Shown: positions 1 through 64,000 of the stretch, one piece after another
Layout: every line of letters starts with the position of its first letter
Position numbering within the stretch: the first letter of the stretch is position 1
Assembly: GCF_001267925.1 (NCBI RefSeq)
Contig: NZ_CP011409.1
Span: 3,844,001 to 3,908,000 of the forward strand
DNA length: 64,000 bases
Direction of reading: 5' to 3'
DNA from: Herbaspirillum hiltneri N3
Lineage (GTDB): Bacteria > Pseudomonadota > Gammaproteobacteria > Burkholderiales > Burkholderiaceae_D
Made by a program: the position numbers and the translations under genes
Notes under the pieces: generated by a model
What the model was told of the DNA's origin: nothing
Seen by the model: only the letters and a program-made list of their open reading frames with translations
Database searches by the model: none

Positions 1-325
1 TGTACACGGCGCCTTCATTGACCGCATCGGTCACCGACTGCAATTCCGTATAGCCGCTCAACACGATTCGCACCGTGTCGGGATAGGACTCTTTCGCCAG
101 ACGCAAAAATTCCACTCCCGTCATGCCCGGCATGCGCTGGTCGGTGACGATCACGTCCACCGGTCCGTTTTTGAGCGCCTCCAGCGCCTCCTGGCCGTTG
201 TTGGCAGTGACGATGTCGTATTTGTCCTGACGCAGCAAACGCTTCAGCGCCGACAGGATGTTGATCTCGTCGTCCACCAGCAGCAAGGTCCGCGGCGACC
301 GCTCGGCAACTGTTTGCTCCAGCAT
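1..325 (-). CDS. Response regulator, receiver domain (partial, cut by window edge)
   Basis: The visible 108 residues are a CheY-like receiver domain. They contain the acidic pair in LLLVDDEINIL near residue 16, the phosphoacceptor Asp in VIVTDQRMPGMTG, and the Thr/Ser switch region in VRIVLSGYTE. The ATG at 323-325 follows a GGAGG ribosome site. The start lies 32 bases after the stop of the upstream regulator, so it is probably the third gene of the kinase operon. The sequence closely resembles the C-terminal receiver of the REC-EAL protein at 3.4-5.9 kb and belongs to the subfamily usually fused to HD-GYP or EAL output domains. Its own output domain lies beyond base 1 and cannot be judged. 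Confidence 0.85.
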   Translation of the reverse strand, partial: MLEQTVAERSPRTLLLVDDEINILSALKRLLRQDKYDIVTANNGQEALEALKNGPVDVIVTDQRMPGMTGVEFLRLAKESYPDTVRIVLSGYTELQSVTDAVNEGAVY

Positions 326-357
326 GATGTTGACCTCCGGATGAGTGAACTGAGAGG

Positions 358-1707
358 CTATGCCGCGTTGTCCAGTATCTTGACCGATATCTCGAGCGAC
401 GATCCGTCGAGCTGCTCGAACTTGCGAATCTGCATGATGTTGTTGGCGGTGATGGTGGAGTCGCGCACGATGAGCAGCACGCCGTCCTTGGTGCGCAGGT
501 CCTGCGCCAGCTGCATGCCGACTTCCAGGTCGCGCGACTTGATGTCGCGGGCGCGTTCCGCCACCGCGGAATCCCCTTCTTCAACCAATGCAACAAAATT
601 CAGCACCACCTCCGGATCGTAGCGGTGACCGCTTTGGGATTTGATGAGCTGGACGGCCTTGTCGAGCGGCAGCGGCAACGTCGCGATCGCGCCCGAACGC
701 AGCGCCTCGAAGTCGCGAGCGACCGCCAGTATGCGCGAGCCCAGGGGAATGGCCTCGCCGCTCATGCCCTCGGGCGTGCCGCGCCCGTCGTAACGTTCGT
801 ATTGATACAGGATCAGGCGACCGACCTCGTCGAAGGCGCTCACCGGCGTCAGCACCATGTGTCCCTTCACCGGATGCGCCATGAAGGTGCGCGACTCTTC
901 GCCCGACATCTTTTCCAGCGGCTTGCGGATCAACTCGTCGGGCAAGCCGATCTTGCCGATCGCATGCAGCAGCCCGGCGATCGCCAGATCCTGCAACTGC
1001 ACGTCATGCATTTTGAATTTCTTTCCGAGCTTGCGCGAGAGTCCGCTGACACGATCCGATTGCCCACCGAGCATGCCCGAACGGAGTTCGATCATGTTCG
1101 AGAAGACCTTCAGCATCGTCAGGAAATTGAGCTTGATCTCGGCCTGGCTGCTTTCCAGGAACATGACGGTCTGGCGAATTTCTTCGGTACGCGACTGGAC
1201 CTGCTTTTCCAGGCGGGCGTTGAACGTCTGGAGCTCTTCGTTCTGTTTGCGCACGAGGTCGTTGAGCCGCGCCGCCTCTTTTTTCAGATGTTGCTGTTCC
1301 AGCGCACGCTGTATCGTCAGCAGGAGATCCTGTTCATCCCACGGCTTCTGCAAATAGTGATAGATGCCGCCGTCGTTAATGGCCGAAATCGTCGCCGTGA
1401 TTTCAGAATAACCAGTCAGCAAGATCCGCATCACCTCAGGGAAACGTTCCTTGGCCTTGCCGAGAAACTGGGCTCCGCTCATCTCCGGCATGCGCATGTC
1501 GGAAACGATCAGGTCCACCGGATGTTCTTCCAGCAAGCGTAAACCCTCGGCGCCGCTTTCTGCGGTGATCAAGGTATATCCCTTCGGCCGCAACACACGC
1601 TTGAGCGACGACAAGATGCTGGCCTCGTCATCGACCAGCAAGATCACCGGCGGCGGCAATGCGTTTTCCGTTTTCGTATCAGTGGCGGCAATAGCGATAT
1701 TCGACAT
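358..1707 (-). CDS. Response regulator with degenerate HD-GYP domain
   Basis: 449 residues. Receiver domain at about 20-140, with VILLVDDEAS, phosphoacceptor Asp70 in LIVSDMRMPEMSG and the KPWDEQDL motif near 121. A coiled-coil linker spans about 140-185 and an HD-GYP-like domain about 190-370. HD-GYP proteins normally hydrolyse cyclic-di-GMP using a metal-binding HD pair and a HHE...GYP signature. Here the HD pair reads HA (LLHAIGKIGLPD, residues 247-258) and the signature reads QYERYDGRGTPEG (about 302-314), so catalytic metal ligands are missing. It is therefore probably a non-catalytic output or c-di-GMP/protein-binding module. It sits 27 bases after the histidine kinase that probably phosphorylates it. 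Confidence 0.88.
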   Translation of the reverse strand: MSNIAIAATDTKTENALPPPVILLVDDEASILSSLKRVLRPKGYTLITAESGAEGLRLLEEHPVDLIVSDMRMPEMSGAQFLGKAKERFPEVMRILLTGYSEITATISAINDGGIYHYLQKPWDEQDLLLTIQRALEQQHLKKEAARLNDLVRKQNEELQTFNARLEKQVQSRTEEIRQTVMFLESSQAEIKLNFLTMLKVFSNMIELRSGMLGGQSDRVSGLSRKLGKKFKMHDVQLQDLAIAGLLHAIGKIGLPDELIRKPLEKMSGEESRTFMAHPVKGHMVLTPVSAFDEVGRLILYQYERYDGRGTPEGMSGEAIPLGSRILAVARDFEALRSGAIATLPLPLDKAVQLIKSQSGHRYDPEVVLNFVALVEEGDSAVAERARDIKSRDLEVGMQLAQDLRTKDGVLLIVRDSTITANNIMQIRKFEQLDGSSLEISVKILDNAA

Positions 1708-1734
1708 ACAGGATCCTCTTGACTAAAACCCGAT

Positions 1735-3066
1735 TCAACCAGCGTCTTGCTGGAGTTTTTCCTTGATTTGCGTCGCCGGCAAACACACCGTAAAACGCGT
1801 TCCCACGCCGATCTCGCTCTGGACATCGATGCGGCCGCCATGCTTTTGCACGATCCCATAAGACAGTGACAGGCCCAGCCCGGTGCCACTGCCGATCGGC
1901 TTGGTCGTGAAGAACGGTTCAAAGATGCGCGACAAGTTTTCCGGAGGAATACCGCATCCGGTGTCCTCCACCTGGATATAGACCCAATCCTCCTTGCATT
2001 CGGTCCGGATGCGGATGGTGCCGCGTTCGGCGATCGAATGCGCGGCGTTGACCAGCAAGTTCATGAAGACCTGATTCAGCTGCGACGCCAGCCCCTTGAT
2101 CAATGGCAGCTCGCCGTATTGCCGCTCGATCACGGTCTTGTATTTCAATTCGTTGTTGGCGATCGTGATGGTGCTCTCCAGGCCTTTCCGGATGTCCACC
2201 ATTTGCCAGTCGCTTTCTCCCACATGAGAAAAATCCTTGAGCGACTGGACGATGTCCTTGACCCGTTTCAGGCCGTCCAGCGACTCGGCGATCAGCTCGA
2301 CCACGTCGCCTTTGAGGTACGCGAGATCGGCGGTGGCGCTTAGTTGCCGCGCTTGCTGCCGCAGGTCCTCGCTCAGGCTGTCGTCCGACAGCAATGCTTC
2401 CTGCCGCGCGATGACGTCCAGCAACTGGTCGACATACGTCTGCAATGATTTCATGTTGGAACTGACAAACCCGACCGGGTTGTTGATCTCGTGCGCGACG
2501 CCGGCGGCAAGCTGGCCGATGGAGGCCATTTTCTCGGATTGCAGCAGCTGTTCCTGTGCTTCCTTCAACTTGTTGATCAGGCTGCGCTGCTCCTCGCCGG
2601 TGCGCTGCAACGCCTCCTCCATCAATTTGCGTTCCGTGATATTGGTCAGCGAGCCGATGACTTCCACCGGATTGTTATTCTCGTCGCGGATCAGGCGCAG
2701 ACTGTCGTGCATCCACAAATAACGTTTGTCCTTGGTCAGAAAACGGTATTCATAGGCGCGCTCGCCTTCGACGAACAGCATGGCGAGGCTGGAAAAGATA
2801 TCCGGCGCATCGTCCGGATGGATGTGGTCGAACCAGAAATTGGGATCTGCAACCATTTCCTTCGGATCGTAGCCGAGCACGCGCGCGGCGTTTTCGCTCA
2901 CGAAGGTCATCTTGAAATCACCCGACGGGACACTGCTGTAAATAATTGCCGGGGTGTTGGCAATCAGGTATTCAAATCGCTGTGCGATATCCACCGGCAC
3001 GACGTCCACCACCCTGTCGGCCGGCGACAAGGGACTCGATTCAAACGTTTCGAATTGTTGTGTCAT
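1735..3066 (-). CDS. PAS-domain sensor histidine kinase (soluble)
   Basis: 443 residues from the ATG at 3064-3066; an upstream TTG at 3102 is possible but less likely. No membrane segment or signal peptide is visible, so it is a cytoplasmic sensor. A PAS/PAC domain covers about 30-148 (ends in [16 protein letters not shown]). A coiled coil leads to the HisKA dimerisation helix with [12 protein letters not shown], where His192 is the phosphorylation site. The ATPase domain carries the N box ([11 protein letters not shown]), the G1 box ([12 protein letters not shown]) and the G2 region ([11 protein letters not shown]). First gene of a minus-strand operon with two response regulators, so it probably phosphorylates both. 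The divergent neighbour is a c-di-GMP phosphodiesterase-type protein. Confidence 0.92.
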
Positions 3067-3365
3067 GGAAAATATACGAAGGCCCTGCGAAACGTTCGTC
3101 AACAGTCTTAACAGGCACAGCGGTGATGCCGGAGTCGAAATTAATACTTTCTTATTTTCTCGACTTTGGATTTCCCTTACTCAACGATACTTACGTTGAT
3201 AGTTCACATTATTATCAGCAAAACTACTGCTCGGCAATTCAATTCTCTTCCGCATTGTCTTTCACTTCCTATCGGAATAACATAGCCCGACGAACCTGCC
3301 TCACCGGTTGCTATTGAAACTGAAACGTCGCGCGCTCATTGGCTCATTCTTCTTTCATAGGCACC
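3067..3365. other. Divergent intergenic region between the kinase operon and the EAL gene
   Basis: Roughly 300 bases separating two divergent signalling transcripts, visibly more AT-rich than the flanking genes around 3135-3270. It must hold both promoters. I could not identify a confident -35/-10 pair or operator, and short open frames inside it lack a convincing ribosome site. Confidence 0.5.
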
Positions 3366-5900
3366 ATGTACAAAGCAGCCCTGTCAGAACATCCGTCATA
3401 CTCGGAAGAAGGCCTTCGGATCATTTTTGTCGAAGACGTCGTCGACGATGCCGAGCTGGTCCAGCAAGAACTGCGCCGGTCCGGTCTCGCGCCTTCCCTG
3501 CTCCGCGTGGATACCGAGGCTGATTTCCTGGCCGCCCTGCAAACTCCGGCGGACGTCATCCTGTGCGACTTTTCGCTGCCCGACTTCGACGGGCTGGCCG
3601 CGCTGAAAATTACCCGTGAACAATATCCCCACGTCCCCTTCATTTTTGTTTCCGGCACCATCGGCGAAGAACTTGCCATTCAGGCATTGCGACAAGGCGC
3701 TTACGATTATGTATTGAAAGACAACATTGCCCGTTTGCCATCTTCGGTGCGACGCGCGCTGCGGGAATCCCATGAGCGCGCGATCCGGCGCAGGACCGAG
3801 GAAATCCTGTTCGCGGAAAGCACACTGTTGTCGGCCGTCTTCGACAGCGCCGGCGCGGTAGGCGTCATGCTTAATGCCGAAGGCCGCATATTGCGCTTCA
3901 ACCAGGCCGGTGAAAAAGCCACCGGTTACGCAAGCGACGATATCCGGGGACTCTGTTTCTGGGATATTTTCTTCCCCCCGACGCAGGCGCAGAATGAAAA
4001 AGAACGCTATCTGAGCGCAGACCGCTCGTCTTTCCCCTTGCAGTTCCAGAACCAATGGTTGACCAAGGACGGACAAATCAGGACGCTGCTCTGTTCAGTC
4101 AGCGTCCTGGAGAACGACCACTTCAGGACCGTCTTCATCCTGAGCGGCATCGACATCACGCAATGGCAGGAAGCGGAGGAAAAAGTCTATCGCCTCAGCC
4201 ATTTCGACCAGATCTCGGGATTGCCGAATCGGGCCGTCTTGCGCGATCGCCTTGAGCAGGCGGCATTGCGCAACGATCCGCACGCTGGTTCGGTGGTGCA
4301 TATCCTGGTGGAGCTGAATGGACTGGCCCGTCTACGCGATGCGCTCGGCGCGCAGGCCGGCGTTGCGCTGGCAATCGCCATCGCCGGGCGGCTGCAGGCG
4401 TGGAAACCGCCGGGACCGACCACCATCGCACAATATGCCGACCGCGTCTTCGCCGTGCTGATCGAACACGTGAAGCGGGAAGACGTCGACGCCGTCGTGC
4501 AGCACCTGCTGCGCACGCTGGAAGCTCCCTATTCGATTCCCGGCCAGGAGGAGATCCATCTCCAGCCAAAGATCGGCATTGCGCTTTATCCCGACGACAC
4601 CCGGTCCGCGGAATCGCTGTTCCATTTTTCCGAGGTGGCCCTGCATCGCGCGCAAAACAGTGCGTATGAGCATACCCAGTTCTATACGCGCAGCTTCAAT
4701 CAGGAAATCTCTGCGCGGCATGTCCTTGCCAACCAGCTGCGCCAGGCAATACAGCGCGACGAACTGGTCTTGCACTACCAGCCTCAGGTGTCGTTGAAGA
4801 ATGGAAAAATCACCGGCTTCGAAGCGCTGGTGCGCTGGCGCCATCCGGAACGCGGCTTGCTGCCGCCGGCGGAATTCATCCCGCTGGCCGAAGAGTCGGA
4901 AACCATCCTGGCGTTGGGCGAGTGGGTGCTGCGCGCAGCCTGCCGCCAATGCAAGCAATGGCAAGACCAGGGCCTGCCGCCAGTGATGATCGCCGTCAAT
5001 CTGTCGGCGATGCAATTCAATGAAAAAAACCTGCGCGTGCTGGTCGGTCACGTCCTCGAAGAATCCCGGCTCGACGCCCACCACCTTGAACTGGAGCTGA
5101 CCGAAAGCGTGTCGATGGATGATCCGGAAAAGAGCATTGCGATCATGGTCCACCTGCGCAAGCTCGGCGTGACGCTGTCGATCGACGATTTCGGCACCGG
5201 ATACTCGAATCTCGGTTACCTGAAACGCTTCCCGGTCGGCCGGCTCAAGATCGACAAATCTTTCGTGCGCGACCTGGTCGACGATCCTCACGACCTCGCC
5301 ATCTGCCGCTCCGTGATCGCACTGGCGAAGAGCCTGCGCCTGGAAGTGATCGCCGAAGGCGTGGAGACCATCAATCAGCTCAAGTTGCTGCATGCAGAAG
5401 GCTGCGACAAGATCCAGGGCTACTATTTCAGTGCAGCGATGTCGGCCGAAGAATGCACCTCGTTTCTGGCGCGCGATGTTTCCTTGCCGCTGGATACCAT
5501 CCGCCGCCTGCCGTATGCGCGCTCGCTGCTGATCGTCGACGATGAAGTGAATATCCTGTCCGCGCTGAAACGGGTGCTGGGCCGCTCCGGCTACCAGATT
5601 TTTACCGCCAGCAAGGTCGCCGACGCGTTCGACATCCTGTCCCGCCATCACATTGGCGTGATCCTGACAGACCAGCAGATGCCGGACATGCCGGGCACGG
5701 AGCTGCTGGAAAAAGTCAGGTACATGTTTCCCGACACCGTGCGCATCATGCTGACGGGCCAGGCCAGCCTGGAGGCAGTCACGCAGGCGATCAACCAGGG
5801 CGCCATCTATAAATTCCTCGTCAAGCCCTGGGACAATGCGCAACTGGAAGCCGTCATCCACGAGGCTTTCGAAAAGTTCGAAGCGACGCTGCGCGCGTGA
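3366..5900 (+). CDS. REC-PAS-GGDEF(degenerate)-EAL-REC c-di-GMP signalling protein
   Basis: 844 residues from the ATG at 3366 (an in-frame TTG lies upstream at 3339). Domain order: N-terminal receiver (FVEDVVDDAEL, LCDFSLPDFDG), PAS (about 140-270), GGDEF-like (about 275-440), EAL (about 450-700) and a C-terminal receiver (LLIVDDEVNIL, ILTDQQMPDMPG, KPWDNAQL). The GGDEF signature is replaced by QYADRVF, so cyclase activity is not expected. The EAL domain keeps GFEALVRWRHP, LELTESV, the DDFGTGYSNL loop and VIAEGVET, so it looks like an active c-di-GMP phosphodiesterase. Two receivers flank the enzymatic core, implying control by two phosphorelay inputs, one plausibly from the divergent kinase. 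Confidence 0.93.
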   Translation: MYKAALSEHPSYSEEGLRIIFVEDVVDDAELVQQELRRSGLAPSLLRVDTEADFLAALQTPADVILCDFSLPDFDGLAALKITREQYPHVPFIFVSGTIGEELAIQALRQGAYDYVLKDNIARLPSSVRRALRESHERAIRRRTEEILFAESTLLSAVFDSAGAVGVMLNAEGRILRFNQAGEKATGYASDDIRGLCFWDIFFPPTQAQNEKERYLSADRSSFPLQFQNQWLTKDGQIRTLLCSVSVLENDHFRTVFILSGIDITQWQEAEEKVYRLSHFDQISGLPNRAVLRDRLEQAALRNDPHAGSVVHILVELNGLARLRDALGAQAGVALAIAIAGRLQAWKPPGPTTIAQYADRVFAVLIEHVKREDVDAVVQHLLRTLEAPYSIPGQEEIHLQPKIGIALYPDDTRSAESLFHFSEVALHRAQNSAYEHTQFYTRSFNQEISARHVLANQLRQAIQRDELVLHYQPQVSLKNGKITGFEALVRWRHPERGLLPPAEFIPLAEESETILALGEWVLRAACRQCKQWQDQGLPPVMIAVNLSAMQFNEKNLRVLVGHVLEESRLDAHHLELELTESVSMDDPEKSIAIMVHLRKLGVTLSIDDFGTGYSNLGYLKRFPVGRLKIDKSFVRDLVDDPHDLAICRSVIALAKSLRLEVIAEGVETINQLKLLHAEGCDKIQGYYFSAAMSAEECTSFLARDVSLPLDTIRRLPYARSLLIVDDEVNILSALKRVLGRSGYQIFTASKVADAFDILSRHHIGVILTDQQMPDMPGTELLEKVRYMFPDTVRIMLTGQASLEAVTQAINQGAIYKFLVKPWDNAQLEAVIHEAFEKFEATLRA

Positions 5901-6000
5901 CGCCGTCGGCGGCTGCGTTTCCTGCAGGCAAGCACGCCGATCCCCGGTCGCCGCTGTCATATAATGGCGACCCTACGGCGCAGATAGCCGATCATCTTCT

Positions 6001-6786
6001 ATGACCCTGAAAATATTGCCCCCCGCCGGCACGGCGACGCCCGGCATCCGGCTGGAATCGGTCACGCTGTCGCGCGGCGACCGGATTGTGCTGGAACAGA
6101 TCGACCTGCACCTGACCGAGCCGCGCATCGGCGTAGTCGGCGACAACGGCGCCGGCAAGAGCAGCCTGTTCCGCCTGATCTGCGGGCTGGATCAGCCGCA
6201 GAGCGGCCGCGTGAGCGTGCACGGCTGCCGCACCGGCGACGCCGGCGAACGCCGCAAGCTGCCGCGGCATGTCGGCCTGATGTTCCAGAACCCCGACGAC
6301 CAGATCATCTTCCCCACGGTGGCCGAAGAACTGGCCTTCAGCCTGACCGCCGCCGGCATCGGCAAGCAGCTGGCGCGGCAACAGGCGCGCGACTTCCTTG
6401 CAGCGCGCAACTTGCCCGACTGGGCCGACCGCGCCGTTGGCGAACTGAGCCAGGGCCAACGCCAGCAGGTCTGCCTGATGGCGCTGCAAATCACGACGCC
6501 GGCCACGCTGCTGCTGGATGAACCCTATTCCGCACTCGACCTGCCGAGCCAGTTGCGCCTGTCGGCGCAAATCGCCGCCACCAGCCAGCAGATCATCCTG
6601 TCGACGCACCTGCTGGATCACGTGGAGGATTTTGAACGCGTCCTGTGGCTGGACAACGGCAGGCTGCGCGCCGACGGACCGGGCCGTGAAATTTGCGCCG
6701 CCTACGCGCAGGACGTGCGCGAGCGCAGCGCCGTGAATACCGCTGCAGAAGTCTTGCAACACGCGGCGCAGGCCGACGCGACGTAA
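6001..6786 (+). CDS. bioM: Biotin ECF transporter ATP-binding protein BioM
   Basis: 261 residues; ATPase of an energy-coupling-factor transporter that drives biotin import with BioN and BioY. Walker A is GDNGAGKSS at about 47-55, the Q-loop is MFQNPDDQIIFP at about 94-105 (typical of ECF ATPases), the ABC signature is LSQGQRQQ at about 149-156, and Walker B is LLLDEPYSALD at about 170-180. The stop overlaps the bioN start by one base. A TATAAT-like -10 lies at 5960-5965. No BirA operator (TTGTAAACC-type palindrome) is visible upstream. Confidence 0.9.
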   Translation: MTLKILPPAGTATPGIRLESVTLSRGDRIVLEQIDLHLTEPRIGVVGDNGAGKSSLFRLICGLDQPQSGRVSVHGCRTGDAGERRKLPRHVGLMFQNPDDQIIFPTVAEELAFSLTAAGIGKQLARQQARDFLAARNLPDWADRAVGELSQGQRQQVCLMALQITTPATLLLDEPYSALDLPSQLRLSAQIAATSQQIILSTHLLDHVEDFERVLWLDNGRLRADGPGREICAAYAQDVRERSAVNTAAEVLQHAAQADAT

Positions 6787-7379
6787 TGCGCAGCCTCTAC
6801 TCCACACGGCGAACCTGGCTGCACGGCGTACCGGCCTGGCTCAAACTGGTCGCGTTATCGCTCGGCGGCACCGTGCTGATGCTGACCGCCGACGTGCGCG
6901 GAATTGCGATCGCTGCGGCGGTGGTGCTGGCGCTGTTTGCCTCGCTCGGCCCGGCCGGCTGGCGCCAGTGGCGCATGCTGCGCGGACTGCTGATCGTGTC
7001 GGCGCTGATCGCCGGCTTCCACTGGGCGATGGGCAATCCCGCCATCGGCATGGTCAGCGCGCTGCGTATCATGGCCGCCGCCATGCTGGCATTGATGCTG
7101 ACCATCACGACCCGTTTCGACGACTTGCTGACCGTGCTGGAAACCATCCTGTGGCCGTTGCGCCGCTGCGGCCTGCCGGTCGGGCGCATCGCCCTGGCAA
7201 TCGGCCTGACGCTGCGTTTCGCCGAGAATTTCCATGCGCAATGGCAGCGTCTGGACGACGCCCATCGCGCACGCACCGGCCGCAGCGGCGGCCTGCGCCT
7301 GCTGGCCCCGCTGGCGATACGCGCGCTGCAGACTGCCGAGCGCGTAGCCGATGCACTCGCTGCGCGGCTCGGCGGTTAG
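6786..7379 (+). CDS. bioN: Biotin ECF transporter transmembrane protein BioN
   Basis: 197 residues from the ATG at 6786, sharing one base with the bioM stop (TAATG). The protein is hydrophobic with about five membrane helices and belongs to the EcfT/CbiQ-type coupling family. It is the scaffold that transmits ATP hydrolysis by BioM to the substrate-binding subunit BioY. The longer frame starting at 6693 lies inside bioM and is not the start. Position between bioM and bioY supports the assignment. Confidence 0.88.
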   Translation: MRSLYSTRRTWLHGVPAWLKLVALSLGGTVLMLTADVRGIAIAAAVVLALFASLGPAGWRQWRMLRGLLIVSALIAGFHWAMGNPAIGMVSALRIMAAAMLALMLTITTRFDDLLTVLETILWPLRRCGLPVGRIALAIGLTLRFAENFHAQWQRLDDAHRARTGRSGGLRLLAPLAIRALQTAERVADALAARLGG

Positions 7380-7413
7380 CCCACCTTTTCCTAGTTACGA
7401 AAGAGATTCGTCG

Positions 7414-8016
7414 ATGAAGCCCACTCCTGCCATTCCCGCAACCATGACCTCTACCCGCTCACTTTCCTATATCGCCCTGTTCGCCGCCGTGATCGCGGTG
7501 TTCGGCCTGATCCCGAAAATCGACCTGCCGTTCGGCGTGCCGATCACGCTGCAATCGCTGGGCATCATGCTGGTCGGTTGCCTGCTCGGGCCGAAGCGCG
7601 CGTTCTACACCGTCGGCCTGTTCCTGGTGGCGGTGGCGCTGGGCTTGCCGCTGCTGTCGGGCGGACGCGGCGGCATCGCCGTGTTCGTGGCGCCGTCGGC
7701 CGGTTTCCTGCTGGGCTGGCTGATCGGCGCAGTTGTCTGCGGCGTGTCCATGCGCCAGTTCATGAAGCGCATGCCCGACGCCAAAGGCAAAGGTCTTCTG
7801 GTCGCCGCCTTCCTGTCGTCGCTGATCGGCGGCATCGTGGTCATGTACCTGTTCGGCATCATCGGCCTGATGCTGGCGGCGCACCTGAGCGCCACGCAAG
7901 CGACACTGGCGGTGCTGGCCTTCGTCCCCGGCGACCTGGTCAAGTGCGCGGTCTGCGCCGTGCTCGTGCAAAGCGTCGCACGCGGCATGCCTTCCTGGCG
8001 CCTGGACCGCGACTGA
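7414..8016 (+). CDS. bioY: Biotin transporter substrate-binding subunit BioY
   Basis: 200 residues from the ATG at 7414 after an AAAGAGA ribosome site. BioY is the membrane-embedded biotin-binding S component. The family signature is present as FGVPITLQSLGIML near 45-58, then LGPKRAFYTVGLFL, LGLPLLSGGRGG and GFLLGWLIGA. About six membrane helices. It follows bioN by 34 bases and its stop overlaps the next start (TGATG), so the ligase and thiolase genes are probably co-transcribed. Confidence 0.93.
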   Translation: MKPTPAIPATMTSTRSLSYIALFAAVIAVFGLIPKIDLPFGVPITLQSLGIMLVGCLLGPKRAFYTVGLFLVAVALGLPLLSGGRGGIAVFVAPSAGFLLGWLIGAVVCGVSMRQFMKRMPDAKGKGLLVAAFLSSLIGGIVVMYLFGIIGLMLAAHLSATQATLAVLAFVPGDLVKCAVCAVLVQSVARGMPSWRLDRD

Positions 8017-9419
8017 TGCCCCGGTTCGACACCGTCCACGCGCCATTGGCGCATTGGGCGGAGACAACGCCGCACACCGCGGCGATCGACGACGGCGTCA
8101 CGCGTTTCGACTTCGCTGCGCTGGCGCAGCAGGTTGCAGTGCGTGCGGCGGCGTTGCGGCAATCCGATTCCCCCGCAGTTTGCTGGGTCGACGATGTGCC
8201 CGACGCATCGGCGCAACTGCTCAGTTTTCTCGCCATCATTGCCTCCGGCCGCACCGCCGCCGTCAGCGATCCCGACTGGCCGACTGCGGTGCGCGCACAA
8301 ATTCTGGCGCGCATAGCCGCCGGTGTCGGCGCCGAAACCGCGCTCGCCGAAGCCGTCTCGTCCTCGCCGTTCTACATCGGTTTCACCTCCGGCAGCAGCG
8401 GCTTGCCCAAAGGTTTTCGCCGCAGCCATGGTTCGTGGACCAGCAGCTTCGACATTTGCCTGGAAAGCTTCGGCGCCGGCGCTGCCGCCACCATGCTGGT
8501 GCCGGGCCGGCTGTCGCATTCGACGTTTCTGTTCGGCGCGCTGCTGGGCTTGTGGAGCGGCGCAGGCGTGCGCCTGCAGTCGCGCTTCGCCGCAGGCCCC
8601 GCGCTTGACACGCTGTCCCGCGGCGATGCCGGCGCGATGGTGGCGGTGCCGAGCCAGCTGATCCTGATGCTGGAACTGGCGCAGCGGCGCAAGCTGGCGG
8701 CGATGCCCGGCGTGCAGTTGCTCATGATCGGCGGCGCGCCGTGGAACCGCGCCCGCACGCCGGAGCTGCAGCAACTGTTTCCGCAGGCGCGCATCGTCGA
8801 GTTCTACGGTGCCTCGGAAACCAGTTTCATCGCCTGGACCGACAGCGACAGCAACCTGCCCGACCACGTTGTCGGCCGCCCGTTCAGCAACGTCGAGGTG
8901 CGCATCGATGCGGCGGCGCCCGACACCCCAGGATTGATCTACGTACGCAGCCCGATGGTCTTCAGCGACTACGTCACGCTCAGGGACAGCGACGAACAGC
9001 CGGCGCTGCTGCGCGACGGCGACTGGTTGTCGGTGCGCGACGTCGGCCATCTCGATGAATTCGGCCGCCTGCATCTGCTGGGCCGGCAACAACGCATGCT
9101 GCTGGCGCAAGGCAAGAACCTTTTCCCCGAAGAGGTGGAAAGCGTACTGGCCGCCCACCCGGCCGTGGCGGCCGCCTCGGTGCAGGGAATCCCCGACGCC
9201 GTGCGCGGCGTGCAGGTGGCGGCACTGCTGAAACTCAGTGAACCTGTCAGCCCGGAAACGCTGAGCGCCTGGTGCCGCGAGCGACTCGAGCCCTACAAGG
9301 TCCCGCGCCGCTTCTACGCCTGCAGCGACTGGCCGCTGACGCCCAGCGGCAAGACCGATCACAAGCAACTGGCGCAGCAACTCGGCGATCCGGCCATGCC
9401 GGCGCTGCAAGCGCTATGA
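8016..9419 (+). CDS. AMP-forming acyl-CoA synthetase-like ligase linked to biotin transport
   Basis: 467 residues from the ATG at 8016 overlapping the bioY stop. Member of the ANL adenylate-forming superfamily: P-loop FTSGSSGLPKGFRRSHG near 122-138, EFYGASETSFIAW near 262, the hinge region DVGHLDEFGRLHLLGRQQR near 340, and the C-terminal lysine motif LTPSGKTDHK near 445. Slightly shorter than usual family members (about 500). The neighbourhood mirrors the Bacillus subtilis yhfU-yhfT-yhfS (BioY, ligase, thiolase) group described as part of the biotin regulon. A fatty-acid or pimelate-type substrate is therefore plausible but unproven. Confidence 0.82.
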   Translation: MPRFDTVHAPLAHWAETTPHTAAIDDGVTRFDFAALAQQVAVRAAALRQSDSPAVCWVDDVPDASAQLLSFLAIIASGRTAAVSDPDWPTAVRAQILARIAAGVGAETALAEAVSSSPFYIGFTSGSSGLPKGFRRSHGSWTSSFDICLESFGAGAAATMLVPGRLSHSTFLFGALLGLWSGAGVRLQSRFAAGPALDTLSRGDAGAMVAVPSQLILMLELAQRRKLAAMPGVQLLMIGGAPWNRARTPELQQLFPQARIVEFYGASETSFIAWTDSDSNLPDHVVGRPFSNVEVRIDAAAPDTPGLIYVRSPMVFSDYVTLRDSDEQPALLRDGDWLSVRDVGHLDEFGRLHLLGRQQRMLLAQGKNLFPEEVESVLAAHPAVAAASVQGIPDAVRGVQVAALLKLSEPVSPETLSAWCRERLEPYKVPRRFYACSDWPLTPSGKTDHKQLAQQLGDPAMPALQAL

Positions 9420-10591
9420 ATTCCATGGACGACGCCGTCATCCTCGGCTGGGGCCGCAGCGCGGTGACGCCGCTCGGCGGCGCGCTGTCGCAACTGCAAC
9501 CGCATGAGATCGCCGCCCCCGTCGTGCAAGGCATCCTGCAACGCTTCGGTATTCCGTTGACCGCCGTCGACGCCGTGATCGCCGGCAACGCCATGGGTGC
9601 AGGCGGCAACCCGGCGCGCATGCTGGCACTGGCGGCCGGTTTCGCCGACTGCATTCCGGCCTTGTCGGTCGACAGCCAATGTTGCGCCGGACTCGACGCC
9701 GTCGCCCTCGCCCACGGCATGCTCGCCGCCGGCAACGCCGACGTCGTCATCGCGGGCGGCGTCGAGGCATGGAGCCGCGCGCCGGTCCGCCTGCATCGTC
9801 CGCGCCATGCGGGCGAAGCGGCGATCGCCTACGACAGTCCCGCCTTCGCTCCCGATCCGGCGCGCGACCCCGGCATGTTGCAGGCCGCTGCGCGCCATGC
9901 ATTGACGGCCGGCATCACGCGCGAGCAGCAGGATGCATGGGCGGTCCAAAGCCATGCACGCGCCGTTGCCGCGCGCGCCCATATCCGGGATGAAATCATC
10001 GCCATCGGCGCGGCGACGCTGGACAGCTATCCGCGCACGCTCGAGCAGCGTCACCTGACGCGCATGCCGGTGGTGGCCATGTCCGATGACGGCAGCGTCG
10101 ATGAAGCGAGCCGGCAACGCCATGCCGTCAGCCGCATCGCCATCTCGCCAAGCGCCGACGGCGCCGCCTTCGTCGTGATCGCGACGCGTGACGCCGCACG
10201 CCGGTTGAACCTGCACCCGCATTTCGCATGGCGAGCCGGCGTCAGTGTCGGCGGCCTGCCCGAAACGCCGATGCTGGCCGCCATCGATGCCGCGCAGGCG
10301 GCGCTGGCGCGCATCGCGAGCAAAATCGATGACCTGTGGGGAGTGGAATTGCACGATGCCTTCGCGGCGCAGGCAATCGCTTTCTGCGACGCACTGGCAC
10401 TCTCGCCGGCGCAGCTCAATCGCCACGGCGGCGGACTCGGCCGCGGTCATCCCATCGGCGCATCGGGCGCAATCAGCCTGGTGAGATTGTTGGCGGACAT
10501 GCGGCATGCAGCACCGGACGGCGCCATCGGCCTCGCGACGATTGCGGCGGCAGGCGGCCTCGGTGCTGCAGCCGTCGTCGAGCGTTGCTGA
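9416..10591 (+). CDS. Thiolase-like protein lacking the second catalytic cysteine
   Basis: 391 residues from the ATG at 9416, overlapping the ligase stop (ATGA). Thiolase fold: nucleophilic Cys89 in DSQCCAGLDA, LHDAFAAQ where classical thiolases have NEAFA, and GGGLGRGHPIGASGA with the conserved His. The C-terminal motif, normally CxGGG(Q/M)G with the acid/base Cys, reads ATIAAAGGLGAAA, so that Cys is Ala. Such a protein may act as a decarboxylating or SCP2-like thiolase or have lost classical activity. Its fusion-tight position after bioMNY and an acyl-CoA ligase suggests a role in acyl (pimeloyl-type) metabolism for biotin. Confidence 0.8.
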   Translation: MNSMDDAVILGWGRSAVTPLGGALSQLQPHEIAAPVVQGILQRFGIPLTAVDAVIAGNAMGAGGNPARMLALAAGFADCIPALSVDSQCCAGLDAVALAHGMLAAGNADVVIAGGVEAWSRAPVRLHRPRHAGEAAIAYDSPAFAPDPARDPGMLQAAARHALTAGITREQQDAWAVQSHARAVAARAHIRDEIIAIGAATLDSYPRTLEQRHLTRMPVVAMSDDGSVDEASRQRHAVSRIAISPSADGAAFVVIATRDAARRLNLHPHFAWRAGVSVGGLPETPMLAAIDAAQAALARIASKIDDLWGVELHDAFAAQAIAFCDALALSPAQLNRHGGGLGRGHPIGASGAISLVRLLADMRHAAPDGAIGLATIAAAGGLGAAAVVERC

Positions 10592-10597
10592 AGACGG

Positions 10598-11278
10598 CTA
10601 TCGCAAGGTTCTGAAAAACTCTTCCGGCTTCAGGCGTTCGGTTCTCACGGTATTTTCCGCCGCCTCCGGATCGGCATAGCCGAGCGCAATGCCGCACACG
10701 ATGTGATGCTCGCCGCCCAGTCCCAGCGTCGAGCGGATCAAACCCGGATATGACGCCAGCGCGCCGATGGCGCAACTGCCCAGTCCCTGCGCGGCGGCCG
10801 CCAGCATCAGGCCGTACAGGCACATGCCCAGATCCATGTAGCAACCGCTGCCCATGCGCGCGTCTATGGTCACCAGCAGCGCCGCCGGCGCGTCGAAGAA
10901 ATTGAAATTGCGTTCGAACTGCCGGTCACGTCCGGCGCGATCATCGCGTCCGGTCTGCAAGGCCCCGTACAGCTCCTTGGCGGCGGCCACCTGGCGACGC
11001 CGCAAGGACTGCGGCAGCGGCTGCGGAAAGTAGGAATAGTCTTCCGGCTCCTGCCGACCCGCGCGGAAAGCCTCCACCAGCGCCGCCGACAAGCGCGCCC
11101 GCGCATCGCCTTCGAGCGCAATGAATTCGCCCGGCTGCAGATTGGCGCCGCTCGGTGCGCGCCGCGCCAGCGCCAGCAAGCCGGCCAGCATGCCTTCCGG
11201 CAAAGGCCGGTCGAGGAAGCGGCGTGTGGAGTTGCGCCGGGTCAGCAGTTCGGCGAAAGGGAAATTCTGGTCAGGCAT
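10598..11278 (-). CDS. Nitroreductase family flavoprotein
   Basis: 226 residues. N-terminal signature TRRNSTRRFLDRPLP (about 13-27) and RRAPSGANLQPGEF (about 39-52) bind FMN. The C-terminal half has GLMLAAAAQGLGSCAIG and GIALGYADPEA, typical of NAD(P)H-dependent nitroreductases related to BluB/NfsB. Cytoplasmic; the physiological substrate cannot be told. It converges with the thiolase gene with only six bases between the stops, and is divergent from parE. Confidence 0.88.
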   Translation of the reverse strand: MPDQNFPFAELLTRRNSTRRFLDRPLPEGMLAGLLALARRAPSGANLQPGEFIALEGDARARLSAALVEAFRAGRQEPEDYSYFPQPLPQSLRRRQVAAAKELYGALQTGRDDRAGRDRQFERNFNFFDAPAALLVTIDARMGSGCYMDLGMCLYGLMLAAAAQGLGSCAIGALASYPGLIRSTLGLGGEHHIVCGIALGYADPEAAENTVRTERLKPEEFFRTLR

Positions 11279-11654
11279 GGCGTGGCGCTATTCGTGATGA
11301 TGTTGTTGTCAGGAAAAGCTGTGGCGGCCGGATTGCGCAGATCTTTTTCCTTGCCGTCTGCGATCAGCGGAAGCTGATCAAAAATGCAATCCCTGCGCGA
11401 CAGTCCCTGAAGTTGCGGGAAAATTACACCAATAAAGCAGATAACACCATGTTTGAGCGAGTTTTCCTGCAGGGCAATCAATCCTCGCGCCGGAAACAGT
11501 TGTCAAAGCGGCTACAACAAGCGCCCGCAAACTTCCTGCCGCCGCTGATTTTTCATTAGAATGCGCATTTGGCAAAGCTTCGGCGGCGCATGGCCGGCTG
11601 CCTTACCCTTGATTTTCCGATTTCCCCTGATTCTCCGATTCGATCCTCATCTGC
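11279..11654. other. Intergenic region between nitroreductase and parE
   Basis: 376 bases holding the divergent promoters of the nitroreductase gene and parE. A plausible parE -10 (TAGAAT) lies at 11557-11562. Short frames inside, including a 36-codon one ending near 11559, have no ribosome site and I do not call them. Confidence 0.45.
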
Positions 11655-13655
11655 ATGGCAACTAAAAAAACTTCCCCGTCCGACTACAGCGAATCATCCA
11701 TCCGTGTCCTCAAGGGACTGGAACCGGTCAAACAGCGTCCGGGCATGTACACCCGCACCGAGAATCCCCTGCACATCCTGCAAGAGGTCATCGACAACGC
11801 CTCCGATGAAGCGCTGGGGGGGCACGCCCGGAACATCATGGTCACGCTCAATCCCGACGGCAGCGTCAGCGTCGAGGATGACGGCCGCGGCATCCCGGTC
11901 GGCCTGCATCCGGACGAAGGCGTACCGACCGTGGAGATCGTCTTTACGCGCCTGCATGCCGGCGGCAAGTTCGACAAGGGCAGCGGCGGCGCCTATGCCT
12001 TCTCGGGCGGCCTGCATGGCGTCGGCGTGTCGGTCACCAATGCGCTGGCCTCGCGCCTGGAAATCACGGTCTGGCGCAAGGATGAACAGGGACGCGGCGT
12101 CCACACGCTGGCATTCGCCGATGGCGACCTGATCGAGAAGCTGCAGTCGCGTCCGGCGAGCGCCAGCGACAAGAAGTCCGGCACCCGCGTGACGGTCTGG
12201 CCGAACCCCAAGTACTTCGACTCGCCGACGATTTCGCAGCAAGAGCTGCAACGCCTGCTACGCTCCAAGGCCGTACTGCTGCCGGGCGTCAAGGTCTCGC
12301 TGATCAACGGCAAGACCGGCGACGTGCAGACCTGGCAATATGATCAGGGCCTGCGCGGCTACCTGATGGAATCGCTGGCGCAATCGACCAGCGCCGATCC
12401 GCTGATCCCGCTGTTCGAGGGCGAGCAATACGCCGGCCCCGACGCCGAAGGTTTTGCCGAAGGCGAAGGCGCGGCGTGGGTGGTGGCGTGGACCGAAGAA
12501 GGCAACGTGGTGCGCGAATCCTATGTCAACCTGATCCCGACCTCGGCCGGCGGCACGCATGAGTCCGGCCTGCGCGAAGGACTGTTCTCGGCGGTCAAGA
12601 GCTTCGTGGAAATGCACTCGCTGCTGCCCAAGGGCGTCAAGCTGCTGCCCGAAGACGTGTTCGCACGCGTGTCCTTCGTGCTGTCGGCCAAGGTCCTCGA
12701 TCCGCAATTCCAGGGTCAGATCAAGGAACGCCTGAACTCGCGCGACGCCGTGCGGCTGGTGTCGACCTTCTCGCGCCCGGCGCTGGAGCTGTGGCTGAAC
12801 CAGCACGTCGAATACGGCAAGAAACTGGCCGACCTGGTCATCAAGCAGGCGCAAAGTCGCCTGCGTTCGGCGCAAAAAGTCGAGAAGAAGAAATCCTCCG
12901 GCGTGGCCGTGTTGCCCGGCAAGCTGACCGATTGCGAATCCAACGACATCACCCGCAACGAAATCTTCCTGGTCGAGGGCGACTCCGCCGGCGGCTCGGC
13001 CAAGATGGGCCGCGACAAGGAATTCCAGGCCATCCTGCCTTTGCGCGGCAAGGTGCTCAACGCCTGGGAAACCGAGCGCGACCGCCTGTTCGCCAACAAT
13101 GAAATCCACGACATCGCGGTCGCCATCGGCGTCGATCCGCACGGCTACAACGACACCCCCGACCTGAGCGGCCTGCGCTACGGCAAGATCTGCATCCTCT
13201 CCGATGCGGACGTCGACGGTTCGCACATCCAGGTATTGCTGCTGACGCTGTTCTTCAAGCACTTCCCCAAGCTGATCGACCTCGGCCATATCTGCATCGC
13301 GCGCCCGCCGCTGTATCGTGTCGACGCGCCCGCACGCGGCAAGAAGCCGGTGCAGAAGCTGTATGCCCTCGACGACGGCGAACTGGAAGCGATCGAAGAC
13401 AAGCTGCGCAAGGACGGCCTCAAGGAAGGCGCATGGAGTATCTCGCGCTTCAAAGGCCTGGGTGAAATGAACGCGGAACAACTGTGGGAAACCACCATGA
13501 ATCCGGACACCCGCCGCCTGCTGCCGGTCGCCCTGGGCGAGCTGGATCACATCGCCTCGGAAGCGCGCTTCACCATGCTCATGGGCAAGGGCGAAGCCGC
13601 CTCGCGCCGCGCCTGGATCGAAGAGCATGGCAACGAGGCGGAAGCGGATATCTGA
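11655..13655 (+). CDS. parE: DNA topoisomerase IV subunit B
   Basis: 666 residues; the ATPase subunit of topoisomerase IV, which decatenates daughter chromosomes with ParC. GHKL motifs: EVIDNASDEALGGH near 44-57, DDGRGIPVGLH near 75, and GGLHGVGVSVTNAL near 117. The TOPRIM region has LVEGDSAGGSAK near 440, LPLRGKVLNAWE and DADVDGSHIQVL. The length matches ParE (about 630-660) rather than GyrB (about 800), and the partner parC lies just downstream, which settles the call. Confidence 0.95.
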   Translation: MATKKTSPSDYSESSIRVLKGLEPVKQRPGMYTRTENPLHILQEVIDNASDEALGGHARNIMVTLNPDGSVSVEDDGRGIPVGLHPDEGVPTVEIVFTRLHAGGKFDKGSGGAYAFSGGLHGVGVSVTNALASRLEITVWRKDEQGRGVHTLAFADGDLIEKLQSRPASASDKKSGTRVTVWPNPKYFDSPTISQQELQRLLRSKAVLLPGVKVSLINGKTGDVQTWQYDQGLRGYLMESLAQSTSADPLIPLFEGEQYAGPDAEGFAEGEGAAWVVAWTEEGNVVRESYVNLIPTSAGGTHESGLREGLFSAVKSFVEMHSLLPKGVKLLPEDVFARVSFVLSAKVLDPQFQGQIKERLNSRDAVRLVSTFSRPALELWLNQHVEYGKKLADLVIKQAQSRLRSAQKVEKKKSSGVAVLPGKLTDCESNDITRNEIFLVEGDSAGGSAKMGRDKEFQAILPLRGKVLNAWETERDRLFANNEIHDIAVAIGVDPHGYNDTPDLSGLRYGKICILSDADVDGSHIQVLLLTLFFKHFPKLIDLGHICIARPPLYRVDAPARGKKPVQKLYALDDGELEAIEDKLRKDGLKEGAWSISRFKGLGEMNAEQLWETTMNPDTRRLLPVALGELDHIASEARFTMLMGKGEAASRRAWIEEHGNEAEADI

Positions 13656-13668
13656 TCAGGAAAACGGG

Positions 13669-14511
13669 ATGAACGTCGTCAACGGTATCAGCATCGACAG
13701 CAACGATCGCACACGCGGGCAGCGCCTCCTTGCGAGCGCATTGCTGGTGCTGTGCCTGATGGCACCGGCTGCCCACGCCGACGTCTACGGCTATATCGAC
13801 GCCGACGGCACCGCGCACGTGTCGACCGAAAAGCTCGACGAGCGCTATCAGCTGTTCATGCGCGGCGAAGCTACCTTCGACTCCGACAAGATCGCTCGCG
13901 GCGTGCCCGGCGTCGATGCCCGGCCGAACATGTCGTCGCCGCTGATGAAGCTGATGCTGCAGCATCCGAACCTGAAAAAGTATGAAGCCATGCTGGACCA
14001 GAGCGCCAGGGAGTTCTCGGTCGATCCGGCCTTGCTGAAGGCGATCATGGCGGCCGAATCCGGCTTCAATCCGGGCGCTGTCTCGCCCAAGGGCGCCATC
14101 GGCCTGATGCAGATCATGCCGGAGACCGCCGAACGCTACGGCGTGCAAGGCGACCGCCGCAAGACCATCCAGCAAAAGCTGACCGACCCGCGCATCAACA
14201 TCCGCCTGGCGGCGCGCTACCTGCGCGATCTGCAGGTGCTGTTCCCCAAGCGCCTGGAGCTGGCGATCGCGTCCTACAATGCCGGCGAGCGCGCCGTACA
14301 GAAGTACAACAACCAGATTCCGCCGTATCCCGAAACGCGCAATTACGTCCAGCTGGTGGCGCAGTTCTACCAGTTGTACCAACCGGGCGGCAGTGCAGGA
14401 AACAATACCGGCAATACCGGCAATGCCGGTAGTTCCGACAAGCCGCGCCGCGTCGAAATCATTCTGCCGGGCCGGCGCAGCATGCCGCCGTCGCCGACCT
14501 CCGTCGAATAA
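13669..14511 (+). CDS. Lytic murein transglycosylase (SLT domain)
   Basis: 280 residues from the ATG at 13669, with AGGA upstream. A signal peptide ends near ...APAAHA (about residue 38). The mature N-terminus has a short DUF4124-like strand (DVYGYIDADGTAHVST). The SLT catalytic domain starts around 115: the catalytic Glu is in MAAESGFNPGAVSPKGAIG, followed by LMQIMPETAERYGV and ASYNAGERAVQKYN. It acts in the periplasm on peptidoglycan. The C-terminus is Gly/Asn-rich and disordered. It sits between parE (13 bases) and parC (32 bases), implying co-transcription with topoisomerase IV. Confidence 0.9.
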   Translation: MNVVNGISIDSNDRTRGQRLLASALLVLCLMAPAAHADVYGYIDADGTAHVSTEKLDERYQLFMRGEATFDSDKIARGVPGVDARPNMSSPLMKLMLQHPNLKKYEAMLDQSAREFSVDPALLKAIMAAESGFNPGAVSPKGAIGLMQIMPETAERYGVQGDRRKTIQQKLTDPRINIRLAARYLRDLQVLFPKRLELAIASYNAGERAVQKYNNQIPPYPETRNYVQLVAQFYQLYQPGGSAGNNTGNTGNAGSSDKPRRVEIILPGRRSMPPSPTSVE

Positions 14512-14543
14512 CCATTACCTGAACTTGAACGCAACCCAGCCAC

Positions 14544-16856
14544 ATGACTGAACAAGCCAACCTGTTTGAACAAGCTGTACCGCCCGAAGGCGAATCGCTG
14601 ACGCTGTCGACCTTTGCCGAGCGCGCCTATCTCGACTACGCCATTTCGGTGGTCAAAGGCCGCGCCCTGCCCGACGTCGCCGACGGTCAGAAGCCGGTGC
14701 AACGCCGCATCTTGTACGCGATGAACGAACTCGGCCTGAACGCCACCGCCAAGCCGCGCAAATCGGCGGCCGTGGTCGGCGACGTGCTCGGTAAATTGCA
14801 TCCGCACGGCGACCAGTCGGTGTACGACGCGCTGGTACGCATGGCGCAGGACTTTTCGCTGCGCTATCCGCTGATCGACGGCCAGGGCAACTTCGGTTCG
14901 CGCGATGGCGACGGCGCTGCGGCGATGCGTTACACGGAAGCGCGCCTGACGCCGATCAGCAAATTGCTGCTCGACGAGATCGACATGGGCACGGTCGACT
15001 TCCAGCCCAACTACGACGGCTCCACCGAAGAGCCGAAACTGCTGCCGTCGCGCCTGCCCTTCCTGCTGCTCAACGGCGCCTCCGGCATCGCGGTCGGCAT
15101 GGCCACGGAAATCCCGTCGCACAACCTGCGCGAAGTGGCGCGCGCCGCCGTGGCGATGATCCGCAATCCGAAGATCACGCACGCAGAACTGATGACCCAC
15201 ATCACCGGCCCGGACTTCCCCGGCGGCGGCCAGATCATCACGCCGCCGTCGACGATCGCGGAGATCTACCAGAGCGGCCGCGGCAGTCTCAAAGTGCGCG
15301 CGCGCTGGAAGATCGAAGACATGGCGCGCGGCCAGTGGCAGGCGGTCATCACCGAATTGCCGCCGGGCGTGTCGTCTCAGAAGGTGCTGGAAGAAATCGA
15401 AGAGCTGACCAATCCCAAGATCAAGCTCGGCAAGAAAACGCTGACGCCGGAACAGCAGGCGCAGAAGCAAAGCATCCTGGCCATGCTCGATGCCGTACGC
15501 GACGAGTCGGGACGCGAAGCGCCGGTACGCCTGGTGTTCGAACCGAAGAGCAAGAACCAGGACCAGACCGAATTCATGAACACGCTGCTGGCCCAGACAT
15601 CCCTGGAAACCAGCTCGTCGATCAACCTCGTGATGATCGGCGGCGATGGCCGTCCGCGCCAGAAGGGCCTGGGCGACATCCTCAGCGAATGGATCACCTT
15701 CCGCTTCGCCACCATCACGCGCCGCACGCAATTCAAATTGCAAAAGGTCGAGGACCGCATCCACATCCTCGAAGGCCGCGAAGCCATCCTGCTCAACATC
15801 GACAAGGTCATCCGCATCATCCGCGAATCGGATGAGCCGAAGCCGGCGCTGATCGAGGCCTTCAAACTCTCTGACCGCCAGGCCGAAGACATCCTGGAAA
15901 TCCGCCTGCGCCAGCTGGCGCGCCTGGAAACCATCAAGATCCAGCAGGAGCTGGCCGAATTGCGCAACGAGAAATCGACGCTGCAAGACCTGCTCGACAA
16001 TCCGGCTTCCATGAAGCGACTGGTCATCAAGGAAATCGAAGCCGACGACAAGCAGTTCGGCGACGCTCGCCGCACCGTGATCGAGGAAGCCGAAAAAGCC
16101 GTGCTCGAACAGAAGGTCATCGACGAGCCGGTCACCGTCATCATTTCGCAAAAAGGCTGGGTGCGTGCACGGGGCGGCCATGGCCATGACGCTACGCAAT
16201 TCACGTTCAAGGCCGGCGACGGCCTGTACGGCGCGTTCGAGTGCCGCACCATCGACAACCTGCTGGCGTTCGGCTCCAACGGCCGCATCTACACGGTCGG
16301 CGTCAACTCGCTGCCGAACGCGCGCGGCGACGGTGTGCCGATCACCACGCTGGTCGACCTCGGTAGCGGCAACAGCCTGTTGCACTACTTCGCAGGTCCG
16401 GTCGATACCTCCATGCTGCTGGCGTCGGACGCCGGTTACGGCTTCACCGCCAGACTCGGCGACATGTTGAGCCGCAACAAGAGCGGCAAGGCCTTCATCA
16501 CGCTGGACGACGGCGACATGCCGCTGGCCCCGCGCCCGATGCCGGCCGGCGCCAGCGCCATCGCCTGCCTGTCGGGACAAGGACGCCTGCTGGTGTTCGG
16601 TCTGGACGAGATCAAGACCCTGGCCAGCGGCGGCCGTGGCGTGATCCTGATGGAACTGGAAAAGAACGAAAAGCTGCTGGCTGCGCAGGCCATCACCCAA
16701 AAGGGCGTACTGGTGTCCGGCACCGGTCGCGGCGGCAAAGCGCAGGAAGTCGCGCTGTCCGCCGTCGCACTGGGCCTGCACATCGGCAAGCGCGCCCGCA
16801 AAGGCAAGGCGCTGGAGTCGAAGCTGAAGGCGACCGCGCTGGCGGCTATTTCGTAA
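14544..16856 (+). CDS. parC: DNA topoisomerase IV subunit A
   Basis: 770 residues; cleavage-religation subunit of topoisomerase IV. The winged-helix domain contains [19 protein letters not shown] (quinolone-resistance region) and catalytic Tyr130 in [12 protein letters not shown]. The GyrA-like C-terminal beta-pinwheel is short, as in ParC (overall about 750 rather than about 880 for GyrA). The residue equivalent to E. coli ParC Ser80 appears to be Gln in HGDQS; I recall this form in other betaproteobacterial ParC, so it need not signal resistance. A strong terminator follows. Confidence 0.95.
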
Positions 16857-16895
16857 AATCCACACAGGGATCCGGTCAATGATCCGGTCCCCGGC

Positions 16896-16933
16896 AATGT
16901 AAAAAGGGCGGCTTGGGCTGCCCTTTTTACATT
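16896..16933 (+). terminator. Intrinsic terminator after parC
   Basis: Perfect 14-bp inverted repeat: arm AATGTAAAAAGGGC at 16896-16909, its complement at 16920-16933, and a 10-base loop. A/T-rich outer arms give U-runs in both directions. It closes the parE-parC unit. Confidence 0.85.
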
Positions 16934-17023
16934 GCTTCCCGCCCGTCCTGGCCGTCACTCAGCAGACTATCCGACAAGCCGTCACAATAGAGGATTTTCA
17001 CCCCTCCTCCGGCTGTCATTTTC

Positions 17024-18232
17024 ATGAATACCACCGCGAACCATCCGCGCTTCCTCATCTTTTTCATTTGCATGCTGGCCTCTGCGGGCCAATTGGCAAT
17101 CGACATCTACGTCCCGGCGCTGCCGACGATGGCGCAATATTTCCAGACCTCCGCGCAGGCGATCCAGTCGAGCGTGTCGATCTATCTGATGGCGTATGCC
17201 TTCGGCCAACTGATCTTCGGACCGCTGGCGGATGCCTACGGCCGCAAGAAAATGCTGATCCTGGGACTGGCCATGTTTACCTGCGGCTGCTTGCTGACGC
17301 TGGCGGCCAATAACCTGGAAACCTTCATTCTCGCGCGCTGCCTGCAAGGCTTCGGCATCGCCGCGACCAACCTGCTGTCGAAGGCGATCATCACGGATTC
17401 GTTTTCCGGCATGGCGTTGATGCATGCGTTCACCTACATGGCCATCGCCTGGGGACTGGCGCCGATTCTTGCCCCGGTCATCGGCGCACATCTGCAGACC
17501 GCATTCGGCTGGCGTTCTTGCCTGACCTTCCTGCTGATCTATTCGTTCGTGATGTGGGCAGTGCTGTCGCGCTACAAGGAGACGCTCAGGCAGCCGGTGC
17601 ACCTCAATCCGAAAACCTTGCTCAAGAACGCCGGCATGGTGCTCAAAAGCCCGGTGTTCCAGAGTTGCTTCCTCGCGCAAGGGCTGTGTTACAGCATCCT
17701 GCTGGTGTTCAACATCGTCGGCCCGTTCATGGTCCAGGAGACGTTGCACAAACCGCCGACCTATTTCGGCTACCTGGCGCTGGCGATCGGATTGATGTAT
17801 TTCCTCGGCGGGATTTCGAACCGGATTCATCACCCGCGCTTGCCGACGCCGGAACAACGCCTGCGCATCGGCGCGCGCGTGATGACGGGCGCGGCGGTCG
17901 CGATGCTGATCCTGGCGCTGACGGTCGGCTTGCAGGTGTGGACGTTGACGATACCGGTGCTGTTCATGGCGTTTTGCGCGGGAGCGATGTATCCGACGCT
18001 GATGGCCAAGGGCAATTCCATCTTCCCGCACATTGCCGGGCTGACCAGCGCGATTCTCGGCTTCGCGCTGTTGCTGGTGTCGTCGCTGATGATGGGGCTG
18101 GCCGGTTTCGTGCCGTTCCATAGCCTGACACCGATGGCGATCTTCTTCGTGATCCTGGGGCTGACGGTGGTCAGCATGGTCGGCAAGCTGCTGCATTACC
18201 TGGAAGCGCCCGCCGGCGCACCGGCAGCTTGA
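17024..18232 (+). CDS. MFS drug-efflux transporter, Bcr/CflA type
   Basis: 402 residues with twelve hydrophobic segments. DHA1-type features: DIYVPALPTMAQYF in the first loop (Bcr/CflA hallmark), FGPLADAYGRKKML (MFS motif A, about 66-79), ARCLQGFGIAA, and PVIGAHLQTAFGWRS in the region of motif C. It probably exports small drugs or metabolites by proton antiport across the inner membrane. Isolated single-gene unit after the parC terminator. Confidence 0.88.
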   Translation: MNTTANHPRFLIFFICMLASAGQLAIDIYVPALPTMAQYFQTSAQAIQSSVSIYLMAYAFGQLIFGPLADAYGRKKMLILGLAMFTCGCLLTLAANNLETFILARCLQGFGIAATNLLSKAIITDSFSGMALMHAFTYMAIAWGLAPILAPVIGAHLQTAFGWRSCLTFLLIYSFVMWAVLSRYKETLRQPVHLNPKTLLKNAGMVLKSPVFQSCFLAQGLCYSILLVFNIVGPFMVQETLHKPPTYFGYLALAIGLMYFLGGISNRIHHPRLPTPEQRLRIGARVMTGAAVAMLILALTVGLQVWTLTIPVLFMAFCAGAMYPTLMAKGNSIFPHIAGLTSAILGFALLLVSSLMMGLAGFVPFHSLTPMAIFFVILGLTVVSMVGKLLHYLEAPAGAPAA

Positions 18233-18340
18233 ACCTGTGTGAGACGGGTTCAAATCAAGGCGCATCGTCCGGTTGCGCTATACTCCGGCACCGATCATCA
18301 GAGATGGTCCTGAAATCTTGTCAACAATCTAAGGAATGCC

Positions 18341-18466
18341 ATGCGGAAAATCCGTCGAATCAAATACATGGAAGCAACTTATCGCATCTATTTCGCCAAG
18401 CTGCTCAACAGCATGCTGGAAGAACTCAGCGCAGAAGTCGCCGCGCGCGACGCTCAGCAAGGCTAG
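18341..18466 (+). CDS. Small basic protein, 41 residues, unknown function
   Basis: ATG at 18341 follows AAGGA at 18331-18335. It encodes MRKIRRIKYMEATYRIYF and a helical, acidic C-terminus ending AARDAQQG. The composition (basic N-terminus, amphipathic helix, no low-complexity) and the ribosome site favour a real small gene. A TATACT -10-like sequence lies at 18279-18284. I do not recognise the family; conservation would decide. Confidence 0.5.
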   Translation: MRKIRRIKYMEATYRIYFAKLLNSMLEELSAEVAARDAQQG

Positions 18467-18501
18467 GATTCATTTCCTGTTGAGATGTAGTTCAAGGCGG
18501 T

Positions 18502-18632
18502 AGTGGGAGTTTCGGATCGCCTGCGATCCGCCCACGTAACGGTGTTTGCGTCCAGGCAAACCCTCCCGTCGCGCCAAGGGTGCTCCCTTGGCCAGCAATC
18601 CAAGGCGGCAAGACGCCCGCCACGCGAACTCC
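18502..18632. repeat. Cluster of three hairpins, possible REP/MITE-like element
   Basis: Three successive small inverted repeats: CGGATCGC/GCGATCCG at 18513-18530, GTTTGC/GCAAAC at 18544-18561, and GCCAAGGG/CCCTTGGC at 18573-18592. The first is enclosed by GTGGG/CCCAC (about 18503-18535). The edges (GGAGTTTCG near 18507, CGCGAACTCC near 18623) are roughly complementary, as if the whole 130 bases folds as a unit. It lies between the small protein and the marR-type gene. It could be a repetitive extragenic palindrome, a structured RNA or a composite terminator. Confidence 0.45.
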
Positions 18633-19096
18633 TAGCGCCCGCTTTCCAGATTGCCCTGGATGATTTCCAGCAATCGCACCAGCTCTTCACATTGTTCAGA
18701 TGACAAACCGTCCACTGCGCGCTCCAATATCTGCGCACCGGACTTCATCAGCTCGCCATGCAAAGCCTGGCCCTGCGGACTCAATTGCAGGCAGGTGCTG
18801 CGCCGGTCCTTCACGTCTTCCTTCGACTCCAGATAGCCGCCGTCGCGCAGGCTGCGCACCAGCCGGGTCAGCTGGGCCTTGTCGCGTCCCGAATGGGCTG
18901 CCAGGTCTTTTTGAGTGGCCCCGGGATGATGCGCGAAGTAGTTGAGCACGCGGCTTTCCATATGCGTGATGCCGTGTTCGTCGTCTCGAAACGCTTGCGA
19001 ACGGCCGGAACGATACAGGTGCATCACCGTATGGATGGCGTCAAAGACCCTTTCGGCCGCAGGTGATTGATTGACTTTGTCAACTTGTTTTCTCAT
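18632..19096 (-). CDS. MarR-family transcriptional regulator
   Basis: 154 residues from the ATG at 19094-19096; an upstream in-frame TTG at 19117 is less likely. Winged-helix DNA-binding core at about 45-110: MESRVLNYFAHHPGATQKDLAAHSG, with helix RDKAQLTRLVRSLRDGG and the wing KEDVKDRRSTCLQLSPQG, whose DRR is the family hallmark. Divergent from the siderophore-interacting-protein gene, which it probably represses together with itself through the palindrome at 19095-19110. Confidence 0.9.
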   Translation of the reverse strand: MRKQVDKVNQSPAAERVFDAIHTVMHLYRSGRSQAFRDDEHGITHMESRVLNYFAHHPGATQKDLAAHSGRDKAQLTRLVRSLRDGGYLESKEDVKDRRSTCLQLSPQGQALHGELMKSGAQILERAVDGLSSEQCEELVRLLEIIQGNLESGR

Positions 19097-19110
19097 AATG
19101 ATGACATTAT
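19095..19110. promoter_or_regulatory. Candidate MarR-type operator
   Basis: The palindrome ATAATG-ATGA-CATTAT lies between the divergent regulator and flavoprotein genes and overlaps the regulator start codon. MarR proteins bind such 16-20 bp dyads, so autorepression is a reasonable inference. Confidence 0.5.
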
Positions 19111-19128
19111 CAACCAATTTTTGTGATC

Positions 19129-19863
19129 ATGGAAACCAAATCGATCTCTCGCGAAGTGCAGCGCGTCCGTTATGAACTCAAATTCCGCGAGGTCAAAGTC
19201 GCGGCCATCCGCGCCACCGGAGCCAACATGCTCAGCGTCACCTTCCACGGCGACGCGCTGGAAGACTTCACCTCGCTGTCGTTCGACGATCACATCAAGT
19301 TCGTGTTCCAGGATGCGGCCGGCGTCCAGGTGCGGCGCGACTACACGCCGATCGGCCACGATGCGCAACGCAAAGAGCTGACGCTGGAGTTTGCATTGCA
19401 TGCCGAAGGCGCCGCCACCGACTGGGCGCGCCAGGCCAAGGTCGGCATGGACGCCGTCATCGCCGGCCCGCGCGGCTCGATGGTGGTGCCGGTCGATTAC
19501 GACTGGCATTTCCTGGCGGGCGACCTGTCGTCCTTGCCGGCGATCACGCGCCGCCTTGGAGAGTTGCCTGCCGGCGCCAAGGTGATGGCAGTCATCGAAG
19601 CACCGGAGGGCGACGTCCGCCGGTTCGAAACCCGCACCGACCTCGACGTGAAATGGGTGCGCTCTGGTGAGGAGCTGCTTGCCGCCGTGCGCACGCTGAC
19701 GCTGCCGGCCGGCGAAGGCTATGTCTGGGCCGCCGGTGAAGCCGTGGTGATGAAAGCCTTGCGCGTCGTGCTGGCGGAAGAGAAGCAGCATCCCAAGGAA
19801 GCCATGCGCGTGTCCGCCTACTGGAAGCGCGGCGCCTCCGATTTCCACGAAAAGCTTGACTGA
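19129..19863 (+). CDS. Siderophore-interacting protein (FAD-dependent ferric reductase)
   Basis: 244 residues from the ATG at 19129 (a GTG at 19123 is in frame). SIP/ViuB family of ferredoxin-reductase-like flavoproteins that reduce ferric siderophores in the cytoplasm to release iron. FAD-binding RRDYTPIGHD near 67, HFLAGDLSSLPAI near 127, YVWAAGEAVVM near 202 and the typical C-terminal SAYWKRGASDFHEKLD. Divergent from a MarR regulator; no siderophore gene is nearby. Confidence 0.9.
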   Translation: METKSISREVQRVRYELKFREVKVAAIRATGANMLSVTFHGDALEDFTSLSFDDHIKFVFQDAAGVQVRRDYTPIGHDAQRKELTLEFALHAEGAATDWARQAKVGMDAVIAGPRGSMVVPVDYDWHFLAGDLSSLPAITRRLGELPAGAKVMAVIEAPEGDVRRFETRTDLDVKWVRSGEELLAAVRTLTLPAGEGYVWAAGEAVVMKALRVVLAEEKQHPKEAMRVSAYWKRGASDFHEKLD

Positions 19864-20017
19864 ATCGTCAGCGGCATTGACGTTGCACCTGCGTGCGACG
19901 TCATGTGCGCCGCCGACACCTCGTTCCCTGATAGACGCATGTCAAAAATGCAACTACGCCGATCCGCTCCTGTCCACTTGATGTCACTTGCGACATCACC
20001 AACGGACGAGGAGAACC

Positions 20018-21010
20018 ATGCATTCACGGATCAACATATTGCGGGCCGCAACGCTGCTGCTTTCCATCCTGGCGGCGTCTCTGCCGATGCAGGCCGGTGC
20101 AGCGCCGCTGCAGGATTTTCTCTATACCGGCTCGCGTGACCTGAGCGGCCTGGAGGCGCTGATCAGGCGCCCGGACATCGGCGGGGTACAGGTGGTCTAT
20201 AACTGGAGCGCCCTGGAAAAAGAAAAAGATCATTACGATTTCGCGCAAATAGAGAAGGACCTGGACTACCTGAACGGCTTGAACAAAAAACTGTTCATCC
20301 AGATTCAGGATCGATTCTTCGAACCCACCCACAAATTCGTGCCGCAGTATCTGCAGACCGATCCGGTCTACCTGGGCGGCATCGTCGCGCAGTATGACAA
20401 TCCGGGAGAGAACAAGCCCGTGGCCTCCGGCTGGGTGGCGCAACAATGGAATCCGGCCGTGCAGCAACGCTATCAGCGGCTGTTGCAGGCTCTGGCCGCC
20501 AGATTCGACGGCCGCGTGATGGGGATCAATCTGCCGGAAACCGCGATCGATCCGAAGACCAGGAACGACAAGACTGGATTCAGTTGCGACAAATACTTCA
20601 ACGCCGAAATGGAGAACATGGCCATGGCGCGAAAAGCGTTCCGGCATTCCCATGTCGTGCAGTACGTGAATTTCTGGCCCTGCGAATGGGACAACGATCA
20701 TCGCTACATGTCGCGCCTGTTCGCGCTGGCGCAAAAAGACGGGATAGGCCTGGGCGGCCCCGATATCGTGCCGCATAAAAAAGCCCAGATGAAAAACGCG
20801 TATCCCTTTTTTCATCGTTACAAAGGAAAACTTCCCCTCGTGGCGATGGCGGTGCAAGAACCGACGCTGACCTACACCAATCCCCGGACAAAAAAGCCAT
20901 TCACGCGCCAGGAATTCACGGACTACGCGGAGCATTATCTCGGCGTGGACATCATTTTCTGGAGCGCCTCCTCGCCCTGGCTGAAGCACGACGAAGCAAG
21001 TGCTCCTTAG
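20018..21010 (+). CDS. Secreted protein of unknown function, possible TIM-barrel glycoside-hydrolase fold
   Basis: 330 residues from the ATG at 20018 behind GAGGAG. A signal peptide ends near SLPMQAGAA (about residue 29). The mature part opens with DFLYTGSRDLSGLEALIRRP and GVQVVYNWSALEKEKDHYDF, a pattern of beta-alpha units as in (beta/alpha)8 glycoside hydrolases. Further strands are KLFIQIQDRF, GVDIIFWSASSPW and an acidic GINLPETAID near 170 that could carry a catalytic acid. No close family is recognised. It stands alone; the next gene converges on it. Confidence 0.7.
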   Translation: MHSRINILRAATLLLSILAASLPMQAGAAPLQDFLYTGSRDLSGLEALIRRPDIGGVQVVYNWSALEKEKDHYDFAQIEKDLDYLNGLNKKLFIQIQDRFFEPTHKFVPQYLQTDPVYLGGIVAQYDNPGENKPVASGWVAQQWNPAVQQRYQRLLQALAARFDGRVMGINLPETAIDPKTRNDKTGFSCDKYFNAEMENMAMARKAFRHSHVVQYVNFWPCEWDNDHRYMSRLFALAQKDGIGLGGPDIVPHKKAQMKNAYPFFHRYKGKLPLVAMAVQEPTLTYTNPRTKKPFTRQEFTDYAEHYLGVDIIFWSASSPWLKHDEASAP

Positions 21011-21046
21011 ACGCCGTTGCCGCGAGACCGTGATCCGGCGCCGGCG

Positions 21047-22261
21047 TCAGGCCGGCCGCCCTGCCCGCGCCGACGCCATGCCCGACAGCATCAGCAACAG
21101 CGCCAGCACGCAGGCCACCGCGCCGGCCAGGAACGCTGCGCCGTAACCGAAGTAGCCGATCAGCACGCCCACCACCGGACCGGTCAGTCCCGCCGCCAGA
21201 TCGATGAAGGCCATGAAGGTCGCCACCGCCAGCCCGCGCGAATGCGCCGGCACGCGCGCCATCGCCTGTACGCCCATCGACGGGAACACCAGCGAGAAAC
21301 CGATGCCGGTCAACAGCGTACCCAGGCCGGCCATGACCGGATCGTGGGACTGCCACAGCAGCAATTGTCCGGCCAGTTCGATCGCCACCGATACCGCGCC
21401 GACTTTGGCGCCGCCGATGCGATCCGGCAGATGGGCGAAGAACAGGCGCACGCCGACATAGCCGGCCGAGAAACCAAGGATCGCAATGCCCGCGCCCGAC
21501 CAGTTGTTGGTGGCGTAAAGCAGCACCAGGAAGCTGGTAATGATGGCGAAGGGCATGGCGCTCAACGCCAGCGCGAGACCGAAGCGCCAGATCAGGCGCA
21601 GCACTTCCGACATGGCCACGCCGCCGCCCTTGCGGCCCAATGCAGGCAGCGCGCGCAAGGTCGCCGCAATCGCCAGGCCGACCAGCGGCAACACCATGGT
21701 GGTCAGCGCCACGCCGGCGAAGCCGAAGCGCTGCTGGATCGCGATGCCGATCGGTGCGCCGAGTCCCAGTGCAGCGAACATGGCGATGCCCTGCCAGGCC
21801 ATCACCTTGCCGGTGCGCTGCATGCCGACGCGGCCGATGCCCCAGGTCATGGTGCCGGTGAGGAACAGGCTTTCCGCCGGCCCCATCAGCAGGCGGCCGA
21901 TGAACAGCACCACCAGGCTGGCGCCGGCGTCGGCGATCAGCGTCGACGCCAGATACAGCAGTCCGGCTACCGCCGCCATCGGCAAGCCGACGGCGACCGC
22001 ACGTTTGGGACCATGCCGGTCGCAATACGAACCGGAAAATTTGCGCGAGAGAATCGTCGAGAATGACTGGATCCCCACCACCCAGCCCACCGTCAATGCG
22101 CTGAAACCGAGCACGCCGTTGACGTGCAGCGGCAAAGCCGGCAACGGTATGCCGATGCAAAGGAAACTGGTGAAGACGATGGCGACCAGTGGCAGCAGCC
22201 CACCGGCCACGCTGTCGTCGGACGGGTTAGATTGCTCGGATTGTTGTGTCGTTGTGGTCAT
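21047..22261 (-). CDS. MFS transporter, YhhS-like
   Basis: 404 residues, twelve hydrophobic segments after a polar N-terminus. First helix GLLPLVAIVFTSFLCIGIPL; motif A region SRKFSGSYCDRHGPKRAVAVG; FIGRLLMGPAESLFLTGTMTWGIGR near 107-131 resembles the YhhS/UPF0226 branch of arabinose-efflux-like permeases. Substrate unknown; a sugar or drug efflux role is only suggested by family. Its promoter must lie in the long gap upstream. Confidence 0.85.
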   Translation of the reverse strand: MTTTTQQSEQSNPSDDSVAGGLLPLVAIVFTSFLCIGIPLPALPLHVNGVLGFSALTVGWVVGIQSFSTILSRKFSGSYCDRHGPKRAVAVGLPMAAVAGLLYLASTLIADAGASLVVLFIGRLLMGPAESLFLTGTMTWGIGRVGMQRTGKVMAWQGIAMFAALGLGAPIGIAIQQRFGFAGVALTTMVLPLVGLAIAATLRALPALGRKGGGVAMSEVLRLIWRFGLALALSAMPFAIITSFLVLLYATNNWSGAGIAILGFSAGYVGVRLFFAHLPDRIGGAKVGAVSVAIELAGQLLLWQSHDPVMAGLGTLLTGIGFSLVFPSMGVQAMARVPAHSRGLAVATFMAFIDLAAGLTGPVVGVLIGYFGYGAAFLAGAVACVLALLLMLSGMASARAGRPA

Positions 22262-22841
22262 GATGTTATCGGTCCCGAATGGAAATGTGCGGACGCGCGC
22301 AATCGTTGATCGGCATGGCGATCAGCGCGGAGGTCAGTATGTCAGCGAGGAAATGCGATGCAGCCTTGGCTGCGGGGAAGTTCGAGAGGGACAAGGCAGG
22401 CCCGTCCCGGGGAAGTGAGCGTATCGTCAATTTTTCACCTTGGCGTTATACACGTGCGTGCGATGGAATCGCTGCCTGAACCTTCAGACATGCACGTGAA
22501 TGACGCGTTGGTTGACGTGAACGCTTACGTAACGAAGCAGGAGGCCGGCAAGGGGATGCAGCTTCAGCTTAACCCAGGACGTTCTGTTTCGTTATTTGCC
22601 GTCGATTATACAGAATAGTTTTATTGGTGCGCAGGCGTCCCCCGCCGCCGCACAAAACAAGCGATTCGCGCAGACGCGACAAAGCCCGCTTAGAGCGGGC
22701 TTTGTCGGGCGCCGGCAATATTGCCACCGGCGGTGCTTCTACAGCTACAGGTACATCTACGGCTACAACCGTCTTCAACATCAGTTTCAACTGCAACTAC
22801 AGACTACGGGTACATCTACAACAACAGCAACTACTCAGAGA
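22262..22841. other. Long intergenic region upstream of the MFS gene
   Basis: 580 bases without a convincing gene. It carries the MFS promoter region, ACGT-rich inverted sequence around 22497-22540 (TTGACGTGAACG next to TTACGTAA) that might be a regulator site, the strong hairpin at 22677-22707, and a low-complexity Thr/Ala- or Gln-coding stretch at about 22735-22840. Open frames here lack ribosome sites and family resemblance. Confidence 0.45.
22677..22707 (-). terminator. Strong hairpin downstream of the hsp20 gene
   Basis: Perfect 14-bp inverted repeat: CGACAAAGCCCGCT at 22677-22690, TAG loop, and its complement at 22694-22707. It lies 135 bases past the hsp20 stop. No long U-tract follows the stem, so it may be a transcript-stabilising or weak terminator structure. 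Confidence 0.55.
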
Positions 22842-23294
22842 TTAAGCGGCGTTGCGTTCCAGGCGATGAACATTGTCGCCGTTGATTTCGATCTTGCGCG
22901 GCTTCAGCGCTTCGGGCACTTCACGCACCAGCTCGATGCTCAGCAGGCCGTTTTCCAGTTGAGCGCCGACGACCTTGATGTGGTTGGCAAGCTGGAAGCG
23001 CTGTTCAAAATCACGCGCTGCGATGCCGCGATGCAGGAAGTTGACGGCCTGGTCTTCCTTCTGCTTGCGACCGACGATTTTCAGTGTGTCATTCTCGGCT
23101 TCGATGTCGATTTCGGCGCTGCTGAAACCGGCCACGGCCATGGTAATGCGGTATTTGTCTTCGGCAACCAGCTCGATGTTGTAGGGCGGATAGCTCGGTT
23201 GCGAATCCGCGCGCTGCGCGTTGTCGAACAGTTGAGCCAGGCGATCGAAGCCGATTGCGGAACGGTAAAGTGGGGAAAAGTCGTGAGTACGCAT
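22842..23294 (-). CDS. Small heat-shock protein, IbpA/Hsp20 family
   Basis: 150 residues from the ATG at 23292-23294, preceded by GAGGA. ATP-independent chaperone that holds unfolding proteins. N-terminal MRTHDFSPLYRSAIGFDRL and YPPYNIELVAEDKYRITMAVAG are typical of the IbpA class. The alpha-crystallin domain spans about 38-125 with VGRKQKE, FLHRGIAARDFEQRFQL and ENGLLSIELVREVPE. Upstream frame extension to 23471 has no Hsp20 character and is untranslated leader. Confidence 0.93.
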   Translation of the reverse strand: MRTHDFSPLYRSAIGFDRLAQLFDNAQRADSQPSYPPYNIELVAEDKYRITMAVAGFSSAEIDIEAENDTLKIVGRKQKEDQAVNFLHRGIAARDFEQRFQLANHIKVVGAQLENGLLSIELVREVPEALKPRKIEINGDNVHRLERNAA

Positions 23295-23299
23295 AATAG

Positions 23300-23318
23300 T
23301 ATCCTCGTAAGAAAAAGC
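23300..23318 (-). promoter_or_regulatory. Possible fourU-like RNA thermometer over the hsp20 ribosome site
   Basis: In the minus-strand transcript the Shine-Dalgarno AGGA (complement of 23302-23305) can pair with a U-rich run (complement of 23312-23316) a few bases upstream, leaving a short loop. Small heat-shock genes are often controlled by such ROSE or fourU thermometers. This is inference from local pairing only. Confidence 0.35.
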
Positions 23319-23403
23319 GATAAATGGGCGCGAACCTCCATTGAGCATCCGCTGGGCCGACGGGCGGTTTGAGCCGGTTTCCCGCTGCCTTGTTACCGAT
23401 ATA

Positions 23404-23426
23404 CGTGCATACTTTTTCTTTTCAAG
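23404..23426 (-). promoter_or_regulatory. Candidate heat-shock (sigma-32) promoter of hsp20
   Basis: CTTGAAA (complement of 23420-23426) matches the sigma-32 -35 element. About 14 bases later a CACGTAT-like sequence is only a weak match to the CCCCAT -10. It would give a leader of about 100 bases. Confidence 0.4.
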
Positions 23427-23506
23427 AGATTTTTTTATGGCGTCGATTATTTTTTTGACGTCGATTTTCATCCTTGATTTTTACTCTTGATTTTCAGGCC
23501 TGATTT

Positions 23507-24379
23507 TTAGCGTCCGTCATTTTTCATCGCGGCAACAACCGTGCGCAATACGCCTTGCGCACGCGTATCGCGCACGCTGGTATGCAGCATCACCTGCGCC
23601 AGCGGCAGCGACGGCAGCTTCATGCTCTTGCCGACGTCGATCGCGCCGGCCGGCTTGACGCGATACAACAAGGCGGTCACCGCCAGTCCCGCCGTGACCG
23701 CCGCTGCGACGGCATGCACGCCGCCGCCGACGAAGACTTCGGTCCACGCAATGCCGGCATCGTCCAGACGCCGCACCGCCAGTTCGCGGATACCGCAACT
23801 GGGCGAAAACGTCGCCAGCCGGAGCGGCTCACCGGCGCGCGGCTGCCACTGCGGCGCGGCAAACCATCCCATGCGTTCTTCCTGGATCAGTTCACCGTCG
23901 CTGCGCTCGCCATCGCGGCGCACGATGACGGCTTCCAGTTCACCGCGGTCGTACATGGCGAGCAAGTCGCGCGAGGCGCCGATGCGCACCTCGACCACCA
24001 CGCCCGGATCGAACGCATTGATCTGCGCCAAGATGGCGGGAAGGCCGTCGCCGGCAACGTGATCGCTGATGCCCAGACTCAGGCGCACCGTCGACGTCTC
24101 CATGCGCCCCAGCGCCCTCTCGTGCGCCGTCAGCAAGTTGCGCGCGGCGTCGAGGAAACCCAGCCCGTCCGAAGACAGGCGCACTTGCCGCGGCGTGCGT
24201 TCAAGCAGGCGGCGGCCGAGGCGGTCTTCCAGGCGTTTGAGCTTCAGGCTGATGGCGGACTGCGTGGTGTACAGCGCCTCCGCCGCCCGCGTAAAACTTT
24301 GCATATCTGCAACCAGGACGAAAGCCTGGACGGCGTCGAGGTCAAGCGGGCGTTGGGTTGGTTCCATTTTCGGGCTCAT
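23507..24379 (-). CDS. LysR-family transcriptional regulator
   Basis: 290 residues (an alternative ATG at 24367 removes four). N-terminal winged HTH: LDAVQAFVLVADMQSFTRAAEALYTTQSAISLKLKRLEDRLG is split here as AEALYTTQSAISLKLKRLE near 33-51. The C-terminal effector domain begins with TVRLSLGISDHVAG near 97. Divergent from the tautomerase gene, whose promoter it probably controls; the AT-rich 139-base gap between them is the likely binding region. Confidence 0.9.
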   Translation of the reverse strand: MSPKMEPTQRPLDLDAVQAFVLVADMQSFTRAAEALYTTQSAISLKLKRLEDRLGRRLLERTPRQVRLSSDGLGFLDAARNLLTAHERALGRMETSTVRLSLGISDHVAGDGLPAILAQINAFDPGVVVEVRIGASRDLLAMYDRGELEAVIVRRDGERSDGELIQEERMGWFAAPQWQPRAGEPLRLATFSPSCGIRELAVRRLDDAGIAWTEVFVGGGVHAVAAAVTAGLAVTALLYRVKPAGAIDVGKSMKLPSLPLAQVMLHTSVRDTRAQGVLRTVVAAMKNDGR

Positions 24380-24518
24380 TGGGAATGCTTATGGATGGGC
24401 GTCAATCATTTCAAATGAATATCATTGAAATATATAACCATGTATTTTAAAAATGATACACCTGATCTAAGATGCCTGCATACCCACCGCGATTCATCAC
24501 CTTTTCAAGGAGAACACT

Positions 24519-24902
24519 ATGCCCTTTGCCCGAGTCTTCATCCGCCGCGGCGAGACCCGCGAATACCGCCAGGCCATTCTCGACAACCTCTACGAAGCCA
24601 TGGTCGAAAGCTTCAATGTGCCGGAAGACGACAAGTTCATGGTGATCGACGAGTACGATCCGGAGAACTTCGTTTTCAGCAAGACCTACATGAACATAGC
24701 GCGCAGCGACAAGTTCGTGCTGATCCAGCTGACCGTGAGCAACACACGCACCATCGAGCAGAAGAAAGCGCTCTACGCACGCATCGTCGAGCGCCTGAAC
24801 CAGCAACCCGGCATCCGCCCGGAGGACATCTTCATCAACCTGGTCGAAGTGAACAAGGAGAACTGGTCGTTCGGCCATGGGCTGGCGCAATATGCCTTGT
24901 GA
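24519..24902 (+). CDS. Tautomerase-superfamily protein
   Basis: 127 residues behind AAGGAGA. The sequence begins MPFARVF, so removal of Met exposes catalytic Pro1 as in 4-oxalocrotonate tautomerase and MSAD-type enzymes. The length and the motif NVPEDDKFMVIDEYDPENF near 36-54, and ENWSFGHGLAQYAL at the end, fit the tautomerase_2 group with two fused beta-alpha-beta units. Divergent from a LysR regulator. Substrate unknown. Confidence 0.88.
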   Translation: MPFARVFIRRGETREYRQAILDNLYEAMVESFNVPEDDKFMVIDEYDPENFVFSKTYMNIARSDKFVLIQLTVSNTRTIEQKKALYARIVERLNQQPGIRPEDIFINLVEVNKENWSFGHGLAQYAL

Positions 24903-24991
24903 ATCCGCGCGGTAAGCTGCCCGCCCACCCAGGCCCTGGATAGCTGATAGCATGGCAAGCCCGATCAACTTGCCTTGCCGTCCTTGCCCCC

Positions 24992-26083
24992 ATGCCGACA
25001 ACCAGTTCCAAGCCCGAGACTTCCCGCAGCTATCTGCGCCGCATCGCCCTGGTGCTGGCGCTGGTCAGCGCCGGCTGCGCTGCAGCGGGCAAATATTACG
25101 ATCCCGACAAACCCAATCGCACGCCGTCCGGCTTCCGCAACACCACTCCGCAGGAACCGCGCGCGTCGCTGCTGAAGTGGCAGTGGGAGCGCCTCACGCA
25201 AGGCCTGCCGAAAGCGCCGGCCAACAACTACCACTTCCCGATGGCCACGCCGGAGATCGCCTGGCTGCAGGCCAACAAGAGCGTCACCAGCGCGACCTGG
25301 ATCAGCCATGCGACTGCGCTGCTGCAAATCAACGGCATGAACGTCATCACCGATCCGATCTTCTCCGAGCGCGCCTCGCCGTTCAGCTTCATCGGCCCCA
25401 AACGTAAGGTGCCGCTCAACATCACGCCGGAACAATTGCCGCACATCGACGTGGTGGTGATTTCGCACAATCATTACGATCACCTCGACCAGGCCAGCGT
25501 CGAGCAGCTCAATCGCCAGGCCGGCGGACCGCCGCTGTTCCTGGTGCCGCTGGGGGTGAAAGAATGGATGGCCGGCGTCGGCATCACCAACGTGCGCGAA
25601 ATGGACTGGTGGGACAAGACCAGCGCCGGCCAACTCGATATCAGCTTCGTGCCGGTGCAGCACTGGTCGGCGCGCACCCTGACCGACCGCTCCGAGACAC
25701 TGTGGGGCGGCTGGGTAATCAGGACCGCCGACGGCGCCCCGCATCCGTTTTCGGTATTCTTCGCAGGCGATACCGGCTATTCAAAGGACTTCAAGGACAT
25801 CGCCAGCAAGTTCGGCGGTTTCGACTTCGCGCTGATTCCCATCGGCGCCTATGCGCCGCGCTGGTTCATGCAGGGCCAGCACGTCGATCCGGAACAGGCG
25901 GTGCAAATCCACAAGGACGTGCACGCCAGGCGCTCGATAGGGATTCATTGGGGGACCTTCGAACTGGCCGACGAGCCGCTCGACGAACCGCCTCAGTTGC
26001 TGGCCGAGGCGGTGAAGAAAGCCGGATTGCCGGCGCAGGAATTTACCGTGCTCAAGCATGGCGAGACGATAAAACTGGATTGA
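24992..26083 (+). CDS. Metallo-beta-lactamase-fold lipoprotein, NAPE-PLD/RomA-like
   Basis: 363 residues. N-terminal basic-hydrophobic segment ending in LVSAGC (about 23-28) is a lipobox, so the protein is probably a lipoprotein. The MBL core has VISHNHYDHLD near 156 (HxHxDH metal motif), VPVQHWSART near 222, FFAGDTGYSKDF near 253 and GIHWGTFELADEP near 312. This pattern matches the N-acyl-phosphatidylethanolamine phospholipase D-like/RomA group. A phospholipid or lipid-amide substrate is family-based inference. Confidence 0.87.
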   Translation: MPTTSSKPETSRSYLRRIALVLALVSAGCAAAGKYYDPDKPNRTPSGFRNTTPQEPRASLLKWQWERLTQGLPKAPANNYHFPMATPEIAWLQANKSVTSATWISHATALLQINGMNVITDPIFSERASPFSFIGPKRKVPLNITPEQLPHIDVVVISHNHYDHLDQASVEQLNRQAGGPPLFLVPLGVKEWMAGVGITNVREMDWWDKTSAGQLDISFVPVQHWSARTLTDRSETLWGGWVIRTADGAPHPFSVFFAGDTGYSKDFKDIASKFGGFDFALIPIGAYAPRWFMQGQHVDPEQAVQIHKDVHARRSIGIHWGTFELADEPLDEPPQLLAEAVKKAGLPAQEFTVLKHGETIKLD

Positions 26084-26102
26084 TTTGGTCGCCGCATAAA
26101 AA

Positions 26103-26132
26103 AATCGCAGGGAAATTTCTTTCCCTGCGATT
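26103..26132. terminator. Bidirectional intrinsic terminator
   Basis: Perfect 13-bp stem AATCGCAGGGAAA / TTTCCCTGCGATT with a TTTC loop, between convergent genes. On the minus strand it is followed by a run of seven U, a classical terminator for the cupin-aminotransferase unit. Confidence 0.88.
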
Positions 26133-26157
26133 CTCTGAACAAGCTGCCGCCAACGCA

Positions 26158-26487
26158 CTAATCAACAATAAACAGCTTCGCACCCGTCGACGTCGATGAC
26201 CGGTGCGCTTCCGCATTGTCGGCCACCTGATAGCTCATGCCGGCCTTGAGCAGGAAAGTGCGGCCGTCGTCCAGCTCGGTATGCAACTCCCCTTCCAGAC
26301 ATAGCAGCACATGGCCCTTCTTGCACCAGTGGTCGGCCAGATAGCCCGGCGTGTACTCGACCATGCGGACGCGAATCGGACCGAACTGGCGCGTGCGCCA
26401 GGTGGCCATGCCGCTGTCGCCCTTGTGTTCGGTACGCTCGACGGTGCTCCAGTCGGTCGTGCCGAACGGCAGGTTGCCGATCTCCAT
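26158..26487 (-). CDS. DHCW-motif cupin-fold protein
   Basis: 109 residues from the ATG at 26485-26487, overlapping the aminotransferase stop by one base (TAATG). A small single-domain cupin: GYLADHWCKKGHVLLCLEGELHTEL is the core, with DHWCKKGHVLLCLEGEL at about 51-67 as the family signature. Function unknown; translational coupling to the aminotransferase suggests a role with its product. Confidence 0.85.
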   Translation of the reverse strand: MEIGNLPFGTTDWSTVERTEHKGDSGMATWRTRQFGPIRVRMVEYTPGYLADHWCKKGHVLLCLEGELHTELDDGRTFLLKAGMSYQVADNAEAHRSSTSTGAKLFIVD

Positions 26488-27680
26488 TACAGCTTGGCGG
26501 CGATGAGTTTGCCGAGGCGCTCGACACCGGCGCGGATTTTTTCCGGAGGCACGGTGACGAAGCTCAGGCGCAGCGTATTGTGTTGCGGCTCGTTGGCGTA
26601 GAACGGTGCGCCCGGCACGAAGGCGACGTGCTGTTCGACCGCTTCCTTGAGCAAGGCGCCGCTGTCGATGTGCTTCGGCAGCGTCACCCAGATGAACATG
26701 CCGCCTTCCGGTTTGGTCCAGCTGGTGCCGGCCGGGAAGTAGGTTTGCAGCGCGTCGAGCATGGCCTGGCACTGGTCGGCGTACAGCTTGCGGATGGTCG
26801 GGATATGCGTTTGCAGGAAGCCGTCCTTGACCGCTTCGTACACCACCATCTGGGTCAGCTGCGCCGTGTGGAGATCGGCCGCCTGCTTGGCCTGTTCCAT
26901 CTTCAGGATCAGCGGCGTCGGCGCCACCACGTAGCCGAGCCGGATGCCCGGAGTCAGCACTTTCGAGAACGAACCCATGTAGATCACCCCGGCCGGATTC
27001 ATGTTGAGCATCTTCGGCAGCGGATCGTTGCGGTAGCTCAGCGCGCCGTACGGATCATCTTCGATCAGCGGCAGGCCCAGGCGTGCACAGGCTTCCACCA
27101 GCGCGAAGCGGCGCTCCAGCGGCAGCGTGCGGCCGGTCGGGTTTTGGAAGTTCGGCAGCGAGTACAGCAGACGCGCACCCTTGCCCAGTTCTTCGACGGC
27201 GGAAGGAATCAGGCCCTGCTCATCGCTCGGCACCGAAATGAAGTTCGGACCGTAGATCGAAAACGCCTGCAGCGCACCCAGATAGCTCGGTGTTTCCACC
27301 ATCACGTTGCTGCCTTCGTCGATCAGCACTTTGCCCAGCAGGTCCAGGCCTTGTTGCGAGCCGGACACCATCAGCACTTGTTCCGGCAAGATCCTGGCGC
27401 CGTCGGTGGACAGCGAATTGGCTACCCATTCACGCAATGGACCGTAGCCGTCGGTCGGGCCGTATTGCAGCGCAATCTTGCCTTGCTGCGTCAGCACGGT
27501 GTCAAACGCCGCCTTCATGCGCTCGACCGGGAAGGTCGCCGGCGAAGGCAAGCCGCCTGCGAACGACGTGATTTCCGGACGCATGGTGATCTTCAGGATT
27601 TCGCGGATGGCCGAGCTTTGCAGTTGCTGCGAACGTTTGGAGAAATTCCACTGCAGTGGATTGGGGTTTTCGATTTTCAT
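26487..27680 (-). CDS. PLP-dependent aminotransferase (fold type I, LysN/2-aminoadipate-like)
   Basis: 397 residues from the ATG at 27678-27680. Class I/II aminotransferase domain with LMVSGSQQGLDLLGKVL (about 100), YSLPNFQNPTGRTLP (about 175), LIEDDPYGALSY (about 212) and the catalytic Lys in YMGSFSKVLTPGIRLGY (about 238-254). The N-terminus (MKIENPNPLQWNFSKRS) and overall pattern fit the valine-pyruvate/2-aminoadipate transaminase group. Followed by a coupled cupin and preceded by RidA, so the cluster handles amino or imino acids. Confidence 0.88.
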   Translation of the reverse strand: MKIENPNPLQWNFSKRSQQLQSSAIREILKITMRPEITSFAGGLPSPATFPVERMKAAFDTVLTQQGKIALQYGPTDGYGPLREWVANSLSTDGARILPEQVLMVSGSQQGLDLLGKVLIDEGSNVMVETPSYLGALQAFSIYGPNFISVPSDEQGLIPSAVEELGKGARLLYSLPNFQNPTGRTLPLERRFALVEACARLGLPLIEDDPYGALSYRNDPLPKMLNMNPAGVIYMGSFSKVLTPGIRLGYVVAPTPLILKMEQAKQAADLHTAQLTQMVVYEAVKDGFLQTHIPTIRKLYADQCQAMLDALQTYFPAGTSWTKPEGGMFIWVTLPKHIDSGALLKEAVEQHVAFVPGAPFYANEPQHNTLRLSFVTVPPEKIRAGVERLGKLIAAKL

Positions 27681-27755
27681 GATGCCTGCCAAAAATAGGG
27701 TCGTAGTACAAAGCGCGAACCGGTCATTTGCCAGTCCTGCAATCAAATTGGAGCT

Positions 27756-28214
27756 TTATGCGATCTCGGCGATCAGTTCGATCTCGACGCATGCGCCCAT
27801 CGGAATCTGCGCCACGCCGAAAGCCGAACGTGCGTGCTTGCCCTGCTCGCCGAACAATTCGCCGATCAGTTCGGAGGCGCCGTTGGTCACCAGATGCTGT
27901 TCCGTAAAATCGCCGGTCGAGTTGACCAGGCTCATCAGCTTGACGATGCGCTTGACCCGTGTGAGGTCGCCGCCGCAAGCCGCCTGCAATGTCGCCAGCA
28001 AATCAATCGCCACCGCGCGGGCCGCCAGCTTGCCCTGTTCCGTCGTGGTGTCCTTGCCGAGCTGGCCAACCCATACCTTGCCGTCCTTCTTGGCCAGGTG
28101 GCCGGACAGGAATACGGTGTTGCCGGTTTGCGCATACATGACATAGGCGGCGGCCGGTGCGGCCACGGCTGGCAATTCGATATTCAGGGCTTTGAGTTTT
28201 TCGTAGACGGACAT
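27756..28214 (-). CDS. RidA-family enamine/imine deaminase
   Basis: 152 residues from the ATG at 28212-28214 behind CAGGAGCA. RidA proteins hydrolyse reactive enamines and imines such as 2-aminoacrylate made by PLP dehydratases. The N-terminal TGNTVFLSGHLAKKDGK and the C-terminal ARSAFGVAQIPMGACVEIELIAE show the Arg and Glu family residues. The 152-residue length indicates the YjgF/YjgH-like longer subgroup. Placed between a threonine-dehydratase-like gene and an aminotransferase, both enamine/imine generators. Confidence 0.9.
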   Translation of the reverse strand: MSVYEKLKALNIELPAVAAPAAAYVMYAQTGNTVFLSGHLAKKDGKVWVGQLGKDTTTEQGKLAARAVAIDLLATLQAACGGDLTRVKRIVKLMSLVNSTGDFTEQHLVTNGASELIGELFGEQGKHARSAFGVAQIPMGACVEIELIAEIA

Positions 28215-28369
28215 GCGGTGCTCCTGTTTGCTGTGGCTGATCGCCGTCGTCAGCGTATTGACGTCCGGCAAGGCAGCACGTTTCGAAATGAAAACAATTA
28301 GTCCGCCATTATCGCAAATATCGCGACTTTGTGATGGAGAACATCGTGAAAAGCGTTGCCCGGATTGAA

Positions 28370-29272
28370 TTAGCGCCCGGTCAAGCCGGCCCCGACGACC
28401 GGGGCCCGACGGATCGCCATGCGCCGTCCAATTGCCACAACGGCAATAACTGCCGTCGCAAACAGCAAATGGCTCGCATCCAGGGTTTCGCCGACAATCA
28501 CCGCCGCTCCTACCAGCGTCATGAACGGCTGCAGCAACTGCACCTGGCCGACTCGCGCAATACCGCCCAGCGCCAGCCCCTTGTACCAGAAGAAAAATCC
28601 GATGAACATCGAGAAAAACGACACATAGGCAAACGACATCCACGCCTGCGGCGAAGCTTGGACGCCATAATGCATGCCAAGCCAGATCGTTACCGGCAAC
28701 ACCACCGGCATCGACAGCACCAGCGCCCAGCAAATCACCTGCTGGCCGCCCATGCTTTGCGACAAGCGACCGCCTTCGGCATAGCCCATCGCCGCCGCCA
28801 CCACCGCCGCGAACAGCGCGAAGTCGGCGGTATGGAAACTGCCGCCGCCCTGGCGCAAGGCAAAAGCGATCACGATGATGCTGCCGATCAGCGCCGAAAT
28901 CCAGAATCCGGCCGAAGGACGCTCGCCAAAGCGCAGTGCGCCGAACAAGGCTGTCGCCAGCGGCAGCAAGCCCACCACCACCGCGCCGTGCGAAGCCGGC
29001 ACGTAGTGCATGGCGATCGATGAGAACAAGGGAAACCCGACCACCACGCCCAGCGCAGTCACCAGCAGGCCGCGCAATTGCAATCGACTCGGAAGCCGCG
29101 CCTTCAGATGCCACAGCATGCCGATCGCGCATACTGCGGCCACCACCGCACGGCCGAATGCGACGAAGGCCGGATTCAGTTCGGCCACGGCAACGCGGGT
29201 GAACGGCAGCGTCAGGCTGAATATCGCCACCCCGATAAAACCCAGCCACATCCCTTTTGATTCGTTGTTCAT
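28370..29272 (-). CDS. DMT-superfamily (EamA) transporter
   Basis: 300 residues from the ATG at 29270-29272. Two EamA repeats of about five helices each (first starts MWLGFIGVAIFSLTLPF; second about residue 150). The conserved GLLPLATALFGAL and LLQPFMTLVGAAVIVGE segments close each half. EamA proteins often export amino acids or metabolites, in line with the LysE-type exporter gene immediately upstream (28 bases). Confidence 0.88.
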   Translation of the reverse strand: MNNESKGMWLGFIGVAIFSLTLPFTRVAVAELNPAFVAFGRAVVAAVCAIGMLWHLKARLPSRLQLRGLLVTALGVVVGFPLFSSIAMHYVPASHGAVVVGLLPLATALFGALRFGERPSAGFWISALIGSIIVIAFALRQGGGSFHTADFALFAAVVAAAMGYAEGGRLSQSMGGQQVICWALVLSMPVVLPVTIWLGMHYGVQASPQAWMSFAYVSFFSMFIGFFFWYKGLALGGIARVGQVQLLQPFMTLVGAAVIVGETLDASHLLFATAVIAVVAIGRRMAIRRAPVVGAGLTGR

Positions 29273-29300
29273 CAATGTCCCTGTGTGTTTATTTTTAGAA

Positions 29301-29891
29301 CTACAACCAGATCGCCAGCGCCGAATAAATGGTCAGCAACACCATCACCGTACTGAACACGGCGCGCCACAACGGCTGTGTCAGGTAGCGCCGCAACATT
29401 GCGCCGGCGCCGGCCCACACGCCGACGCACGGCAGATTGATGACGCCGAACACCAGGCAATAAATGGTGATGGCCAGCCACACCGGCTGCACCAGCGGCA
29501 GGAACGCGGACGCGCCCGTAACGGCCATCACCCAGGCCTTGGGATTGGCGAACTGAAACAGCGCCGCTCCCATGAACGACATCGGCCGCACGTGCGCGCC
29601 GTCATCCTGGCTGAAGCGCATGCTGCGCAATTTCCACGCAAGGTACAGCAAATAGCCGGAACCGGCGATCTTCAGCAGCACGTGAATGGCCGGCACGGCA
29701 ATCACCAGACTACCGATGCCGGCGGCGCAGATCGCCAGCAGCACCACGAAACCGAAGGTGATGCCGAGCATGTGCGGAATCGACCGCAGGAAACCGAACC
29801 ACACGCCCGACGAGGTCAGCATGATGTTGTTCGGCCCCGGCGTGATCGACGTGACGAAGGCAAACGAGGCCAGCGGCAACAAGGCTTCCAT
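29301..29891 (-). CDS. LysE-family amino-acid exporter
   Basis: 196 residues with five to six membrane helices. The LysE/RhtB signature TSITPGPNNIMLTSSGVWFG is at about 14-33 and QFANPKAWVMAVTGASAF at about 115. It exports an amino acid or derivative across the inner membrane. The start codon overlaps the DUF2917 stop (ATGA), so it is translationally coupled within the dehydratase operon. Confidence 0.9.
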   Translation of the reverse strand: MEALLPLASFAFVTSITPGPNNIMLTSSGVWFGFLRSIPHMLGITFGFVVLLAICAAGIGSLVIAVPAIHVLLKIAGSGYLLYLAWKLRSMRFSQDDGAHVRPMSFMGAALFQFANPKAWVMAVTGASAFLPLVQPVWLAITIYCLVFGVINLPCVGVWAGAGAMLRRYLTQPLWRAVFSTVMVLLTIYSALAIWL

Positions 29892-30247
29892 CAATGGCCT
29901 CCCTGACGGATGGCCGACTGCGAAAGCTGCGCCGGCCGCGCGAAGCCGCGCTGCCACAAGCTGCGCGCGGCAAGGCAGCGCGCCTTGAGCCACAATCCCG
30001 CACCGGGCTTGCTGCGATTTTCCATGAAGATCTCGCTGGCGATGACGGCCTCGACCACGACGGTGCGGCCCGGCTGCACGATCAGCGCATCGCCGGCATG
30101 CAGCCAGAAATCTTCGGGACGGCCCTCCTGGGTGACCCAGACATAGCCGCGCCGCACCAGCAGCAGGCGGCTGCGTTCGAACTTGCCCGAGGCCAGCGCG
30201 CCGGCGCCCAGGTGCAGATGATGATGTTCGCGCGTCAGTGCAGTCAT
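29891..30247 (-). CDS. DUF2917 protein
   Basis: 118 residues. The core LLLVRRGYVWVTQEGRPEDFWLHAGDAL (at about 28-55, quoted in part as RGYVWVTQEGRPEDFWLHAG) is the DUF2917 cupin-like signature. Overlaps the dehydratase stop and the LysE start by four bases each. Function unknown; coupling suggests a role with the dehydratase or exporter. Confidence 0.82.
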   Translation of the reverse strand: MTALTREHHHLHLGAGALASGKFERSRLLLVRRGYVWVTQEGRPEDFWLHAGDALIVQPGRTVVVEAVIASEIFMENRSKPGAGLWLKARCLAARSLWQRGFARPAQLSQSAIRQGGH

Positions 30248-31266
30248 GCCACCCTCCTTTGCTGATTGACGTCCGCCAGCTGCGCTTCCTGACCGGGGCG
30301 CGAGAGAATCTGCGCGAACATGTCGTGATCGACGTTGCCGCCCGACAGCGTCAGGCCGATGCGTTGTCCCTGCAGGCGATGGCGGATCTGCATCGCTGCG
30401 GCCAGCGCCGCAGCGCCTGCACCCTCGGCAACGTTGTGGGTGGCGGTGAAATACAGCTTCATCGCTGCGGCGACTTCGTCGTCGCTGACCGCAATCACTT
30501 CGTCAACTTCACTCAGGATCACTTCCAGCGACGCCTCATCCGGCACGCGGCAAGCCATGCCGTCGGCGATCACGGTCGTTACCGGCGATTCGATCTTGCT
30601 GCGGCCGTCGAACGACAGCTTGTAAGCCAGTGCATGCGCCGACACCACGCCGATGATGCGGGTGCGCACATTGAGCGCACGCCGCGCCGCAGCGGCGGCA
30701 CACACGCCGGAGCCCTGCCCGATCGGCACGAACAACACGTCGAGGTCGGGTTGCGCGCGCAGCAACTCCATCCAGTACGTCGCCACGCCGCTGACGAGGT
30801 CACGGTGGAACGAAGGAATCATGTGCAGTTGCTGCTGCTGCGCCAGCAGGGCGGCGTGCTCGCGGCTTTCCTGGAACTCTTGACCGAACTCCACCAGCTC
30901 GACGCCCAGGGCGCGCATGGCGGCGTTCTTTTCACGGCTATTGCCCTGCGGGACCACGATGGTGGCCGGGATACCGTAACGGCGTGCGGCGAAGCCGACC
31001 GACTGGCCGTGATTGCCGCGCGTAGCGGAAATCACGCCGCGCACCTGCTGCTGGCGCGGACGCTGCGCCAGGTTCTGCAGGTAGACCAGACCGCCGCGGA
31101 TCTTGAAGGCGCCAGTCGGCGTATGGTTCTCATGCTTGACCCAGGCCTCGGCGCCGAGCGCTTCGCTCAGCAGCGGCCACGCATATTGCGGCGTCGCCGG
31201 CATGGCGGCATACACAGCCTTGGCGGCTTGCTCGATCTCGGCATGCGTTGGCAACAAATGGGTCAT
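30244..31266 (-). CDS. Threonine/serine dehydratase-like PLP enzyme
   Basis: 340 residues from the ATG at 31264-31266 behind AGGAGAC. Fold type II PLP enzyme; the catalytic Lys is in HTPTGAFKIRGGLVYL at about 48-63, with SATRGNHGQSVGFAARR near 85, PIGQGSGVCAAAAARR near 180 and the closing LTLSGGNVDHD. It lacks a C-terminal ACT domain, so it is the short catabolic/biodegradative type or an ectoine-utilisation (EutB)-like dehydratase. Its enamine product would be a RidA substrate. First gene of the operon, divergent from the MocR regulator. Confidence 0.88.
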   Translation of the reverse strand: MTHLLPTHAEIEQAAKAVYAAMPATPQYAWPLLSEALGAEAWVKHENHTPTGAFKIRGGLVYLQNLAQRPRQQQVRGVISATRGNHGQSVGFAARRYGIPATIVVPQGNSREKNAAMRALGVELVEFGQEFQESREHAALLAQQQQLHMIPSFHRDLVSGVATYWMELLRAQPDLDVLFVPIGQGSGVCAAAAARRALNVRTRIIGVVSAHALAYKLSFDGRSKIESPVTTVIADGMACRVPDEASLEVILSEVDEVIAVSDDEVAAAMKLYFTATHNVAEGAGAAALAAAMQIRHRLQGQRIGLTLSGGNVDHDMFAQILSRPGQEAQLADVNQQRRVA

Positions 31267-31377
31267 GAAAGTCTCCTGTGTATGAATCTGCTTCTGGTCA
31301 ATTGAACAAGAGTCGGGGCCTGGCGATCTTCCTGATTGACGCCGCTCTTGACATGGGTCTATCCTAATCGACATCGC

Positions 31378-31394
31378 CAGTACAGTACCAGTAC
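31378..31394. promoter_or_regulatory. Candidate MocR-type operator: three CAGTAC repeats
   Basis: CAGTAC occurs at 31378-31383, 31383-31388 and 31389-31394 in the gap between the dehydratase operon and the divergent MocR regulator gene. MocR/GntR regulators typically bind direct repeats near their own genes, so these are good operator candidates. Confidence 0.5.
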
Positions 31395-31430
31395 ACTTAA
31401 CCAAATAACTGCTTACATTGTCACGGTAAA

Positions 31431-32945
31431 ATGACCAATACAGCCCGTATTAAAAGCCTGCCGCCCGCTGCGGTACCGACGACTTTGCCGCTGCTGTCGC
31501 GCGAGAGTGGCGATTCGCTGGTGGATCAGATCGTGCGCACGGTGCAGTCGCGCATCGACGATAAACTGTTGCGCACCGGCGCACGGATGCCGTCGATACG
31601 CCAGTTCGCCGATCTGCACGGCGTCTCGCGCTTTACCGTGGTGGAAGCCTACGACCGCCTGGTGGCGCAGGGTTTCCTTGAATCGCGGCGCGGCTCCGGT
31701 TTCTTCGTGCGCGAACGCTCGCCTGTTGCCAATCCGTCAATGACCGGTACAGTTTTATCGGCCGCCGGCCACAATCCGAGCGGTGACGGGACTCCCCAAC
31801 CGCAGCAGCTCGACGTGGTCTGGCTGGTGCGCAACATGTTCCGCCAGATGCCGGCGCAGAAAATGCCCGGCGGCGGCCTGCTGCCGCCCGACTGGCTGGA
31901 CGGCGACCTGATCGCCAACGGCCTGCGCGCGGTGGGCCGGCAGAACCAGTCGCTGCTGCTCAGCTACGGCACGCCGCAAGGCTTCCTGCCGCTGCGCCAG
32001 CAGTTGCAGCTGAAGCTGGCCGAGCTGGAGATTTCCGCCGCACCCGAACAGATCCTGATGACCTCCGGCGTAACCCAGGGGCTGGATATCGTGGCGCGCC
32101 ATTTCTTGCGTCCCGGCGATGTGATCTTCGTCGACGATCCGGCCTGGTTCCTGATGTTCGGCTCGTTTGCCGCAATGGGCGCCAAGGTAGTCGGCATCCC
32201 GCGCCTGGCCGACGGCCCCGACATCGCCAAACTGGCCGAGCTGGCGGCGCTGCACAAGCCGCGCCTGTACGTCATCAACTCGGTGCTGCACAACCCCACC
32301 TCGACCTCGCTGTCGGCGGCCAAGGCGTTCCAGATCCTGCGCATCGCCGAAGAACATGACTTCACCATCGTCGAGGACGACATCTATTGCGACATGCATG
32401 CCGGCAATGCGGGAGCAGGCGCCGGCGGCCAGGCGGCCACGCGCATCGCGGCGCTGGACCAGCTGCACCGGGTGATCTATCTGGGGGGATTTTCCAAGAC
32501 CTTGTCGGCCAATCTGCGCGTGGGCTTCATCGCCACCTCGCCGGATCTGGCGCGCCATCTGGCCGACCGCAAGATGCTGTCAACGCTGACCACCACCGAA
32601 ATCGGCGAGCGCGTGGTCTACAAGATTCTGTCCGAAGGCCACTATCGCAAGCACACCGAACGGCTGCGCAACCGGCTCAACGGCGTACGCGACAAGGTGG
32701 TGCGGCAATTGGAAAGAGTCGGCCTGAGCACCGGCACCGCGACGTCCAACGGGATGTTCGTGTGGGCCGATGCCGGACGCGACACCAGCGTGCTGACCGA
32801 GAAGGCCATGGCACAGGGCTTCCTGCTGGCGCCGGGCAGCCTGTTCTCGCCGAATCAGCTGCCGTCCACCAAGATGCGCATCAACGTCGCCAGCATGACG
32901 GATCCGGCGATCTGGCGTTTTCTGGATGAAGAACTTGGACGCTGA
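31431..32945 (+). CDS. MocR-family regulator (GntR HTH fused to aminotransferase domain)
   Basis: 504 residues. N-terminal GntR-type winged HTH at about 25-95 (GARMPSIRQFADLHGVSRFTVVEAYDRL and RRGSGFFVRE). A linker is followed by an aminotransferase fold from about 135: LMTSGVTQGLDIVARHF, NSVLHNPTSTSLS, IVEDDIYCDMH and the PLP Lys in YLGGFSKTLSANLRVGF near 350. The domain probably senses PLP or amino-acid aldimines rather than catalysing transamination. Divergent from the dehydratase operon that it probably regulates. Confidence 0.92.
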   Translation: MTNTARIKSLPPAAVPTTLPLLSRESGDSLVDQIVRTVQSRIDDKLLRTGARMPSIRQFADLHGVSRFTVVEAYDRLVAQGFLESRRGSGFFVRERSPVANPSMTGTVLSAAGHNPSGDGTPQPQQLDVVWLVRNMFRQMPAQKMPGGGLLPPDWLDGDLIANGLRAVGRQNQSLLLSYGTPQGFLPLRQQLQLKLAELEISAAPEQILMTSGVTQGLDIVARHFLRPGDVIFVDDPAWFLMFGSFAAMGAKVVGIPRLADGPDIAKLAELAALHKPRLYVINSVLHNPTSTSLSAAKAFQILRIAEEHDFTIVEDDIYCDMHAGNAGAGAGGQAATRIAALDQLHRVIYLGGFSKTLSANLRVGFIATSPDLARHLADRKMLSTLTTTEIGERVVYKILSEGHYRKHTERLRNRLNGVRDKVVRQLERVGLSTGTATSNGMFVWADAGRDTSVLTEKAMAQGFLLAPGSLFSPNQLPSTKMRINVASMTDPAIWRFLDEELGR

Positions 32946-32948
32946 AAC

Positions 32949-32979
32949 TTCCGCTACCTGATCAATTCAGGTAGCGGAA
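32949..32979. terminator. Bidirectional hairpin terminator
   Basis: Stem TTCCGCTACCTGA / TCAGGTAGCGGAA (13 bp) with a five-base loop between the convergent MocR and adhesin genes. A-rich bases follow on the plus strand; no long U-tract is present. Confidence 0.7.
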
Positions 32980-32994
32980 AGGCGGAGAAATGGA

Positions 32995-35900
32995 TCAGGC
33001 CAGGTGAATCCGCGCAACTTCCACATTGGACGCGTTGTAAAACGCATAGTCCGTGGTGCCGGGGAAGTAGACATAGTGGTCCGAGCCGTTGGCCGCGATC
33101 TGCAAGCTCTCGCTACCGCTCATCTTGACCGTCAGAATGTGCGATGAGGCGCCGCTGGGCATGCCCATGCTGATGACATCGGCGGCCGTAATCACGATAT
33201 TGGTGCCGACGCCGCTGGTCATATCCAGGGTGGTGATGCCGGTGACCTTGTTGGCGAAATTGGCCAGGGTGATGGAACTGCCAAGATCGGCGAAGTGCAA
33301 GGTCGTCGTGCCGGCGGCGCCGTTGATGGTGGAGATGTTTGACAGCCCCGTGGTCTGGTTGACCATGTCGCTCTGCGCACCGAGCGAGCTATGCGAACCG
33401 GCACTGACGTTGATCGTATTGAGGCCGGTGCCGACCGCCACGCTGTTGGTCCCGCCATCCACCACATTGAAGACATCGGTGCCGCTCGCCGCCCCGCCGC
33501 CGCTGAACGCATTGGTGGTAGCCGTCCCTTTGGCCGTCAGGATATTGGCGTTGGCGTCGCCGGTCAGCGTGCTGTCGAGGAAGGCGCTGCCGGTCAGGTT
33601 TTCGATATTGGTGTAGGTGTCGCCATTGGCGTCGCCGCCGGTGCCCGCATGCGTACCGAGATTGGCGATGATGGCGCCGTTGGCGTTGGAGTATTCATAG
33701 CTGACGGTATCGCTGGTGCCGCCGGCGCCGTCGAACTTGTTGGCGATGCTGTCGCCGTAGAACGTGTCGTTGTAGCTGCTTCCGACCACGTTCTGGATAT
33801 TGCTGTAGGTATCGCCGGTAGAGAACGACACACCGCCGCCGGCTGCGGCATCCACGCCCGCCGAACCCGTGTGATGGAACAGATCGACCACCACGGCATT
33901 GCCGGAACGCGCATAGTTGACCGTATCACCGTTGGCGCCATGGCCGCTGCCCTCGAAGGCGTTGGCCGCGGAGCTGGCGAAGAAGACGTCGTCGAAATTA
34001 CTGCCGATCAGGTTGCTGATGCCGGTGAACTTGTCGCCTTGGGCGAACCCACCGCTAGTGCCCGCGCCCGTCGTGTTCGACAGGTCTACGGTAACGAGAG
34101 CGGTTGACGCCAGATAGCTCACGGTGTCGACGCCGCCGGCGCCGCCGTCGAAGCTGTTGGCCTGACCGTTGGCGACGAAGGTATCGTTGAAGCTGCTGCC
34201 GATCAGGTTGTCGATGAAACTGAGCTTGTCGCCTGCAGCATCACCGCCGCTGGTGCCGGTGCCGTCCGTCGCGTTCAGGTCGACGGTCACCCCGCTCGCC
34301 GAACCAGCGTAGCTGGCGAAGGTATTGGCGCGATTGGCCGTCACCCCGGTCAGGGTATCGCCGCCACCTCCGCCCGTCAGGATGGTCTTGTTGGCGCCGG
34401 CGCCGGTCAGCGTGTCGGCGAAGCCGCTGCCGATGACGTTTTCGATGCTGGTATACACATCGCCCTGTGCATGAAAATTCGCGCCGATGCCGGTGTTCAA
34501 ATTAACCGTTACGCCGCCATCGGAACTGGTGTAGCTCACCGTATCGAATCCGCCCCCGCCGTTCAGGTTGTTGGCCTGGTTGTTGGCGACGAAGATATCG
34601 TCGTTGCTGCTGCCGATCAGGTTGTCGATGAAGCTGAGTTTATCGCCGGCGGCATCGCCGCCGCTGGTGCCGCTGCCGTCGGTGGCATTCAGATTGACGG
34701 TCACCGCTGCGGATCCGGCATAGCTGGCATAGGTATTGGCGCGATTGGACGCCACCCCGGTCAGCGTATCGCCACCGCCGCCGCCGGTAAGCACCGTCGC
34801 CCCGGTCGCAGCGCCCGTCAGGAAGTCGGCCGCACTGCCGCCGATCACGTTTTCAATGCTGGTGTAGGTATCGCCGTCCGCAAAACCGCCGACGCCGGCC
34901 CCGCCGGAACTCAGATCGACCGTGACGGAAACCGTCGAGGCCGAATAACTGACCGTGTCGGAACCAAGACCGCCATCAAAATTGTTGGCCACGCCGTTGG
35001 CGATGAACGTGTCGTTACCGGAACTGCCGGTGATGTCCTGAATGTTGACGAAGCGATCGCCGGCCGCGTAGCCGCCGGACGTCCCGCTGCCGTTGGTAGA
35101 GTTCAGATCCACCGTGACAGCCGCATTGGATGCTGCATAGCTGACGCGGTTATGCGAGCCGGTCACGCTGACGCCACCGTCGAAATAGTTAGCGTCGGCA
35201 CTCGCCACGAAGGTATCGTCGTACTGGCTGCCGGTCAGGTCCTGGATGTTGATCAGCGTGTCGCCCTGGGCAAAGCCGCCGCTGGTGCCGGTACCGTCGG
35301 TCTTGGTCAGGTCCACCGTCACCGCCGATGTAGACGCTGCGTAGCTCACGGCATTGTGCGATCCCGCGGCGCTGACGCCACCGTCGAAATTATTGGCGGC
35401 GCTGCTCGCGACGAAGGTGTCGTTGTATTGGCTGCCGGTCACATCCTGGATATTGACGAACTTGTCGCCTTGTGCGAAACCGCCGCTGGTCCCGGTGCCG
35501 TCGGTCTTGGTCAGGTCCACCGTCACCGCCGCCGTAGATGCTGCATAACTGACGCGGTTGTGCGATCCCGTCACGCTGGTACCGCCATCGAAGTTGTTGG
35601 CGCTGCTGCTGGCCACAAAAGTGTCGTCGTACTGGCTGCCGGTCACATCCTGGATATTGATGAACTTGTCGCCCTGGGCGAAACCGCCGCTGGTGCCTGT
35701 GCCGTCGGTCTTGGTCAGGTCTACCGTCACCGCAGACGTCGATGCTGCATAGCTGACAAGGTTGTGCGATCCCGCCACGCTGACGCCGCCATCGAAGTTG
35801 TTGGCGTCGCTGCTGGCCACGAAGGTATCGTCGTACTGGCTGCCGGTCAGGTCCTGGATATTGATCAGTTTGTCGTTCTGCGCGAAACCACCGCTGGTGC

Positions 35901-38900
35901 CGGTGCCGTCGGTCTTCGTCAGATCGACCGTTACCGCCGCCGTCGATGCTGCATAGCTGACGCGATTATGCGATCCAGCCACGCTGGCGCCGCCGTCCAG
36001 ATAATTGGCGTCGCTGCTGGCCACGAAGGTGTCGTCGTACTGGCTGCCGGTCAGATCCTGAATGCGGACGAACCTGTCGCCCTGGGCAAAGCCGCCGCTG
36101 GTGCCGGTACCGTCGGTCTTGGTCAGGTCCACCGTCACTGCCGCCGTCGATGCCGCATAGCTCACACGATTGTGCGAAGTGCTGCTGCTGACACCGCCGT
36201 CGAAATAGTTGCCGTCGCTGCTGGCGATGAAGGTGTCATCGCCCGAACTTCCGGTCAGATCCTGAATGTTAACCAGCTTGTCACCCTGTGCAAAACCGCC
36301 GCTGGTGCCTGTGCCATCCGTCTTGGTCAGATCCACCGTCACTGCCGTCGCCGATGCTGCATAGCTCACGCGGTTATGAACCGATCCGCTGCCTCCGTCA
36401 AAATTATTGGCGTCGCTGCTGGCCACGAAGGTGTCGTCGTACTGGCTGCCGGTCAGGTCCTGGATGTTGATGAACTTGTCGCCCTGGGCGAAGCCGCCGC
36501 TGGTGCCGGTGCCGTCGGTCTTGGTCAGATCGATGGTTACCGCTGCCGTCGATGCGGCATAGCTGACGCGATTGTGCGATCCGGTAACACTGGCGCCGCC
36601 ATCGATGTTGTTGGCGTCGCTGCTGGCCACGAAGGTGTCGTCGTACTGGCTACCGGTCACATCCTGGATGTTGATGAACTTGTCGCCCTGGGCGAAGCCG
36701 CCGCTGGTGCCGGTGCCGTCGGTCTTGGTCAGATCGATGGTTACCGCTGCCGTCGATGCGGCATAGCTGACGCGATTGTGCGATCCGGTGACGCTGGCGC
36801 CGCCATCGAAGTTGTTGGCGTCACTGCTCGCCACGAAGGTGTCGTCGTACTGGCTACCGGTCAGGTCCTGAATGTTGATCAACGTGTCGCCCTGGGCGAA
36901 ACCGCCGCTGGTGCCGGTGCCGTCGGTCTTGGTCAGGTCCACCGTCACTGCCGACGTCGATGCCGCATAGCTGACGCGGTTATGCGATCCCGTCGCGCTG
37001 ATGCCGCCGTCGAAGTTGTTGGCGTCACTGCTCGCCACGAAGGTGTCGTCATACTGGCTGCCGGTCAGATCCTGGATGTTGACAAATTTATCGCCTTGGG
37101 CGAAACCGCCGCTGGTACCGGTGCCGTCGGTCTTGGTCAGGTCCACCGTCACGCCGGCGTCGGAGTATTTATAACTGACGCGGTTGTGCGAACCCGCCGC
37201 ACTCACGCCGCCGTCAAAGTAATTGGCGACATTGCTGGCGATGAACAGATCGTCGTACTGGCTGCCGGTCAGATCCTGGATGTTGACCAGTGTATCTCCC
37301 TGCGCAAAACCACCGCTGGTGCCGCTGCCGTCTGTCTGAGTCAGATCGACCGTCACTCCCGCCGCCGATGCCGCATAGCTGACGCGATTGTGGGCACATC
37401 CGGTACCGCCGTCAAAATTGTTGGCGGCGTTGCTCGCCACGAAGGTGTCGTCGTATTGGCTGCCCGTCAGATCCTGGATGTTGACGAACTTGTCACCCTG
37501 CGCGAAACCACCGCTGGTTCCGGTACCGTCGGTTTTAGTCAGATCGATCGTCACCGCCGCCGTTGACGACGTATAACTCACGCGGTTGTGCACGGTTCCC
37601 GTACCGCCGTCGAAGCTATTGACATCGCTGCTGGCAACAAACAAGTCGTCAAACGAGGAACCGATGACATTCTCGAGGTTCGCGTAGGTATCGCCTGTCG
37701 CATAGCCGTTGGCGCCCAGCCCGGTGACCAGGTTGACCGTGACGCCGGCATTGGAATACACATAGCTCACCGTATCCGAACCCTGCAAGCCGTCGAACAC
37801 GTTGGCCACCGACGAGGCGATAAAGGTATCGTCATTGGTCGAGCCGATGACGTTCTGGATATTGGCGTAGGTGTCGCCTGCTGCGAAGCCGTTGCTGCCC
37901 GCATTGTTCACGAGGTCGACCACCACGCCGATGCTGTCGCTGGCCTTGGCATAGCTGACCGTGTTGGTGCCGCCCAGGCCGTCGAAGCGGTTGGCCGCAC
38001 CGTTGGCGATGAACATGTCATCGGCTGTGCTGCCGATGATGTTCTGGATGTTCAGATATGTGTCGCCATTCGCATAGCCGCCGTTACCGCCGCCCAGCAC
38101 CAGGTCAATCGTCACGCCCGCATTGGAGGCGGCATAGCTGACGGTATTGGAGCCGGCGCCGCCGTCGAAATTGTTCGCGACATTGCTGGCCACAAAGGTA
38201 TCGTTGCCGGAACTGCCGGTCAGGTCCTGGACGTTGATCAGCTGGTCGCCGGCGGCATAGCCGCCGAACGTGCCGGTGCCGTCGGTGTAGTTCAGATCCA
38301 CCGTCACGCCGGCATTGGAATTCTCGTAGCTGACGCGGTTGTGAACGGATTGAAGACCGCCATCGAGCCTGTTGGCATCCGCACTGGCGATGAATATGTC
38401 GTCGTAAATGCTGCCGATCAGATTCTGGATGTTGACGTACGAGTCGCCGTTGGCGTAGGTGCTGCCGGTGCCGGTGCCGATGGTGTTGGTCAGGTCGACC
38501 GTCACGCCGCCCACCGACTTTTCATAACTCACGGTATTGACGCCGCCACCGCCGTCGAAACGGTTGTTGTCGGCGCTGGCGATGAACAGATCGTTGAAAT
38601 TGCTGCCGATGACGTTCTGGATATGCAGCAGCGTGTCGCCCTGAGCATAGCCGCCGCTGGCGCTGCCGTCGAACAGACTGACGACGACGCCCGCATTCGA
38701 CGAGGCGTAGCTGACCGTGTCCGAACCGCCCGAGCCGCCGTCGAAATGGTTGGCGCCCGCGCCCGAAACGAAGATGTCGCCCGACGAGCTGCCGACGATG
38801 TTCTGGATGTTGGTATACGTGTTGTTCTGCGCGTAACCGCCGCTGCCGGTCATGGTGACCATGTTGGCGATGATGCCGCCGGTCGACGCACCGTAGTTGA

Positions 38901-41049
38901 CGGTATCGGAACCACCGCTGCCGCCATTGAAATTGACGCTGTCGATGCCGGCGATGAAGACGTCATCGAAGGCGCTGCCGATCACGTTCTGAATGTGGCT
39001 GTAGGTGTCGCCTTCGGCATCGCCGCCGACACCGCGTCCGCTGACGAAATTGACCGACACACCGGCTGCCGAGTTGGCGTAGCTGACCGTGTCCTGGCCG
39101 CCGCTGCCGCCGTCGAAATTGTTGACGTCGATATTGCCGACGAAGGTGTCGGCGAAGGCGCTGCCGATGACATTCTGGATATGGACATAGGTGTCGCCCT
39201 GCGCCGAACCGCCGGTGCCGACGCCGGTGCTCAGGTTGACCGTCACGCCGGCCGCCGAGCTGGCGTACGAAACCGTGTCGGAACCGCCGCTGCCGCCGTT
39301 GAAGCTATTGGCCTGAGTGTTGGCGATGAACATGTCGCCGGACGCGCTGCCGATCACATTCTGGATATGAACGTAGGTATCGCCTTCGGCGTCGCCGTTG
39401 CTGCCCAGACCGGTGATCAGGTTGACCGTCACGCCGGCCGTCGAATGCGCGTAGGACACCGTATCGGAGCCTCCCGTGCCGCCATCGAGACGATTGACCT
39501 TGCCGTTGGCAACGAAGGTGTCGCTGGAAGCACTGCCGATCAGGTTCTGGATGTTGCTCAGCACGTCGCCCTGGGCGTCGCCGCCGGTGCCCACGCCGGT
39601 GACGAGATCGATCGTCACGCCCGCAGCGGAATTCTTGTAACCGGCCGTATTGATGCCCTGCGTACCGCCAGTCAGCACGTCGGCGCCGGCGCCGCCTTCG
39701 AAATAGGTGTTGCCGCTGCCGCCGATAATGGTGTCCACGCCCACGCCGCCATAGAGCAGGTCGTTGGCGTTGCTGCCGTAGATCGTGACACCGCCGTCGC
39801 CGGCATGGATTTCATGCGGCACGCCCTGCGCCGGCAACACCCATACGCTCTTGCCGGTGGCCGGATCGAGATAGGTCAGGTCGGTGTAGGAACTGGCATC
39901 CTTGATCACCACGACGCGCGAATCTAGCAGGTGCGTAAGACCATCGCTGGTCAGCACCGACACGTCGAAATTGATGGTCGCCGTCGGCGCCGTCGGCCGG
40001 GTCGGATCGGCCGCCGTGGTGGTGTATTGCACTTGCAGGTCGAAGGTCTTTTCACCGGCAGCCGGCGTGATCTGATAGTTGCCGCCACCCAGATTGACCG
40101 CGTTCAAAATCGTCATGGTTGACGGCACGCCGCTGATCAGCACGGATTTCACGGTACCGTCGCCGGTGACGTTGACCTTGAATATCTTGATGAAATCGCT
40201 CTGCGTGTTGCTGCTGGTGGCGTAGATGGTATGGACATCGTTGCCGGCGTTGATCACCTGCGGCGCAAACTGCACCGAGTTGGAACCGTCGATGGCCGAG
40301 GCGACCGAGCCGCCGCTGCCGTGCAGCACGCTGCCGACCTGGGTCTGGGTTGTCAGGTTGAGCAGGTTGAGCGTCATCGCCGGCGTTTGCGGGCCCACCA
40401 CGATCGGTGTCAGCACCGAACCCGGACGCTCCGATATCTCCGGGGATACTTGTTTGATCAGCGAATCGGCGCCGGTCGTCACCGGCGGCGCAGGCGGCAC
40501 CGGGATCGACGGCAGCACCAGATTTTGCAGGCCGTTGCTGGTCAGCGAACCGGCGTTGTCCTGGATGATCTTGGCCAACTGGCTGGTGGCGGCTGGATTG
40601 ACCTGGGCCGAATTGTTGTTGGAGGTGAAGTGGTTTTCCGGCACACCGTGGCTATCGGAATTATTGGCACGGTCCTGAGTATTCACCGGATCGGAATTGA
40701 GTATCAGCGACTGGTCATTGTTGCGCAGCGGGATCTTGCCGACCAGGTCGAGCAAGCGGCCGGTGTCCTGCGAGGCATCGGCGAAAACAATCTTCGACTT
40801 CTCGTCCATGGCGCCCATCGCGCCGCCGGCCAGGACGACCTTGCTGCCGTCTTCAAGCTGCAGGACCATGTCGACGTCCACCACCTGCACGTGCTTGACC
40901 GCACCGCGCGGCACGTTGAGATGGAAGCTGCCGTTCTGATCGGGCATGGTCACGCGCGCGGAGCCGGTGACGGCCTGCGCGGCATTGGCTGCGTTTGCCG
41001 AATTGGCCGGATTTGCCGAACTTGCTTTCGATGAAGCTGCTGTCGCCAT
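32995..41049 (-). CDS. Giant type I-secreted repeat adhesin (RTX-like beta-roll repeats)
   Basis: About 2,684 residues from the ATG at 41047-41049 (GAGGT ribosome site); an in-frame TTG at 41073 is unlikely. The N-terminus is Ala/Asn-rich (about 1-30), followed by a globular segment (LNVPRGAVKHVQVVDVD, MVLQLEDGSKVVLAGGAM). From about residue 430 there are about 31 tandem repeats of 60-70 residues with calcium-binding-type glycine motifs such as GGSGGSDTVSYASS and GVTVDL, plus IQNVIGSA/DDTFVA. Twelve central repeats are nearly identical. The C-terminus (TVKMSGSESLQIAANGSDHY then VEVARIHLA) is a typical uncleaved type I secretion signal. No LapG-type cleavage site or retention plug is evident. 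Probably a surface adhesin for biofilm or host contact, exported by the genes just upstream. Confidence 0.88.
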   Translation of the reverse strand: MATAASSKASSANPANSANAANAAQAVTGSARVTMPDQNGSFHLNVPRGAVKHVQVVDVDMVLQLEDGSKVVLAGGAMGAMDEKSKIVFADASQDTGRLLDLVGKIPLRNNDQSLILNSDPVNTQDRANNSDSHGVPENHFTSNNNSAQVNPAATSQLAKIIQDNAGSLTSNGLQNLVLPSIPVPPAPPVTTGADSLIKQVSPEISERPGSVLTPIVVGPQTPAMTLNLLNLTTQTQVGSVLHGSGGSVASAIDGSNSVQFAPQVINAGNDVHTIYATSSNTQSDFIKIFKVNVTGDGTVKSVLISGVPSTMTILNAVNLGGGNYQITPAAGEKTFDLQVQYTTTAADPTRPTAPTATINFDVSVLTSDGLTHLLDSRVVVIKDASSYTDLTYLDPATGKSVWVLPAQGVPHEIHAGDGGVTIYGSNANDLLYGGVGVDTIIGGSGNTYFEGGAGADVLTGGTQGINTAGYKNSAAGVTIDLVTGVGTGGDAQGDVLSNIQNLIGSASSDTFVANGKVNRLDGGTGGSDTVSYAHSTAGVTVNLITGLGSNGDAEGDTYVHIQNVIGSASGDMFIANTQANSFNGGSGGSDTVSYASSAAGVTVNLSTGVGTGGSAQGDTYVHIQNVIGSAFADTFVGNIDVNNFDGGSGGQDTVSYANSAAGVSVNFVSGRGVGGDAEGDTYSHIQNVIGSAFDDVFIAGIDSVNFNGGSGGSDTVNYGASTGGIIANMVTMTGSGGYAQNNTYTNIQNIVGSSSGDIFVSGAGANHFDGGSGGSDTVSYASSNAGVVVSLFDGSASGGYAQGDTLLHIQNVIGSNFNDLFIASADNNRFDGGGGVNTVSYEKSVGGVTVDLTNTIGTGTGSTYANGDSYVNIQNLIGSIYDDIFIASADANRLDGGLQSVHNRVSYENSNAGVTVDLNYTDGTGTFGGYAAGDQLINVQDLTGSSGNDTFVASNVANNFDGGAGSNTVSYAASNAGVTIDLVLGGGNGGYANGDTYLNIQNIIGSTADDMFIANGAANRFDGLGGTNTVSYAKASDSIGVVVDLVNNAGSNGFAAGDTYANIQNVIGSTNDDTFIASSVANVFDGLQGSDTVSYVYSNAGVTVNLVTGLGANGYATGDTYANLENVIGSSFDDLFVASSDVNSFDGGTGTVHNRVSYTSSTAAVTIDLTKTDGTGTSGGFAQGDKFVNIQDLTGSQYDDTFVASNAANNFDGGTGCAHNRVSYAASAAGVTVDLTQTDGSGTSGGFAQGDTLVNIQDLTGSQYDDLFIASNVANYFDGGVSAAGSHNRVSYKYSDAGVTVDLTKTDGTGTSGGFAQGDKFVNIQDLTGSQYDDTFVASSDANNFDGGISATGSHNRVSYAASTSAVTVDLTKTDGTGTSGGFAQGDTLINIQDLTGSQYDDTFVASSDANNFDGGASVTGSHNRVSYAASTAAVTIDLTKTDGTGTSGGFAQGDKFINIQDVTGSQYDDTFVASSDANNIDGGASVTGSHNRVSYAASTAAVTIDLTKTDGTGTSGGFAQGDKFINIQDLTGSQYDDTFVASSDANNFDGGSGSVHNRVSYAASATAVTVDLTKTDGTGTSGGFAQGDKLVNIQDLTGSSGDDTFIASSDGNYFDGGVSSSTSHNRVSYAASTAAVTVDLTKTDGTGTSGGFAQGDRFVRIQDLTGSQYDDTFVASSDANYLDGGASVAGSHNRVSYAASTAAVTVDLTKTDGTGTSGGFAQNDKLINIQDLTGSQYDDTFVASSDANNFDGGVSVAGSHNLVSYAASTSAVTVDLTKTDGTGTSGGFAQGDKFINIQDVTGSQYDDTFVASSSANNFDGGTSVTGSHNRVSYAASTAAVTVDLTKTDGTGTSGGFAQGDKFVNIQDVTGSQYNDTFVASSAANNFDGGVSAAGSHNAVSYAASTSAVTVDLTKTDGTGTSGGFAQGDTLINIQDLTGSQYDDTFVASADANYFDGGVSVTGSHNRVSYAASNAAVTVDLNSTNGSGTSGGYAAGDRFVNIQDITGSSGNDTFIANGVANNFDGGLGSDTVSYSASTVSVTVDLSSGGAGVGGFADGDTYTSIENVIGGSAADFLTGAATGATVLTGGGGGDTLTGVASNRANTYASYAGSAAVTVNLNATDGSGTSGGDAAGDKLSFIDNLIGSSNDDIFVANNQANNLNGGGGFDTVSYTSSDGGVTVNLNTGIGANFHAQGDVYTSIENVIGSGFADTLTGAGANKTILTGGGGGDTLTGVTANRANTFASYAGSASGVTVDLNATDGTGTSGGDAAGDKLSFIDNLIGSSFNDTFVANGQANSFDGGAGGVDTVSYLASTALVTVDLSNTTGAGTSGGFAQGDKFTGISNLIGSNFDDVFFASSAANAFEGSGHGANGDTVNYARSGNAVVVDLFHHTGSAGVDAAAGGGVSFSTGDTYSNIQNVVGSSYNDTFYGDSIANKFDGAGGTSDTVSYEYSNANGAIIANLGTHAGTGGDANGDTYTNIENLTGSAFLDSTLTGDANANILTAKGTATTNAFSGGGAASGTDVFNVVDGGTNSVAVGTGLNTINVSAGSHSSLGAQSDMVNQTTGLSNISTINGAAGTTTLHFADLGSSITLANFANKVTGITTLDMTSGVGTNIVITAADVISMGMPSGASSHILTVKMSGSESLQIAANGSDHYVYFPGTTDYAFYNASNVEVARIHLA
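35100..37580 (-). repeat. Tandem 204-bp coding repeats in the adhesin gene
   Basis: About twelve consecutive, nearly identical units of roughly 204 bp (some 198), each encoding about 66-68 residues with core VDLTKTDGTGTSGGFAQGD, IQDLTGSQYDDTFVAS and a GSHNR spacer. The spacing is exactly 204 bases at 35,354, 35,558 and 35,762. The near-identity suggests recent duplication and recombination-driven copy-number change. Confidence 0.85.
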
Positions 41050-41130
41050 GTCAAACCTCGCTGAGGAAGTCAATCACATAATCATGGCAGCGCACGATGG
41101 CTTCGCCGCACTGCCCTTTTTCCGTTCGAT

Positions 41131-41310
41131 GCCGCTGTTGCTGCTGTTGCTGCTGTTGCTGCTGTTGCTGCTGTTGCTGCTGTTGCTGCTGTTGCTGCTG
41201 TTGCTGCTGTTGCTGCTGTTGCTGCTGTTGCTGCTGTTGCCGCTGTTGCTGCTGTTGCTGCTGTTGCCGCTGTTGCTGCTGTTGCCGCTGTTGCTGCTAT
41301 TGTTGCTGTT
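41131..41310 (-). repeat. 9-bp minisatellite, about 20 units
   Basis: Twenty tandem 9-base units read on the plus strand as GCTGCTGTT with variants GCCGCTGTT, GCTGCTATT and GTTGCTGTT; on the coding strand of the operon this is AACAGCAGC-type. It fills the gap between the exporter stop (41318) and the adhesin start (41049). It is open in all three frames on each strand and gives spurious poly-Leu, poly-Cys or Ser/Asn frames. Units toward the adhesin (41140-41238) are perfect copies. Confidence 0.92.
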
Positions 41311-41317
41311 ACCGTTA

Positions 41318-43036
41318 CTACTGCTGCAAGATCGCCGCGCTCGGTCCGTCGGCGACGATCTTGCCGTCGTTGAGCACGATGATGCGATCCATGCACCTGA
41401 GCAGAGCGGTGCTATGTGTCGCCACCACCAGAGTGCGTTGCGCCGAATACGCCATGAGTTTCTGGATGATCCTGGTTTCCGTCGACAGGTCGATGCCGGT
41501 AGTCGGTTCATCCAGCAGCATCACGGTCGGCATGCCCGCTACCGCACGCGCCAGCGCTACCATCTGGCGCTGACCGCCGGACAGGTTGCCGGGCGCCTTG
41601 AGCATCTGGTCCAGACGCAGCTCACCGCGCGCAATCAGGTCGTCCACGCCGGATACCGCTAGCGCCGCTTCATATTCGTCGCTGCCGATGCGGTCGCCCA
41701 CGAAGATGTTGGCCGCCAGGCTGCCGTCGAACAGGAACGGCTCCTGCGGCTTGTAGCCGATACAGCGCATGCGCACCGGCGCCGCGTAAGCCGCCACCGC
41801 CACGCCGTCGATCAGCACCTGGCCCTTGCCGGCGTCGATCTTGTGCAAACCGGCCAGCGCGCGCATCAGCGTGGTCTTGCCGGAACCGGAACGGCCGACG
41901 ATGCCGACCTTTTCACCTGGCTGGATCGTCAGCGAGACGTTGTCGAGCGCCGGCTTTTCATGCTTGTCGAGATGCAGCGTCAGGTTGACTACCTGGATCA
42001 GACCGCGCATGTCCTGGCGCAGCACGTCGGCGATCACCTGCTCCGGTCCGGTATCGTCGAACATCTCCTCGAACGCGGCGCGCGCGCGCCGGAACATTTC
42101 CATGCGTCCCAGCACCATCGTCACCGACGACAGCATCGACGTCGCGCGACTGATCAGCAGCGACGTGGCGATCAGCGCACCGACAGTGAGCGCGTTGTCT
42201 TCCACCAGGTACACGCCCACCACCAGCGTACCCACCGAGATCAATGTGTAGCCCACGGTCGACAAGGCGTAGCCGGCGTTCATCCAGAACCGGCTCTTGG
42301 CCTGGCTCACCGCGTTGTCGGCGGCATCCGAGAGGAAAGCCTTGACCAGCCGGTCCTGCAAGGGCGAGGTCTTCAATGTCTCCATGCCGAACACCAGGCT
42401 GGCGAGCTTGTCGATCTTGCCGATGCCGGACGTCATCGCGGCATTGCCGTAGTCGGTCGCGGGAATCTTGCACAGCAGCTGCGACGCCACCAGCAACGCG
42501 CCGCCCACCAGAATCACCCATACCAGATGGCCGCCGAGCACGCCTACCGCCACCAGATACATCGCCAGGAACGGCAAGTCGATCAGCATCAGCATGTAAT
42601 TCGATGAGAGCAGGTCGCGTGCGCTGCTGAGGTCGCGGTACTTGGCCAGCACCACCCCGACCGGCGCGGTGACCCGTGACTCCAGCAGGCGGCGCACCGA
42701 CTTGCCGTCGAACTCGATGTCGAAGCGTCCCGCCAGTTGCTCAATGTAGTACATGCGGATCACCCGCAGCACCAGCTCCAGCACGATGAACAAGACCATG
42801 CCCAGCGTCAGCGCCCACAGCGTTTCCGTGATGTGGTTGCCGATCACCTTGTCGTACACCAGCCGCGAATACAGCGGCATGAACAGGCCGAACACGTTGA
42901 TCAGCACGCCGGCCACGACGATCTCGACGAAGCGCCCGCCGTAGGCGCGCATCAGCGTCAGGTACACCGGGTCCTTGCGCAATGAGCGCAAATCGGCTTG
43001 CGGCTGGTCGACGTAGATCTGATCGCTCTCGTTCAT
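41318..43036 (-). CDS. Type I secretion ABC exporter (permease-ATPase)
   Basis: 572 residues from the ATG at 43034-43036 (a GTG at 43048 is in frame). An N-terminal ABC membrane domain with about five to six helices spans about 30-310. The ATPase domain has Walker A GIVGRSGSGKTTLMR near 380-394, signature LSGGQRQMVAL near 485, Walker B VMLLDEPTTGID and H-loop VATHSTA. There is no C39 peptidase or C39-like N-terminal extension, so it does not cleave its substrate. HlyB/PrtD-like with HlyD and TolC partners in the same operon; the substrate is almost certainly the adhesin just downstream. Confidence 0.92.
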   Translation of the reverse strand: MNESDQIYVDQPQADLRSLRKDPVYLTLMRAYGGRFVEIVVAGVLINVFGLFMPLYSRLVYDKVIGNHITETLWALTLGMVLFIVLELVLRVIRMYYIEQLAGRFDIEFDGKSVRRLLESRVTAPVGVVLAKYRDLSSARDLLSSNYMLMLIDLPFLAMYLVAVGVLGGHLVWVILVGGALLVASQLLCKIPATDYGNAAMTSGIGKIDKLASLVFGMETLKTSPLQDRLVKAFLSDAADNAVSQAKSRFWMNAGYALSTVGYTLISVGTLVVGVYLVEDNALTVGALIATSLLISRATSMLSSVTMVLGRMEMFRRARAAFEEMFDDTGPEQVIADVLRQDMRGLIQVVNLTLHLDKHEKPALDNVSLTIQPGEKVGIVGRSGSGKTTLMRALAGLHKIDAGKGQVLIDGVAVAAYAAPVRMRCIGYKPQEPFLFDGSLAANIFVGDRIGSDEYEAALAVSGVDDLIARGELRLDQMLKAPGNLSGGQRQMVALARAVAGMPTVMLLDEPTTGIDLSTETRIIQKLMAYSAQRTLVVATHSTALLRCMDRIIVLNDGKIVADGPSAAILQQ

Positions 43037-43077
43037 GGGTCCGTTCACACTTCACATGGCTGCCAAGGCCGCCGGCC

Positions 43078-44751
43078 TCAGCTGGCTTCCTTGTTGATCA
43101 TCGACAGTTCGCGAATCGCTTCGCGCATTTCGAGGCGCAAATCCTTGACCATGGTCTGACGGCCGCTGCGCATTTCGTCGATGACGGTCTGGGTATTGAT
43201 GTTCTGGCGCATCAGCGCTTCGGTGATCGAGGTCAGCGAAGTCGGAATGGCGCCGAGGTTCTTGACGCGGTCGTTCATCATCGCCATGTGCTTGGCCAGG
43301 TCGATCTGCAGCTGGCGCGACGACAAGGCGTCGCGCGTCATGTTGCTGGAATTCTCGCCGATGGCCTTGCCCAGTTCGCCCAGGCGCTCGGACACGGCCG
43401 AGTGGATTTCGCCCTGATGCTGGATCGCGCCGAGTTCGTCGGCAATGCGGATGGAAATCTGGTTGAGCAAGGTCGGCATCTGCGCGATATGCTGCGCCGT
43501 CTTTTCGGTCATGTTGGCCGCTTCCGACTGCTGCGCCTGCAAGGAGGTCAGCGCCGACGACAGCGACATCTGGCCGCTTTCCATCGTGGAAACGATCTTC
43601 GGCAACATGTCGAAACTGCGCAGGGCGATATCGCCGTTGACCGACAGGCGCTCTTCCAGCAACGACAGGCTTTGTGTCAGGTCGCGCGCGGAGGTCATCT
43701 TCTGATTGATGATCTGGCCGACGTTGCGGATTTCTTCCAGCGTCTGCTGGCCGACTTCATGCATGCGCGGACCGAAGGACACCAGCTGGCGCAGGTTCTT
43801 CGATTCATCCATGCTGGCGTGGAACAGCTCGACGATATTCTGCAGGCGGTCGTTCATGCCTTCGAGCTTGATGCCGGCCTGCATCGAGGCTTCCGAGCTG
43901 GCGCGCGCGGCCATGATGGATTCGCGCTGCAGCACCATCAGATCTTGCAGGAACTCGGCGAGGAATTGCTCCGACACGCCTTGGCGGCCGCTGGCGTTGG
44001 CTCCGGGACCGCTCATGTCGTGGATCACGTGCTGGACCATGTCGCTGATGCACTCGCGCGCACGCGACACCAGTTTCTTGTTGGCGGCGCGCAGCGGCGT
44101 CAGCGTCAAGCCCAGCGCCAGCGAACCGATCAGGCCGAACATCGAGGCCGAGAACGCAGTGCCCATGCTGGCCAGCGGCTTTTGCAGGTCGGAAACCAGA
44201 TGCATGAACGACGCATCCATGTCACCGCCCTGCGTCGCCTTGCCGAAGCCGTCGATCAGCGCCGCGGTGCCGACCAGCGTTTCGAGCAGGCCGATGAAGG
44301 TACCCAACAGGCCGAGCGCGATCATGAAGCCGGTCAGAAATTGCGGGAATTCGGTCTTCGCTTCCAAGTGGGCCTGCAGGTCCGACAGCGAGCGTTCGAT
44401 GGTTTCCTGTTCGATACGCGAGGTCAGGCGGCCTTTGGTGTTGGCGACGCTGACCAGCACCTTGGCAATTTCGCTGTCCTGAAACTCAGGCGCCTTGACC
44501 AGGTCTTCCATCGACTCGCCGCCGTTGACGCGCGCATAGAACAAGGCGAGCTTGTTGTATTCCCAGTTCACGCGCCACATGTTGTAGACGATCAGCGAAA
44601 CGCCGAACACCGCCACGCTGATGATGAACAGGTTGAGGAACGGATTGATCCGGATCGCGTGCAGGACGAAATCCCTGAACAGGAAACCGCCGAGCAGCAG
44701 GAACAGCGACGGTATCGCAGCGAGTGCATAGAATTTGCGCAGGTTTTTCAT
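43078..44751 (-). CDS. Long MotA/TolQ/ExbB-like proton-channel protein
   Basis: 557 residues. Four hydrophobic segments: about 9-27, 41-60, 137-165 (FMIALGLLGTFIGLLETLVG, the MotA/TolQ signature) and 195-222 (MGTAFSASMFGLIGSLALGL). A long helical coiled-coil tail covers about 230-557 (repeats such as SLLEERLS, ALTSLQAQQSE). MotA and ExbB family members use the proton or sodium gradient to power a partner; the partner here is the OmpA/MotB-like gene product. Located inside a type I secretion operon, as SiiB is in the Salmonella SPI-4 adhesin system. Much longer than MotA (about 290); the tail is reminiscent of ZorA. Confidence 0.85.
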   Translation of the reverse strand: MKNLRKFYALAAIPSLFLLLGGFLFRDFVLHAIRINPFLNLFIISVAVFGVSLIVYNMWRVNWEYNKLALFYARVNGGESMEDLVKAPEFQDSEIAKVLVSVANTKGRLTSRIEQETIERSLSDLQAHLEAKTEFPQFLTGFMIALGLLGTFIGLLETLVGTAALIDGFGKATQGGDMDASFMHLVSDLQKPLASMGTAFSASMFGLIGSLALGLTLTPLRAANKKLVSRARECISDMVQHVIHDMSGPGANASGRQGVSEQFLAEFLQDLMVLQRESIMAARASSEASMQAGIKLEGMNDRLQNIVELFHASMDESKNLRQLVSFGPRMHEVGQQTLEEIRNVGQIINQKMTSARDLTQSLSLLEERLSVNGDIALRSFDMLPKIVSTMESGQMSLSSALTSLQAQQSEAANMTEKTAQHIAQMPTLLNQISIRIADELGAIQHQGEIHSAVSERLGELGKAIGENSSNMTRDALSSRQLQIDLAKHMAMMNDRVKNLGAIPTSLTSITEALMRQNINTQTVIDEMRSGRQTMVKDLRLEMREAIRELSMINKEAS

Positions 44752-44821
44752 ACGTTCAGGTTCCGAAAGTAAGGACAGGATAGGAAAAATTCAGTGTTCA
44801 TCGCGGCTCCAGGACTAACGA

Positions 44822-46201
44822 CTAACGCGGCTCCCTGAGCGCCGTCTGGCCGAAGCGGCTCAGGGGCGACATCAGGTATTGCCAGACGGTGCGGCGACCG
44901 ACGATCATGTCGGCCGTGGCGGTCATGCCCGGCATCAGCGGGAGGCCGGTATCGAGCTTGGGATCGCGCGTGACCTCGATCTTGACGCGGTAGAAGCGCT
45001 CGCCGCGCTCTTCCGGCACGGTGTCGGCGCTGACCTCGGTAACCACACCCTTCATGGCGCCGTAGACGCCGTAGTCGTAGGCCGAAACCTTCACACGCGC
45101 CGGCGCACCGGTCATCAACTGGGCGCGATCGGTCGGCGCCACCTTCGCTTCGATCACCAGCTTGTCGTCGGTCGGCGTCATTTCGATGATTGCGTCGCCC
45201 GGCTTGACCACGCCGCCGACGGTATTGATCAGCACACGGTTGACGATGCCGTCCATCGGCGCCCGCACTTCCGAGCGCGATACGCGGTCGTTGCGCGACT
45301 TGATTTCTTCCTGCAGGCGCGCCAGTTCGTTTTCGCTGACGGTGAGGTCGCTGCGCGCATCGGCGCGGAAGCGCGAGGCGGCTTCGCCCATCTTGGCCTG
45401 GGCTTCGGCGATGGCGGCGGTCAGGCGCGGGATCATGGCGTTGGTGGCGGAAAGACGGCTCTGCGCATCCTGCGCCTTGGACTGGGCCTGGATGTCTTCC
45501 AGCTGCGAGGCGGCATTGCGCTCGAACATGCCGTGCACCAGTTTGTACTGGCGTTGCGCCAGATCGAATTCGGATACCAGGCTCTTCTGGCGGCTGACGG
45601 CTTCGCCCACTTCGGCCTGGCGCTGCGCCGATTGTTCGCGCAGCACGCTGAGTTCCTGCGTCAACTTGGACTGGCGCGCGGCAAACGAAGCCAGCTCGCT
45701 CTGCACCGCCGGATCGTCGCTGCGCAACTCGGGCGACATCGCCACCGCCGGCGCGCCGGCGGCTTCCGCCTTGAGACGCGCGATGCGGGCGCGCAGGCCG
45801 AGGATCTTGACGTTGCCTTCGCCGAGGTCCGCGTTGGCGCGCACGTCGGCAATCGAAATCAGCGTCTGCCCCTTCTTCACCGTGGCGCCTTCGCGCACCA
45901 GGATGGCGGAAACGATGCCGCCTTCCAGATGCTGGATGATCTGGTTGTGCTCGGAAGCGACGATGCGGCCGGCGCCGCGCACCACCATGTCAATCTGGGC
46001 AAACCACGACCACACCAGCAGGCACAGCAGCAGGAATACGGTAACGAGGATGAACTGGCGCGGGCGCGCGAGCTCCTGGTGATCGCCCAGCTCGCGATCC
46101 ACGCGAGGCGCGACGAGGCGCATCAAACGACGGCTGCGCGCCTGCAGCAGTAGCCGCAGGCGCAGGTCCCAACGCAAATTGTCGTTGGGCAGCTTCGTCA
46201 T
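44822..46201 (-). CDS. HlyD-family membrane fusion protein
   Basis: 459 residues from the ATG at 46199-46201, overlapping the OmpA-like stop (ATGA). One N-terminal membrane helix (QFILVTVFLLLCLLVWSWF, about 49-67), then the lipoyl-like half (IIQHLEGGIVSAILVREGA), a long coiled-coil hairpin (about 150-300) and the closing lipoyl/beta-barrel part (MDGIVNRVLINTVGGVVKPGD). Bridges the ABC exporter and TolC. A typical type I secretion adaptor of the PrtE/LapC type. Confidence 0.93.
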   Translation of the reverse strand: MTKLPNDNLRWDLRLRLLLQARSRRLMRLVAPRVDRELGDHQELARPRQFILVTVFLLLCLLVWSWFAQIDMVVRGAGRIVASEHNQIIQHLEGGIVSAILVREGATVKKGQTLISIADVRANADLGEGNVKILGLRARIARLKAEAAGAPAVAMSPELRSDDPAVQSELASFAARQSKLTQELSVLREQSAQRQAEVGEAVSRQKSLVSEFDLAQRQYKLVHGMFERNAASQLEDIQAQSKAQDAQSRLSATNAMIPRLTAAIAEAQAKMGEAASRFRADARSDLTVSENELARLQEEIKSRNDRVSRSEVRAPMDGIVNRVLINTVGGVVKPGDAIIEMTPTDDKLVIEAKVAPTDRAQLMTGAPARVKVSAYDYGVYGAMKGVVTEVSADTVPEERGERFYRVKIEVTRDPKLDTGLPLMPGMTATADMIVGRRTVWQYLMSPLSRFGQTALREPR

Positions 46202-46977
46202 TTTTGACCCGCCAGGTATTGGATGATCACGCGGGCATTGCTTTCGGCGCTGTTCTCGGACGTGGAGACGCGGCTGACCACGCGCTCCTTGTCGACGCCG
46301 GCGTCAATCAGGTGATTGCGCACCGCCACGGTGCGGTAATAGGCGCGGCGGCGGGCTTCGGTGAACTCGGCCGAGCCGATCACGCCGGTGATGACGATCT
46401 TGCCCTGCTGCGATTTCACGCGGCGCACCCAGTCGCCGATGCTGCCGTCGAGCGTCTTGGCCCCTTCGGCGTTTAGCTCGGTGGTTTCTTTTTCGAAATG
46501 CAACACCACCGCCTTGCTGTCGCCGTCGACCTTGTTGGTGCCGGGCGCGATTTCCTTGGCTTTCTCGACGCGCACCTGGATGTTGTTGTTGCCACCCGCT
46601 GCGGCGTCGCTGCGCAAGCTGCCGGCGTCGGCCTGCAGCGGCGGCGCGGCCTGGCGCGATTTGAGATCGGCGATCTCGCGCTTGAGCTTGTCGATTTCGT
46701 TGCTCTTGTCGCGGTTCTCGCTCTTGAGCCGTGCGGTATCGGCATCCGCGCCTTGCGGCGCGTCGATCGCGTCCGGCTTGACCTTGGTGGACCCGCTCTG
46801 GACCTGGACTTCGCCCTTGGTGACCATCTTGCTGACGCGAATCTCCGCCAGCTTCTGTGAATAGTAGAAGAGCGTCACGACGAACACCACGACCACGAAA
46901 ATCATGACCAGGACGACGTTGGACAACGCATCCACGAACCCCGGCCAGAAATTCTGTTCCTTGCCTCCCCCATCCAT
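46198..46977 (-). CDS. MotB/OmpA-like single-pass protein
   Basis: 259 residues. One N-terminal membrane segment preceded by NFWPGFVDALSNVVLVMIF (about 9-27); Asp17 sits where MotB and ExbD have the essential proton-carrying aspartate. A coiled coil follows (about 75-110), then a C-terminal OmpA-like domain (about 150-258, with FTEARRRAYYRTVAVRNHLI) that may bind peptidoglycan. Overlaps the hlyD-like start. It most likely forms a stator-like ion channel with the MotA-like protein encoded two genes downstream. Confidence 0.86.
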   Translation of the reverse strand: MDGGGKEQNFWPGFVDALSNVVLVMIFVVVVFVVTLFYYSQKLAEIRVSKMVTKGEVQVQSGSTKVKPDAIDAPQGADADTARLKSENRDKSNEIDKLKREIADLKSRQAAPPLQADAGSLRSDAAAGGNNNIQVRVEKAKEIAPGTNKVDGDSKAVVLHFEKETTELNAEGAKTLDGSIGDWVRRVKSQQGKIVITGVIGSAEFTEARRRAYYRTVAVRNHLIDAGVDKERVVSRVSTSENSAESNARVIIQYLAGQK

Positions 46978-46994
46978 CGTGTCCCCAGCCTTTC

Positions 46995-48671
46995 CTATTT
47001 GCCGTTGCGCGACTGGTCATTCAACCGGTCGGACGATTTGTTGTCGGGAGGCGTCCACGCCCGCCCGGTATTGCGCAATATCTGGTAGCTGATATCGGCC
47101 TGTTGAAACAGCAGCAATGCAAAATCCATGCGCGTCTGGTAAGCCTGCTGATAGGCGTCGAGCACGTCGAGCAGTTGCTTGCTGCCGGTCGACAACTGTT
47201 CGAGGAAGACGTCGGCGACGTTGGCATTGTTCTCATAGATGTCGCGCGAGATATTCATGCGCTTCTTGACTGCCTCAAGCGTGCGGTAATTGATCTCGAC
47301 CTGCTCCTTGAGCTTGCGCTCGAGGTCGGCCGCGGTATTGCTTTTTTCCACCAGCTTGGCGCCGATCTGGCTCTGGTAGTACGCATCCGAACCGCCATTG
47401 AGCAGGTTCATGGTCAGCACCAGCATCAGGCGGCGATCCGTCACCAGCGTCTGGTCGCCGCCGGCGCCCCGGGTCTTGGCCTGCGTCCACTCCACCGCGA
47501 AGGACGGCGAGAATTTGGAACGCGCCGACTTCAGTTCTTCCCGCACCGCCTCGGTGTCGCTGCGCGCGGCGCGGATGCCGGGGTTGTTGTCGTAGACGTC
47601 CTGCAACGCCAGGCGCGATGTCGGCGGCACTTTCGGCATCATGCGTTCAGGCACCTGCACCTGCTGCACGCGCCGGCCGATCAGCTGGGTCAGCGTCACC
47701 ATGGCGCTTTCCAGGGTGCCTTCACTTTCGAGAATGGCGGAATCGGCCTGCAGCGAGCGGCCGCGCACGCGGTCATAGTCAATCTTGCTGGCGCCGCCGC
47801 CTTCGACGCGCTTGCCCATGTAGTCGAGCAAGTCTTTCATGCGTTGTGCATAGCTGCGCGCAAACGACAGCGAGGCATAGGCGCGCAGCACGTCGTAATA
47901 GGCTTTGATGGCGGCGTAGTACAGCGACTCGCGCGCATCGTCGCGGCGCTGGTCGGCGGCGCGCGACATGGCGCGCTGCTTCTGGAAGTCGAAATAGGAA
48001 CCCGGCGCGAAAATCGGCTGGCGACCGATCAGCGTGGCATCCCAGCGCTTGTGCTGGTCGGCCTGGACGATATTGCCGTTGTCATCCCGGAACGAGGCCG
48101 GGGAAGAATACTCACGCCCCTTTTGCGTGCGCACGTCCAGCGTAGGCCCGAGTTGTCCCAGCGCGGCCTTGGCGGCGTAGCCGGCCTGGTCGGCCAGGGC
48201 CGAAGTGGCGGCGTAGCTGTAGCTGTTATTGAGCGCCAGTTCGATGACCTGATCCAGGGTCAGGAAAGGCACCTGTTCGTCGCCGACGGTTTCCGAATTG
48301 ACGTAAGGCAGGTCGATGGCGTTGCCGGTGAAACCGGAGTCGGACTGGCGTAGCAGGGCCAGGATTTCATCGTTGGATGCGGCGGCGGCATCGGCCCTGG
48401 CGGCGGCATCGCTTGCTCCATTAACACTGGCCTGCCGTGACGCGGCATTTTCATCGCGCTCTGGATTTACTCGCATTTGCGGCGGCACATCCAAGGCGGG
48501 CGCATCGGTTTTTGCCTGCGCGAGCAAAGCCCTTCCGGAATTTAAATTTCCGGAGAGAAATTTTCCACTGGAAAGCGCGGGCAATGTAATGGCGTCCGAT
48601 GCTGCAACTACGTCCGAGACGATCGATAAGAACAGCGCACCAAAGACTAACGTCTTGTTTCTATATGTCAT
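46995..48671 (-). CDS. TolC-family outer membrane efflux protein
   Basis: 558 residues from the ATG at 48669-48671; the frame extends further upstream but the signal-peptide-like start (MTYRNKTLVFGALFLSIVS) supports this choice. The Ser/Ala-rich N-terminus is longer than usual (about 130 residues) before the outer-membrane-factor domain, which shows LDQVIELALNNSYSYAATSA near 170 and helical repeats to the end (LLDVLDAYQQAYQTRMDFAL). Forms the outer-membrane tunnel of the type I system. First gene of the operon, with a long leader and a TATAAT -10 at 48825-48830. Confidence 0.88.
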   Translation of the reverse strand: MTYRNKTLVFGALFLSIVSDVVAASDAITLPALSSGKFLSGNLNSGRALLAQAKTDAPALDVPPQMRVNPERDENAASRQASVNGASDAAARADAAAASNDEILALLRQSDSGFTGNAIDLPYVNSETVGDEQVPFLTLDQVIELALNNSYSYAATSALADQAGYAAKAALGQLGPTLDVRTQKGREYSSPASFRDDNGNIVQADQHKRWDATLIGRQPIFAPGSYFDFQKQRAMSRAADQRRDDARESLYYAAIKAYYDVLRAYASLSFARSYAQRMKDLLDYMGKRVEGGGASKIDYDRVRGRSLQADSAILESEGTLESAMVTLTQLIGRRVQQVQVPERMMPKVPPTSRLALQDVYDNNPGIRAARSDTEAVREELKSARSKFSPSFAVEWTQAKTRGAGGDQTLVTDRRLMLVLTMNLLNGGSDAYYQSQIGAKLVEKSNTAADLERKLKEQVEINYRTLEAVKKRMNISRDIYENNANVADVFLEQLSTGSKQLLDVLDAYQQAYQTRMDFALLLFQQADISYQILRNTGRAWTPPDNKSSDRLNDQSRNGK

Positions 48672-48824
48672 TGTTAGATACAACTGATCAATCCGGAGAC
48701 TGATCACCCCTCCCATCATACGAATGAAATTAAATGAGCCCGCAACCTGACCAACTTCAATCGTCCCCGGAAATGCCATATCTTTTTATTTTGATTTTGA
48801 TGGGGCCTTTATTGTTGCTGCCGC

Positions 48825-48830
48825 ATTATA
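48825..48830 (-). promoter_or_regulatory. Likely -10 element of the secretion operon
   Basis: Perfect TATAAT on the minus strand, about 155 bases upstream of the tolC-like start; the -35 region is weak. A long leader may host regulation. Confidence 0.45.
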
Positions 48831-49058
48831 CGTTAGACAACACCAAGAATCTGCTCGCATTCAAAGAACACATATTTAATCAACGAGTTACCGTCAATTG
48901 ACGCTTTGATTCGCTTGATTGTCGACAAACGCATGCACCAGTTTGATGATGTCACCGCGCAGTCGGCATTTTGCGGACCAATTATTGTGTGCGTATGACA
49001 CCGTCAGCAATTGGCGTGCCACCAACATTCCCGCCCGGAAATTTTTCTTCCCTGGTCA

Positions 49059-49083
49059 TTGAAATTCGCCCAAGCAGCCGCAT
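49059..49083 (+). promoter_or_regulatory. Candidate sigma-32 promoter of htpG
   Basis: TTGAAA at 49059-49064, 13-base spacer, CCGCAT at 49078-49083; the heat-shock consensus is CTTGAAA with CCCCAT about 13 bases later. It lies about 110 bases before the htpG start. Confidence 0.55.
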
Positions 49084-49193
49084 TCTCCTTAAAATACGCG
49101 GTCGCCACGCTCAGGGGGGTTCCCTGCTCTCTGAGCCGCAATCGCAATTTTTTTGAATCCGTCACTCCTTTTTTATTCACGAGGTAAGTAAAC

Positions 49194-51107
49194 ATGGCTG
49201 CACCCGAGAAGCAGACCCTGGGATTCCAGGCAGAAGTCAAACAACTGTTGCAATTGATGATCCACTCCTTGTATTCGAACAAGGAAATCTTCCTGCGCGA
49301 GCTGATCTCCAACGCGTCCGACGCGGCCGACAAGCTGCGCTTCGAGGCAATCAACAATAGCGCGCTGTTCGAGAACGACCCGGAACTGAAGATCACGGTT
49401 GCATTCGACAAGGCTGCGCGCACGATCACCATCTCCGACAACGGCATCGGCATGAATCGCGAGGAAGCGATCTCGCATCTGGGCACGATCGCCAAGTCCG
49501 GCACCAAGGAATTCTTCTCGAAGCTGTCGGGCGACCAGCAAAAGGATGCCGCGCTGATCGGTCAGTTCGGCGTCGGCTTCTACTCCGGCTTCATCATCGC
49601 CGACCGCATCACGGTCGAAACCCGTCGCGCCGGCACGCCGGCCAATGAAGGCGTGCGCTGGGAATCCGAAGGCGCCGGCGAGTTCTCGATCGAAGCCATC
49701 GACAAGCCGGGCCGCGGCAGCGACATCATCCTGCACCTGCGCGAAGGCGAAGACGAATTCCTGTCGTCGTGGCAGCTGAAGAACATCATCCGCAAATACT
49801 CCGACCACATTTCCCTGCCGATCCTGATGCAGAAGGAAGAATGGGACGAAGAGAAAAAGGAAACTGTTCTCAAGGACGAACTGGAAACCGTCAACCAGGC
49901 CAGTGCCCTGTGGACGCGCAGCAAGTCCGACATCACGCCGGAACAGTACGAAGAGTTCTACAAGCACATCTCGCACGATTTCGGCGCGCCGCTCGCCTAC
50001 ACGCACAACCGTGTCGAAGGCCGCAGCGAATATACGCAATTGCTCTACATCCCGACCCGCGCACCATTCGACATGTGGGATCGCAACAAGCGCGGCGGCA
50101 TCAAGCTGTACGTCAAGCGCGTGTTCATCATGGACGACGCCGAGCAGCTGATGCCGGTGTATCTGCGCTTCGTCAAGGGCGTGATCGATTCGGCCGATCT
50201 GCCGCTGAACGTGTCGCGTGAAATCCTGCAAGAGTCGCGCGACGTCAAGGCCATCCGCGAAGGCTCGACCAAGCGCGTGCTGAGCCTGCTGGAAGAGTTG
50301 GCCAACAGCGATGACCAGGCACAGAAAGACAAGTACGCGGGCTTCTGGAACGAGTTCGGCCAGGTGCTGAAAGAAGGCATCGGCGAAGACGCCGCCAACA
50401 AGGAACGCATCGCCAAGCTGTTGCGCTTCGCTTCGACGCACGGCGATTCCGACGCGCAGACCACGTCATTCGCCGACTACATCGGCCGCATGAAGGAAGG
50501 CCAGGACAAGATCTATTACGTCACCGGCGAGAACTTCCACGCGGCGAAGAACAGCCCGCATCTGGAAATCTTCCGCAAGAAAGGCGTGGAAGTCTTGTTG
50601 CTGACCGATCGCGTCGACGAATGGATGCTGTCGTTCCTGCAGGACTTCGACGGCAAGGAACTGGCCTCGGTGGCCAAGGGCGGCCTCGATCTCGGCAAGC
50701 TGGAAAACGAAGCCGAGAAGAAACAGCACGAAGAAACCGAAACCCAGTTCAAGGACCTCGTCGAGAAGATGAAGACCTCGCTGGGCGACAAGGCCAAGGA
50801 CGTGCGCGTGACGTTCCGCCTGACCGATTCGCCGGCCTGCCTGGTGGCGGACGAGAACGAATTGTCGGGCAACCTGCTGCGCATGCTCAAGGCGGCCGGG
50901 CAGGATGCGCCGGAAGCCAAGCCGATTCTGGAAATCAATCCGGATCATCCGCTGGTGCAGCGCCTGAAGTACGAAGACGCCAAGTTCGACGACTGGTCGC
51001 ACATCCTGTTCGACCAGGCCTTGCTGGCTGAAGGCGGCGCATTGACGGATCCGTCCGGCTTCGTCAAGCGCCTCAACGACATGTTGCTGGGCATGGCGTC
51101 GAAATGA
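49194..51107 (+). CDS. htpG: Molecular chaperone HtpG (Hsp90)
   Basis: 637 residues. N-terminal GHKL ATPase domain with [19 protein letters not shown] near 24-42, [14 protein letters not shown] near 82 and [15 protein letters not shown] near 121. Middle domain with [13 protein letters not shown] and the conserved [13 protein letters not shown] near 338. C-terminal dimerisation domain to the end. Cytoplasmic ATP-dependent chaperone; the length matches the family (about 620-640). Promoter looks heat-inducible. Confidence 0.97.
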
Positions 51108-51142
51108 GTTCTTGCCGATAGGGAAAGCAAGCGGTAAGCGGT

Positions 51143-51164
51143 GCGGCGGCCTTCGGGCCGCCGC
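51143..51164 (+). terminator. Hairpin after htpG
   Basis: Perfect 9-bp GC-rich stem GCGGCGGCC / GGCCGCCGC with a TTCG tetraloop. The following U-tract is weak. Confidence 0.65.
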
Positions 51165-51253
51165 CGTCGTTTACGGCCGGCGATTTCTGGTTGCCACGGC
51201 GGGCCATGATCCTATACAGTCATTCATCCCTGCCGGCATTGCCCAAAAAGATC

Positions 51254-51760
51254 ATGGAACTCCACTTCATCAACCCGCGCAAGAATGCGCTGGTCTACCT
51301 CATCAAGATCCTCTCCGGCTCGCTGATCCTGTGGTACGGATTGCGGGCGTTCGGCTTGCCGGAACCGTACTGGGCGATGATTTCGCTGATCATCGTGACC
51401 GAGCCGGACATGACCATCGCCAAGGCGAATTTCCGTGCGCGCCTGATCAACACCATCTCTGGCGCGATCATCGCCTGCCTGTGCCTGGTGATTTTCGGCG
51501 CCACGTTCCTGTCGATGCTGATCGCACTGACCAGCGCGGTGCTGGTGGCCATGCTGTGGCAGAACTATCCCAGCAACTGGCGGCTGGGACCGGCCACGGT
51601 GGTGATTCTGATGTCGGCGGCGTTTGCCGGCGGCGGCCTGCATGAGGAACTGCATCTGGCGCTGCTGCGCGTATCCGAAGTGATCGCCGGCAGCACCGTC
51701 GCGCTGCTGCAAACCGTGGTCTACATCGGCTTCGTCAATCGCCTGCGCCATGGCGACTGA
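51254..51760 (+). CDS. FUSC-like small integral membrane protein
   Basis: 168 residues from the ATG at 51254; starts at 51206 (ATG) or 51191 (TTG) are also in frame. About four to five membrane helices. The motif GLPEPYWAMISLIIVTEPDMT near 34-54 matches the first helix pair of the FUSC/aromatic-acid exporter family, and WQNYPSNWRLGPATVVILM follows. A half-length member; transport function is inferred. It overlaps the GNAT gene by 11 bases. Confidence 0.72.
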   Translation: MELHFINPRKNALVYLIKILSGSLILWYGLRAFGLPEPYWAMISLIIVTEPDMTIAKANFRARLINTISGAIIACLCLVIFGATFLSMLIALTSAVLVAMLWQNYPSNWRLGPATVVILMSAAFAGGGLHEELHLALLRVSEVIAGSTVALLQTVVYIGFVNRLRHGD

Positions 51761-52346
51761 ACTGCGCCATTCACGCATCCTGTTGCGTCCCTGGCGCACG
51801 GGCGACGCCGCAGCCTGTGCAGCGATGACGGCCGATCCTGAAGTGATGCGCTACTTCCCCTCTGTGCTGAGCCCCGCCGACAACGCGCTGCTGGTCAGGC
51901 GCATTGACGAACACTTCAATGAACACGGCTACGGCTTGTGGGTGCTGGAAATCCCCGGCGAGCTGGAGTTCGCCGGCTTCGTCGGTTTGCTGCGGGTGGC
52001 GTTCGAGGCGCACTTCACGCCGGCGGTGGAAATCGGCTGGCGCCTGGTTCGGCCTGCATGGGGCAAAGGCTACGCCACCGAGGCTGCACAAGCGGTGCTG
52101 CGCCATGCCTTCAATGTGCTCGGCATGAAGGAGGTCGTCTCCTTCACCACGGCCGGCAACAAACGCTCGCAGGCCGTCATGCAGCGCCTCGGCATGTACA
52201 CGCGCGCGGAAGAGAATTTCGAACATCCGCGTCTGCCAGCCGGCCATCCGCTCTGCGTGCACGTGCTGTACCGGCTCCGGCGCGAGCAGTGGCTGCTGCA
52301 GGCAGCCTACGACGGCTTCGAACAGCCGCTTCCCTTGCGTCCCTGA
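51750..52346 (+). CDS. GNAT-family N-acetyltransferase (RimJ/RimL type)
   Basis: 198 residues from the ATG at 51750. Begins with LRHSRILLRPWRTGDAAACAAM as in RimJ/RimL-like enzymes; the acetyl-CoA-binding segment is VRPAWGKGYATEAAQAVLRHAF near 103-124 (quoted: RPAWGKGYATEAAQAVL). Ends VLYRLRREQWL. It acetylates a protein N-terminus or small amine. Overlaps the membrane protein gene upstream. Confidence 0.9.
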   Translation: MATELRHSRILLRPWRTGDAAACAAMTADPEVMRYFPSVLSPADNALLVRRIDEHFNEHGYGLWVLEIPGELEFAGFVGLLRVAFEAHFTPAVEIGWRLVRPAWGKGYATEAAQAVLRHAFNVLGMKEVVSFTTAGNKRSQAVMQRLGMYTRAEENFEHPRLPAGHPLCVHVLYRLRREQWLLQAAYDGFEQPLPLRP

Positions 52347-52367
52347 AGCCCATGAGGCCCATGAAAA

Positions 52368-52406
52368 AACCGCCGGATCCGGCCTGGTGACCGGAACACG
52401 GCGGTT
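52368..52406 (-). terminator. Intrinsic terminator of the glycine-zipper lipoprotein gene
   Basis: AACCGCC at 52368-52374 pairs with GGCGGTT at 52400-52406, with inner CCGG/CCGG pairing; on the minus strand a U6 run follows the stem. Confidence 0.8.
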
Positions 52407-52437
52407 CGTATCGCGAACGATCCTGCTCAGTGCATAT

Positions 52438-52890
52438 TCAGTGTGTAACGCGCGTAGTGCGGCCCGACGACAACAAACGCACGCGTTCGCCGACACGGAA
52501 CAGTTCATCCGCATCCTGAGTAATGGCGCGCAGTTCGCCGTTATCCAGGCGCACGGTAATTTCCAGGCCCGGTTTGTTGGCCAGGCTGGCTTCAGCGCGG
52601 TTGCCGGCGACGCCGCCGATCAGGGCGCCGACGATACCCGCAGCCAGCGCGCCGTTGCCGCCACCGATATTGGAACCAGCTGCGATACCGCCCAGCGCGC
52701 CGCCGGCAATGGTGCCGACGCCGCTGGAGCCCTTGTCGATGGTGACGTTGCGAACGGACTCGACCACGCCCATGCGCACCGTCTGTTCACCTTGCGCCTG
52801 GCGCGTGTTGTACACGCTGGCGGAATTCGGGGTGACGGCGCAGCCTGCGGCGAGCGTGCTGAGAGCGGCGATTAAAAACAATTTCTTCAT
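52438..52890 (-). CDS. Glycine-zipper outer membrane lipoprotein (SlyB/Pcp-like)
   Basis: 150 residues from the ATG at 52888-52890 behind TTGGAGT. Lipoprotein signal with lipobox LAAGC near residue 17. The central Gly-zipper (GTIAGGALGGIAAGSNIGG and AGIVGALIGGVAGNRAE, about 58-100) resembles SlyB/Pal-cross-reacting lipoproteins, followed by a small beta domain (ITVRLDNGELRAITQDADE). Envelope structure role; no partner nearby. Confidence 0.9.
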   Translation of the reverse strand: MKKLFLIAALSTLAAGCAVTPNSASVYNTRQAQGEQTVRMGVVESVRNVTIDKGSSGVGTIAGGALGGIAAGSNIGGGNGALAAGIVGALIGGVAGNRAEASLANKPGLEITVRLDNGELRAITQDADELFRVGERVRLLSSGRTTRVTH

Positions 52891-53047
52891 ACAAGACTCC
52901 AACGGAAAATTTGCCCGGTCATGGGGAACAGTGGGCGGCGTTCGTGCTGAATACCATCTTCTGGCATGTCAGGCATGGCAAACAACTCTTGCCATTTTAA
53001 TACAGACCGCTTCTTGACCGGCTTTTTGCGCCTTTGTTCCCCGGCCT

Positions 53048-53491
53048 CTAGTAGCGGATGCGGAAACGCCGGTAAAGCAGGCTGAGCACGAACAGCGGAC
53101 CGATCAGCAAGAAGCGGACGTCTTCGAAAAACGACGGCTTCCTGCCTTCGATCTTGTGGCCGATGAACTGCCCTATCCACGCCACCACGAAGATCGCCGC
53201 CGATGCCGGCAACACCGCTTGCGGCGGCATGCCCGCCAGAACCAGCAGCATCGCGCCGGCCATGAGCAGCATGCCCAACGCGAACGGCGGCGACAGCGTG
53301 ACATAGTAGGCCAGCGACGCCAGCACCAGACCGGCCGCCAGCAGCGGCGACAGCGCCCAGCACAGGCCCAGCAAGGCCAGCACGATGGCCGGCACGCACA
53401 CGCAATGGATCAGCTCGTTGACGCGATGCTGATGGCTTTCGGCGTAGCGCGTGAGCAGCACGTCGATGCGACGATGGGTAAGAGCATTCAT
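53048..53491 (-). CDS. Mpo1-like (DUF962) integral membrane protein
   Basis: 147 residues from the ATG at 53489-53491 behind GGGAGG. About four membrane helices. N-terminal HRRIDVLLTRYAESHQHRVNELIHCVCVP at about 6-34 carries the conserved HQxRxNxxxH histidines, and IGQFIGHKIEGRKPSFFED near 105-123 a second His. The family includes yeast Mpo1, a 2-hydroxy fatty acid dioxygenase. Enzymatic role here is inference. Confidence 0.85.
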   Translation of the reverse strand: MNALTHRRIDVLLTRYAESHQHRVNELIHCVCVPAIVLALLGLCWALSPLLAAGLVLASLAYYVTLSPPFALGMLLMAGAMLLVLAGMPPQAVLPASAAIFVVAWIGQFIGHKIEGRKPSFFEDVRFLLIGPLFVLSLLYRRFRIRY

Positions 53492-53518
53492 GCCTGCCTC
53501 CCGACTTAACGACAAGAA

Positions 53519-54268
53519 TCAGCGGCCGCCCGAGATGTCGATGAAGGTGCCGGTCGCATAGGATGCCTCCTCCGACAGCAGCCACAGGATTGCATTGGCG
53601 ACTTCTTCGGCGCTGCCGCCGCGCTTCATCGGCACGGCGTCCTTGAGACGATCGACGCGCCCGGCTTCGCCGCCGCTGGCGTGGATGTCGGTGTAGATCA
53701 GGCCGGGACGGATGGCATTGACGCGGATACCTTCGGCGGCGACCTCCTTGGCCAGGCCGATGGTGAAGGCGTCGATCGCGCCCTTGGAGGCGGCGTAATC
53801 GACGTATTCGCCGGGACCGCCGAGCTTGGCCGCCATCGACGACAGGTTGACGATGGCGCCGCCCTTGCCGCCGTGCTTCGTCGACATCCGGCGCACCGCT
53901 TCGCGCGCGCACAGCAGGCTGCCGGTGACGTTGGTCAGCAGCACGCGATTGATGCGGTCGGCAGTCAGTTCGTCAAAGCGGGACTGGTGTTCCAGGATGC
54001 CGGCATTGTTGACCAGCGCGGTCAGCGTCCCGAGTTCCTTGTCGACGGTCTGGAACAGATGCAGGATGTCGGCCTCCACCGCCACGTCCGATTTCACGGC
54101 GATGGCCCGGCCGCCGGACTTAACGATGCCATCCACCACGGCGTCGGCCGCGGCGCGGTTCGATACGTAACTGATGGCGACTGCGTAGCCGCGCGCGGCT
54201 GCCGATTGTGCAACTGCAGCACCGATGCCGCGACTGCCGCCGGTGACGATAATGACTGGTTGTCCCAT
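53519..54268 (-). CDS. Short-chain dehydrogenase/reductase
   Basis: 249 residues. Rossmann TGGSRGIGAAVA near 9-20, NNAGILEH near 87, catalytic Ser in VNLSSMAAKLG near 142, and YAASKG (Tyr-x-x-x-Lys) near 158. GLIYTDIHASGG is the substrate loop. SDR classical family, NAD(P)-dependent; substrate unknown (FabG/glucose-dehydrogenase-like). Start supported by AGGAT upstream. Confidence 0.93.
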   Translation of the reverse strand: MGQPVIIVTGGSRGIGAAVAQSAAARGYAVAISYVSNRAAADAVVDGIVKSGGRAIAVKSDVAVEADILHLFQTVDKELGTLTALVNNAGILEHQSRFDELTADRINRVLLTNVTGSLLCAREAVRRMSTKHGGKGGAIVNLSSMAAKLGGPGEYVDYAASKGAIDAFTIGLAKEVAAEGIRVNAIRPGLIYTDIHASGGEAGRVDRLKDAVPMKRGGSAEEVANAILWLLSEEASYATGTFIDISGGR

Positions 54269-54393
54269 GAATTTTATCCTTGTATGTTGTCGTGAGGCGC
54301 CGTGAAGGCGAGGAGAAAACTAGTGTAGCCTTATTCCCCCGGCCGCGTGACGGCCTGAAAATATTTCAACTCGCCCTCGCCCCTCGCGCATCC

Positions 54394-54888
54394 ATGACAC
54401 GCAAACGCAGCTTCCCCCACGTCACCGACGCCAACACCCGCGTGCTGATCCTCGGCAGCCTGCCCGGCGACGCTTCGCTGGCGCACAGCCAGTATTATGC
54501 GCATCCGCAAAACAAATTTTGGGCGCTGATATCGGAAGTGGTCGGTGAAGATTTGCGCGCAATGGAATACGAGCAGCGCCTGCAGGCCCTGCTCAGGCAT
54601 GGCGTGGGATTATGGGATGTGATCGCCGAGGCGCGCCGCGAAGGCAGTCTCGACAGCAGCATCGCCGACCACGCCGGCAATGACCTGATCGGCCTCTTGG
54701 ACGAGCTGCCCCAACTGAGGACAATAGGCTTCAACGGCGGCACTGCCGCAAAGCTGGGGCTGAAGATGCTGAAGGAGCGTGCGGCGCACTACCGCATCGT
54801 GCTGCTGCCGTCGAGCAGTCCGGCGCATACGATGGCTTATGCAAAGAAGCTGGAGCAATGGCTCAGCCTTCGGGATGCGAACGATTGA
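54394..54888 (+). CDS. DNA glycosylase, hypoxanthine-DNA glycosylase (UDG superfamily) type
   Basis: 164 residues from the ATG at 54394. Motif 1 LILGSLPGDASLAHSQYYAHPQNKFW at about 20-45 (key residues GSLPGDASL, QYYAHP, NKFW) is characteristic of HDG-type glycosylases. GFNGGTAAKLG near 111 and LLPSSSPAHTM near 137 complete the superfamily fold. It removes deaminated or mispaired bases in base-excision repair. Substrate specificity cannot be fixed from sequence. Confidence 0.85.
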   Translation: MTRKRSFPHVTDANTRVLILGSLPGDASLAHSQYYAHPQNKFWALISEVVGEDLRAMEYEQRLQALLRHGVGLWDVIAEARREGSLDSSIADHAGNDLIGLLDELPQLRTIGFNGGTAAKLGLKMLKERAAHYRIVLLPSSSPAHTMAYAKKLEQWLSLRDAND

Positions 54889-54936
54889 TCTGCGGGAACG
54901 CTACCGGCGTACCGCCTCCCGCAAACAAGCCTTGCT

Positions 54937-55632
54937 CTACAGCGCGAGCTTGCCGATGTCGCCGTAAGCGCGATTGAGCCAGACCTTCACGCGCTGCCGT
55001 TCCAGCAGTCCCAGGCCGGTAGTGGCGCGATCGGGATGGTTCAGTGCAGCCCAGAAACTGGCGCTTTGCTGATCTATCTTTTGCATCGTGGTGTCCGGCA
55101 AGCGGCGCAGGTGGATCACGCTCGCCCCCAATTGTTCTGCGCGCTCACGCTCGCCCGAAGCATCCAGGATGTCGAAGCGATCACCGCGGACTTCATTGAG
55201 CACCAGCACCAGCTTGAGTCGCCCGCCGAACTGATCGAGCCACTTGCGCAGCAGGTCGACCGAATCGCGCCCGGTGTCCATGACGTGCCACCAGGTCAGC
55301 GTCATGTTGTGCTCGGCGGCAAAATCGAGCACGCCCGAATCTTCGATCCATGCCGCCAGCGACTGCTGCGTCTGGGCGGCGAGATCGACCAGGATGCGCC
55401 GTTGCGGATCCTCAAGTGCGCGTTCAATGAGGGGGTCGAGCGCATCGTGCTGATCGAGCACGATCGGCGCAGAAAAATCGCCGTAGAACCGCAGCAGCGC
55501 GCCATGCGACTTGTCGGTGTCGAAACCGCGGAAAGGAATGTTCCAGTCGATGAAATATTGCGCCAGCACCCGGGAGACCAGCGATTTTCCGACGCCGCCT
55601 TTTTCACCGCCGATGAAGTGAATGTGACTCAT
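54937..55632 (-). CDS. ParA/MinD-like ATPase (orphan, MobD-like)
   Basis: 231 residues. Deviant Walker A GGEKGGVGKSLVSR near 8-21 with the signature lysine (GEKGGVGKS). RGFDTDKSHGALLRFYGD resembles the ParA switch region, and LVDLAAQTQQSL near 81. No parB partner or parS sites are seen nearby, so partitioning is unlikely. Closest in architecture to chromosomal mobilisation-like or cobyrinic-type ATPases of unknown role. Just downstream is a 46-residue membrane peptide gene. Confidence 0.82.
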   Translation of the reverse strand: MSHIHFIGGEKGGVGKSLVSRVLAQYFIDWNIPFRGFDTDKSHGALLRFYGDFSAPIVLDQHDALDPLIERALEDPQRRILVDLAAQTQQSLAAWIEDSGVLDFAAEHNMTLTWWHVMDTGRDSVDLLRKWLDQFGGRLKLVLVLNEVRGDRFDILDASGERERAEQLGASVIHLRRLPDTTMQKIDQQSASFWAALNHPDRATTGLGLLERQRVKVWLNRAYGDIGKLAL

Positions 55633-55723
55633 TGCTGTGGATCCTTTTAAACGAGTAAATGTTGAGCAGAGACGAGAACGTCAACAGCAGGCAATGAGCG
55701 TGCCAGGAACGGACCGGATAGGA

Positions 55724-55864
55724 CTATGACCGGAAGAAAATAATATCGTAGAAGGAGCCGTTGAAGCCGCCGTTCAGGATCAGATATTGCACCGCCCGCC
55801 CGAACAGCACGATGCCCGCAAAGACGATGGCAAGCCGGAGGATGAAGAGTATTTTCTTGAGCAT
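55724..55864 (-). CDS. Small single-pass membrane peptide, 46 residues
   Basis: Begins MLKKILFILRLAIVFAGIVL, then FGRAVQYLILNGGF and ends DIIFFRS: one membrane helix with basic N-terminus. Ribosome site is weak. Lies between the ParA-like gene and a divergent methyltransferase-like gene. The composition is not that of a random frame. Function unknown. Confidence 0.5.
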   Translation of the reverse strand: MLKKILFILRLAIVFAGIVLFGRAVQYLILNGGFNGSFYDIIFFRS

Positions 55865-56003
55865 GGACGCCAGTGTAGCTGAACATGCGCGCCGGGCGTC
55901 AAGCGAAGGCGGCAAAACGACTCCCTGCCCCGCGAGCCACCCCGTTCTGCGTGCCGCCCCTCCCGGCAAGGTATCATTCGGCAATTCGAATTCGGGCAAC
56001 ATC

Positions 56004-56828
56004 ATGCTGATCAAACGCAAATCCATCGAGGCGCAAGCCAACACCAAGGCCGGTCCTGCCCCGGACAAGGCCAAATCCAAGCCAAAAGCCGCCGCGCCGC
56101 GCAAGCCGCGCTTCGCACCGGTCACGCTGTCGGAGCAGGAAGGCGTACGCTACCTGCATTTCGGCACCGAATGGGTGCAAGGCGCCATGCGCATCCGCAA
56201 GCCCGACTGGATTGAGCTCGAATACGCCCAACAGATGATGAGCTGGATGCTGTTCAATCGGGCGCCGCAGCACATCGTGCAACTCGGCCTTGGCACGGCG
56301 GCGCTGACCAAGTTCAGCTACCGCCAGTTTCCCGCAGCGAACGTTACCGCGGTCGAACTGAATCCGTCGGTGATTGCGATCTGCCACAGCATGTTCAAGC
56401 TGCCGCCCGAAGACGCTCGCCTGTCGCTGCTGGAAATGGACGCCGACGACTTCATCCACGACGAGCAGCGCCACGGCACCATCGATGCGCTGCAGGTGGA
56501 CCTGTACGACGCCACCGCACGCGGCCCGATGCTCGACACGCCGGAATTCTACAAAGCCTGCCGCGACAGCCTCAGCGAAGACGGCGTCATGACGGTCAAC
56601 CTGTTCGGCGACCATCCCAGCTACGCCAAGAACCTCAAGGCCATGCGCTACGCCTTCGACCAGGTCGTCTCGCTGCCCGAAGTCCATGACGGCAACGTCG
56701 TCGCGATCGCTTTCCGGAAAGCGGTCGACTTCGATTTCCCCGCCCTGTACGAGCGCGCGGAAGAAATCAAGGCCGCCACCAAACTGCCGGCGAAATCCTG
56801 GGTGAACGGGATCAAGAGCAATTTCTGA
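56004..56828 (+). CDS. Spermidine-synthase-like SAM-dependent enzyme
   Basis: 274 residues from the ATG at 56004. Lys/Ala-rich tail (about 1-40) then a Rossmann methyltransferase core: HIVQLGLGTAALTKF near 90, VTAVELNPSVIAICH near 113, and LEMDADDFIHDE. This matches the spermidine-synthase/fused-methyltransferase family, but key polyamine-binding residues cannot be confirmed, so it may be a methyltransferase-like protein. Monocistronic, before the tRNA-Lys locus. Confidence 0.83.
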   Translation: MLIKRKSIEAQANTKAGPAPDKAKSKPKAAAPRKPRFAPVTLSEQEGVRYLHFGTEWVQGAMRIRKPDWIELEYAQQMMSWMLFNRAPQHIVQLGLGTAALTKFSYRQFPAANVTAVELNPSVIAICHSMFKLPPEDARLSLLEMDADDFIHDEQRHGTIDALQVDLYDATARGPMLDTPEFYKACRDSLSEDGVMTVNLFGDHPSYAKNLKAMRYAFDQVVSLPEVHDGNVVAIAFRKAVDFDFPALYERAEEIKAATKLPAKSWVNGIKSNF

Positions 56829-56975
56829 GCGACGCGTCCGCTTAACAGGTCCGGCAAGTCCCTCGATCATCCCCCTATGCAGCTGGATTGCTGCCCCGGC
56901 GCGGGTTTTCAGGGGGAGATGGATATTTTTTAGATTTTTTCAAAAAGGGGCTTCCAAGTTTGAAAATAATCGGGT

Positions 56976-56981
56976 TATAAT
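56976..56981 (+). promoter_or_regulatory. Native tRNA-Lys promoter -10 (host side)
   Basis: Perfect TATAAT 16 bases before the tRNA 5' half at 56998, in an AT-rich track. It would originally have served the tRNA gene; now it reads into the island. Confidence 0.5.
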
Positions 56982-56997
56982 CACGCCTCTTCATCGG

Positions 56998-57035
56998 GGG
57001 GCGTTAGCTCAGTTGGTAGAGCAGCGGACTCTTAA
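56998..57035 (+). repeat. attL: duplicated 5' half of tRNA-Lys
   Basis: Thirty-eight bases identical to the first 38 nt of the intact tRNA-Lys at 61891-61928, ending inside the anticodon loop (ACTCTTAA). After base 57035 the sequence diverges from tRNA, marking the left edge of the island. Confidence 0.9.
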
Positions 57036-57049
57036 AAGCATCTTCCTCA

Positions 57050-57078
57050 AAGACAAAAAATCATCAGCATTTTGTCTT
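57050..57078. terminator. Hairpin at the left edge of the island
   Basis: AAGACAAAA / TTTTGTCTT (9 bp) with an 11-base loop, past the DUF2290 stop and close to attL. Could end the helicase-DUF2290 transcript or serve as a recombinase arm site. Confidence 0.5.
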
Positions 57079-57180
57079 GAAAAATCTCACTACTTAAGAA
57101 ATAAATCACGACCTTGCCGCCGTATGGGCGCGCACTAAGAACGATCCAATCCGTTCATGTTGAGCGCCGAAGTCGTCCTT

Positions 57181-57897
57181 CTACGCTGATACGTATTCAC
57201 TACGTCGATTACGCCCCATCACGAAATGAGAAATGCGGCGCTCCGATTCAGTAATTGTAAAATCAAGAGGCACATACGGCATTCGTTTTTCAAAAATGTT
57301 CATATTGTGTTTGTACAAGCGCGAATAAAAATTGCGCACCACAAACAATAGGAATACGTATGGCATAACGGGGGCTGCAATAGGAATACGACATTCTTGA
57401 AACTGCCCTAAAGTCAGATGACATTTAGGATGAAAAACTTCCTTATGATTCTTGGGATCGTAGTCGATACGAATTGGAAATCGCACAATTCGGTTCATCA
57501 GAATATCGCCAAACAATTCATCACGCTCATACAATTCAGGGGCTTCTTCAATAGTAGGCAAAACACTACAAGGAAAGTAAGCTAAACGATGTTTAATTAG
57601 CTTTTCCTCTCCCCCCAATTCGAATATATATTGAAAGGAAATGAGACCACCATCCGGGAGCTTGATATGGTAGGCGTCCTTTAAATTGATGTCATCGTAA
57701 ATATCCGCATAAGCGATATTTTTCAAAGCAGACGTCGAGGGTAGGTCGCCGATTAAAAGTGCAGGAGTTACCACACCGTCGCCCCCGACGTACGACGAAT
57801 TTTTCTGAGTAGGCATAAACTGCTTGACAGAAAGATTACTCAAAATTGCGCGAGAGTATAGGGCATTGATTTGTCGAAGTAGCGCAGCTGGCGTCAT
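57181..57897 (-). CDS. DUF2290-like protein, partner of the helicase
   Basis: 238 residues from the ATG at 57895-57897, overlapping the helicase stop (ATGA). The signature region RIDYDPKNHKEVFHPKCHLT then CRIPIAAPVMPYVFLLFVVRNFYSRL (in part: RIPIAAPVMPYVFLLFVV) at about 140-190 matches what I recall of DUF2290. Cytoplasmic, function unknown. The helicase plus DUF2290 pair is listed as an antiphage defence system found in satellite-phage hotspots (Rousset et al.; DefenseFinder name Rst_HelicaseDUF2290). The assignment here is by memory, not by search. Confidence 0.72.
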   Translation of the reverse strand: MTPAALLRQINALYSRAILSNLSVKQFMPTQKNSSYVGGDGVVTPALLIGDLPSTSALKNIAYADIYDDINLKDAYHIKLPDGGLISFQYIFELGGEEKLIKHRLAYFPCSVLPTIEEAPELYERDELFGDILMNRIVRFPIRIDYDPKNHKEVFHPKCHLTLGQFQECRIPIAAPVMPYVFLLFVVRNFYSRLYKHNMNIFEKRMPYVPLDFTITESERRISHFVMGRNRRSEYVSA

Positions 57898-60041
57898 GAC
57901 TTATCCCGTGCAGCCTTCATCATCTCCAAGGTCCGAATCACTTCATCTGGATCAAACTCGCCTCGCTTTACGGCGTTATATAGCTCATGGGTACGTAAAT
58001 CAAAGCGATTACGCCCCTTCCTGGGCCGCCCCACAAGCTCCTTGTTAATCAAGTGCAACTGACGTTTCTGATCATCTGTGGGATAAAGAAAACGAAGGCG
58101 ATACGCCTGAGCTTTTAGTTGCTCCCACTCGGCTTTCAACGCCTCCATATTCGGACCAACGCCAAGAATTTGAACCCAGGCCTTAGAGCGAGTAATCGCA
58201 GTAAAAAGCCTGTTGCGTACGAGTGCAACCTCAGCTGGGCTCCAAGAGGTAAAACAATCCTGTGCATTAATAATGTAGACCATACCCGCTTCATTACCCT
58301 TGGCACGAAAAATACCAGTGAAGGTTACAGCCCCTGCTTTACTAAAGACGTCAGTAGAAGTGCTAACTCCGGCGAGTTCACTATTAATACCATGCGCAAA
58401 TAATGCATTTCGAACGGGACCAACCTCTTTCTGAGTAGTAAGAGGATTTGGATTGATAACCACAATGTCCTCAGGCCTGAGCTCTTGGACGCGAATATCG
58501 TCTTTAATAGCTTGCGCTAACCATGCAGTTTGATCTGCGCTAGATTCAAAAGTCTGAAATTGAATCAGTTCATCTATTGGGGAATGGTCCTCAAGAAAGA
58601 TTGGCGATGTGTCAGAAGTACGTCCCAACGTCACCACCTTTCCTCCTTCAAGATCACCATCCTCCACTACATATCCAACGTCAGACCACAAGCTATCTTG
58701 CTCAAAGAACTGAACCAGTCCTTTCTGCCGATATACGCCAAATCCCAAGGCGTGTGCCGTGGCAAGAACCGGCCGAGAATTTCGATAGCATTTTTCAAGA
58801 ATAATGTCCTGACGCGGTCCTGATGTCTCGTCAGTATTCAATCGAACTAATGGTTCCCCGTTAGAATCTTTGCCAAACAACTCCTCGGGCGGCAAGACAA
58901 AATCGCCGGTCAAAGTCTGCAATTCGTCGTATGCGTAGACCAAGCGCTTCGGCGAGCATAAAAAACGATAACAAAGTCGAAGGAACTCTGGAGGAAAATC
59001 TTGCGCTTCATCGACCAAGATCACGTCATATAGTGGGTGCTCTTCTACAACTTTCGCCAATGCTTCAGTGCAAGCTCCAGCAAAATGCTTTCTATCGCCA
59101 AAACGATTTTTGGCAGACGAAAAATCTAAAAATTCCAGGCTATGCGCCCGACAAAACTTATGATAAATACCGTCGCGTTCCTTATCACCCGGGCCACCCC
59201 ATGCATTTAATATATCAATGCAATCCCAATCGGGCTCTCGCCCAGTCTGCTCAATTGTGAATAGATTGATTAAACGCTTAAATTGCTCTTTTAACGAGCG
59301 CGTATTAAAGGTAACTGCTATACGCCAATCCTCATTCTGCGAATGTAGATAAGCAACTTTAAGAGCTAAAATGATTGTCTTGCCTGAACCAGCAAGTCCA
59401 CGGATACGCTGTACGCCTTCAACAGTTTCAATAACAGCTTGCGACTGATGTTGATCCAAATTTGCAATCGAATCTTCAACCCTCTTTAACCGAGCCCCCT
59501 TAGAATTCGAATTAACTGGCTCACGTTTCTGACGACCAGATCGAATAGAACTAACAACCTGTATGGCCGCCACCAGTTCGCCAAAAAGCGGATCGTTCGC
59601 GCTTCCCGCAAACGGCCAACGAAAATTACTTAAAGTCGTTAAAAGTGAATGTTCGTTTGCAACAAAATAAGGGGGCTCACTAACGAAATTCTCAGTTTTC
59701 TTTGCGGGAGCAAATGTCACCACATTGATATCGAATTGCAGACTACGTCCTGTCTTCAATTTCGAGTAGGGCTTTAATTTAACGTCCAGCATCGATGCAA
59801 TTTCATCTTGCCTGACTCGAAAATCAGCGACATCCATGCCTTCAACAAGATCGAAAGCTACCAGACCATATTGCCTAGACATAAGCAAGGCGTCGAATTT
59901 AACCGGGCCTGTCGGAGATCCCATAATGGGATAACCGATATAAAGGTAACCCGATAGTCCCTCAAGACGCTGTAGTGTCTCCGCCAAAATCCGCGAAGCT
60001 TCTGGTTTGTCTTTTGATGAACCTCTTATTACGTCAATCAT
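57894..60041 (-). CDS. UvrD-like helicase of a two-gene defence module
   Basis: 715 residues from the ATG at 60039-60041; a GTG at 60092 is in frame. The N-terminal part (about 20-110, FDALLMSRQYGLVAFDL) resembles a NERD-type nuclease-like region. The helicase core has Walker A RGLAGSGKTIILALKVAYL near 214-232, motif II VDEAQDF near 357 and the UvrD C-terminal LVRNRLFTAITRSKAWV. Superfamily 1A. Translationally coupled to the DUF2290-like gene. AT-richer than flanking chromosome, consistent with transfer. Confidence 0.85.
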   Translation of the reverse strand: MIDVIRGSSKDKPEASRILAETLQRLEGLSGYLYIGYPIMGSPTGPVKFDALLMSRQYGLVAFDLVEGMDVADFRVRQDEIASMLDVKLKPYSKLKTGRSLQFDINVVTFAPAKKTENFVSEPPYFVANEHSLLTTLSNFRWPFAGSANDPLFGELVAAIQVVSSIRSGRQKREPVNSNSKGARLKRVEDSIANLDQHQSQAVIETVEGVQRIRGLAGSGKTIILALKVAYLHSQNEDWRIAVTFNTRSLKEQFKRLINLFTIEQTGREPDWDCIDILNAWGGPGDKERDGIYHKFCRAHSLEFLDFSSAKNRFGDRKHFAGACTEALAKVVEEHPLYDVILVDEAQDFPPEFLRLCYRFLCSPKRLVYAYDELQTLTGDFVLPPEELFGKDSNGEPLVRLNTDETSGPRQDIILEKCYRNSRPVLATAHALGFGVYRQKGLVQFFEQDSLWSDVGYVVEDGDLEGGKVVTLGRTSDTSPIFLEDHSPIDELIQFQTFESSADQTAWLAQAIKDDIRVQELRPEDIVVINPNPLTTQKEVGPVRNALFAHGINSELAGVSTSTDVFSKAGAVTFTGIFRAKGNEAGMVYIINAQDCFTSWSPAEVALVRNRLFTAITRSKAWVQILGVGPNMEALKAEWEQLKAQAYRLRFLYPTDDQKRQLHLINKELVGRPRKGRNRFDLRTHELYNAVKRGEFDPDEVIRTLEMMKAARDKS

Positions 60042-60156
60042 GACATTTCCGATGCGTGTTTTAGCTTTCGATGATGTCCAGCCCCTCCCCACATGAAGGG
60101 GGGCGATAGATCACCGCTTAATTAATATTGGAGAACAAAACAACATTATGGACTAT

Positions 60157-61050
60157 TCAAGAAATTGACAACGAATTTTCCAATCCAGCTGATGAAGTAG
60201 CTATCAGTGCACTCGGCTTTATAAGCGGACTCAGATTGTCCGCAAATATTTTAAGATGAGCGGCAGAAAGATGAGCATACCGCCGAACCATCTCGTAACT
60301 TTCCCACCCCCCTAGTTCCTGAACGACGTATAGAGGCGTGCCATTTTGTACATGCCAACTCGCCCAAGTATGGCGCAAATCGTGCCATCGAAAATCGCTA
60401 ATTCCAGCTCTTTTAAGAGCTTTGTACCACGCCGCAGTACTGACTTTCTCGATACGCCGCCCTTTATAGCTAAAAACATATCGCTGATGCAGGCCAATAC
60501 GTTTGGTAAGAACGCGGACGGCATCTAAATTTAAAGGTACAGCGATAGCTTTCTTCGCCTTTGCTTGGTCCGCATGAATCCATGCCTGATTATGTCTGAT
60601 ATCTACCTGAGACCATTCTAAACCTGTCACATTCGACTTTCTCAATCCCGTTGCTAGCGAAAACGTTGCCATATCAGACAAATGTTCCGGTAATTCACTC
60701 AGCAGTCGTATGGCCTGGGCGTGAGTTAAATAGCGTATTCGCCGTATTGGCTCGCGAAGCAACCTAACTTTAGGAGTCGAATCTAACCACTCCCAATCAT
60801 GTACTGCACGGAGAAGAATGGCGCGCAGAAGCGCTAACGTACGGTTAACAGTAGCGTTAGCAACGCCGGTGGCGAGTTTCTTATGATGGATAGCAGCAAC
60901 CACCGAACGATCAATATCGCTCAACGGGACACCAGATAGATGGGTATTAAGCCAACCAATAATTGACTGATCGGAACGTATAGACGCCTTATGTGACTGC
61001 TCGTGCAGCCATCGCTCAACGGCATGGTCCCATGTTTTCCCCGGCAGCAT
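60157..61050 (-). CDS. Tyrosine recombinase/integrase
   Basis: 297 residues. Core-binding SAM-like domain to about 100, catalytic domain with Arg137 (ATGLRKSNV), the basic beta-hairpin Lys near 163-167 (DQAKAKKAIAV), HxxR as H223/R226 (WHDLRHTWASWH), W249 and nucleophile Tyr258 (RRYAHLS). Catalyses site-specific integration and excision at the tRNA-Lys site. Compact form typical of phage and small-element integrases. It is oriented toward the helicase operon. Confidence 0.93.
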   Translation of the reverse strand: MLPGKTWDHAVERWLHEQSHKASIRSDQSIIGWLNTHLSGVPLSDIDRSVVAAIHHKKLATGVANATVNRTLALLRAILLRAVHDWEWLDSTPKVRLLREPIRRIRYLTHAQAIRLLSELPEHLSDMATFSLATGLRKSNVTGLEWSQVDIRHNQAWIHADQAKAKKAIAVPLNLDAVRVLTKRIGLHQRYVFSYKGRRIEKVSTAAWYKALKRAGISDFRWHDLRHTWASWHVQNGTPLYVVQELGGWESYEMVRRYAHLSAAHLKIFADNLSPLIKPSALIATSSAGLENSLSIS

Positions 61051-61111
61051 TTATGCTTATCCCCCAATGAGAAGACAAAATGTTAACCGCTGAGAGGAAG
61101 AAATAGCCACT

Positions 61112-61495
61112 TTGCAATACTCAACTTTCCTCAACAGCGGAACCTATGACGACGTAGAAGCGCTGAACCAGCACGTAGTGCTTGGGCAAGTCGCTTTCTC
61201 CGCCATGCTTAAAACAAAGTCGCGAGCAACGAGGAATAGATTTGACAGAAAAATCGCCGACTTCGTGATTCTCAGCAAAGCGTTTGAAGTTCTAGCCGTA
61301 ATAGAACTAGACGATGCGAGCCATAAAAACCGAGAAAGACTAGACAGGGAACGCCAAGCATTACTAACGGATGCTGGGTATCGAGTGATTAGGTACAACA
61401 ACGTGCCGAATGTAGAGCAGGTCCGTAAAGACTTCGGCATCGTCGCCCAAGACAAATACCAGCTGCAACCGCCAAACACCTTCACGTCGCTATAA
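61112..61495 (+). CDS. DUF2726-like protein
   Basis: 127 residues; the frame opens at a TTG (61112) with a GAGGAAG ribosome-like site, so the start is uncertain. The region RKIADFVILSKAFEVLAVIELDD with RQALLTDAGYRVIRYNNVPN, near 46-96, matches DUF2726, a restriction-endonuclease-like fold (D...E/D-x-x segments VIELDD). Probable nuclease-like accessory gene of the island. Divergent from the integrase. Confidence 0.65.
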   Translation: MQYSTFLNSGTYDDVEALNQHVVLGQVAFSAMLKTKSRATRNRFDRKIADFVILSKAFEVLAVIELDDASHKNRERLDRERQALLTDAGYRVIRYNNVPNVEQVRKDFGIVAQDKYQLQPPNTFTSL

Positions 61496-61550
61496 CAGCC
61501 CATAGCATTGCCCCTTTGTTTTTTTGTGATATGGTTTACCCATCAGCCTG

Positions 61551-61599
61551 AACGGTCTAAGTCCGTTCGGTCTAAATGAGATACTAGTCCGAGTGGACT
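61551..61599. promoter_or_regulatory. Operator-like repeats before the HTH gene
   Basis: Direct repeats CGGTCTAA at 61553 and 61568, palindrome AACGG-7-CCGTT at 61551-61567 and palindrome AGTCC-GAGT-GGACT at 61586-61599. Clustered dyads just before a phage-type repressor gene look like binding sites. Confidence 0.55.
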
Positions 61600-61622
61600 T
61601 AATTTTCTAGTTGGGAATACCT

Positions 61623-61934
61623 ATGAGCTATCAAGAATTAATAGCGAAAGCGCTGAATGGACAGTCGGTAAATGCGACTGCGAAAGCATGGGGATTGCCA
61701 CAGAAAACGCTTGATAGATATGCGAAGGCCGAACGCTTGCCTGACTATCGAACTGCGATGAAAATCGCTGACGCTGCGGGAATCAGCTATGGGGAAATGC
61801 TGGCAACCCTGGCAGTAGAAGAAGATAAACGAAAAGAGCTTGCGGATATAGAAAAGGCATCCTATAATGCGTCCTCTCTCAAACAGAGAGGGGCGTTAGC
61901 TCAGTTGGTAGAGCAGCGGACTCTTAATCCGTAG
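61623..61934 (+). CDS. Phage-type HTH protein, DUF3693-like, with tail read from the tRNA
   Basis: 103 residues from the ATG at 61623. A Cro/Cl-like HTH is seen in SVNATAKAWGLPQKTLDRYAKAERLPDYRTAMKIADAAG (key segments AKAWGLPQKTLDRY and ERLPDYRTAMKIADAAG near 17-54); this resembles DUF3693 of filamentous phages. The last 15 or so codons (RGALAQLVEQRTLNP) are translated from the tRNA-Lys gene itself and are not protein-family sequence, so the natural C-terminus was probably elsewhere before integration. Likely regulator or excisionase of the island. Confidence 0.7.
   Translation: MSYQELIAKALNGQSVNATAKAWGLPQKTLDRYAKAERLPDYRTAMKIADAAGISYGEMLATLAVEEDKRKELADIEKASYNASSLKQRGALAQLVEQRTLNP
61840..61868 (+). 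promoter_or_regulatory. Replacement promoter for tRNA-Lys supplied by the island
   Basis: -35 TTGCGG at 61840-61845, exactly 17 bases, -10 TATAAT at 61863-61868, 22 bases before the tRNA 5' end. It lies inside the HTH coding sequence, and replaces the host promoter separated from the tRNA by the insertion. Confidence 0.72.
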
Positions 61935-61966
61935 GTCGAGTGTTCGAGTCACTCACGCCCCACCAA
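61891..61966 (+). tRNA. tRNA-Lys (CTT)
   Basis: A complete cloverleaf of 76 nt including CCA. Acceptor GGGGCGT/ACGCCCC, D stem GCTC/GAGC, anticodon stem GCGGA/TCCGT with loop CTCTTAA (anticodon CTT, reads AAG), variable AGGTC, T stem GAGTG/CACTC with loop TTCGAGT, discriminator A and encoded CCA. The first 38 nt are duplicated at 56998-57035 as attL. The right half was the host gene; the 5' half was brought by the island. Confidence 0.96.
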
Positions 61967-62326
61967 AGAATACAAAGGGTTACAGCGTATATCGTTGTAA
62001 CCCTTTTTCTTTTTCATTTCCGTGTAGGCGCCATGTAGGCATTTACGGTCAACACGAGTCTATGCAGTTCGTTTGCTACCGAGCATTTCGAGGCAGACCC
62101 GCCCCTTTTAAACGCGTCATTCCAATCGACCTTATCTTCGCGGGGCGCCCTTACGTTAAAGACTACCCGCTACTATGCTGGTTTGATTTCGGGGACCCAG
62201 ATGTTCACGTCCTCGCTTTATCCGTCGCCCCTTATAACCTTCGATCCGATGAATCGCCTATTCGTTGTCGCTACATCGGCGTTGATGACTATCATAACGA
62301 CTGTTGAAACTACGGCCGGGAGAAAG
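61967..62326. other. Weakly coding region after tRNA-Lys
   Basis: Contains the tRNA terminator. An open frame at 62062-62307 (81 codons, MQFVCYRAFRGR...) has no ribosome site or family resemblance and I do not call it. Confidence 0.4.
61975..62009 (+). terminator. Terminator of tRNA-Lys
   Basis: AAAGGGTTACA (61975-61985) pairs with TGTAACCCTTT (61997-62007), then a short U-rich tail. Confidence 0.82.
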
Positions 62327-62533
62327 CTAGTCGCCAGCCTGCTTCGAGTCGCTCGTGGCCCGAATCAACGTTTCCCGTTGCAGGTTATACAGCGAGCGAA
62401 GATACTTAACTCCGTAAATTTCAGAGTACTCCCGCTTGTCCAATTTTTCAGCGATTCGCAGAAACAGTCGGACCTCGAGTGGAATAAGATCCTGCTTACT
62501 TGGCGACCCGGAGCGCTTCGACGGCAATTTCAT
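62327..62533 (-). CDS. Possible small protein, 68 residues
   Basis: ATG at 62531-62533. Encodes MKLPSKRSGSPSKQDLIPLEV, followed by a charged helical stretch (FLRIAEKLDKREYSEIYGVKY) and ends SDSKQAGD. Composition is protein-like and does not look random, but no ribosome site is clear and the plus strand also has an open frame. It may be a remnant. Confidence 0.35.
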   Translation of the reverse strand: MKLPSKRSGSPSKQDLIPLEVRLFLRIAEKLDKREYSEIYGVKYLRSLYNLQRETLIRATSDSKQAGD

Positions 62534-62618
62534 GTTGATGACCGACGAATACGACAAGCTGCTGCGCGATCTGGTTACATACCTAGGGGGCCCGTTGAAT
62601 GCTGCGGAGGCGGCGTGA
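62436..62618 (+). pseudogene. Possible C-terminal remnant of a broken gene
   Basis: The plus frame at 62534-62618 reads MLMTDEYDKLLRDLVTYLG then GPLNAAEAA and stops. It looks like the end of a real host-type protein with no matching upstream part, so this may be a decayed gene. Speculative. Confidence 0.3.
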
Positions 62619-62674
62619 CGCACACTGAAGTCGACGCACGTCTGCTCCTAGAAACGTCTCCCCGAGCGAGAACG

Positions 62675-63307
62675 TTATCGAAAGCTGTGGATTTGAAGCG
62701 CATTGGCAGCATGCCGACATTCGTCCGAACATGCGTTAACTACTTTCTGGGTAGCAGCGAGATTCGGATACAGTTTGCGAGCGAACTCCATTCTACGCGG
62801 GCCGTCGTTCGCAGCTGGTTTAGCAGGAAACTGTCGCAAAATGATAATGGCGGTCTTGATCTGGTCGCCGCTCTCAGCTAGACGAACCGCAAGCGTCGGT
62901 ATAGCCGCAAGTTGCGTCAGATCGACGGGAGTCCACAAATCTATCGACTCCATCTCCAAAGCCGCATCGCTAAACTGACCAAGCCCTACATCGACCTTGC
63001 CGGCTTCATCGATTTTCCTGCTTGCCTTTGTAAGAGCAGAAGCTGCATGTGCAAGTCGCAAAACCATACTGGCGGCAAGCAACTGTGCAGCCACCAGTTC
63101 AGAACGCTCGCGGCGTCGCGTTTCATTGGTCGCAAGCCAAACGGTACCACCGAAGGCAAGAAAAGTGCCGAACGCTCCGGCCCAAGTTGCGGCATCAGAT
63201 TCCTTGGTGGGAGGATGGGCGCCAAAGAGCCCGAAAAGGTAGCCGCACAGCCATATGACCGTCGCAGTCATGAAGAATCCCGCGGCTTTCAAGAATGCAT
63301 GTTGCAT
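62675..63307 (-). CDS. Membrane protein, unknown family (paralogue 1)
   Basis: 210 residues from the ATG at 63305-63307 behind GGGGAA. Two N-terminal helices (FLKAAGFFMTATVIWLCGYLFG; TWAGAFGTFLAFGGTVWLAT), then ETRRRERSELVAAQLLAAS and a helical cytoplasmic part ending in QIHSFR. It shares the W-x-G-x-x-G-T-x-x/VW-x-A-x-ET/EARRR pattern with the next gene, 42 bases upstream. Same layout as many membrane-tethered effector-like proteins, but no function is known. Confidence 0.72.
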   Translation of the reverse strand: MQHAFLKAAGFFMTATVIWLCGYLFGLFGAHPPTKESDAATWAGAFGTFLAFGGTVWLATNETRRRERSELVAAQLLAASMVLRLAHAASALTKASRKIDEAGKVDVGLGQFSDAALEMESIDLWTPVDLTQLAAIPTLAVRLAESGDQIKTAIIILRQFPAKPAANDGPRRMEFARKLYPNLAATQKVVNACSDECRHAANALQIHSFR

Positions 63308-63349
63308 CGATTCCCCAATTATTTTGAAAGAAGCGTAGCACAACAGTCG

Positions 63350-63994
63350 CTAGAAATTTTCTTCACCCCAAAGTTCTTGTCCAGTCGGTTGGGTCACATA
63401 TGCCTGTGCCGCCGCCTCGAGATCGTGATGCACGACCAAGAGGTAATCGTGAACTACGTCAATTTTTTTGACCCAACTAGCACTCATATGCCGGCTAAGC
63501 GGTTTGTCGCTTGCAATTGTGGCAGCCGCATCAGCAGCGATCTGTTGCTTTGCCACGCTGACCAACGAAACTGCGTGTGCCAAACGCATCGCACATTTGT
63601 TTCCCAACGAGGTCAGCGCAAGGAGTTGGGATTCGGAAGGCATCAACGCAGGAAATTCTGCGTGCCCGCGGAAAATTTGGTTTGCAGTCTGCACGTAGGT
63701 TTGGTCGGAACCAAACGACAGATAGGCACTGAAGCGAGACAGGTGCTGAATTAGTGCCCAAACACTCGGGGTGAGCCCTGCGGCCACCACGGTAGCCCTC
63801 ATCAAATCTTCATTATTGCGCCGACGTGCTTCTGTGTTGGCGATCCACACAGCGCCAATCAATGTACCAACGGTCCCAATAGAGCCAACCCATGTCGCCC
63901 AATCCGACGCAGACAAACAAAAGAAAGTCTGAACAACAACCACAGTCATCCACGCCAACGTAAAGACGCTGTATCCGGCATTAAATCGATTCAT
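63350..63994 (-). CDS. Membrane protein, unknown family (paralogue 2)
   Basis: 214 residues from the ATG at 63992-63994. Two helices (VFTLAWMTVVVVQTFFCLSA; WATWVGSIGTVGTLIGAVWIA), then NTEARRRNNEDLMRATVVAAG and a helical tail (LVVHHDLEAAAQAYVTQ). Together with paralogue 1 it forms a tandem pair likely co-transcribed. The gene starts only six bases from the window end; its upstream context is not visible. Confidence 0.72.
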   Translation of the reverse strand: MNRFNAGYSVFTLAWMTVVVVQTFFCLSASDWATWVGSIGTVGTLIGAVWIANTEARRRNNEDLMRATVVAAGLTPSVWALIQHLSRFSAYLSFGSDQTYVQTANQIFRGHAEFPALMPSESQLLALTSLGNKCAMRLAHAVSLVSVAKQQIAADAAATIASDKPLSRHMSASWVKKIDVVHDYLLVVHHDLEAAAQAYVTQPTGQELWGEENF

Positions 63995-64000
63995 TCGATC

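What the first reader, a model, noticed from the sequence alone, without database searches (positions are those of the whole stretch)
41318..48671. Type I secretion operon with its own MotA- and MotB/OmpA-like proteins
TolC, a MotB/OmpA-like protein, HlyD, a long MotA/TolQ-like channel protein and the ABC exporter are co-directional, closely spaced, and end at a giant repeat adhesin. Most adhesin-exporting systems have only the three export genes. The known parallel is Salmonella SPI-4, where SiiA and SiiB (MotB- and MotA-like) serve the SiiE adhesin system. Here the MotA protein has a coiled-coil tail of over 300 residues and the MotB-like protein carries Asp17 in its membrane helix, suggesting an ion-driven stator coupled to adhesin secretion. 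The order and the long tail differ from SPI-4.
Basis: partly seen in the sequence, partly recalled or inferred. Interest (0 to 1): 0.85.

Follow-up and report, generated by a model that had tools for sequence, protein, structure and literature searches.

The report
Adhesin exporter with predicted ion motor
A Herbaspirillum-like bacterium carries a secretion machine for a giant sticky surface protein together with two genes that look like an ion-driven motor, and much the same gene set, with a matching tag on the sticky protein, recurs in distantly related bacteria.

Summary
On the minus strand lie tolC, a MotB/OmpA-like gene, hlyD, a long MotA/ExbB-like gene and an ABC exporter, followed by a 2,692-residue repeat adhesin. 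The ion-site Asp is residue 16, not 17. Single-chain models put the pair in the ExbB/TolQ/ZorA/MotA and OmpA/SiiA folds. The arrangement is not local: of 80 related loci kept, 74 are secretion loci, and 59 of these keep tolC-motB-hlyD-motA in sequence, in alpha-, beta-, gamma- and deltaproteobacteria. New here: 65 of the 74 also hold an adhesin with a shared N-terminal 'prefix' domain; 0 of 6 motor-only loci do. In samples of 300 order and 398 phylum genomes, the six distinct genomes with a prefix over 40 bits all carry the MotB-like gene at that locus (one without a motA found); a weak prefix hit (G664) shows no motor. Best reading: an ion-driven stator controlling surface retention or release of the adhesin, as proposed for Salmonella SiiAB, in a genus where no LapG-type protease was found (0 of 34). 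Function is inferred; kinship to SiiAB rests on fold and setting. A new, recurrent variant of a known kind.

The parts
46995..48671 (-). TolC-family outer membrane channel (ORF extends to 48779)
   Evidence: OEP PF02321 4.9e-37; TIGR01844 1.3e-35, below its cut-off
46198..46977 (-). MotB/OmpA-like protein, 259 aa: one membrane helix with Asp16, coiled linker, OmpA-like periplasmic domain
   Evidence: model ma4d41bfa1da4 matches SiiA, Pal, OmpA and MotB domains
46930..46932 (-). Codon of the invariant Asp16 in the motif N-x-W-P-G-[FY]-V-D
   Evidence: Invariant in A2 (21 rows) and A4 (27 rows); W-x-G-x-V-D found in 66 of 69 MotB ORFs of the secretion loci, the other three without the pattern
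44822..46201 (-). HlyD-type periplasmic adaptor, overlaps motB by 4 nt
   Evidence: TIGR01843 2.5e-107; gaps
43078..44751 (-). MotA/ExbB-like channel protein, 557 aa, four groups of hydrophobic segments and a helical tail of about 340 residues
   Evidence: PF01618 2.6e-4, just below cut-off; fold match to TolQ, ExbB, ZorA and MotA; hydropathy; T151 and S203 invariant in the 22 rows of A5
41318..43048 (-). Type I ABC exporter, 576 aa, lacking the roughly 125-residue N-terminal part of the LssB model
   Evidence: TIGR03375 3.3e-134, 448.7 of 693.1 bits, aligned to model 125-691
32995..41049 (-). Giant repeat adhesin (2,692 aa by the TTG start at 41073), no Cys, about 68-residue repeats
   Evidence: (204-nt unit x 12.3 at 35103-37591); six RTX-like motifs by pattern, though the Pfam scan listed no RTX family
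40705..40956 (-). N-terminal prefix domain of the adhesin, shared by adhesins of the motor-bearing loci
   Evidence: weak match to BapA_N PF22783 and NF033677 below cut-off

Best explanation
This is a type I secretion system with its own MotA5MotB2-type stator. TolC, HlyD and the ABC protein export the adhesin (family shown; function inferred). The MotA-like ring and the MotB-like helix with Asp16 pass ions across the inner membrane, while the OmpA-like domain grips peptidoglycan beside the exporter (folds and invariant residues shown; stoichiometry and ion flow inferred). The adhesin leaves C-terminus first; its N-terminal prefix domain stays last at the exporter and is the part the stator acts on. 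Ion flow then sets whether the adhesin is held on the surface or let go, an alternative to proteolytic LapG release (inferred from the prefix-motor linkage and from the published SiiAB phenotype).
For: Operon with translational overlap. Fold of both motor proteins. Invariant D16, R210, R215 and R220 in A4; SiiA needs R162 and R167 for peptidoglycan binding (PMC12607715, passages); that these arginines correspond is not shown. Order tolC-motB-hlyD-motA in 59 of 74 secretion loci. Prefix adhesin in 65 of 74 secretion loci and 0 of 6 motor-only loci. In the order sample of 300 genomes the prefix was found in 5, and all 5 have the MotB-like gene in that locus. G844 from the phylum sample likewise. 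No LapG family in 34 genus genomes. Published: PMF collapse lowers SiiE surface retention (PMC6272769, passage); without SiiAB, SiiE still reaches the medium while invasion drops (PMC12607715, passage).
Against: No experiment. Structures are single-chain models and the tail is low confidence (pLDDT near 50). G664 has a weak prefix-like adhesin (28.6 bits) next to tolC, no motA found genome-wide and no motB in the 12 kb fetched of its 13.8-kb contig. G437 has motB and a standalone prefix but no motA found. Orphan prefix adhesins exist without a recognised motor gene in the stretches fetched, in genomes that carry the system elsewhere. The standalone prefix protein has no hydrophobic segment, which would fit a cytoplasmic rather than periplasmic site of action. 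Nine of 74 secretion loci show no prefix; seven are cut near the place where it could lie, but L066 and L067 have 9.4 kb after motA without one (their repeat ORF is cut at the upstream edge).
Confidence: 0.5

Rival explanations
1. The stator powers or primes translocation itself: ion flow helps start or pull the giant substrate through the TolC channel alongside ATP hydrolysis.
For: hlyD lies between motB and motA in 65 of 74 secretion loci (59 + 6), suggesting tight assembly with the export channel; GldLM powers both secretion and movement of SprB in type IX systems (PMC8986121, abstract and passages).
Against: For SiiAB, secretion persists without the pair (PMC12607715, passage). Other giant adhesins are exported by three-component systems (established knowledge).
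Confidence: 0.18
2. The pair is a passive peptidoglycan anchor and scaffold for the exporter; no ion flow is needed.
For: OmpA-like domain with invariant arginines; peptidoglycan binding matters in SiiA and ZorB (passages).
Against: A passive anchor need not keep an Asp in the membrane helix or T151 and S203 invariant over wide distances.
Confidence: 0.17
3. The motor moves or tensions the exposed adhesin, as GldLM does with SprB in gliding.
For: A 5:2-type motor paired with one giant adhesin is the same pairing in principle; long cytoplasmic tail and peptidoglycan-binding fold.
Against: The operon holds no gene left over for a tread or track; surface motility was not examined.
Confidence: 0.1
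4. The motor-like genes belong to something else, such as phage defence or general envelope upkeep, and sit in the operon by chance.
For: Weak matches to ZorA and ZorB models.
Against: The six operon genes leave none over for a Zorya effector (neighbouring genes were not scanned with PADLOC); gene order is kept with secretion genes in loci of several proteobacterial classes.
Confidence: 0.03

Closest known systems
Salmonella SPI-4 siiABCDEF (SiiA/SiiB stator-like pair with the SiiE type I system)
   Same: MotB-like and MotA-like proteins encoded with TolC, HlyD, ABC and one giant adhesin; the SiiA domain is tied for the best fold match; 17 of 74 relatives place the ABC gene directly after the adhesin, as siiE-siiF.
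   Different: siiA and siiB precede siiC and siiD there; here motB and motA flank hlyD. SiiA is not among the 21 hits of a profile search at E up to 10. SiiE is built of BIg domains (PMC6272769, passage); here about 68-residue repeats with a few RTX-like motifs. Whether SiiE has the prefix or SiiB a long tail was not tested.
ZorAB of Zorya phage defence
   Same: 5:2-family channel fold, long helical cytoplasmic tail, peptidoglycan-binding partner with an ion-site Asp (PMC11890865, abstract and passages).
   Different: Far below the NCBIfam ZorA cut-off (27.8 of 500 bits); linked to secretion genes instead of Zorya effectors.
Two-gene MotA-MotB pairs without secretion genes (PRK09039-like; the label is mine, those loci were not scanned for it)
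   Same: Nearest non-secretion relatives found; the window's MotB-like protein matches a PRK09039 model over residues 8-111 (3.3e-14, 53.5 of 305 bits).
   Different: No tolC, hlyD or prefix recognised in the 6 loci; their MotA, with L089, forms a separate branch (100/100).
LapA/LapBCE with LapD/LapG
   Same: Type I export of a giant adhesin retained by its N-terminus (established knowledge).
   Different: No LapG family in 34 genus genomes (LapD not searched); a motor pair instead.
Desulfovibrio Dvh adhesin system
   Same: Giant adhesin with type I genes; PMC13090378 assigns six genes, DVU1013-1018, to the exporter (figure legend).
   Different: Has LapG- and LapD-like proteins; MotA, OmpA, ExbB and TolQ are not mentioned in that text. 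What the extra genes encode was not checked here, so a motor pair there is not excluded.
BapA prefix-like domain (PF22783, NF033677)
   Same: Same position at the adhesin N-terminus; weak profile similarity.
   Different: Only 7 (PF22783) and 8 (NF033677) of 32 prefix sequences match at E up to 0.01, and the window's lies below both cut-offs.

Membership tests
Type I secretion system | ABC exporter, HlyD adaptor and TolC channel together | tested here: met
   OEP, ABC_tran and TIGR01843 above cut-off; TIGR01844 and TIGR03375 below theirs
Type I secretion system | Substrate exported through it with a C-terminal signal | not testable with these tools
   Adhesin adjacency only
[quoted passage not shown]
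   D16 invariant in A2 and A4; motif in 66 of 69 ORFs
[quoted passage not shown]
   No complex prediction available
SPI-4 SiiAB | SiiA-like peptidoglycan-binding fold | tested here: met
SPI-4 SiiAB | Detectable sequence homology to SiiA | tested here: inconclusive
   Profile A2 did not list 6qvp at E up to 10
SPI-4 SiiAB | Sequence homology to SiiB | not tested
   No SiiB sequence in hand; no hit so named among the 120 listed of 884
SPI-4 SiiAB | siiABCDEF gene order | tested here: not met
   tolC-motB-hlyD-motA here and in 59 of 74 loci; SPI-4 order from PMC12607715 passages
Zorya ZorAB | Score above the curated ZorA cut-off | tested here: not met
   27.8 of 500 bits
LapA-type system | LapG-family protease in the genome | tested here: not met
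   0 of 34 genus genomes; of 14 control genomes the search rang in Caulobacter only
BapA_N domain | Score above the Pfam or NCBIfam cut-off | tested here: not met
   Window prefix 18.2 of 27 and 17.8 of 35 bits; best E over the 32 members 6.8e-4 and 1.1e-5

The most novel reading that the evidence does not exclude
A motor-plus-substrate-tag module: an ion-driven stator that physically engages the N-terminal prefix of a type I adhesin and transmits force to it, holding, reeling or moving the surface fibre. This would be a proteobacterial counterpart of the GldLM-SprB pairing, evolved on the type I pathway.
Probability: 0.12. Interest if true: 0.9.

Novelty: new variant of a known kind. Interest (0 to 1): 0.62.

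Why it matters
A 2017 paper calls SiiA and SiiB 'two unique accessory proteins' of the SPI-4 system (PMC5466336, passage). A recurrent version outside Salmonella, with a linked adhesin domain, would give harmless model strains in which to ask how an ion-driven motor can control a secreted adhesin, which the Salmonella literature still lists as unclear (PMC12607715, passage). The prefix domain also gives a sequence marker for finding such systems. The MotA-like proteins carry names such as 'biopolymer transporter ExbB', 'methyl-accepting chemotaxis protein' or 'hypothetical protein' in the sources shown, so annotation hides the link to secretion.

Tried and rejected
Zorya membership: profile scores far below cut-off. 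LapG control: not found. Earlier reports of the same thing: PMC5646257 (Desulfovibrio) has no MotA or OmpA; PMC13090378 no MotA, OmpA, ExbB, TolQ or proton; PMC12758282 (EHEC OI-28) no MotA, OmpA, ExbB or proton (term searches of the text). PMC13090378 does assign six genes to the Dvh exporter, and I did not check what they encode. PMC12153261 compares type I adhesin neighbourhoods and names only ABC, MFP and TolC-like genes in the passages shown. PMC8277102, a review, describes SiiCDF without the pair in the 300,000 of 747,799 characters held. PMC8929069 lists type I genes and MotA/TolQ/ExbB proteins in Janthinobacterium without linking them (passages). PMC8222739 (Herbaspirillum) has type I secretion and adhesin only in its reference list. 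No non-Salmonella case appeared in the listings (one search showed 25 of 166); most subscription journals, including the two primary SiiAB papers, are not held. Plasmid carriage: no match for the MotA protein or the prefix in 72,556 plasmid records. NF033677 across 276 class genomes: three matches below cut-off on short stretches (L090-L092), no conclusion. PDB sequence searches with the MotA protein and profile: no motor protein among the 22 listed, or the 60 shown of 137. Promoter scan: 2 sites, both on the other strand, against 1.8 expected.

Rows chosen before alignment: A1 30 rows and A2 21 rows, picked from the 120 listed hits; A3 32 rows (31 of 65 loci plus the window); A4 27 rows (26 of 30 candidate loci printed, leaving out L003, L026, L033 and L036, plus the window); A5 22 rows (21 of 28 printed, plus P0004). 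The tree left out 15 near-duplicates by choice and one short row.
Full report
WHAT IS THERE. Six minus-strand genes form a tight cluster: tolC 48671-46995, motB-like 46977-46198, hlyD 46201-44822, motA-like 44751-43078, ABC 43048-41318, adhesin 41049-32995. Gaps are 17, -4, 70, 29 and 268 nt. The two flanking genes named here are ordinary: an HSP90 gene divergent upstream and an aminotransferase with a GntR domain convergent downstream. The genome (one contig, 4.97 Mb) has one match to the MotA-like protein at E up to 1, its own gene. The nearest named relative is in Herbaspirillum lusitanum P6-12, 97% identical over its best segment.

HOW WIDE IT IS. A scan of one genome for each of 84,980 species with alignment A1 found 355 stretches encoding relatives; the best 80 were kept as loci, so 275 were not examined. 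I searched the loci with single window proteins and with profiles built from these same loci. Six loci (L063, L068, L072, L074, L076, L080) have a two-gene motA-motB unit and no recognised secretion genes. Of the other 74, 59 have tolC-motB-hlyD-motA consecutive among the recognised genes, 6 have motB-hlyD-motA without tolC just before, and 9 are truncated or arranged otherwise. In 22 the ABC gene comes next and then the adhesin, as in the window; in 42 the adhesin is the next recognised gene after motA (17 of them with the ABC gene after it). Carriers among the 74 include Herbaspirillum, Herminiimonas, Methylobacillus, Roseateles, Magnetospirillum, Pseudomonas, Geobacteraceae and Desulfuromonas; several are metagenome bins whose names may be wrong. 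In a tree of the channel domain (71 rows) the motor-only rows form one supported branch (100/100). Deep joins among the secretion types are not secure, and the program warns of long branches.

THE PREFIX DOMAIN. Adhesins of these loci share an N-terminal domain of about 69 residues. It was found in 65 of 74 secretion loci and 0 of 6 motor-only loci. The nine without it are L002, L004, L052, L058, L060, L061, L065, L066 and L067. L004 and L060 end directly after the last gene, L002 and L061 within 360 bases. L052 and L065 have about 3 kb and L058 4.6 kb after motA. L066 and L067 have 9.4 kb after motA with no prefix. L058, L066 and L067 have a repeat ORF cut off at the upstream edge. Three adhesins scanned by Pfam (L030, L033, L047) hold 16, 13 and 27 RTX stretches. 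The window's adhesin has six RTX-like motifs by pattern and a 68-residue repeat, but the Pfam scan listed no RTX family for it. The prefix resembles the BapA prefix domain weakly.

UNSELECTED SAMPLES. Because the loci were chosen by MotA, I also searched whole genomes for the prefix. Class sample: 1 of 276, the window's own genome. Order sample: 5 of 300 (G000, G299, G345, G437, G439). The MotB profile matched 17 of the 300 in a draw with the same handles. Five are those same genomes, with the gene in the prefix locus. Of the other 12, all at 43.3 bits or less, I opened only G284, a motor-only pair; the remaining 11 match from model position 79 on, without the membrane helix. Taking those 12 as outside the family, the overlap is 5 of 5 with none discordant (Fisher 5e-11); G299 and G345 share a genus, so the independent events are fewer. 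Phylum sample: 4 of 398: G000, G299, G844 (a 5,557-residue frame with motB, motA, ABC, hlyD and tolC around it, in another order) and G664, a weak hit of 28.6 bits beside tolC with no motA found. G664 counts against strict linkage. G437 has motB and a standalone prefix but no motA found. In the genus 27 of 34 genomes have a prefix match; 25 of them score over 90 bits, while G437 and G598 have only a weak match in a frame of 133 residues.

VARIANTS. A third, in G582 and G583, holds hlyD, motA, a large ORF and a giant prefix adhesin; motB and a standalone prefix protein of 130-132 residues lie at its far end (L106, L107, L110, L111; the ABC gene was seen in G582 only). The standalone protein has no hydrophobic segment, hinting that the prefix may act on the cytoplasmic side. 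Orphan prefix adhesins lie elsewhere in these genomes (L105, L108, L112-L114).

MECHANISM. Shown: gene linkage, folds, invariant residues, prefix association, no LapG family found in 34 genus genomes (LapD was not searched). Known from papers, passages only: SiiAB are thought to form a proton channel; SiiE is retained less when the PMF is collapsed; SiiE still reaches the medium without SiiAB while invasion drops; SiiF binds SiiB in two-hybrid tests (PMC6272769 and PMC12607715; the primary papers were not seen). Inferred: the window's pair forms a 5:2 stator, anchored to peptidoglycan, that sets retention or release of the adhesin through its prefix. I put this at 0.5, ahead of motor-assisted export (0.18), passive anchor (0.17) and adhesin movement (0.1).

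NOVELTY. Works like: SiiAB and, more distantly, ZorAB and GldLM. Member of: the 5:2 motor superfamily by fold, and type I secretion by components. Not shown to be a SiiAB family member by sequence, and the order differs. The searches listed no paper that I could see reports a non-Salmonella case; the Desulfovibrio Dvh operon, whose exporter is credited with six genes (PMC13090378, figure legend), remains unchecked. A 2025 evolutionary paper lists SiiAB as the type I example of such motors (PMC12204202, passage). Verdict: new variant of a known kind, recurrent across proteobacterial classes, with a testable substrate domain.

Noticed in passing
L082 10325-13304 (G000:C1:2842000-2861999): A 2,982-bp stretch 99.9% identical to window 38801-41782 (3' end of the ABC gene and 5' part of the adhesin) lies elsewhere in the same genome; several ABC genes in this assembly also appear in pairs of equal score, so it may be an assembly duplication or a recent partial copy.
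   Followed up: partly
L088 9035-11163 (G439): Two adjacent MotB-like genes, one with WPGYVD and one reading WQGYVA without the Asp, beside motA, hlyD, ABC and a weak tolC match; a 9,542-residue frame with the prefix lies nearby. Possibly a heterodimer with one ion site.
   Followed up: no
L083 9326-10594; L106 15349-16602; L110 14031-15299: Standalone prefix protein of 130-132 residues encoded directly beside motB; in L083 also near tolC and a 1,149-residue ORF with EAL and Ig-like matches.
   Followed up: partly
L105, L108, L112-L114: Orphan prefix adhesins with no motor gene recognised in the stretches fetched, in genomes of the window's genus that carry the system elsewhere; they may share its exporter.
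   Followed up: no
window 41130-41200 and possibly beyond: Tandem 9-bp repeat (TGCTGCTGT, at least 7.9 copies; the scan ended at 41200) in the gap between the ABC gene and the adhesin; it could vary in length and tune adhesin expression.
   Followed up: no
MotA-like relatives P0031, P0034, P0037: Precomputed domain PF28082.1, which did not appear in the Pfam scan of P0004; content unknown to me.
   Followed up: no
MotA-like protein, residues 323-330 (tail): L-x3-G-P-R-M motif invariant in the 30 rows of A1; a G-[PA]-R-M pattern occurs in 46 of 74 MotA-like ORFs of the secretion loci. Possible contact site in the tail.
   Followed up: no
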